The translations under genes and the position numbers were made by a program. The notes under the pieces are model-generated. The model saw only the letters and a program-made list of their open reading frames with translations. It was not told the origin of the DNA and did not search any database. A stretch of DNA of 26,992 nt from a virus, in the IMG/VR virus record IMGVR_UViG_3300035034_000067, positions 1-26,992 of that record; one strand, given 5' to 3'. This document shows positions 1 to 26,992 of this stretch, piece after piece. Numbering within the stretch: the stretch's first letter is position 1; every line of letters begins with the position of its first letter.

Positions 1-1
1 A

Positions 2-127
2 GGTGCGTCTGGTCCCGCTCAGGCTCGCGTTCGGGCAAGGACCGCGTCGAGAGCACCACTTAGCAGCCGGAGACTTCCGTCTGGTCTTAACGCTGCTCGT
101 GCCGCTAGAGGCCTGAAACCGTTCTAA
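2..127 (+). CDS. 3' end of an upstream gene (partial, 5' truncated)
   Basis: One frame is open from the left edge to a TAA at 125-127, giving about 41 residues rich in Ala, Arg, Pro and Ser and ending in Gly-Leu-Lys-Pro-Phe. The codons (GCT, CGT, AAC, CTG) resemble those of the downstream genes, which is the main reason to prefer this frame. A second frame stays open from base 3 to a TGA at 114-116 and cannot be excluded. The position just before a scaffold gene suggests the C-terminus of a portal, protease or other head protein, but no family can be recognised from so short a tail. Confidence 0.4.
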   Translation, partial: GASGPAQARVRARTASRAPLSSRRLPSGLNAARAARGLKPF

Positions 128-135
128 TTCTACCA

Positions 136-210
136 GGGGGACCTTAAGCAGGAGGGGGATGAAACCTCCCTGGGTCCCTCCACCTTCCTATTCCTTTTTC
201 TCTTTTCTTG
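136..210 (+). terminator. Hairpin plus pyrimidine-rich tract in the scaffold leader (possible terminator)
   Basis: The gap from 128 to 252 has no gene. Bases 136-143 (GGGGGACC) can pair with 173-180 (GGTCCCTC), using one G-T wobble. An inner stem pairs 151-155 (GGAGG) with 165-169 (CCTCC). A strongly pyrimidine-rich, T-containing stretch follows to about 210. It could be a weak intrinsic terminator or a leader-RNA structure. No convincing -35/-10 pair was found before the scaffold start. The pairing was done by eye and the internal loop is large, so confidence is low. Confidence 0.3.
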
Positions 211-252
211 TAGAAAAGCGACCTAACCCACTAGCTGTGCTCAGAGGACAAC

Positions 253-942
253 ATGCCTAAAAAAGATCAAATTCAAGACCAAGATCAAACGCTTGAAGAC
301 GACGACAGCGAGACTCTTGAACCTCAAGATAACGAAGAGTCGGGTGAAGAAGTCACCAAGACCCGTCGTGAAGAGCTTGACGATGAAATTAACCGTCGAG
401 CAGACCAAAAGCTTCGTGACATGAAGTCCAACATGGACGCCATGAACAAAAAGCTTAAGTTGATTGAGAAAGAGAACTCAACCCTAAAAGAGACCCAAGA
501 AGCAGCACGCCTCAAAAAGCTTGAGGAGTCGGGTAAACTGACTGAAGTGATGCAGGCTAAGCTTGAAGCAAAGGACGCTGAGCTCCAAAGCCTGTTGCAT
601 CAACTTGACAGTATGACCCGCAACAGCGCTATTACTAACGCTTTGTCCGGCCTCCCTTTCCGGTCTTCACGCGCCAGAGACTTGGCTACAACCTATGTCA
701 CTGGGCAACTGGAAAAAGATACTGACGGAGTTTGGATTCACGAGTCGGGCCTTTCCCTTGAGTCTTTTATCAAGGAGTTTGTTGCTGACCCTGAAAACAC
801 TCTGTTCTTCGAACCAAAAACCAACACGGGCTCCGGTGGCTCTAAGCCTGCGGGCAAGCAAGGCACAAAAGTCAAGTCTCTTTCAGAGATGACGTCTATT
901 GAAGCTATTGCTTTCGCCAAGGCAAAGAGGCTGGGCCAGTAA
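253..942 (+). CDS. Capsid scaffolding protein
   Basis: This 229-residue protein has a very acidic, Gln/Asp/Glu-rich N-terminus (residues 1-35), a long charged coiled-coil region (about 40-130, alternating Lys, Glu, Leu and Arg), and a short C-terminal part ending in a basic tail. That layout, directly before the major capsid gene, is typical of phage scaffolding proteins (GP20/DUF4355-like), which shape the procapsid inside the head and leave before or during DNA packaging. The ATG is preceded by AGAGGA at a good distance. The assignment rests on composition, coiled coil and gene order rather than a diagnostic motif. No protease domain is seen in it. Confidence 0.82.
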   Translation: MPKKDQIQDQDQTLEDDDSETLEPQDNEESGEEVTKTRREELDDEINRRADQKLRDMKSNMDAMNKKLKLIEKENSTLKETQEAARLKKLEESGKLTEVMQAKLEAKDAELQSLLHQLDSMTRNSAITNALSGLPFRSSRARDLATTYVTGQLEKDTDGVWIHESGLSLESFIKEFVADPENTLFFEPKTNTGSGGSKPAGKQGTKVKSLSEMTSIEAIAFAKAKRLGQ

Positions 943-963
943 TCAGAGAAAAGAAAAGAAGAA

Positions 964-2064
964 ATGGCTGACATTACCTCGACCGCTTTCCAAGACATCG
1001 CAACCGCAATTAGCGCGTACGCCGACGAGGCTTACACCCGCGCTCAAAAGATCAACAGCACTGGGATTGTCAGCGACAATTCGGAGATGCTTAACGTAGA
1101 CGGCGAGTCTTACATCGGCCAGATGCGCTGGTTCAAGACGATTGACACCGCCTACAACACCCCGTCGCTCACCGTTGCTACCGACGGTACCCTGACGGGC
1201 ATCTCGACCGATCTGGCTCAGTACGTTAAGTCGATGAACGCCTTTGGTGCTCGTCAGGTGAACCTCCAGAAGGTGGTTTCGCAGGCTGACGGTCTTGCCA
1301 AGATGGCTCGTGACTTTACGGAACAGCAGGCTGAGTACGAGCACCAAAGCATCCTGAACACGCTCCGGGGTGTTGCTGCGTCAGAAGCTGCAAACACCGA
1401 CGGTGGTATTACAGACTTTGACGACATGCCCAACGCTGACATCGGTATGTTTGTTGACATCAACGCACTTGGTGCTTTTGGTGCGGCGGCTACAGGCGCA
1501 GGCGACGAGCGTAAGCTGTTTGACGCGTCGTCTGCTGGTGCTGCTCGCGGCGAACGGTTGTTCCGTGCCCTGGGTATGGGCTTTAAAGACTACGAGCCTG
1601 ACATGATGTACATGTTGACTTCTCCGGAAGTCTACGCAGACATCCGTGCAGCTAACTTGGTTGACGACATGTCGGTAACCGAAGGCAACCTGACCTTCCA
1701 AACTATTTTCAACGGTAAGTTCCGACTGATCCTGACTCGGGCGGCTCAAGGCAACTTGTCGGCAGCGGATTCTGTCAACGCTCGTTCTGTCAAGACGACC
1801 TTCCTTGTCAAAGCAGGTTCGATTGCTTACAAGTCTATTGCCCTGGAAGAGCCGACTGAAATTGAACGTCGGGCCGCCGCTTACGCTGGTGGTGGTACTA
1901 CGATGGTTTGGTTCCGTCACGGCTTTATTGCTCACCCGAAAGGTTACGACTGGACGGGCGCAACTAACGCTTTTGCTAACCGTACCACGATGGCGGCGGC
2001 GGCGTCTTGGGCTCGTAAAATGGACCCCCTGAACTTGGGCATTCTGCCGATCCTCCACGCTTAA
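964..2064 (+). CDS. Major capsid protein
   Basis: This 366-residue protein follows the scaffold gene directly and is the expected size of an HK97-fold shell protein. The N-terminal 60 residues are helical and rich in Ala and Asp. The C-terminal part contains Arg-His-Gly-Phe-Ile-Ala-His-Pro-Lys-Gly-Tyr-Asp-Trp (around residue 317), similar to the late strand motif of many phage coat proteins. It also has a segment where a test-like 'SPEVYADIRAANLVDD' sits in mid-protein, as in other coat proteins. The leader before the ATG (943-963) is purine-rich AAAGAAGAA without a clear GGAGG, unusual for the most abundant virion protein. Confidence comes from order, length and the C-terminal motif together. 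Confidence 0.85.
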   Translation: MADITSTAFQDIATAISAYADEAYTRAQKINSTGIVSDNSEMLNVDGESYIGQMRWFKTIDTAYNTPSLTVATDGTLTGISTDLAQYVKSMNAFGARQVNLQKVVSQADGLAKMARDFTEQQAEYEHQSILNTLRGVAASEAANTDGGITDFDDMPNADIGMFVDINALGAFGAAATGAGDERKLFDASSAGAARGERLFRALGMGFKDYEPDMMYMLTSPEVYADIRAANLVDDMSVTEGNLTFQTIFNGKFRLILTRAAQGNLSAADSVNARSVKTTFLVKAGSIAYKSIALEEPTEIERRAAAYAGGGTTMVWFRHGFIAHPKGYDWTGATNAFANRTTMAAAASWARKMDPLNLGILPILHA

Positions 2065-2073
2065 GGAAACGCC

Positions 2074-2574
2074 ATGTCCCTCGTAGTCTTTGAGTCTACT
2101 TACGTTTCAGTAGCACAAGCTGACGCGAGGCTGTCTGGGCTGTCCGGAGTCTGGTCGGGGGCCACTACCCTGGTCAAAGAGCAGGCTTTAGCTAACGCTA
2201 CGGCCCTGCTTGACCCTCTGCACTGGACAGGGAGCGTTGTAACCGACGCTCAGCTGCTGTCTTGGCCGCGAAAAGAGTTTCAGTTTTGGGATCCCGCTAG
2301 GTCTGCCACGGTAGTGGTGGCTCAGGGAACTGTCCCAGTCAGACTCTTGGTAGCCCAGACAAACCTTGCGTTACACCTTGTTCTGAACCCAACTGTTCTT
2401 TTAGGTAACGACCCGGTTTACGACAGCATTAGCGTGGGTCCTCTGTCCCTTGAGGACACCAACGCCAACAGCACCCGAAAGACCGCCCTTGTCCCCTACC
2501 AGTCAGTTCGAGCCGTCTTGGCCCCACTACTAACCGAAGGGTCCATGGGGTCGTTGTGGTGGAGGGCCAACTAG
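2074..2574 (+). CDS. Head-completion/connector protein, DnaT-like family
   Basis: This 166-residue protein lies just after the capsid gene and starts at an ATG with AAGGA upstream. Its N-terminal half has a segment with Tyr-x-Ser-x-x-Gln-Ala-Asp-Ala-Arg-Leu, an Ala-rich helix ending in Leu-Asp, and Trp-Pro-Arg. This pattern is typical of the phage 'putative DnaT-like' connector family, in which Leu-Asp, then a tryptophan, then a WPR-like triad recur. Such proteins sit at the head-tail joint as adaptors that extend the portal channel. Despite the family's database name there is no reason to infer DNA-replication activity here. The stop is one base from the next gene. Confidence 0.68.
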   Translation: MSLVVFESTYVSVAQADARLSGLSGVWSGATTLVKEQALANATALLDPLHWTGSVVTDAQLLSWPRKEFQFWDPARSATVVVAQGTVPVRLLVAQTNLALHLVLNPTVLLGNDPVYDSISVGPLSLEDTNANSTRKTALVPYQSVRAVLAPLLTEGSMGSLWWRAN

Positions 2575-2575
2575 T

Positions 2576-2926
2576 ATGTCAATCGCAAAACAGTTTGAGG
2601 CTGGGGTAGACTCAGCCTTTGACGCTGCAGGCGACCTTGTTAGGGTTGGAACGTTTACCTCAACTACAGTCAACGGCTACGACTGGACCACTCGCTCTGT
2701 TACTGGAGCAGGGACTCCGCCTTACGACGCCGAGCTCCTACCCTACGTGGTTCGTAGACCTGACGCTGTTGTGGAACAACGCGCAATCGTAAAGTCGGCT
2801 GACCTTGAGTCTAGTCTGTACAGCGAAGTGACCTTTAACGGTGAAACCTACAACATTGTTGACATTGTAGATCACCGATTTATTAAAGAGCTGGTGTTGA
2901 AAAGAAAAGAGGTAGTGCCGGTATGA
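2576..2926 (+). CDS. Probable head-closure (stopper) protein
   Basis: This 116-residue protein is mainly beta-rich, with a Phe-Asn-Gly-Glu-Thr-Tyr-Asn-Ile-Val-Asp turn near residue 85, of the kind seen in small head-closure or neck proteins. It begins one base after the connector gene, with GGAGGG about ten bases upstream, and ends in an ATGA overlap with the next gene. By order (connector, closure, terminator, tail tube) it should be the stopper that seals the filled head before tail joining. No family signature was recognised, so function is inferred from position and size. Confidence 0.55.
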   Translation: MSIAKQFEAGVDSAFDAAGDLVRVGTFTSTTVNGYDWTTRSVTGAGTPPYDAELLPYVVRRPDAVVEQRAIVKSADLESSLYSEVTFNGETYNIVDIVDHRFIKELVLKRKEVVPV

Positions 2927-3294
2927 TGACTAACCTCTTGGCGCTTGCCACTTCTAGGCTGGCTGCGATCAGTACAACCTACCCTGTTTTCCCTGCTGAC
3001 TACCTTGGAGACCTACCTAGGCCACCGTTCGTCAAGTTTGAACTACTGGTGACTAAAGTTTCCTTGTTAGTTGACACGTACAGTGTTACCGGACAACTCG
3101 TCTTCCAGGTCTACACGTCGGCTGGTTCAGGGCCCGAGTCTCCCTTCATGGTGGCTGAGTACATTGAACAACAATTGTCCCGAACTAATAACCAGGGGCT
3201 CACCGTCTATCACGGAGGTTTTGTGCCAGTAGACTCTGACAAGAGCTATAACCGCCACGACCTTTCTCTCAACCTTACCTATTACGGAGACTAA
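2923..3294 (+). CDS. Probable tail terminator / tail-completion protein
   Basis: This 123-residue protein overlaps the preceding stop by ATGA and directly precedes the tail-tube genes. It has the common layout of small tail-terminator proteins (lambda U / DUF4128-like): an N-terminal helix with Leu-Ala-Leu-Ala followed by a Tyr-Pro-Val-Phe-Pro segment, then beta strands, a helix in the middle (about residues 74-90), and a final strand Leu-Ser-Leu-Asn-Leu-Thr-Tyr-Tyr. These proteins cap the finished tail tube and bind the head. A second ATG three bases downstream (2926) is an alternative start. Assignment is by order, size and fold-like pattern. Confidence 0.58.
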   Translation: MMTNLLALATSRLAAISTTYPVFPADYLGDLPRPPFVKFELLVTKVSLLVDTYSVTGQLVFQVYTSAGSGPESPFMVAEYIEQQLSRTNNQGLTVYHGGFVPVDSDKSYNRHDLSLNLTYYGD

Positions 3295-3295
3295 C

Positions 3296-3838
3296 ATGGC
3301 TCTTCAAACCGCTATTGGTGCCGCAACCTTTTCCCGACTCGCTATCACGGACACCGCACAGACAGTTTTGCCTACCACCGAGGCAGCGCTGATTGCACTG
3401 TTTGCCACGGCAGACAACTTCATCGAAATCAAGAACGTGCGCGAGTTCCCCGACAACATGGGCACGCCCCCGAACATTGTCAAGGTTCCTGAGTACGGTC
3501 GCCGTACGTCAGTGTCTATTGGTGCTCAGCCTGACGCCCCCGACCTGGAACTGATGTTGAACTACGTACCCGCTGACTGGGCCCCGTCTACGGCACTGTC
3601 TCAAATGATTAACAACAAAACTCAAGTTGTTTTCCAGTTTAGCTTGCTGTATGCTCCTGCACCGTCTCTGCTGACAACTGCAGCTGGCCTGGGTGCTGTT
3701 CCTAACGCTAACTACTACTGGTTGGGTCGATTGGAGTCCTTGCAGTTTGGGCCGTCCCTCTCGGACGCAAACCAAGCAACCGTTGCAATCTCGATTCAGT
3801 CGGACTTTGTAGGTCCCTTTACTATCGCCCCGACCTAA
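3296..3838 (+). CDS. Major tail tube protein (copy 1)
   Basis: This 180-residue protein is preceded by CGGAGA and sits after the head-tail joining genes and before the chaperones, the normal place of the tail-tube gene. It contains Lys-Asn-Val-Arg-Glu-Phe, Pro-Glu-Tyr-Gly-Arg, Val-Pro-Ala-Asp-Trp, Leu-Gly-Ala-Val-Pro-Asn-Ala-Asn-Tyr-Tyr-Trp and a final Gly-Pro-Phe-x-Ile-x-Pro-Thr. All of these recur in the next gene, so the two are paralogs. As the shorter copy, without the N-terminal extension of its neighbour, it is the better candidate for the main stacked-ring component. The tail-tube role is inferred from order and duplication. Confidence 0.68.
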   Translation: MALQTAIGAATFSRLAITDTAQTVLPTTEAALIALFATADNFIEIKNVREFPDNMGTPPNIVKVPEYGRRTSVSIGAQPDAPDLELMLNYVPADWAPSTALSQMINNKTQVVFQFSLLYAPAPSLLTTAAGLGAVPNANYYWLGRLESLQFGPSLSDANQATVAISIQSDFVGPFTIAPT

Positions 3839-3853
3839 GTACTGGAGAGTCTG

Positions 3854-4480
3854 ATGAACTTCTTAGATTTTTTGTCAGACTCTGCTGGCGGTACCTGGCA
3901 AGACACCTTCTTTTTTAGCTGGCAAGAAGCCAATTGGAGAGCTTCTGCGATCGCTTCGGTTGGGTCGACAACCCACACGGCCTTAACCGTAACCAAGGCA
4001 CCCCACTACTCCCTACCTTTGCCGGAAAACCTTGTTGCAGCGTTTGACGACGAGTCAAAGTTTGTTGTCGTCAAACACATCCGAGAGTTTGAGGGTCAGT
4101 TTGGGGAAGCCCCTTCGGTAGTCTCGGTTGCTGAGTATGGCAAAGGCGCGGCTGCCTCAGTCGGGGGGCAGTCAGACGCCGACGACCTGGTCTTGGTCAC
4201 CAACTTTGTCCCTACCGAGTGGGACTTTGGGGCCCCTTGCCGCTACTTGCTGGACTCTAGTGAGTTGTACTTGTTTCGGCTGACAATAACCCAGTCTCGG
4301 CCTCACAGTCTTGTGTCGGCTCCTGGAGACCTTGGAGCAGTACCCAACGTTAGCTACTACTGGACTGGCCGGGTTACGTCCGCGTCTTTTAACCCGTCTC
4401 TAGACGACGCGGTAACCCAGAGTTTGTTTCTGGCTGTTTACAGCGTAACTATCGGCCCGTATCCTGTATTCCCTACTTAA
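3854..4480 (+). CDS. Second tail tube-like protein (copy 2, paralog with N-terminal motif)
   Basis: This 208-residue protein aligns with the previous one along most of its length. Shared elements include Val-Lys-His-Ile-Arg-Glu-Phe (versus Ile-Lys-Asn-Val-Arg-Glu-Phe), Ala-Glu-Tyr-Gly-Lys, Val-Pro-Thr-Glu-Trp, Leu-Gly-Ala-Val-Pro-Asn-Val-Ser-Tyr-Tyr-Trp and an ending in Gly-Pro-Tyr-Pro-Val-Phe-Pro-Thr. It has an extra N-terminus (residues 1-27) rich in Phe and Trp, with the pattern DFLSD-x3-G-x-W-x-D-x3-FF-x-WQ allowing one gap. That pattern reappears near the end of the J-like protein. It is probably a minor or specialised tail-tube subunit. A GGAGAG site precedes the ATG. Confidence 0.6.
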   Translation: MNFLDFLSDSAGGTWQDTFFFSWQEANWRASAIASVGSTTHTALTVTKAPHYSLPLPENLVAAFDDESKFVVVKHIREFEGQFGEAPSVVSVAEYGKGAAASVGGQSDADDLVLVTNFVPTEWDFGAPCRYLLDSSELYLFRLTITQSRPHSLVSAPGDLGAVPNVSYYWTGRVTSASFNPSLDDAVTQSLFLAVYSVTIGPYPVFPT

Positions 4481-4496
4481 GTAAGGAACTTAAACT

Positions 4497-4724
4497 ATGA
4501 TGCCTTTTACCCGAGCCTATGTGCTCAAGGTAACCTTCGAAAACGTTCAAAAGGCGATTGATCGGTCTACTCGTAAGACGGCTGCTCGCCTTGACGACGA
4601 TACCCTAGATTATGAAAAACGTAAAGAGGTCCTAGAGGCCCTGGTGTCCCTGTCTCGACTGTCGAGTCTTTGGAACCGCGTTTATCAAGAAAATTCAACC
4701 CTGATTGATGGAGACACGAAATGA
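4497..4724 (+). CDS. Small protein of unknown function before the tail chaperones
   Basis: This 75-residue, mostly helical, charged protein has no recognised family. Its Lys/Arg/Asp/Glu/Leu content suggests one or two amphipathic helices (about residues 13-65). It lies between the tail-tube paralog and the G-like chaperone and ends in an ATGA overlap with the latter, so it is translated with the chaperones. AAGGAA precedes the ATG, and a second ATG follows directly. A tail-assembly role is plausible from position only. Confidence 0.6.
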   Translation: MMPFTRAYVLKVTFENVQKAIDRSTRKTAARLDDDTLDYEKRKEVLEALVSLSRLSSLWNRVYQENSTLIDGDTK

Positions 4725-5068
4725 AGCACCTTATTGGACGGTCTGCCCGCACTGTAGAAGTTCCCTTTTCCGGGGACGTTGTGACCGTTCGGGTCCTGTC
4801 GCTGAAGGAACTGCGTAAGTTCCAAGGTCTTGCCAAGTCTCTGAACGATAACAAAGACCTGGCTGACGACGACCGCATGATCTCTATTCAACGAGGTCTG
4901 TTGCGTGCTTCCGTTGACGGGGCGTCGGACCTGACGGACGACGAGCTGGACGACTTCCCGCCAAAAGACTTGGCCGAGTTGGTTAAAAGCGTCTTTGAGG
5001 CTAACGGCCTTGACGTAACCTCGTCTGAGGTTGAAGCGGGGGGAAACGACTTACCGACGAAGAGCTGA
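4721..5068 (+). CDS. Tail assembly chaperone, G-like short form
   Basis: This 115-residue protein is the zero-frame product of a lambda G/GT-type locus. It has a beta-rich N-terminus (residues 1-28, ending in Val-Leu-Ser-Leu-Lys-Glu-Leu), then helices with many acidic residues. This is the usual pattern of G-like chaperones, which bind the tape measure and recruit tail-tube subunits but are absent from the finished virion. It overlaps the upstream gene by ATGA. Near its end the frame passes through the slippery heptamer GGGAAAC at 5041-5047. The next frame is open from 5035 through to 5379, so the gene makes both a short and an extended product. Confidence 0.78.
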   Translation: MKHLIGRSARTVEVPFSGDVVTVRVLSLKELRKFQGLAKSLNDNKDLADDDRMISIQRGLLRASVDGASDLTDDELDDFPPKDLAELVKSVFEANGLDVTSSEVEAGGNDLPTKS

Positions 5069-5379
5069 GCCTTTACGAGCTAGCCTACTTCCTCAGAGTG
5101 CCATTGTTTGTTGTTGAAGAAGAAATGTCCCATCAAGAAGTCTACGGCTGGTTTGAGTACCTTGGCCGTAGACCCTACGGGTGGCAAGAAGACCAAAGAA
5201 CGGCTATGCTCGTAAACGCTTTTGGTGCTAAGAAACGCCCTGAAGAGCTGTTTCCTTCTCTCAAGCAGCTTAAGGCTGCCGAAGCAAAAGCTAAACCAGC
5301 CACAGACCCAGGAGCCAGCTTCCTGCAAAGGCTTGGCAAAGCCGCCCCAGACATCGACTTTTCAAGGTGGAACCAATGA
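4721..5379 (+). CDS. Tail assembly chaperone, GT-like fusion made by -1 frameshift
   Basis: A ribosome slipping back one base at 5041-5047 would leave the G frame after Asn-109 (AAC) and continue with CGA at 5047 in the frame that stops at 5377-5379. The result is a product of about 219 residues. The T-like half (about 110 residues) starts Arg-Leu-Thr-Asp-Glu-Glu-Leu-Ser-Leu-Tyr-Glu-Leu. It then has a Val-Pro-Leu-Phe-Val-Val segment, Met-Ser-His-Gln-Glu-Val-x-Gly-Trp-Phe-Glu-Tyr and Arg-Arg-Pro-Tyr-Gly, typical of phage T-like chaperone domains (a Trp helix followed by an RP turn). The T half has no convincing start of its own: the only in-frame candidate is a GTG at 5098, inside the conserved part. 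Fusion is therefore the likely route. Confidence 0.75.
5041..5047 (+). promoter_or_regulatory. Programmed -1 ribosomal frameshift site (GGGAAAC)
   Basis: In the G frame the bases read G-GGA-AAC, which fits the X-XXY-YYZ rule for simultaneous slippage. After slipping, the tRNAs re-pair with GGG and AAA. Lambda's G/GT site is GGGAAAG, differing only in the last base. A run of six G begins at 5038, so G-GGG-GGA (5038-5044) overlaps as a second possible slip. The -1 frame has a stop at 5032-5034 and the zero frame a stop at 5066-5068, so a slip must occur between them, and this heptamer lies within that window. No strong downstream stem was found by eye. Confidence 0.8.
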
Positions 5380-5702
5380 TACGTTTAAGAACAGTCTTCG
5401 ACAAACGTATTGTTGCCACCTTGGTCAAAGCCGAGACCAAGACTTCCTCCCAGGCCGTTCGGGCTGACGTTGTAGCCGCCCTGATTGACGCGACCCCCAG
5501 AGACACGGGGGCCGCCGCCTCTCGGTGGACCGCTACTCCAGTCGACTCTAACGGCCTATTTTTTGTTTCTAACGACTCGTCTTACATTGGTCGGCTCAAT
5601 GCCGGTTGGTCTAACCAAGCGCCGTCGCGGTTCATAGAGACCGTGGCGTTGAAGTTTGGTAACCCGTTCGGAGCCGTCGTAACCTATTTAAGAAGAAAGT
5701 AA
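5376..5702 (+). CDS. HK97 gp10-like / tail-completion minor tail protein
   Basis: The ATG at 5376 overlaps the T-frame stop as ATGA and has AAGGTGG upstream, so it is preferred to the GTG three codons earlier. The 108-residue product has an Asp-Ala-Thr-Pro-x-Asp-Thr-Gly-x-Ala-x-x-x-Trp motif (around residues 39-52) and then an Asn-Asp-x-x-Tyr-Ile-x-x-Leu-x-x-Gly-Trp-Ser-x-Gln-Ala-Pro segment. This is the classic signature of HK97 gp10-like and lambda Z-like proteins, which act in tail completion or joining. Its place between the chaperones and the tape measure is unusual, as these often sit before the tail-tube gene. Confidence 0.68.
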   Translation: MIRLRTVFDKRIVATLVKAETKTSSQAVRADVVAALIDATPRDTGAAASRWTATPVDSNGLFFVSNDSSYIGRLNAGWSNQAPSRFIETVALKFGNPFGAVVTYLRRK

Positions 5703-5710
5703 GACAGACA

Positions 5711-8700
5711 ATGGCCGTTCAAATTGACTTCCAGCCTAACACTGGAGCAGTAGACCGTGCCCTGCAGTCCATGGACCGTCGTATCCGGGGTCTTGGTAGG
5801 TCAACGGGCGTACTGAATAATATCGGCACCGGTAGAACGGTGTCTAACGTAAACAACGTGACTAGTTCTCTTGACCGCATGGACCGTCGAGGGCAACTTG
5901 CTGCCAGAGCCTTGACCGCTGCCTTTGCAGCTGTGTCAATTGGAGCAGTGGTTAACCAGCTAGCCAGTTTTGAGTCCACCATGGCAGCCGTGTCTGCTAT
6001 TAGTGGAGCAACTGGTGCAGAGCTGGCCGAGCTGAGAGACTTGGCTAAAGACCTGGGGGCAACTACCGAGTTCACTGCAACCCAGGCTGCCAACGGTCTC
6101 AAGTTCTTCAGCATGGCCGGGTTTGAAGCGTCTCAGTCAATCAAGGCTATGGACGACGTTATTAACTTAGCCACGGTTGCTCAGATGGACCTTGGTCGGG
6201 CTGCTGACATTACCTCAAACGTTATGTCCGGGTTTGGAGTGTCCGCAGACAACGCTGCGTCTGTTGTAGACGTCCTAGCCATGGCGGCTGCGCGGTCTAA
6301 CACCGACGTTGAACAGCTTGGTCACGCTATGTCTTTTGCGGCCCCGATGGCTGCGCAGCTTGGGGTCTCAATCGGAGACACCGCTGCCATGATCGGTGTG
6401 CTGTCTGACGCTGGTATTCAAGGTGGCCGGGCGGGTACCTCGTTGGGTCGTATCCTGACCCGACTAATTAACCCTTCGAACAAGGCAAAAGAAGCCTTGG
6501 CTGGTGTAGGGCTGTCTGCTGCCGACATTGACCCCAAGCTGCACGACATTGAAGACATTATCCGCAGGCTGGGAACCGCGTTTGACGGTAACGAAGGCGC
6601 AATCCACACCATGTTTGGTGACCGAGGCGGACCGGCTTTCAACATCTTGATCGAGTCTCTAGACGGGTCTGAAAAGTCTCTGGGGCGTCTTCGTGACACC
6701 CTGGCTGACGTTGAAGGCAAGGCTGCGTCAATGGCCGACACCATGCGCGACCAGTTGAGCGGCGACTTAAAGACCCTGAGGTCGGCAGCAGAAGACCTTG
6801 TCCTAACCCTGGGTGAAGCGGGGCTTGTACGAGTACTGCGTGGCGTTATTCAGTCTTTGACTACGGCTACTCGCGGCTTTTCTCAGGTGCTTGACGTCGT
6901 CTTTACTCCCGTGTTCAATACCTTCCTTGTGTTGGGGTTTGCTCTTGGGGTTGTTGGGTCGGCTATTGCAGATACTGTCAGCTCTGTAGTGTCTGTGGTA
7001 ACCTCTGGCTTCAACGCGCTTCGTTCGGTCAGCTTGGTAGAAGTGCTATCAGCTGTTATCTTTAAAGCTATGGACGTCTTTGCTAAGGTCTCCGACTTGA
7101 GTTGGTGGACCAGCATTTTCACTACTACCTTCAACAAGATTGCGTCAGTGGCCTCGGCTGGCCTTGACGCTGTCCTGGATATTATCCTAGGTTTTGTAGA
7201 CACGGTCATAGGTTACTTTCAGACACTGTACATGGTGCTTGTTGGTGGGTCTATTTGGCCAGACACTGTAGCAGCCATTGTCAACTGGGCGGTCTGGTTG
7301 CGGACTACTATTGAAGACATTTTCCTGCGTATTAAAGACACTCTTGTTTCTATATTTAACGGTTTGGCTGCTGCGCTTACTGCCGTTATGGCGGGTCTAG
7401 GCCGGTTTTTTACCGCTGTGTGGGAGTCTGTTAAAACTTTCTACGGTCTGGTAACGTCTAAGTCTGGTTGGGCGGGAGCCATGTCGTACATCAGCGACTC
7501 CGCAAAAGGCCTGTGGTCTAGCGCCAAAACCGGATTCTTTGACTTTGCTTCAAGAACTCAGACCTTCTTTAAGTCGTTGTACCAGTCCGTGCTTCAGTAC
7601 CAGCTGTCGGCAGCTATTGTTCAAGGCAACCCTGGTACTGGAAACGATGTAACCCTGTTTGGTGGCACGGTAGGTGACTGGGGCGCTAGACTTCTGGCCT
7701 TTGGAGTAGGCGCTGCTACTGCAGCTTACAACTGGGGCGCTAGCGCTCTGACCGCTATTGGTGCAGGCCTGGCTGCCGGAGCTAGGTCTCTTGGTAACTG
7801 GCTGGACAATTCGACCAACACCGTGTTCGGTCTGGACGTTAACATCTTGTTTGCTATCGGCGTTACGCTTGGCGTCGCGCTGATGAACGGTGTTGTACGC
7901 GGACTAATGGCGAAAGCCGGAGCCGCTGTTGTCATCAGCCAAGCTATCATACCGCTGTTCTCTTCTAGCCTGACTGAACGGGCTGTGATCGGTTACGCTG
8001 TTGGCCTTGCAGGCGCGTTTATCAACGCTGTCACCGGAACGTTTACTTCTCCACGAGTTACTTCGCTGATGGAAGACGCCCTTGCAAAAATTAAGGACGT
8101 GCCAGACGTAAACGCAAGCGAGTGGCAGCGATACCTTGCAAGTGTGACTAACATTATCAAGACGGTTGGCGTTGGCCTGTCGGGTTCGGTCTACAAGGCC
8201 ATTTTTCCGAGTGCTACCGACCCCGAAATCGCTCGTGCGGCGGCCTCGTTAGGGTCTGCTACCGGAGCAATCTTCACACTTGCTATCGTCGCTGCCTTCA
8301 GTGGGTCAGTCCGCAGGGCGCTGTGGGGTATGCTAACTATGCAGGCTGTGCCAGCAGGAACCCAGTCTGCGGTTGGAGCCTTTGCTCGTAACCTGATTGG
8401 TGCTGGTATCGGTTGGTCTATGGGAGGTCTGCTGGCTGAACAACTGGAGTTGGATCAGTCTCAGACTATGCTGGCCCAAGCAGGCGGCGCTATGGGCGGC
8501 CTAATGGCCATGCACATGTTGATGAACTTCTTTACCAGTTCTGTTGACGACCTTGAAGGCGGCGCGGGAACCTTTAACAAGGCGGGTGTTAGGTTGGCTG
8601 CTGCTCTGGGGTTTGGTTTCCTTGGCTACCAACTAGCCACACCGATTAGTAACTGGATTGAAACCAACTTTGGCGTCGCTTTGTCTGAAAACGAAAAGTT

Positions 8701-11700
8701 GTTTGTCACAGTAGGCGCTACGCTTGGCGGTGCCGTGCTTGGCGCGTCTGTCGGCACAATTATGGCAGGGCTTAAGAACATCTTTTTGTCTGCGGTGTCT
8801 TTGCTAGGGGGCGCTTTTGGGCTGCCGCTGTTTACACCTGCTTGGTGGTCCAAAATACTTTTTCGGGCCTCAATTGTTGGAGTACTGTCGGCAATAGTCG
8901 CAAGTTTCTTGACAAGAGCGCTGGGCGACTCAGTTGGCGGTATCGAAGTAGGACTACTCAGTCTAGCAATTGTTATAGCACTACGTCAAGCAATACTAGT
9001 TACCTTGCCAGTACTTACCGCCGCCTTTGGCGCTTTGATTACAGGCTTTGTCACCGGTGGACTTGCAGGGGGTATCGCCGCGCTTCGAGCCTTAGTGTTG
9101 GCTGCAATAGCCAGCTTGTTTCCGAACCCGGCAGCCTTGTTAGCCGTTGTTCGTAGGGCGGGCATCGGTGCCTTGATAGCCTTGGGTATAGGTATTGCCC
9201 TCCGAGACTCGTTTAGCTTGTCTTCGGGCACTCAAGCACAGCTGGGCGACATCCTGGGTGAGTCTCTAGTGTCCGCGTTGTCTGGAGCTGCTATTACCAG
9301 GTTCCTGCTGCGAGGCTCTTGGCAGCTGTCCTTTGCTGTTGGGCTAGGGTCTGCAATTCAAACTGCTATGTCCAACGAGTCCCTAAAACAGGACGTCCTT
9401 GACGGGTTTACTGGCCTGCTAGGGTTTGACGTTGCTCCGGTCTACGCTAAGATGACCGACTCAATCAAGGGTCTGGCTGAAATGATCACTGCCGCTTTGC
9501 CCACGTCTATGGTTGGGGTTGACGTGTCGGACCAAGAGGCTTGGGTGCAGTCTATTGCCACAGCTATTGAACAGGTCTTGTTTGTTGCTTTGACCTTTGG
9601 GGTTATCGCAGGACTGAGGCGGTTTGCCCTGGGGCTTCCGGGGTTGATCATTGCGGGTCTTGCAACTGCTTTCACTGTCAGAGCTTCAGACTTGTCAGAC
9701 GTTATTGAACCAGGCACTGTAAGGGACGCGGTTACAACCGCTTTAATGCGGGGTCTGGCAGCGGCGGCTGCGTCGGCGGCCACCGGCATCGGGTTCAACC
9801 CGCTGGCCATGGTGACAGCTTTTATTGGTGGCGCAGGACTGTCCGCTCTTGGCGAGTGGATTGAAACAGAAAGCCTATTGGCTTTAAGGGACTCGTTGTT
9901 GCGTGTCGGCATTGGTATTGTCAACGGTATCTACGACGGTGTTATGCTTGCGGGAGCGACAGTCTTTAGCGGCGCTTGGTTGAAAGAGCTTATTCTTGGT
10001 CCGGAAGGGTCAGTGCTTGACGTTGACTTCACTGAAACCCTTGGTTCGCTTGATCACCTGAAGACTGTCCTTGAAGAGCTGGGAAAAGATCCAACCAGCC
10101 GAATAGTTGGCCAAATGGCACCCGGCGTAACTGCGTTGATAAAGCAGCTGAACGAAGCAACCTCTGCTAACAACTTGTTCCTCGACCCTGTAGCTATACA
10201 AAACATCATAAAAGACCTTGAAACTCTAGGTACTTCCGGAGGCCAGGAAATGGCCGACCACCTACAGGCTGCTTTACAAGCCAACTTAAGGCTACAGCAG
10301 TTGCTCACTGAAGAAGTTGAAGGCTACGGCGAAACACTAGGTATCAACCTGGGCAGAGAAATTGCTTTTGGTATCAATCAGGGTCTTTCAGACAACTTGT
10401 CTCCTTCCAATGCTATTTCGCAGCGTTTAGGCGTTTCTGTGCTGACCCCTGCTCCGGGAAGCCTTGGCTCTGGCCTGATTAAACGCGCAAACGGGGGCCC
10501 CGTGCATGGACCCGGCGGTCCTAAGTCGGACTCTATCCCGGCAATGTTGTCCAACGGTGAGTTTGTAGTCAACGCTGCGGCTACCAGTCGCTACGGTGGT
10601 CTGTTGTCCGCTATCAATAACGGTACTGTCGCAGGGTTTTCTGAGGGTGGTAGAGCCAGCGTCCACACCAGTGGTTTCAATTTTCCAGGTAACAGTATGG
10701 TCAGTCCCCACTTTTCGGGTGCGGACCCGTTAAACTCAGACTACCTTCAAGGGTCCGGGGTTTTTGAAAGCGGTGTGCTGCAAGTTGAAGTCAGTGGTAT
10801 CGACCGTATGCTGAGTGGTTTAGCCGTCAAAGTCCAAGACTTTGCGGGGGCCGACAGCGGTGCGGGAGCGTTTGCACAAAACTACATTCTTGACACTAAC
10901 GCACAAACCGCTGCTTGGGGTCTGGGGTCGGCGGCTGCCAGGGGAGCTGCTGTTGCCACTGGAGAAGTCAGTGAAGCCAACCTTGGGGTTGTCGAGTCGG
11001 CTGGGGCTGCGGGGTCTGGCGTACAAGGCCTGTCTGACGGCCTGTCTGACTTCGCAACTCGTATGATTGGCATTCGTGACCGTATTGCCGGGTTGTCTAT
11101 GCCCGGTGCAGGCACGGAAGAGTCGCAAGAATACTACGCTCAAATGGGTGCAGACGGGGCCGAAGCAATGTCGTCTGGCATGAAGTCAGCGCTGGCTCAG
11201 GCTATGACCGGGGACTTGAAAGGGGCCTTGCACTCTTTCTTGGACACGGTTACCACTCAAATTATTACAGCCTTTGCTGACTCAATGATTGACAGCCTGT
11301 TTGGAAAGTTTGACTTGGGCGAAACGTTTAGTAGTCTCTTTTCGGGCATTGGTAAAATGGTTGGTAGCTTCTTTGGTTTTGCAGACGGTGGTATGGTAAC
11401 TGGCCCCGGTGGACCTCGGTCGGACTCGATACCGACCATGCTGTCCAACGGCGAGTTTGTCACCAACGCCTCGGCTACTCGTCGCTACCTACCGCTGCTA
11501 GAGTCAATCAACTCGGGGTCCTTTGAAGGGTTTGCTAGTGGTGGTATGGTAGGGTCTGACTTGGTCACCCAGCTGTCAGACTCGCGTCCTGACGCTACGT
11601 CAGTCAGCCACATCAACCTGCACTTTACGGGAGACATCTCTCGTCAGACCAAAGCAGAAGTTCGTAAGCTGATCCCCGAGATTGCTTCTGGCGTCAACGC

Positions 11701-11728
11701 AGTCAACCGTCAAAAAGGAAGCCGATAA
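5711..11728 (+). CDS. Tape measure protein (TP901-like core)
   Basis: This 2005-residue protein sits after the chaperones. Residues about 85-290 carry the TP901-type tape-measure core: helices with Phe-Glu-x-Thr-Met-Ala, Leu-Gly-Ala-Thr-Thr-Glu-Phe-Thr-Ala-x-Gln-Ala, Met-Ser-Gly-Phe-Gly and Gly-Ile-Gln-Gly-Gly-Arg-Ala-Gly-Thr-Ser-Leu. Residues about 390-430 and 700-1330 hold many long Ala/Gly/Leu/Ile/Val segments long enough to span a membrane. The C-terminal third has two copies of a Gly/Pro-rich module near 1595 and 1893. It sets tail length and probably enters the cell envelope during DNA delivery. Scaling from lambda's roughly 850-residue protein suggests a tail about twice as long, as a rough inference. 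No lysozyme or peptidase motif was seen. Confidence 0.92.
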   Translation: MAVQIDFQPNTGAVDRALQSMDRRIRGLGRSTGVLNNIGTGRTVSNVNNVTSSLDRMDRRGQLAARALTAAFAAVSIGAVVNQLASFESTMAAVSAISGATGAELAELRDLAKDLGATTEFTATQAANGLKFFSMAGFEASQSIKAMDDVINLATVAQMDLGRAADITSNVMSGFGVSADNAASVVDVLAMAAARSNTDVEQLGHAMSFAAPMAAQLGVSIGDTAAMIGVLSDAGIQGGRAGTSLGRILTRLINPSNKAKEALAGVGLSAADIDPKLHDIEDIIRRLGTAFDGNEGAIHTMFGDRGGPAFNILIESLDGSEKSLGRLRDTLADVEGKAASMADTMRDQLSGDLKTLRSAAEDLVLTLGEAGLVRVLRGVIQSLTTATRGFSQVLDVVFTPVFNTFLVLGFALGVVGSAIADTVSSVVSVVTSGFNALRSVSLVEVLSAVIFKAMDVFAKVSDLSWWTSIFTTTFNKIASVASAGLDAVLDIILGFVDTVIGYFQTLYMVLVGGSIWPDTVAAIVNWAVWLRTTIEDIFLRIKDTLVSIFNGLAAALTAVMAGLGRFFTAVWESVKTFYGLVTSKSGWAGAMSYISDSAKGLWSSAKTGFFDFASRTQTFFKSLYQSVLQYQLSAAIVQGNPGTGNDVTLFGGTVGDWGARLLAFGVGAATAAYNWGASALTAIGAGLAAGARSLGNWLDNSTNTVFGLDVNILFAIGVTLGVALMNGVVRGLMAKAGAAVVISQAIIPLFSSSLTERAVIGYAVGLAGAFINAVTGTFTSPRVTSLMEDALAKIKDVPDVNASEWQRYLASVTNIIKTVGVGLSGSVYKAIFPSATDPEIARAAASLGSATGAIFTLAIVAAFSGSVRRALWGMLTMQAVPAGTQSAVGAFARNLIGAGIGWSMGGLLAEQLELDQSQTMLAQAGGAMGGLMAMHMLMNFFTSSVDDLEGGAGTFNKAGVRLAAALGFGFLGYQLATPISNWIETNFGVALSENEKLFVTVGATLGGAVLGASVGTIMAGLKNIFLSAVSLLGGAFGLPLFTPAWWSKILFRASIVGVLSAIVASFLTRALGDSVGGIEVGLLSLAIVIALRQAILVTLPVLTAAFGALITGFVTGGLAGGIAALRALVLAAIASLFPNPAALLAVVRRAGIGALIALGIGIALRDSFSLSSGTQAQLGDILGESLVSALSGAAITRFLLRGSWQLSFAVGLGSAIQTAMSNESLKQDVLDGFTGLLGFDVAPVYAKMTDSIKGLAEMITAALPTSMVGVDVSDQEAWVQSIATAIEQVLFVALTFGVIAGLRRFALGLPGLIIAGLATAFTVRASDLSDVIEPGTVRDAVTTALMRGLAAAAASAATGIGFNPLAMVTAFIGGAGLSALGEWIETESLLALRDSLLRVGIGIVNGIYDGVMLAGATVFSGAWLKELILGPEGSVLDVDFTETLGSLDHLKTVLEELGKDPTSRIVGQMAPGVTALIKQLNEATSANNLFLDPVAIQNIIKDLETLGTSGGQEMADHLQAALQANLRLQQLLTEEVEGYGETLGINLGREIAFGINQGLSDNLSPSNAISQRLGVSVLTPAPGSLGSGLIKRANGGPVHGPGGPKSDSIPAMLSNGEFVVNAAATSRYGGLLSAINNGTVAGFSEGGRASVHTSGFNFPGNSMVSPHFSGADPLNSDYLQGSGVFESGVLQVEVSGIDRMLSGLAVKVQDFAGADSGAGAFAQNYILDTNAQTAAWGLGSAAARGAAVATGEVSEANLGVVESAGAAGSGVQGLSDGLSDFATRMIGIRDRIAGLSMPGAGTEESQEYYAQMGADGAEAMSSGMKSALAQAMTGDLKGALHSFLDTVTTQIITAFADSMIDSLFGKFDLGETFSSLFSGIGKMVGSFFGFADGGMVTGPGGPRSDSIPTMLSNGEFVTNASATRRYLPLLESINSGSFEGFASGGMVGSDLVTQLSDSRPDATSVSHINLHFTGDISRQTKAEVRKLIPEIASGVNAVNRQKGSR
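10493..10651 (+). repeat. Tape-measure C-terminal module, copy 1
   Basis: This stretch encodes residues about 1595-1647 of the tape measure, with the pattern GG-x-V-x-GPGGP-x-SDSIP-x-MLSNGEFV-x-NA-x-AT-x-RY, then Ile-Asn-x-Gly-x-x-x-Gly-Phe-x-x-Gly-Gly. Copy 2 lies at 11387-11545. The MLSNGEFV-type module is common at tape-measure C-termini. Confidence 0.85.
11387..11545 (+). repeat. Tape-measure C-terminal module, copy 2
   Basis: This stretch encodes residues about 1893-1945 and matches copy 1 in protein pattern and length (53 codons each) while differing at many third positions. The duplication is therefore old rather than recent. The 245-residue spacer between copies is Ala/Gly/Ser-rich. 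Confidence 0.85.
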
Positions 11729-12298
11729 ATGCCTGAATACACGTTTTTGGAGGCCAAGATTGTGGCCCCCGCAACCTTCTCTAGCGACCAGCAGGTCTAC
11801 AGCAACGTAATGGTCAACCGAAGGGAAGAACGGCTGAGAGCGTCTGCCCAACGTTGGGTTGTGTCTTTCAGTCTACAGCAGTCACGCCACCCCGACTTCT
11901 TTGCTCGGTTGATTGCAACTCAAGACCAGCCTGTTGACTTTTTGGTTCCCCAGGTTTCTGACCTAACCGAGGGCTACGGGTCCCAAGTGTTAGTTACAAG
12001 CGCTGTCGCTGCTACAGGCGCTACCACTGTTCAAGTAGTCTCTGCAGCAGGACTGTCCCCAAACCGCTTTGTGAAGTTTTTTGGTCACAGTAAGGTATAT
12101 CTCGTTACCGCTGTGGTTGGGTCGACAGTTACAGTGTTTCCAGCTTTGTCCGACGGTGTTGCAGCTGACGAAACAGTCTTTTGTGGTGACAACGTCGTGA
12201 TGAGGGTCCTGTTGTCAAACGACACCCCTCTGTCGGTTACCTTTACTGACGGGGTTTTGTCCGAGGCTAAACGAGTCGACGTTGTGGAGGCGGTGTAA
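11729..12298 (+). CDS. Minor tail protein (distal tail region)
   Basis: This 189-residue, mainly beta protein starts directly after the tape-measure stop (TAAATG) with AAGGA upstream. It ends in a TAATG overlap with the next gene. It has Arg-Arg-Glu-Glu-Arg near residue 33, a Gln-x-Trp-x-Val-x-Phe-x-Leu strand and a middle domain of alternating Val/Thr (about 85-150) resembling a small beta barrel. Its place between the tape measure and the L-like hub protein corresponds to lambda M or a distal tail (Dit-like) protein that starts tube assembly. No diagnostic motif was recognised, so this is from order and fold-like pattern. Confidence 0.58.
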   Translation: MPEYTFLEAKIVAPATFSSDQQVYSNVMVNRREERLRASAQRWVVSFSLQQSRHPDFFARLIATQDQPVDFLVPQVSDLTEGYGSQVLVTSAVAATGATTVQVVSAAGLSPNRFVKFFGHSKVYLVTAVVGSTVTVFPALSDGVAADETVFCGDNVVMRVLLSNDTPLSVTFTDGVLSEAKRVDVVEAV

Positions 12299-12876
12299 TG
12301 AAAGAAGTTTCGACCTTTGTTTCGGACCGCCTAGCGTCTGGGTCTACCACCTACTACGTTTTGTTTAAACTTGAACGACCCGGCGGTGCGCTTCGGCAAA
12401 CCTCGTTGCCTTACAACGTGACGGTTGACTCCGAGGTCTACCTTACTGGCTTCAAAGCTATCGACTTTTCCAGGCCAACCACCAACAACGCGGTAGACCG
12501 TTCAGAATACGTTATCCAGTTTTCGGACCTCGCAAGAGACTTTGAGGAGTCCCTGACTCAGGTGTCGGCTACAGCAGCGGTCATGACTTTGTCGTTGGGG
12601 TTCTTCGACCCAGCTACCGGTGCCCCTGACCTCACCCACGCGATGATCGTGTACAGGGGGGGCGTTGACGGCATAGACTTTAAGGACAGCGGGTCTGAAC
12701 GTTTGTTGTTGCTTAAAGCCGTGTCTCCAATGGGAGCTTTGGACTTTACAAACTTGCTAATGACTTCTGCCGACAGTATCAAGCGATTTGATACCGGGGA
12801 TACTAGTATGGACTTTATAGGAGAACAGGATGAAGCCGGAGTCAAACTCGGTTGGGGTAAGAAAAGCACAACTTAG
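12298..12876 (+). CDS. Tail tip/hub protein, lambda L-like (DUF1833/DUF2163-like)
   Basis: This 192-residue beta-rich protein starts in a TAATG overlap, with GGAGG upstream. The N-terminus has Phe-Lys-Leu-Glu-Arg-Pro then Leu-Arg-Gln-Thr and a Val-Thr-x-x-Ser-Glu-Val-Tyr-Leu-Thr-Gly strand. The end has Asp-Thr-Ser-Met-Asp-Phe-Ile-Gly followed by Lys-Leu-Gly-Trp-Gly-Lys-Lys. A D-x-S-x-x-x then x-x-W-G ending is characteristic of the tail-tip families related to lambda L and DUF1833/2163. It should form part of the hub closing the tail tube. Unlike lambda L no Fe-S-type Cys cluster is present. The last 47 bases overlap the next gene in another frame. Confidence 0.62.
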   Translation: MKEVSTFVSDRLASGSTTYYVLFKLERPGGALRQTSLPYNVTVDSEVYLTGFKAIDFSRPTTNNAVDRSEYVIQFSDLARDFEESLTQVSATAAVMTLSLGFFDPATGAPDLTHAMIVYRGGVDGIDFKDSGSERLLLLKAVSPMGALDFTNLLMTSADSIKRFDTGDTSMDFIGEQDEAGVKLGWGKKSTT

Positions 12877-13306
12877 TGACGTTGCTCGGCTTGGTGACCT
12901 AGTCGCAGAGCTCTTCAACGCTACCAACTCAGTAAAAGGTTGCACACAGTTTTCTGTAGTCCGAACCCGAAGAAACTTGTCCAGGTGGTTAGACAGCCCG
13001 TCAAACTTAGTCGCGGTGCTGGAGTTGCAGCCCGGAGGCCAACCGGTTGGTCTACTTGTAGGCGCACTTCAGGTGGGCTACTTTACCGATCAGGTAGACT
13101 CAAACGAGATTCTTTGGTGGATTACTCCGGCCTACAGCAGCCTCAAGGGCGCAAGACTTTTACTTTCAACCTTTTTGTCTTGGTCTGAAGCCAGCCACGC
13201 AAAAAACGTGCTGCTGACCGACATGACTCCTGACCAGCGGCTTGGTTCCTTGTACCGACGTCAGGGACTGCAGCCTATTCAAACTACTTACGGGAGGACT
13301 GTCTGA
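12830..13306 (+). CDS. GNAT-like (acetyltransferase-fold) protein in the tail-tip cluster
   Basis: This 158-residue protein has the order of GNAT elements: Val-Arg-Lys-Ala-x-x-x-Asp-Val-Ala-Arg-Leu helix (8-20), a beta hairpin with Leu-Val-Ala-Val-Leu-Glu and Pro-Val-Gly-Leu-Leu-Val-Gly, Glu-Ile-Leu-Trp-Trp-Ile (around 94) and Lys-Gly-Ala-Arg-Leu-Leu (motif A position). It then has Asn-Val-Leu-Leu-Thr-Asp-Met and Leu-x-x-x-Tyr-x-x-x-Gly-Leu near the end. The acyl-CoA loop is degenerate (no clear Q/RxxGxG/A). AGGAGA precedes the ATG, supporting the 47-base overlap with the L-like gene. It ends in a TGATG overlap with the J-like gene. Whether it is an active acetyltransferase, an amino-acid ligase or a structural derivative cannot be decided. 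Confidence 0.68.
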   Translation: MKPESNSVGVRKAQLSDVARLGDLVAELFNATNSVKGCTQFSVVRTRRNLSRWLDSPSNLVAVLELQPGGQPVGLLVGALQVGYFTDQVDSNEILWWITPAYSSLKGARLLLSTFLSWSEASHAKNVLLTDMTPDQRLGSLYRRQGLQPIQTTYGRTV

Positions 13307-16300
13307 TGGCTGTTTTTAGCGTGCTCGGTAAGTTGCTTATGGTTGGCCTGTCGATGGCCTACCAAGCTTACCAACGCAAAAAGATGAAGCAGAAGCAAGC
13401 TGAGTTCAGGGACGAAAACGCTGGTATTGAGTTTACAGTAACTGGTGAGTCAGCACCAGTCAGCGTGGTTTACGGGCTAGCTGAAGTGGGAGGCACAGTC
13501 ACTTACTGGAAACTTTCAGACTCTTACGTCAACGTTCCTTTGACTTTGACTACAGGGTCAACCACCTTGCCTGCAATTTTTACTGCTACAACGCTAGTCC
13601 AAGCTTACAACTGGATACTGCTAAACAAAACCGGCGAGTGGATCCGGTTTAACGGAGTAGTTTCAAAGCGAAATGCTACTGTTGCCAACAGTTTCTTTTG
13701 GTCTGACCAACAAGCGCCACCTATGGACTCGTATTTGCCTACTCACTTGGACTTTGTCATGACTGAAGTAGCTTTAGCCAGGTTTTTGAAAGACCCAACC
13801 TCTGAGTCCTTTCCTGACTCTTCAGCTTTAGCACAAGAAGCTACGTCTGGTGAAGTGTTTCTTGGTACCGTTAGCAGCTCTGTAAGCAAAGCTTTTGTCA
13901 ACGTGCTAACTGCTAGCCAGGCCGGAGCCCGCTCCGAGTTCTTGTTTATAGAGCAAGCCCTGTGTGTAGGAGACATTGAAGGCGTTGTAACCGCAAAAAT
14001 TGACGGGTCAAAAATTAACTCGGAAGAGTTTGACACGGGCTTTCGAATTCACTTTTACAACAACACTCGGGCTGCAACGGACGCTATGATTGCGGCAAAC
14101 TGCCCAGACCGTGGCACTGGTTCCAAGTTCACTGGGCTGGCCCACGCTTCTATGGCCTTTAAGATTAACCGCGAAGAGCCCCAGTACCACGGGTTACCAC
14201 AGGTTACTTTTCTGATAAAAGGACGCAAGCTGAGACGGGTCAACCCCGATTTCAGCCTGACGGTAGCTCGGACCTACACCAACAACTCGGCGCTGGTCTT
14301 GTTAGACTACTTGTTAGACCCTGTTTACGGTCGAGGGGTTCCGGTTTCTCAAGTCGACCTAAAGTCTTTCTACCAAGCTCAGCAGGTTTGCGACCGGATT
14401 GTGGTAGCCAACGCAGAGTTTAAGTCCTTTAACGCTATGGCAAGAGGCAACTTAGCACTGTCAGAAGAGGTAACTTTTACAGACGAACAGCGGCTGTTTA
14501 CCTTTGACGGCTCGCTGTCTACCGAGTCTCCTATTCGGGAAAACATCGACCGGATCCTAGACTCAATGCCTGACTCTGACTTGGTTTGGTCCGAAGGTCG
14601 CTACAAGTTAATGGTGTCCTACCCCCAGTCAGAAGCTGAGGTCAACGACCTAGTGGTTATGACTATCACAGACCGGGACATTATCGTTGCAGACTTTGAG
14701 GTTGGCTACCCAGACCAAGACTCTAAGCTAAACCAAGTCACCGTCAGGTACGACGACGGCAACCGACAGTTTTCTCAACAAACTAAAACTTGGCCTCGAA
14801 ACTTTGACGCGGTACACACCCAGTACCTTGCTGAAGACAGTGGGGTGTACTTGAACAAAGAAATTAGTTTGCCCTTTTGTGTGTCACCTTACCAAGCTGA
14901 AGCTCGGGCTCAGTACGAAGTTCGGTCGTCCAGGTCCAGAAAATTGATACAGTTTTCAACTAGCCGCATCGGAGTGCTGCTTGAAGCCGGTGACCTAGTA
15001 CGAGTAAACTCTACTAACTTTGACTTTAACGAAGTGGTTCGGGTCCTTGAAACTGAAGTAGAAGACGAGTTTTCTGTCACTATCCGAGGCTACTCGTTTT
15101 ACTGGGAAGACCTGGCTTGGAACACTACGTCAACTGACCCCGGACTGGGCGTTACCCGGTCGTTTCGGTTTGTGGCTCCGCCTACAGACGTTACGCTAAA
15201 CGTTGTAGAAGCTAGTAAAACCTACGTTTACACGTCGGGGGTGCTGACTTGGAACTACCCCGCGTTGGTTGACGTTGAGTTTATAGTTTCTGTTAGCAGC
15301 GACGGGGACAACTTTACAGAAGTAGGAAGAACCACAAGTCTCAAGTTTGACATAACCACCCTGTCCGGGGGACACTTTGTTTTTGCGGTAGAAGCTAGGG
15401 CAGCCACTGGCAAACGGTCGTCCCGAGTGTTTGCGGACGTGTTTCAGGCGGTGGTACCACCGACGGTTACTGGGCTGTCGTCTACCGTTAGCCCGGAAGG
15501 GGTTTTGTTAACCTGGAACTCGGTGCCTACTAACGACATCCGGGGCTACGAAGTACGTAACGGCGCAACCTTGTTGGGTTTCATTGACAGTGGTTTCTTT
15601 TTGTGGGGGTTGACAGCTTCAGGCACCTACGACATTACTGTCACTACGATTCGACATGACGGCGCGACCTCGGTTCCAGCTGCCAGAACTGTCACGGTGC
15701 CTACAGTTCCTGCAGTGACCCTCACTCAAGCCGTAGTCGGGGCCGAAGTTGTGCTGTCTTGGAACGAACCAAACTCGCTGCAGGGCGTTGGTGGCTACCG
15801 AGTTTACTACGGTGGCAACTTTGGCGTGGCCCAGCAGTTAGCCTACATTAAGACTACTCGCTACACGGTACCTATTACGTGGTCCGGCTCGAGAACTTGG
15901 TGGGTAGTTGCAGAAGATCTTGCGGGTAACTTGTCGGGGGCCGCTAACGTTGTTACAACGCTGGTTCCACCGTCTGCGGTTGCTACTTTCACCGCTAGGG
16001 CTATTGTCAACAACGCAAGCCTTGCTTGGTCTGCACCCGAGTTTGGAGACCTACCCGTAGTCTACTACGAGGTGTCTGTTGGTTTAACTTTGCTAAGTTC
16101 AACTCTCGTTGGTTTATTTTACGGCACTTCAGCTTTAGTGCCGTCTACAACGGGCGGCGCTTTTACTTACTGGATTGTTGCTGTAGACAGCAGTGGTACT
16201 CGAGGACCCGGACGATCGGTGTCAACAGTGTTGGAGAACTTACAAGGCTTCGATAACCTGGGTGACCTCACCGAGTCGGACCCCGATAACCAGGTGTCTT

Positions 16301-17079
16301 TCAGCGGCTCCCTGTTTCCTGTTGTTGCAGGCGAGACTTGGGAAGACCACTTTATAAACAACAGCTGGACAACTATAGAAGATCAGCTGTTGGCAGGGTG
16401 GGGTTGCTACCTTCAACCTTTTGCCAGCGAAGCGTCTTTTTCCCAAGTGTTTGATCTTGGGACTGAAGTTGGGGTAGGCCGAGTGCTGGCCGAGGTCGAC
16501 TACACGGACCTCGCAGTCCCCAGGTTTGTAGACCCACCCCTGTCTGTTATGCCTGGTTTTGACCAGGCGCTTGTTATAGAAACCTCCTTGTTGTCCACAG
16601 GTCCTTGGGTCCCCCTAGAGTTTGGTAATAACTCTTATGCCAGCGGGTTTCGCTACGTCAGAGTTTCTGCGACTCTTACAGAGGTTGCTACACTACCTCC
16701 CGGCTTCCCAGCGGGCTACGCACTAGGTCAGTTCAGCCAAGTTGCAGTTCAAGTGTCAGTGCAAGAAAAGTCCGAAGCGGGAAGGGCCAGGTTGCTGCTG
16801 TCAGACGACGAGGGGACCTTTGTGGCCTTGACTCAAGACTTCAGCCTGTTGTACCAAGTCTCGGCGCAGCCTGTTTCGGTGTCGGCCCCTCAGGTTGTCG
16901 TAGTCTTACACGACTTTACGGACTTCTTGTCAGACGACGACGGGTCCTGGTCTGACAGACGTTTCTTTGACTGGCAGGCTGGGCAAACCCTACCAATTGA
17001 AGGCTTTTACGCAAAGTCCTTTGACTTATCAGGAACACGAACCACAACCACAGTGACGTGGTCTGTAACCGGAGTATAA
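13306..17079 (+). CDS. Tail tip / host-specificity protein, lambda J-like
   Basis: This 1257-residue protein has a hydrophobic N-terminal helix followed by basic residues (1-32), then a Val-Tyr-Gly-x-x-x-Val-Gly-Gly segment and beta hub domains (to about 600) like lambda J and other central tail-tip proteins. Residues about 625-1000 look like four fibronectin type III-like units, with repeated Leu-x-Trp, Gly-Tyr-x-Val and Tyr-x-Val/Ile patterns. Residues about 1010-1160 are a separate beta domain with Thr-Trp-Glu-Asp-His-Phe. The C-terminus (1206-1224) carries DFLSD-x2-G-x-W-x-D-x2-FF-x-WQ, matching the start of the second tail-tube protein. It starts in a TGATG overlap with GGAGG upstream. 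It likely carries fibre and receptor contact at the tail tip. Confidence 0.85.
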   Translation: MAVFSVLGKLLMVGLSMAYQAYQRKKMKQKQAEFRDENAGIEFTVTGESAPVSVVYGLAEVGGTVTYWKLSDSYVNVPLTLTTGSTTLPAIFTATTLVQAYNWILLNKTGEWIRFNGVVSKRNATVANSFFWSDQQAPPMDSYLPTHLDFVMTEVALARFLKDPTSESFPDSSALAQEATSGEVFLGTVSSSVSKAFVNVLTASQAGARSEFLFIEQALCVGDIEGVVTAKIDGSKINSEEFDTGFRIHFYNNTRAATDAMIAANCPDRGTGSKFTGLAHASMAFKINREEPQYHGLPQVTFLIKGRKLRRVNPDFSLTVARTYTNNSALVLLDYLLDPVYGRGVPVSQVDLKSFYQAQQVCDRIVVANAEFKSFNAMARGNLALSEEVTFTDEQRLFTFDGSLSTESPIRENIDRILDSMPDSDLVWSEGRYKLMVSYPQSEAEVNDLVVMTITDRDIIVADFEVGYPDQDSKLNQVTVRYDDGNRQFSQQTKTWPRNFDAVHTQYLAEDSGVYLNKEISLPFCVSPYQAEARAQYEVRSSRSRKLIQFSTSRIGVLLEAGDLVRVNSTNFDFNEVVRVLETEVEDEFSVTIRGYSFYWEDLAWNTTSTDPGLGVTRSFRFVAPPTDVTLNVVEASKTYVYTSGVLTWNYPALVDVEFIVSVSSDGDNFTEVGRTTSLKFDITTLSGGHFVFAVEARAATGKRSSRVFADVFQAVVPPTVTGLSSTVSPEGVLLTWNSVPTNDIRGYEVRNGATLLGFIDSGFFLWGLTASGTYDITVTTIRHDGATSVPAARTVTVPTVPAVTLTQAVVGAEVVLSWNEPNSLQGVGGYRVYYGGNFGVAQQLAYIKTTRYTVPITWSGSRTWWVVAEDLAGNLSGAANVVTTLVPPSAVATFTARAIVNNASLAWSAPEFGDLPVVYYEVSVGLTLLSSTLVGLFYGTSALVPSTTGGAFTYWIVAVDSSGTRGPGRSVSTVLENLQGFDNLGDLTESDPDNQVSFSGSLFPVVAGETWEDHFINNSWTTIEDQLLAGWGCYLQPFASEASFSQVFDLGTEVGVGRVLAEVDYTDLAVPRFVDPPLSVMPGFDQALVIETSLLSTGPWVPLEFGNNSYASGFRYVRVSATLTEVATLPPGFPAGYALGQFSQVAVQVSVQEKSEAGRARLLLSDDEGTFVALTQDFSLLYQVSAQPVSVSAPQVVVVLHDFTDFLSDDDGSWSDRRFFDWQAGQTLPIEGFYAKSFDLSGTRTTTTVTWSVTGV

Positions 17080-17083
17080 CTTA

Positions 17084-18244
17084 ATGACTAATTGGACTAA
17101 CCCCACCGTTACAAGTCACTACGTTGACGTCCTAGCGGAACTTGCCGACCGAGACAATGCCAATGCGCTGTTGTTTTCTGGTACGTTGCCTACTGGAATT
17201 GTTACCGGGACTATCCGGTTTAACCTGTCTGAAAACCGCTTTGAACGTTGGTCAGGGTCTGCCTGGGTGACGTTGTTGCTGTCTGTAACGGGCGGGGGCA
17301 CAGCGTCAGGGTCAGTGTCTGCTGCTAGAACGGCCCTGGGGGCCACCGCGCTGGGGTCAACCCTGTTTACGTCGGCGTCTGTCTCGGCTGCCCGCGTGTC
17401 GCTAGGAGCAACCACTGTAGGAGAAGCTCTTTTTGTAGCAGCGTCCCCTGCAGCGGGCCGGACTGCAATTGACGCCGCGTTTGGCACCACTACGGTAGCC
17501 GCCACCCTGCTGGGAAACCGAGTAGTTGGGGCTGTCAAGGCTGTTAGGGTTGACGCACCGCTGGTTATGACTACCCTGACGTCTGCCTTAGACGCGTTAA
17601 CCGTAGACGTGGCTACCCAGGCCGAGGCCGAGGCTGGGACGGTAGTGACCAAAATGATGACCCCTGAACGGGTAGCTCAAGCTGTGACTGCCCAGCGACC
17701 TGCCCTGACTCAGGCGCAGGCCGAAGACCCCGCCAGCACGGTATTTGGTACGGTGTCAGGCCAGCGGTTGGCGCAGGCGATTGCGGCTGACACGGCATGG
17801 ACGAGTTTTTCATCGGTTACGCTCACTGGTGCGGGGGAGTTCGATTGGTCCAGCATCCCCGCTGGGGTGACAGAGATTGATATACTGTTGAATGACGTAC
17901 GCCATGCTGGGGCTGGCGTGCTATTGGTGCAAATCGGCACGGGAATAACGCCAGTAACGAGCGGGTATGTTGGAAGGCATCAAACTGCACAAGGCGGTGT
18001 CGTTACCTTTTCCGATGGCTTTGGTTTGTTTCGCAACGCAAGTGGCAACATCAATGCTGGCGTGGTGCGACTCAGAAAGTATTCCGGGAATACTTGGGTG
18101 TATGATGTCAACAACACTATCGCAAACGCAAATGGATCGGGGTCTGGAAGCATTACCCTAGGAGGCGATCTGGGCATTGTGCGGATTACTCGGGCTGGAA
18201 CTGGAGATTATAATCTTGGCTCAGCCCTTTTGAGGTACCGGTGA
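17084..18244 (+). CDS. Tail fibre protein with a likely acquired receptor-binding domain
   Basis: This 386-residue protein follows the J-like gene with GGAG upstream. Residues 1-70 are an N-terminal attachment-like domain ending in Arg-Trp-Ser-Gly-Ser-Ala-Trp. Three 22-residue Ala/Gly/Leu repeats follow (about 77-142). Residues about 180-200 have Ala-Glu-Ala-Glu-Ala-Gly-Thr-x3-Lys-x-Met-Thr-Pro-Glu-Arg-Val, common in trimeric fibre shafts. The last about 145 residues form a separate beta domain with Gly-Ser-Ile-Thr-Leu-Gly-Gly-Asp-Leu-Gly-Ile-Val-Arg-Ile-Thr and a final Tyr-Arg, a pattern seen at many fibre tips. From about 17795 codon use changes (GAT and AAT in place of GAC and AAC), a sign of domain exchange. 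The stop overlaps the ATG of a 27-residue ORF. Confidence 0.82.
   Translation: MTNWTNPTVTSHYVDVLAELADRDNANALLFSGTLPTGIVTGTIRFNLSENRFERWSGSAWVTLLLSVTGGGTASGSVSAARTALGATALGSTLFTSASVSAARVSLGATTVGEALFVAASPAAGRTAIDAAFGTTTVAATLLGNRVVGAVKAVRVDAPLVMTTLTSALDALTVDVATQAEAEAGTVVTKMMTPERVAQAVTAQRPALTQAQAEDPASTVFGTVSGQRLAQAIAADTAWTSFSSVTLTGAGEFDWSSIPAGVTEIDILLNDVRHAGAGVLLVQIGTGITPVTSGYVGRHQTAQGGVVTFSDGFGLFRNASGNINAGVVRLRKYSGNTWVYDVNNTIANANGSGSGSITLGGDLGIVRITRAGTGDYNLGSALLRYR
17312..17509 (+). repeat. Three 22-codon repeats in the tail fibre shaft
   Basis: Units begin at 17312, 17378 and 17444, exactly 66 bases apart. Their protein pattern is S-V/P-x-A-A/G-R-x-x-L/I-x-A, followed by a Thr/Ala/Leu-rich stretch. 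The first two begin with Ser-Val-Ser-Ala-Ala-Arg and the third is more diverged. Similar short Ala-Arg-x-x-Leu-Gly-Ala repeats occur in trimeric phage fibre shafts. Confidence 0.75.
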
Positions 18245-18327
18245 TGGCCGCAAATATAAACGTGCCACCTGGATGGTCTGCACAGTATCCTACACCATCG
18301 TCAACAGCAGCGGACGTGCAGGCTTAA
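18244..18327 (+). CDS. Possible 27-residue coupled ORF after the fibre
   Basis: The ATG overlaps the fibre stop by one base (TGATG), so it could be translated by re-initiation. The peptide is 27 residues, begins Met-Ala-Ala-Asn-Ile-Asn-Val-Pro-Pro-Gly-Trp and ends Ala-Asp-Val-Gln-Ala before TAA. It shares the AAT/TAT-containing codon style of the fibre tip rather than that of the phage, so it may have arrived with that domain. It has no recognised family. It may be a real short protein or a remnant of a longer adjacent gene in the donor. No good separate ribosome site was found. Confidence 0.38.
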   Translation: MAANINVPPGWSAQYPTPSSTAADVQA

Positions 18328-18328
18328 C

Positions 18329-18370
18329 AAAAAAAAAAAAGTGCCACCGCCAGCCCCCGAAGGGACTGAC
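18329..18370 (-). terminator. Minus-strand intrinsic terminator after the amidoligase operon
   Basis: Read on the minus strand, a nine-base-pair stem (18370-18362 with 18357-18349, two G-T wobbles) closes a TTCG tetraloop. After eight bases, twelve T follow (18340-18329). It lies just past the stop of the last operon gene, where a convergent-junction terminator is expected. The eight-base spacer between stem and T run is longer than ideal, so efficiency is uncertain. No equivalent plus-strand terminator with T tract was seen for the tail genes. Confidence 0.62.
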
Positions 18371-18390
18371 GATGACAACTCAACTGGCCT

Positions 18391-19080
18391 CTACCCCGAC
18401 TTGGGGGGGGGGGCTAAAACTTCAACCACCGCCTGGAACAAACGGCTAGACGCCGGTGACAGCGTTTTGCGGAAAGACTCTTCTGACCAAAACAAGAAAC
18501 CTTGTTGCGTGGCTCTCCAATCAAACAAGTCTGACAACAGAACCGGGTTCTTGTCTGCAGCCGCCAAGTCTTCGGGTGTAACTCCAGGAGCCAGCAGCGC
18601 GACCAGCTCGTCTACCTTCGCTTTGTCAACAGTGTGTCCCCGACTAAGAACTTCGGAAACCAAAGTTGTCCAAGCTGTAACAAGCATAAGGTGGTAAACA
18701 ACTGCAGTAGACTCGGGCTCGTCTAGGTTGTAAAGCGAGCAGTAGTGGTTGCTTCGCTCCATCACTCGGTTTAAAGAGCCGTAACAATCGGACCAACTAC
18801 ATAACTGGTTAATTGCTTCCGCAAGCTGTCTTCGTTTTAACGGTTGCAGAGCAAACTCGAACCTTGCTGCCGCCTTTTCAGGGTGCTTGATTGGTGCTAC
18901 TGACAACAGCCCAGCCAGGTGGAAGTCAGGGCTTTTTTTGAGAGTTAACCCTGCTAGGCGTATTGTCTCGGTTCTTGACTCCAAGACGGACGTTGACCGG
19001 GGAGCTGCTGAAGACATGTGGGCCCAGACAACTTCAAAGTAGTGTGCCCAGTGTTCTGAGGGCTGGTGTTCAAGTTGCAT
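18391..19080 (-). CDS. Unknown helical protein, last gene of the amidoligase operon
   Basis: This 229-residue protein is not recognised. It is predicted mostly helical, with many Leu/Ala/Glu, several aromatic residues in the first 20 positions and a Cys-Ser-Trp-Ser-Asp-Cys segment near residue 97. The ATG overlaps the ATP-grasp stop by 11 bases, so it is part of the operon. There is no signal peptide or membrane segment. The final codons lie in an eleven-base C run (18403-18413), giving Ala-Pro-Pro-Pro-Lys-Ser-Gly at the end. A slip or sequencing error there would change the C-terminus. It may be a substrate, adaptor or regulator of the ligases, but that is only from position. Confidence 0.7.
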   Translation of the reverse strand: MQLEHQPSEHWAHYFEVVWAHMSSAAPRSTSVLESRTETIRLAGLTLKKSPDFHLAGLLSVAPIKHPEKAAARFEFALQPLKRRQLAEAINQLCSWSDCYGSLNRVMERSNHYCSLYNLDEPESTAVVYHLMLVTAWTTLVSEVLSRGHTVDKAKVDELVALLAPGVTPEDLAAADKNPVLLSDLFDWRATQQGFLFWSEESFRKTLSPASSRLFQAVVEVLAPPPKSG

Positions 19081-19864
19081 TCAAGTGTCCCCCAATAGCG
19101 TTTGCGTAGTCTATTGCGGTGTGTCCCTCCATACCCGGCGCGGAGTTTATTTCCAGAACAAAGCTTTGCTGCTGCCTTTCGTTGTACAACACGTCTACGG
19201 CACCAAAGTCAAGACCACAAGCTGACATAGCCTTGACACACTGTTCTAGGCAGTCCCCGTTGGGAAGGCTTACGTTCTCTCTGGCGTAGATAAACCCGTT
19301 TGCGTGGTTACGGACTTTCCAGTTTACCAGTTCGTCTGGAACGGTTGTGTTTCGGGCCTTCTTTTGCACCAGAAAGGGCGTAGCGCCAACCAAGTGAACC
19401 CGGAACTCGTCTCGTTTGAGACACTCCTTCACAAACAACGTACCGTCCCGGAAAGGTGCCAGTTCTCCAGGAGACTCAGCAACGACAATACCTTCGCCAC
19501 TATGGCCTGACAGCACCGTTCGAACAAACACTCGTGTCCTGGAGTTAGCAGTCCACCAGCTGACGGCTTCTTCAACCGAAGTTGTCCAGTCAGGGGTCCT
19601 AGGGCCGTTTACAGTTGAAGCGCAAGTTTCAAAAAAGGTCCTCTTGTTTGAAACTCGGGCTACCGCTTCAGGACGATTCAAAACACGGCAGGTGGCGTAG
19701 CCCGCAGGTAGACTAGAGTTCCCCCAGTTGATGACAACCTTGTCAGCAGACGGTTGAAACCGAGACCCTTCACGTCGAATTCGAAGTGCGCCAAGCGCTT
19801 GACCCAAGGCTCTGGCGGACCGGGACTCATCGCGATAGGGGTAGATAAACAAGCGGCTAGTCAT
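19070..19864 (-). CDS. ATP-grasp carboxylate-amine ligase
   Basis: This 264-residue protein has the ATP-grasp order: Val-Ile-Asn-Trp-Gly-Asn (44-49), Asn-Lys-Arg-Thr-Phe-Phe (73-78), Val-Arg-x4-Gly-His-Ser-Gly-Glu-Gly-Ile (114-126, the phosphate-binding loop region) and Phe-Val-Lys-Glu (144-147, nucleotide-binding strand). Glu-Phe-Arg-Val-His-Leu-Val-Gly follows (153-160), then Asp-Phe-Gly-Ala-Val-Asp-Val (219-225), and Leu-Glu-Ile-Asn-Ser-Ala-Pro-Gly (237-244), whose Glu and Asn coordinate Mg. These enzymes use ATP to activate a carboxylate as an acyl phosphate and join it to an amine or thiol. The protein is compact, with no fused domain. It overlaps the upstream ligase by ATGA and the next gene by 11 bases. 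The substrate cannot be inferred. Confidence 0.87.
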   Translation of the reverse strand: MTSRLFIYPYRDESRSARALGQALGALRIRREGSRFQPSADKVVINWGNSSLPAGYATCRVLNRPEAVARVSNKRTFFETCASTVNGPRTPDWTTSVEEAVSWWTANSRTRVFVRTVLSGHSGEGIVVAESPGELAPFRDGTLFVKECLKRDEFRVHLVGATPFLVQKKARNTTVPDELVNWKVRNHANGFIYARENVSLPNGDCLEQCVKAMSACGLDFGAVDVLYNERQQQSFVLEINSAPGMEGHTAIDYANAIGGHLNAT

Positions 19865-20691
19865 TGACTACGTCCTCCCCAGTTGGTTGTATAGGCCAGC
19901 TCTTGTACCAGCCTCAAAGCTCTGATAACCCGGTCGGGGTTAATTACCAAGCCTTCAAAGTAAGACCTACAAAAGGCTTCGGGACCTTGGTCTGAAAACT
20001 GTGCAGTGACCTCGATTGGGCTGTGAAAGCTGGCTAAAGTGTGTTGGAACACGCGTTCAATCACAGCAACCCAAGCCAGTATCGGTGCCGCTGTAGTTGG
20101 GGTCCGAAGACTGCGAAACTCTAAAGAGTTGAACCGTGGGATTGCTCCCAAGTTGACGGCTCCGTACTTTAGGCTGTCACAAACATGAGGCTCGCTCGAC
20201 ACCCCCTTACGAGACAAAGACGTAATGAAGTAGTTCAAAGGGTTGGCCGCGTCTAGGATCCGCAAGCAAAACAGGTTGCCTGCTCTTTCGGCTCCGCAGT
20301 ACTGGTCAATAAGCTCTGCTTCCAGGATCCAGTAAGCAGTAAGCACTGTAGCCACCTGCTGGTAGGTCAGCCGTTCTACGTTTCGGTGAACGTGAACACC
20401 GGCTCGCATTGAGTCAGCGTTCGACCTACCACAAGCAGTGTAAAGGCCTTTTACCATTGACTGCGCATCCGCCCAGGACACTGGCGACGTGGTAATAAAC
20501 TCAATGCCTGAGTTTCGCAAGGACGAGTCTGGTTTGGGGACCCACCTGTAAGCCAGCCCGCCGGGTTGGTAGTGGGCAGGGGCAACTTGCTGCGTCAAAC
20601 CTTCCATCTCTATCTCGATGCCAAACAGCTCGTCTTCAGCGAAAGTTGGGGACGACTTACCATACACCTTGTAGATAGGACTATTTAGCAA
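19861..20691 (-). CDS. COOH-NH2 ligase, Amidoligase_2-like (glutamine-synthetase fold)
   Basis: This 276-residue protein carries the marks of the Amidoligase_2 group, a glutamine-synthetase-like fold: Phe-Gly-Ile-Glu-Ile-Glu-Met-Glu (23-30), Asp-Ser-Ser-Leu (55-58), Gly-Ile-Glu-Phe-Ile-Thr (62-67), Gly-Val-His-Val-His (98-102), Phe-Cys (141-142) and Leu-Glu-Phe-Arg-Ser-Leu-Arg (190-196). The acidic residues and His pair are expected to bind Mg-ATP. It should form amide or isopeptide bonds. The start is TTG at 20691 with AGGAG seven bases upstream, and an 11-base overlap with the previous gene. It ends in an ATGA overlap with the ATP-grasp gene. Confidence 0.85.
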   Translation of the reverse strand: MLNSPIYKVYGKSSPTFAEDELFGIEIEMEGLTQQVAPAHYQPGGLAYRWVPKPDSSLRNSGIEFITTSPVSWADAQSMVKGLYTACGRSNADSMRAGVHVHRNVERLTYQQVATVLTAYWILEAELIDQYCGAERAGNLFCLRILDAANPLNYFITSLSRKGVSSEPHVCDSLKYGAVNLGAIPRFNSLEFRSLRTPTTAAPILAWVAVIERVFQHTLASFHSPIEVTAQFSDQGPEAFCRSYFEGLVINPDRVIRALRLVQELAYTTNWGGRSQ

Positions 20692-21301
20692 TGTGGGCTC
20701 CTAACAGGGTTTCTTGCTCAAACTTTTCTTGAAGCCAAAAGAACTTAGGGTTTAACAAAACTGTACCGTTGTGATCTACTCGGCCCACGAGGTGCCGACC
20801 GCAGTAGTCGACGCTTAGACCGCGAGTCAATGCAAAAGACGCAGAGAAGGCCAGCGAATCGTAGTACTCTTCTACCTTTTCGAGAGCTTCCAGGAAACTT
20901 GGAAACACCTTTTTGACCGAAGTAGTCAACAAACCCATACCCCCAACAGAAAACAAAGAAGACCTGGAACCCGACATCATCTCTTGTCGACCTTGAGTAA
21001 ACCACTGGAACTGGCTTGACCGAAGACCTTGTCGGTAGTCGCGCCGCGCGGCTGCTCTGACAGGGAAGACCGCAACTCGTTCTGCGTGGCAGTTTACAAA
21101 GTTTAGTGGGGGAGCCTCAAATTGCATCTCTGAAAGAGGCAAAGACTGGTTTCGACCTCCAGGCTCTAACTGGACTTTAGGATGCCCAGTGTTTTCTGAA
21201 ACGTCACCGGTTACGTAAACAAACTGATCGTGCTGGCTTGACCAAACAAAGGTACCTCCAATTCGGGACATAGCGTAGTGCAGGTCACCATCGTAGTTCA
21301 A
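20681..21301 (-). CDS. Unknown protein in the middle of the amidoligase operon
   Basis: This 206-residue protein is not assigned to a family. The start is TTG at 21301, overlapping the previous stop as TTGA with GGAGG at good distance. The first ATG, ten codons later, has no such site. Visible features are a Phe-Val-Tyr-Val-Thr-Gly-Asp segment (27-33), a Pro-Gly-Gly-Arg-Asn turn, and Arg-Xaa-Asp-Tyr-Arg-Gln-Gly-Leu-Arg (about 86-94). A middle helix with many Glu, and a C-terminal Asn-Pro-Lys-Phe-Phe-Trp-Leu-Gln, complete it. There is no membrane segment or signal. Being between the two COOH-NH2 ligases suggests a partner or substrate-delivery protein. Confidence 0.72.
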   Translation of the reverse strand: MNYDGDLHYAMSRIGGTFVWSSQHDQFVYVTGDVSENTGHPKVQLEPGGRNQSLPLSEMQFEAPPLNFVNCHAERVAVFPVRAAARRDYRQGLRSSQFQWFTQGRQEMMSGSRSSLFSVGGMGLLTTSVKKVFPSFLEALEKVEEYYDSLAFSASFALTRGLSVDYCGRHLVGRVDHNGTVLLNPKFFWLQEKFEQETLLGAHIAK

Positions 21302-22134
21302 GACAAGCCCTCCAACTTTTTTAAAACAGACTTGATAGCCACTGGGGCTCTCAAAGAATTCACCTTACTTAAGGAGTCAAGACCCAAGCTGGTTGGGTAG
21401 TAGACCCCACGCGCCAAGTGGTCGATTGACCGGGTCAGCGCTTGAAAGACCTCTGACCGCCAGCTAGGTTTGCTGGCCCACACGTTACTTGGCGACCTGA
21501 ACTCCATCCCGTAACTTTTAGGCCTAAAGCAACCGGGAGCCCCGTAAAACTTCTCGCGTTCTGTATTTGAGTCGTTCAGTCGAAGGCCTAAAAGCAGCCC
21601 CACGTCTAGCTGACGAGCGAGTACCCCACACTGAGCAAGGTAGTCGGGGTCAGTAACGTTCTTCAAGTCCCGGTCCCAACCGACGTGAGCGTGTCCTCCC
21701 GCAGACCTCATAGTCGCCCTTGGTGGTGATGGTTTCCTGTTGATAGACACTTCAGACCCGCCTCGGCCCCAAGCGTTGTAGTCAGGCTCGCACCCCAGTT
21801 CTAAAGCTTCTGGAGGTTGTTCGGCCATCACCCTTTCGCTGAAATCAACCAGAGGCACAAATCGGAGTTCGTAACGAGACCCCAGCATTGACTGAACAAT
21901 TGTAACACACTGATCAATACCGTTTACAAAGGCTTCTTCTGTGAAGGCTGGGGGAGGCCCAAACTCGACAGCCAGGCCGTCTGTCATGATCAAGCAGCCG
22001 TCTTCGACGTGAGGCTCGTACTTAGATCCTGGCAGCATACCATGGGCAGAAACAAACTCTGAGTCTGCCTTGTCCCAAAGGAACACTTCAATGTCCGCCC
22101 CAAACAGGTAGTCTTGTCCGTGGATAGTGGGCAT
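21298..22134 (-). CDS. Phage phiEco32-like COOH-NH2 ligase, type 2
   Basis: The start is ATG at 22134 (TAATG overlap with the class-II GATase), rather than 12 codons upstream, giving 278 residues. It matches the phiEco32-like COOH-NH2 ligase group: Gly-Ala-Asp-Ile-Glu-Val-Phe (12-18), Ser-Ala-His-Gly-x-x-Pro-Gly-Ser-Lys (29-38), Asp-Gly-Leu-Ala-Val-Glu-Phe (52-58), Gly-Cys-Glu-Pro-Asp-Tyr-Asn-Ala-Trp (114-122), Arg-Ser-Ala-Gly-Gly-His-Ala-His (143-150) and Glu-Phe-Arg-x-Pro-Ser-Asn-x-Trp (211-219). The conserved Glu and His residues correspond to metal-ATP ligands of the glutamine-synthetase fold. It should join a carboxylate to an amine at the cost of ATP. The natural substrate of this family is not established. 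Confidence 0.9.
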   Translation of the reverse strand: MPTIHGQDYLFGADIEVFLWDKADSEFVSAHGMLPGSKYEPHVEDGCLIMTDGLAVEFGPPPAFTEEAFVNGIDQCVTIVQSMLGSRYELRFVPLVDFSERVMAEQPPEALELGCEPDYNAWGRGGSEVSINRKPSPPRATMRSAGGHAHVGWDRDLKNVTDPDYLAQCGVLARQLDVGLLLGLRLNDSNTEREKFYGAPGCFRPKSYGMEFRSPSNVWASKPSWRSEVFQALTRSIDHLARGVYYPTSLGLDSLSKVNSLRAPVAIKSVLKKLEGLS

Positions 22135-23141
22135 TAAGCACCAAAGCCTTTCTCTACACAGTCTGAACAAATCGGGTTAGACAAAGACTGAAAAAACAAC
22201 GCCGAGTGCTTGGGTTTTGTAAAGTCAGCCTTGTCTATAGTGTCCGAACAAACCGAACAACCGCAGCTCAACGCGTTAGCCCAGTCGCTAGCCAACCACG
22301 ACAGCGGGGGTAACTTGCTGTGGGTCGAGACGGACCGGTGAACAGCCAACCGGTTCGACACAGGTTTTGTTCGGTTGTAAGTCTGCGCGTTGTAAACAGT
22401 CACGTTTGAAGAAGCGGTGTAGGTTTCTTTCTTTTTGAACGGCACTCTTTTGATGTCTGAAGTGATGTTGGCCTTCTTACTAACGTCAAAGACCCACTCA
22501 ATGAAGGGGGCCACCTCGATCGGTGTGACTACAGTCCGGTAGACCCGATAAAAAGCCATCTTCAGAAACCAGGGGTCTGAACTGAAGAAGTAAGCCCCCT
22601 TTTCATAAACGTAGAACAAAGGCCGACCCTCGTTTCGGGCAACGTGCAGGGTACTTGTAGCAAGGTTGTGCCAAACAAAAGCAAAGGGTGTAGACGTCTT
22701 TTCTTCGATGTCCTGCACGCTCCAACCTTGTGACATAGCGTGAAAGATTGCTTCAGAATCTACTTGGAAGCGCTTGTGGTTTGGCAACGCCTCCAGACCT
22801 GTTCGCATGCTGCCATTGTGAACCCCAATAATGTCACCTTGTACGAACGGGTGGGCGTTCTCTTTAGACTTAGCCCCAAAAGTTTTTTCACGGTTGTGAC
22901 CAACCAGGTACTTTGCGTCTACCGCGTTCAGGACCCCGTCCGCGTCAAAGCAGTTGTAGGCGTTCCACAGGTCTTGCGGAGTCCCTTCGGTCTTGCAGTG
23001 AAAAACCTTGTCCTTTTGCATCCAGAAGACACCGGTACCGTGAACCCCGCGCAGTCGGTCTATGTACAGCAACCACGCAAAGACTTCCCGTTCCATTACC
23101 GTCAGTGTACTTGGTGACACTACCCCAACAATGCCACACAT
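22134..23141 (-). CDS. Class-II glutamine amidotransferase (Ntn hydrolase) with C-terminal Cys cluster
   Basis: This 335-residue protein begins Met-Cys-Gly-Ile-Val-Gly, so Cys2 becomes the N-terminal nucleophile after Met removal. Further active-site marks are Arg-Gly-x2-Gly-Thr-Gly (31-37), Gly-His-Asn-Arg-x-x-Thr-x-Gly (81-89, glutamine binding), Asn-Ala-His-Pro-Phe (95-99), His-Asn-Gly (108-110, oxyanion hole) and Val-Asp-Ser-Glu-Ala (127-131). It should release ammonia from glutamine or cut a glutamyl amide. No synthetase domain of the usual partners (PurF, AsnB, GlmS, GltB) follows. Instead about 130 residues end in Cys293-x-Cys295-x2-Cys298 and Cys325-x2-Cys328, a likely zinc-binding knuckle. 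It has TAATG overlaps on both sides. Confidence 0.9.
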   Translation of the reverse strand: MCGIVGVVSPSTLTVMEREVFAWLLYIDRLRGVHGTGVFWMQKDKVFHCKTEGTPQDLWNAYNCFDADGVLNAVDAKYLVGHNREKTFGAKSKENAHPFVQGDIIGVHNGSMRTGLEALPNHKRFQVDSEAIFHAMSQGWSVQDIEEKTSTPFAFVWHNLATSTLHVARNEGRPLFYVYEKGAYFFSSDPWFLKMAFYRVYRTVVTPIEVAPFIEWVFDVSKKANITSDIKRVPFKKKETYTASSNVTVYNAQTYNRTKPVSNRLAVHRSVSTHSKLPPLSWLASDWANALSCGCSVCSDTIDKADFTKPKHSALFFQSLSNPICSDCVEKGFGA

Positions 23142-23812
23142 TACACTACCTCTTTTTTCAAACCAAGAAAGTTGTCGAGCAGCCAGCGGTACACGGCTTT
23201 TTCAACCGCAGTTCCTGACTCTGGATGGAACTGTACTCCCATGGACTTTGCTTCAGGAAAAACCATTACTTCGGGAGTGGTTCGATTTTGGACCCCGTTG
23301 CCTCCGCTTTCTGCGAGGACAAGCGACTTAACAGCTCGGTCAGGCACCCCGTAAGACTTTTCAACTACCTGGTGATGTCGAGAAGACACCCTAGCGTAAG
23401 TCGGAACAATGCCGGACACTTCTGTAAAGTGTTCAGCCGACAACGAGGTCTTAGACCAAGACAGCGTGTGGGTTGTGGCCTGGTGCCCAGGGCTGTGTTG
23501 AGCCAAGTTATCGCCAAAAGCAACAGCAAGAAACTGCATGCCTCGACAAATACCGGCCATTGGAATCTTGTTGGCCAAACAGTAGTGAACCAAGTTCAGC
23601 TCCCAAAGGTCGCGAGACCAGTCAACTCCAGTGGTGTTTGCCCCCAGTCTTTGGTGGTACAGCATTGGAGACACGTCCCCGCCTCCGGTAAACTGCACAA
23701 AGTCAGGCTTGTCGGAGACCTTTTCAACCAACTCAAAACCGTAGTCGTCGGTCATAAGTCGGTGGTAAGCTGTCTTGTACGTGTCAGTAGCAACTACGAG
23801 TACCTTGGTCAT
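23141..23812 (-). CDS. Class-I glutamine amidotransferase-like hydrolase (peptidase C26 / PuuD-like)
   Basis: This 223-residue protein has Phe-Thr-Gly-Gly-Gly-Asp-Val-Ser-Pro (41-49, oxyanion side), Ala-Gly-Ile-Cys-Arg-Gly-Met-Gln (86-93, nucleophile elbow with Cys89), Ser-Ser-Arg-His-His-Gln (143-148) and Gly-Val-Gln-Phe-His-Pro-Glu-Ser (192-199, His196 and Glu198). The full Cys-His-Glu triad is present. It resembles gamma-glutamyl hydrolases such as gamma-glutamyl-GABA hydrolase rather than a synthase subunit. It could cut a gamma-glutamyl amide or feed ammonia. The stand-alone form next to a class-II GATase is unusual. TAATG overlaps link it to both neighbours. Confidence 0.88.
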   Translation of the reverse strand: MTKVLVVATDTYKTAYHRLMTDDYGFELVEKVSDKPDFVQFTGGGDVSPMLYHQRLGANTTGVDWSRDLWELNLVHYCLANKIPMAGICRGMQFLAVAFGDNLAQHSPGHQATTHTLSWSKTSLSAEHFTEVSGIVPTYARVSSRHHQVVEKSYGVPDRAVKSLVLAESGGNGVQNRTTPEVMVFPEAKSMGVQFHPESGTAVEKAVYRWLLDNFLGLKKEVV

Positions 23813-24723
23813 TAAACCGCTTTCATTTTTGTTGCTTTGATGGCAGCACCTAAAAACCCAAGTAGCCGGGTTACAGCAATGTAGTTACTGCTGGTGGTCT
23901 TTGACTTTGGCAAGTGACGCTGCCAAGTTGAGTACCAGGGGGTCCGTACAGGGTCTCTGACAAGGGTTGCTTTAGTAAGTCTGGCTGCCTCTTTGTCTGA
24001 GGACCGAAAGAGGCTGCAATCAAAGACCTTAGACTCAACTCCACAGAACCGTTTGGTTAAGTCTCCTGAAGACCACATAGACGGAAACTGGTGGCCGGTT
24101 GCGCTAGGGGCGGCCAGTTCAAAATTAAGAAGATGATGGGCCGTGATTCGGTCTGTAAAAAACAGGTGCGCGTAGTTGACGGCCAAGTTTGTCTCGACTA
24201 AGCAGCCTTGGTCTAGCGACAGTCTGTTTGCCAGGACAACTATAAAGGCCTGACGCCAACTGAGGTTCGAGGCCAGCGTCAAAGCTACGATAGCATTTGT
24301 GCAAGTGTCAGCGTAGTCTTGTGTTGCCCGGATACACTGCAGGACCACCATAACATCAAGTATTGGCTGCCCAGACAGTCTTACGAGGAACCCGTGCTCG
24401 AGGCACCAGTCAAACTCGAGACCCTTGTCAAAAAAGCTACCGGTATAGGGGTCGTCCCAGATCCAACGCAGCAAGGTCTTAACGTTGTCGGTCTTGTCCC
24501 CTGGCATGTGGGTGTGTACCAGGTAGTCTTCGGTCATGTTTTCAGGGTCGATTGCTGCAAACATGTAGGCGTGGCAGTAGCGTTCAAAAGTAGCAACCGG
24601 TACAGCTCCGCCGAGTCTGCCAGTTCTGGCCCCAACTAAAAAGGAAACAAAGGTGTTGCGCTTTTGCAACTTTTGACGTGCCACCGCCGACTCTAGCTCT
24701 AACTTTAACTTGTCGTAGTCCAT
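23812..24723 (-). CDS. Unknown protein, first gene of the amidoligase operon
   Basis: This 303-residue protein has no recognised family. It starts at ATG 24723 with AGGGAAACAGG just upstream, immediately after a terminator. The N-terminal 40 residues are basic and helical. Around 85-150 is a region with several Asp, Trp and Cys (Trp-Ile-Trp-Asp-Asp, Phe-Asp-Trp-Cys-Leu-Glu-His). Around 145-190 lie Ala/Leu/Val-rich helices that could be buried or membrane-near but contain charged residues. The C-terminus is basic. It ends in a TAATG overlap with the class-I GATase. Leading the operon suggests it is needed with the enzymes, perhaps as the acceptor or a targeting subunit. Confidence 0.72.
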   Translation of the reverse strand: MDYDKLKLELESAVARQKLQKRNTFVSFLVGARTGRLGGAVPVATFERYCHAYMFAAIDPENMTEDYLVHTHMPGDKTDNVKTLLRWIWDDPYTGSFFDKGLEFDWCLEHGFLVRLSGQPILDVMVVLQCIRATQDYADTCTNAIVALTLASNLSWRQAFIVVLANRLSLDQGCLVETNLAVNYAHLFFTDRITAHHLLNFELAAPSATGHQFPSMWSSGDLTKRFCGVESKVFDCSLFRSSDKEAARLTKATLVRDPVRTPWYSTWQRHLPKSKTTSSNYIAVTRLLGFLGAAIKATKMKAV

Positions 24724-24740
24724 CCTGTTTCCCTGTCCGT

Positions 24741-24763
24741 AAAAAGGCCACCCGAAGGTGGCC
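24741..24763 (-). terminator. Minus-strand intrinsic terminator with UUCG tetraloop
   Basis: Read on the minus strand, GGCCACC-TTCG-GGTGGCC is a perfect seven-pair stem (24763-24757 with 24752-24746) with a stable UUCG loop, followed at once by five T (24745-24741). It lies eight bases after the lipoprotein stop (24771) and about 17 bases before the first amidoligase-operon start, so it separates the lysis-like genes from the operon. Confidence 0.88.
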
Positions 24764-24770
24764 GGTAGTG

Positions 24771-25019
24771 TTACTCTTGGACCGACCGAACCGCAGCCCG
24801 TAGTCGCCCGTAGTCGTCGATAAGCTGCTTGGTTGCCATCAACCGTTGGGCTTCTAGTCGTTCATACTCGTCTGCGGCTTGGTTCAAAAAGGCCTGGTCG
24901 TACTGAACCAAAGGAAACCGGACAAGGCTAGAAGGACCCGTCGCGCAGCCGCTGACTAGTAGTCCGGCTGTCGCCATCATGGCTATCCAAAGCCTGGTTG
25001 ACTTTGTCTTGAGCTGCAT
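24771..25019 (-). CDS. Small lipoprotein, probable outer-membrane spanin (Rz1-like)
   Basis: Starting at ATG 25019 (GGAGAG upstream) gives 82 residues with a basic start, a hydrophobic signal (10-22) and the lipobox Val-Ser-Gly-Cys with Cys25, followed by Ala-Thr-Gly-Pro. The mature 58 residues are charged and helical, with Asp-Tyr-Gly-Arg-Leu-Arg near the end. A small lipoprotein overlapping, in another frame, a gene for a short inner-membrane protein is the layout of Rz/Rz1 spanin pairs, which disrupt the outer membrane of Gram-negative hosts at lysis. Unlike lambda Rz1 it is not proline-rich. A strong terminator follows. Confidence 0.6.
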   Translation of the reverse strand: MQLKTKSTRLWIAMMATAGLLVSGCATGPSSLVRFPLVQYDQAFLNQAADEYERLEAQRLMATKQLIDDYGRLRAAVRSVQE

Positions 25020-25161
25020 CTTGCTTGTCTCTCCACTCGGCGTCGGTGACGGCCCCACCCTTACGGTAGGAGACCACAGCGACCCACTTGTAAAACACTA
25101 CCAACAGCACCACCCAGTAGTACTTTAAGTTTTTAGAAAGCCACGCTAACACCTTAAGCAT
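24928..25161 (-). CDS. Short membrane protein, probable inner-membrane spanin or holin-like
   Basis: The ATG at 25161 has AAGGAG seven bases upstream and is preferred to the earlier in-frame start. The 77-residue product has a transmembrane segment at about 14-31 (Tyr-Tyr-Trp-Val-Val-Leu-Leu-Val-Val-Phe), then a hydrophilic, charged region rich in Asp, Gln and Arg. The overlap of 92 bases with the downstream lipoprotein gene in another frame supports an inner-membrane spanin. It is much shorter than lambda Rz, so a one-segment holin or other lysis helper is also possible. It overlaps the previous gene's stop by eight bases. Confidence 0.55.
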   Translation of the reverse strand: MLKVLAWLSKNLKYYWVVLLVVFYKWVAVVSYRKGGAVTDAEWRDKQDAAQDKVNQALDSHDGDSRTTSQRLRDGSF

Positions 25162-25363
25162 GGGTAATCTCCTTGTTTCTAAAAGGATGGCCTTTAGCAA
25201 CAACAGTCACTGTCGGCAAGGACTCGGGGGTCCCGAACAAGAACTCCCCAGACGTCATGACCACCAGTAGTCGGTCTTCAAAGGTCTTCATAAACAGAAC
25301 TTGGTACTCTCGTTTGTCTGTTCCCAGACTGACAAAGTCAGAGGGAGCTGCTAGCTTCCACAC
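25154..25363 (-). CDS. Small protein of unknown function after the ribonucleotide reductase gene
   Basis: This 69-residue protein starts at a GTG (25363) that overlaps the reductase stop by 13 bases, with AGGAAAGGG upstream. It looks like a small beta-rich domain (Glu-Tyr-Gln-Val-Leu-Phe-Met, Leu-Leu-Val-Val-Met-Thr-Ser-Gly-Glu-Phe-Leu-Phe-Gly-Thr). It has no Cys pair, so a glutaredoxin or thioredoxin that would reduce the reductase is excluded. No family is recognised. Internal Met starts would make it shorter. Confidence 0.55.
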   Translation of the reverse strand: MWKLAAPSDFVSLGTDKREYQVLFMKTFEDRLLVVMTSGEFLFGTPESLPTVTVVAKGHPFRNKEITHA

Positions 25364-26992
25364 GACCCGCCCTTTCCTGAAATATCACAAATATCGTTTA
25401 CCTCGTAATGTACTTCACCAACCCGGTTTGCTGCTTCACTGTAAGACACCTTGGTCAACGGTTGGCCCCCTCGGGAACCGTCCGCGTAACAGGTGAAACC
25501 ACGAAGCCTGTGAGCGTAGGTGGCCAGGGTCTTTGCAAAGCTGTCAACACGGTCTTCGTTGTTCAGCTCGGTGCCCCACGCCGGGAGGTTGATGGTCGAA
25601 CTAATAGCCATGTCAACGTAGTCTTGAACGTCAGCTTGGAACTTAATCCGGCGTTCTGGGTCCGACGCAAGGTCGGCAGCGGTTTCAATAGACTCGGGGT
25701 CAAGGCCAAACCTGCGGACCAAGTCGTCTGCTGTAGAGTCAATGACGTACTCGTAAGCCCAGGTCTGTCCCGTGGTCAGGTAACGACGCTTCATCGCAAC
25801 CGCGTACAACGGTTCGATGCCACTGGTCGTACCCGCAACAAGAGCAATAGACCCTGTGGGTGCAATAGCACGAGCAGCAACAGGCCGTGACACTGACAGC
25901 TCGTCTGCGGTAGACCGAGCTACCACGTCTGACACGTCCCGATAGACCGCAAGCCAGTCGTGAAGCTCTGGTACAACTTCGTAGCGGTGACCTCGACGTA
26001 GCAACCACTCGTGCAGTCCCATTAGTCCGAGACCCAGACGACGATTCTTTTCCCGTACTTTGTAGACCTGGTCATAAGGTAAGTCTGCCCGCAGCGTACC
26101 ACACAAAAGGAACTTAGTTGCCAGCTCGGTTACGGTTGCTAGTTCTTCGATAGACCCGATGTTTGCAAGGTTAACCGACCCCAAGTTACAAACGTCAGAG
26201 TTGTCCTCAGACGTCACTTCACAACAAGCGTTACGAAGAGTCTCGTTTTCCTTGTCATAAAAGTTGAAGCTCATTCCCGGTTCAGAAGTGCGCAACGCTT
26301 GAGCAACGTTTTCCCGGAACACAGCCCCAACGTCTCCAGTTGCCTTAAACCGTTCAAGCCAGGCTGTGTTGTAGTTAACGCTGATGTTTGTCATGTCAAG
26401 GGGAGCAGGAAAGTTGAAGTCTTCGTTTTTGATGTCGGCTAAGGTTTTTCCTGTTGACCCAACAGGCATTGTGTCCCAGTCTTTAGCATGGATAAACTCC
26501 ATGACGTCGGCGTGGTCACAAGACAGGGACGCATAGATAGCAGACCTTCGAGAGCCCCCCTGCATGATGTAACGGCCTTGCTCGTTGACCATCTTCATCT
26601 TACTGATAGGACCGCTAGCCAGACCCCCAGACCCTTTCAGTAGGGTGTTCTTTGGACGGTAGACCGAGTAGTCAATACCAATGCCACCACCGGTAGTCAG
26701 ACAGCGTTCAGCTTCCCAAGACTTTTGAGACCAGTCTTCTTTTGTGGCTTCTTCGGCCTTGAGCAGGAAGCAGTTGTTGAAGTACTTCCGGGGTCGACCT
26801 GCGTAGTACAAGTAACGACCACCCGGAATAAACTTCATTAGTCGGATCTGTTCAGCAATTTCGTCAACCACAGAGACAGGCAGCAACCCACCACAGACGT
26901 CTTGAGCTAGAGTGACCGCCAGCTCTGCCCAAGAATCTGCTCCGGTGTGTCGGTACTTGTTATTAAAGATAGACTCCCCAATGGGAGTACGA
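25351..26992 (-). CDS. nrdJ: Class II (B12-dependent) ribonucleotide reductase, 5' truncated by the window
   Basis: The frame is open to the right edge, so the start is outside; about 546 codons are visible. It converts ribonucleotides to deoxyribonucleotides for phage DNA synthesis. Visible marks, in the visible order: Phe-Asn-Asn-Cys-Phe (26770-26785), Gly-Gly-Gly-Ile-Gly-Ile, Ser-Gly-Pro-Ile-Ser, Asn-Ala-Cys-Cys-Glu (the N-x-C-x-E radical site), Cys-Asn-Leu-Gly-Ser-Val-Asn-Leu, Ala-Pro-Thr-Gly-Ser-Ile, Thr-Ser-Gly-Ile-Glu-Pro and Ser-Thr-Ile-Asn-Leu-Pro. Then come Asp-Gly-Ser-Arg-Gly-Gly-Gln-Pro-Leu and a C-terminal Cys-x8-Cys able to re-reduce the active site. The last marks fit class II (NrdJ) better than class Ia, and no small-subunit gene follows downstream. 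Confidence 0.88.
   Translation of the reverse strand, partial: RTPIGESIFNNKYRHTGADSWAELAVTLAQDVCGGLLPVSVVDEIAEQIRLMKFIPGGRYLYYAGRPRKYFNNCFLLKAEEATKEDWSQKSWEAERCLTTGGGIGIDYSVYRPKNTLLKGSGGLASGPISKMKMVNEQGRYIMQGGSRRSAIYASLSCDHADVMEFIHAKDWDTMPVGSTGKTLADIKNEDFNFPAPLDMTNISVNYNTAWLERFKATGDVGAVFRENVAQALRTSEPGMSFNFYDKENETLRNACCEVTSEDNSDVCNLGSVNLANIGSIEELATVTELATKFLLCGTLRADLPYDQVYKVREKNRRLGLGLMGLHEWLLRRGHRYEVVPELHDWLAVYRDVSDVVARSTADELSVSRPVAARAIAPTGSIALVAGTTSGIEPLYAVAMKRRYLTTGQTWAYEYVIDSTADDLVRRFGLDPESIETAADLASDPERRIKFQADVQDYVDMAISSTINLPAWGTELNNEDRVDSFAKTLATYAHRLRGFTCYADGSRGGQPLTKVSYSEAANRVGEVHYEVNDICDISGKGGSCGS

Follow-up and report, generated by a model that had tools for sequence, protein, structure and literature searches.

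A known phage amidoligase cassette in a long-tailed phage, with a siphoviral lineage and a probable role in amide conjugation

An eight-gene operon in the viral DNA analysed here (26,992 nucleotides of IMG/VR record IMGVR_UViG_3300035034_000067, hereafter the window) is almost certainly the copy, carried by a long-tailed phage (siphovirus), of a known phage amidoligase cassette. The siphoviral lineage of this cassette, placed between ribonucleotide reductase and convergent tail genes, is new, and the operon very probably encodes a single amide-conjugation pathway. A sequence-only reading of the window had implied that the gene combination was new, which it is not, as it is already known from phiEco32/LUZ24/PA11/RIO-1-like podoviruses; its proposal of one pathway is upheld by a fixed gene order across very divergent phages and by purifying selection on core genes.

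Table 1. Genes of the operon, with positions in the window
Gene	Coordinates	Strand	Description
g1	23812..24723	-	303 aa, divergent member of family U (phrog_27195-like), from sequence
g2	23141..23812	-	class-I glutamine amidotransferase / peptidase C26, gamma-glutamyl hydrolase type
g3	22134..23141	-	class-II (Ntn) glutamine amidotransferase domain plus zinc-ribbon-like tail
g4	21298..22134	-	phiEco32-like COOH-NH2 ligase, assigned through its family to the glutamine-synthetase fold
g5	20681..21301	-	core partner between two GS-fold ligases; TTG start
g6	19861..20691	-	Amidoligase_2; by its family, the second ligase with a glutamine-synthetase fold; TTG start
g7	19070..19864	-	RimK-like ATP-grasp ligase
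g8	18391..19080	-	small protein; known so far only from the siphoviral branch

The eight minus-strand frames, found where the sequence-only reading had placed them (18391-24723), overlap at all seven junctions: by 1 nt at g1/g2 and g2/g3, 4 nt at g4/g5 and g6/g7, and 11 nt at g5/g6 and g7/g8. At g3/g4 the overlap depends on the start of g4: the ATG at 22134 (TAATG) gives 1 nt, and the listed TTG at 22170 gives 37 nt; judged by the TAATG junction, the ATG is the more likely start. Shine-Dalgarno-like GGAG(G) stands upstream of g5, g6 and g7, with the TTG of g6 preceded by TAGGAGC. On the operon strand the stop-to-stop frames measure 355, 303, 292, 279, 265, 247, 229 and 227 codons, whereas the eighth-longest reached at most 111 codons in 200 of 200 shuffles of the region. 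Codon use fits the phage, as had been noted (GC3 of 0.50-0.59 in the operon and 0.53-0.62 in the structural genes), and the catalytic motifs are intact as claimed: every position at least 90% conserved in relatives is kept, including the catalytic sites of all five enzymes. A 2005-aa tape measure, a distal tail protein and J support the long-tail morphology and with it the assignment to siphoviruses.

Pfam and PHROG profile searches bear out the proposed ligase and hydrolase families, with g4 and g7 as single sequences falling under the Pfam cut-offs. The product of g4 matches the COOH.NH2 ligase family phrog_3815 (1e-47) and scores 19.3 bits against PF14395 (cut-off 25), a profile matched at E<=0.001 by 23 of its 25 aligned relatives; its E28, E69, H160, H162, E223 and R225 are conserved. 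Against Amidoligase_2 (PF12224), g6 scores 26.9 bits (cut-off 22); all 16 aligned relatives match this profile too, and E26, E28, H100, H102, E191 and R193 are conserved. The ATP-grasp assignment of g7 comes from phrog_2599 (1.2e-76) and from its family profile, which matches RimK / alpha-L-glutamate ligase structures among PDB profiles at 7.8e-06; the single sequence scores 14.4 bits against RimK PF08443 (cut-off 21), and D224, E238 and N240 are conserved.

The two hydrolases are identified more directly. The g2 product matches PF07722 (C26) at 5.5e-24 (85.6 bits, cut-off 20.5) and phrog_7218 at 1.2e-30, and carries a triad, Cys89-His196-Glu198, that is conserved in relatives. Its closest solved structures are Lin1909 (2e-08) and PuuD (1.2e-06), the latter being gamma-glutamyl-GABA hydrolase. 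The g3 product, matching GATase_6 (2.1e-14, 54.1 bits, cut-off 27) and phrog_4736 (1.2e-52), begins with Met-Cys-Gly-Ile (MCGIVG), which supplies the catalytic Cys, and its H82, R84, N109, G110 and D128 are conserved among relatives. Its C-terminal CxxC...CxxC tail resembles a zinc ribbon, and the Cys pairs recur in most of the relatives aligned. The hallmark of the LysW/AmCP amino-group carriers is a small zinc-ribbon protein with a conserved C-terminal Glu; we rejected such a role for the tail, as the C-termini vary and no aligned one ends in Glu.

Three further proteins accompany the enzymes, and tblastn of all three (g1, g5 and g8) against phage records gave no match; relatives of g1 and g5 are detectable by profiles only. 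A profile of the conserved upstream family U finds g1 among 5,624 ORFs at 22.0 bits (E 3.2e-05), with the next non-member at 6.7 bits and the best of 2,000 g1 shuffles at 6.3. Given also that g1 occupies the operon position that U has in relatives and retains the invariant Cys50 and Arg132 and the near-invariant His186, its sequence identifies it as a newly recognised, divergent member of U. The predicted fold of U (pLDDT 67) has no PDB match, and a resemblance to cytidine deaminase was disregarded because the structure matches were weak (E>2). The g5 protein, present in 49 of 50 loci, is a newly recognised core member of the cassette; it matches phrog_11055 (7.1e-09) and carries the invariant Arg82/Arg86 motif. 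Its AlphaFold model is confident (pLDDT 90.5) and finds nothing in the PDB at E<=0.001, a tudor/SH3 resemblance there being non-significant and set aside, and its BFVD matches at that threshold appear limited to its own phage family. Both termini of g5 vary, and its C-terminus has no conserved Glu or Gly-Gly tail. We had considered g8 an orphan, a view abandoned when comparison of neighbours linked it to genes behind g7 in siphoviral loci: a profile built from those in L009, L011 and L013 finds g8 at 4.6e-04 over about 50 shared residues (5,624 ORFs; next 0.14), and by sequence g8 thus corresponds to the gene that immediately follows g7 in L009 and L011-L014.

As a single query g7 found no match among viral contigs, and a seven-sequence g7 profile found 537 relatives; more than 300 phage records hold homologues of g7 and g3. 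In a gene-neighbourhood survey of IMG/VR, covering the 50 loci that have 6.5 kb or more of upstream DNA, the ligases co-occur: 49 loci have g3, g4, g5 and g6, 41 have g2 and 38 have U, and the order U-C26-GATII-COOH.NH2-g5-Amidoligase_2-ATP-grasp is identical in 28. A gamma-glutamyl cyclotransferase (GGCT) adjoins the cassette in 25 of the 50; its profile finds no match in the window, itself a fragment, and we counted this absence of a gene present in half of the relatives against our best explanation. The core genes tested in relatives are under purifying selection, with dN/dS of 0.02-0.12 in LUZ24-like isolates and 0.08-0.23 in siphoviral relatives where dS is unsaturated. A GTDB scan for cellular relatives returned 14 loci, all on MAG contigs, 11 of them holding phage-like clusters of cassette genes and the other three (L100-L102) having phage-like or uninformative surroundings. 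The scan thus revealed no cellular context, and the cassette looks virus-only. The named host genera among tallied carriers are Gram-negative.

The PA11/O4-type Pseudomonas podoviruses have the gene order of the window. Phage O4 (Zobellviridae, gp59-gp51) carries U, C26, GATII, COOH.NH2 ligase, g5, Amidoligase_2 and ATP-grasp in that order, but with an additional gene, gp57, between C26 and GATII and a terminal gene, gp51, that has no detectable relation to g8; moreover, its cassette is followed by MazG-like, primase/helicase and polymerase genes, unlike that of the window. Related gene sets occur in CW02, phiEco32, phiM6, an Alcaligenes phage, tf and LUZ24, with a variant in RIO-1. The LUZ24/tf/phiEco32 type shares COOH.NH2 ligase, g5, Amidoligase_2, GATII and ATP-grasp with the window but places GATII after Amidoligase_2, has GGCT adjacent and lies next to primase, and in tf and LUZ24 C26, which the window has as g2, was not detected. 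LUZ24 gp16, gp18 and gp21 are homologues of the ligases g4, g6 and g7. Published accounts call the cassette a putative 'peptidoglycan modification cassette' and propose that it modifies the cell wall (PMC5498523, PMC11945000, PMC10580990, crediting Iyer 2009 and Hardies 2013); we found no biochemical test or substrate in the published literature searched.

We envision the cassette as a cytoplasmic ligation-and-trimming pathway with a cell-envelope acceptor, an explanation that, taken whole, is plausible yet somewhat doubtful. The ligases g4, g6 and g7 would form amide bonds in succession at the expense of ATP and in all likelihood attach (gamma-)glutamyl or other amino-acid units to a single acceptor; g3 and g2 would draw ammonia from gamma-glutamyl amides or trim these back, and U (g1), g5 and g8 would be dedicated partners. 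A cytoplasmic pathway is favoured because none of the eight proteins has a detectable membrane segment, and gamma-glutamyl chemistry is suggested by the proximity of g2 to PuuD and Lin1909 and by the adjoining GGCT; the reaction order and the gamma-glutamyl preference are inferred from the hydrolases and from knowledge of the GS-fold and RimK families. The acceptor is a tentative matter, our weak leading guess being a cell-envelope precursor, perhaps its peptide, such as UDP-MurNAc-peptide, and its modification would bar superinfection or prepare lysis. The cassette contains no recognisable murein-binding or Mur-ligase domain, and because Gram-negative peptidoglycan sits beneath the outer membrane and is generally not the receptor, it is not evident that the cassette would bar superinfection.

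A rival reading is a free small-molecule pathway. Protective gamma-glutamyl groups are known from butirosin biosynthesis and from the Puu pathway, whose PuuA/PuuD logic of GS-fold ligase and C26 hydrolase the cassette resembles, and the ligases could make a free gamma-glutamyl amine, such as gamma-glutamyl-polyamine, or a short peptide from which C26, Ntn and GGCT later remove the group. This reading, which we consider unlikely, draws on the kinship of g2 with PuuD, the cytosolic proteins, the GGCT next to many cassettes (the tf copy is annotated BtrG-like) and a glutathionylspermidine synthase in the capsid-nearest isolate, DSS3_VP1, where cassette profiles match nothing; against it, no decarboxylase or PuuB/PuuC-type amine enzyme was recognised among cassette-adjacent genes. 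Polyamines are reported to act during phage infection both as a danger signal and as a DNA counter-ion, and a phage-specific cycle of gamma-glutamyl conjugation by which a host amine such as a polyamine is captured and set free again, with g5 and U as a new kind of carrier or assembly platform, is quite improbable. RimK is itself a glutamate ligase, and the nearness of g7 to RimK/alpha-L-glutamate ligase structures, together with an obligatory, confidently modelled globular g5 (SH3/tudor-like in part at best), would suit glutamyl or peptide tagging of a host or phage protein, in which g5 or U serves as the adaptor or is the substrate, while the hydrolases edit the tag. We rate tagging as rather unlikely, as resemblance to RimK leaves the substrate undefined and g5 has the variable termini described above. 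The ligase families of both PuuA/PuuD and RimK differ from those of the cassette, in which no oxidase/dehydrogenase was recognised.

A DNA base, which the sequence-only reading had listed among possible substrates, fares worse. Podoviral cassettes lie upstream of primase/helicase, and phiEco32-group phages resist restriction-modification by a pathway that is not known (PMC11990801), which would fit an amide-linked adduct built on a phage base; yet among the cassette products we recognised no enzyme that would activate a base, and the DNA of LUZ24-like carriers is restricted normally. That of tf is digested by RsaI, HpaI, EcoRV, SmaI and HaeIII (PMC3517423), for which its genome has 194, 8, 25, 22 and 261 sites, and 11 of 16 enzymes cut the DNA of the LUZ24-like phage U17 (PMC11945000), exactly 11 of these 16 having a site in LUZ24. 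Because the DNA of these LUZ24-like carriers, which are other phages than this one, is cut normally, a bulky modification in cassette carriers appears unlikely, and we regard hypermodification by the cassette as very improbable. With the core defined as U, C26, GATII, COOH.NH2 ligase, g5, Amidoligase_2 and ATP-grasp, a vague annotation thus becomes a testable pathway, and LUZ24-type phages, which are isolated, have digestible DNA and are already used in infection studies, offer a place to test it; amino-acid changes for LUZ24 infection are cited in PMC11898732. Hundreds of sequenced phages keep the pathway, among them phages of E. coli and Pseudomonas that serve in therapy work. Chance clustering of independent genes for glutamine or ammonia salvage is extremely improbable: both amidotransferase classes can free ammonia from glutamine, but the order is fixed, co-occurrence is near-obligatory even for two genes without assigned function, and overlapping frames accompany three dedicated ligases.

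The siphoviral lineage comprises the window and seven IMG/VR loci (L009-L014 and L020), in which the cassette is followed by convergent J and tail genes; in L010-L013 U is preceded by a ribonucleotide reductase. The window likewise has ribonucleotide reductase upstream and tail genes downstream. A single transfer into siphoviruses was considered and set aside. The siphoviral copies form one clade in a quick g6 tree (SH-aLRT 100) and a weak one in the g7 tree (77/14); the g4 tree has no such clade and pairs the window with another long branch, both g4 and g6 of the window sitting on long branches. In g7, the window is 46-51% identical to its closest siphoviral relatives.

The operon (g1 to g8) is a copy of a known gene cassette, present in many phages. 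Homologues of g7 occur in 309 phage records and of g3 in 326 (tblastn), and a profile scan of IMG/VR retrieved 537 g7 relatives. We examined neighbourhoods of the best 80 of these; because the 80 were picked for g7 similarity, counts from the 50 loci whose contigs extend 6.5 kb or more upstream of g7 apply to near relatives rather than every carrier. In those 50, g3, g4, g5 and g6 each appear in 49, g2 in 41, the conserved upstream family U in 38 and a gamma-glutamyl cyclotransferase (GGCT) in 25. The core genes are kept together, with the window's exact order in 28/50; Pseudomonas phage O4 shares that order, with one insertion. Earlier papers report the cassette in PSA-HP1, RIO-1, phiEco32, 7-11, PA11, tf, LUZ24, PaP3 and CW02; they name it a putative peptidoglycan modification cassette and suppose that it blocks superinfection or helps lysis (PMC5498523, PMC11945000, with reference to Iyer 2009 and Hardies 2013). 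Our literature search found no experimental work on it. The ligase/hydrolase operon of the earlier reading stands, and the interpretation given there is supported in part; the distinctiveness of the operon is not supported, the combination being known from hundreds of phage records. What we add is the placing of g1 in U, the constancy of g5, the siphoviral lineage, the apparently virus-only distribution and dN/dS. Some cassettes contain a second ATP-grasp gene (L044, L053, L062, L082), and others a second class-II amidotransferase plus GGCT downstream of the first ATP-grasp (L057, L064, L079/L080).

All eight genes were re-found where first placed in this 26,992-base IMG/VR fragment and, taking ATG 22134 as the g4 start, all seven junctions overlap as claimed: by one base (TAATG) at g1/g2, g2/g3 and g3/g4, four at g4/g5 and g6/g7, and 11 at g5/g6 and g7/g8. 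Eight same-strand open frames of such length are far above chance expectation, and base composition is in line with the remainder of the phage, agreeing with the match earlier drawn from codon use.

Features of the operon and its upstream flank
Feature	Position	Strand	Assignment or remark
g1	23812-24723	minus	
g2	23141-23812	minus	C26/class-I amidotransferase by family match; closest solved structures Lin1909, PuuD
g3	22134-23141	minus	Class-II Ntn amidotransferase by family match
g3 C-terminus	22134-22300	minus	Zinc-ribbon-like CxxC...CxxC tail, in most relatives shown
g4	21298-22134	minus	phiEco32 COOH-NH2 ligase family
g5	20681-21301	minus	
g6	19861-20691	minus	Amidoligase_2 by family match
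g7	19070-19864	minus	RimK-like ATP-grasp by family match
g8	18391-19080	minus	
Overlapping ORF	24771-25058	minus	Overlaps spanin in another frame; lipobox-like LLVSGC
Rz-like spanin	24928-25203	minus	
RNR (ribonucleotide reductase) large subunit	25351-26991	minus	Truncated by window end

Profile searches upheld the ligase families of g4, g6 and g7; the g4 sequence by itself matches weakly in Pfam and strongly in PHROGs, and 23/25 aligned g4 family members match PF14395. Family assignment predicts a GS fold for g4 and g6, and sequence searches of solved structures with both gave no match. Catalytic positions are conserved across each family (52–90 aligned sequences) and, as first read, intact in the window, where a few conserved non-catalytic positions are substituted. 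dN/dS of g3–g7 is 0.02–0.12 in LUZ24-like isolates, and 0.08–0.23 in siphoviral relatives at unsaturated dS. By profile, g1 is assigned to U (phrog_27195-like; 22.0 bits, versus 6.3 for the best shuffle and 6.7 for the best unrelated ORF), and retains its invariant Cys50 and Arg132 and near-invariant His186. As constant as the ligases (49/50 loci), g5 yields a confident model (pLDDT 90.5) that matches nothing in the PDB at E<=0.001; in BFVD, the hits passing that threshold resemble its own phage family, CW02 included.

Because three ligases of two folds accompany two gamma-glutamyl-type hydrolases, the pathway most likely combines stepwise amide ligation with trimming, on an acceptor that would be cytoplasmic; membrane segments were found in none of the eight proteins. 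PuuD/RimK-like relatives and the GGCT linkage suggest a preference for glutamyl units. GS-fold, PuuA and butirosin chemistry form the family background. LUZ24 metabolomics data are cited in PMC11898732. A cell-envelope peptide is our top-ranked acceptor, tentatively; a free gamma-glutamyl metabolite, ranked second, is rather unlikely, and a protein, third, somewhat more so. DNA, raised earlier as a modified base, ranks last and is very improbable. Virion DNA of tf, which carries g3–g7, was cleaved for cloning and mapping by RsaI, HpaI, EcoRV, SmaI and HaeIII (PMC3517423; 194, 8, 25, 22 and 261 genomic sites, respectively). DNA of U17, a LUZ24-like, module-bearing phage, was cleaved by 11/16 enzymes (PMC11945000), and sites for 11/16 exist in LUZ24 (counted there, not in U17), with zero for SmaI, PstI, SalI, NotI and XhoI. 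The phiEco32 group does resist restriction, through a proposed modification tied to dCTP deaminase and nucleotidyltransferase (PMC11990801); since tf and U17 DNA are cut normally, that resistance probably has a cause other than the cassette.

The cassette appears to be virus-only at the sensitivity of our profile scan, because it detected just 14 loci in 84,980 prokaryotic species genomes, every one on a MAG contig. Phage-type clusters account for 11 of them (L089-L099), and of the remaining three, two lie in phage-like or weak surroundings. The MAG names attached to these 11 include Altiarchaeales, Patescibacteria, Crocinitomix and Dojkabacteria; misbinning or phage infection is the likely explanation.

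The window encodes a recognisable tape measure, a distal tail protein and the central fibre J, which back the lambda-type tail proposed earlier and, from genes alone, point to a long-tailed siphovirus. We place the window in one lineage with the IMG/VR siphoviruses L009-L014 and L020. L012, L013 and L014 carry near-identical cassettes. RNR is found ahead of U in L010-L013, and wherever siphoviral contigs extend far enough, the cassette is followed by convergent J, tail and tape-measure genes. The g8 counterpart is a gene overlapping g7 in L009, L011 and L012-L014, with ~50 shared residues. A single origin of siphoviral cassettes is suggested strongly by g6 (quick tree) and weakly by g7; the g4 tree lacks that grouping. 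The capsid-nearest isolates, DSS3_VP1 (nearest; 50% in major head protein) and EBPR siphovirus 1 (first 50 kb), gave zero cassette profile matches. DSS3_VP1 (L106, 28585-29745) encodes glutathionylspermidine synthase and nicotinamide phosphoribosyltransferase. Between RNR and the operon, the Rz-like spanin and its overlapping ORF (24771-25203, minus) are likely an Rz/Rz1 pair.
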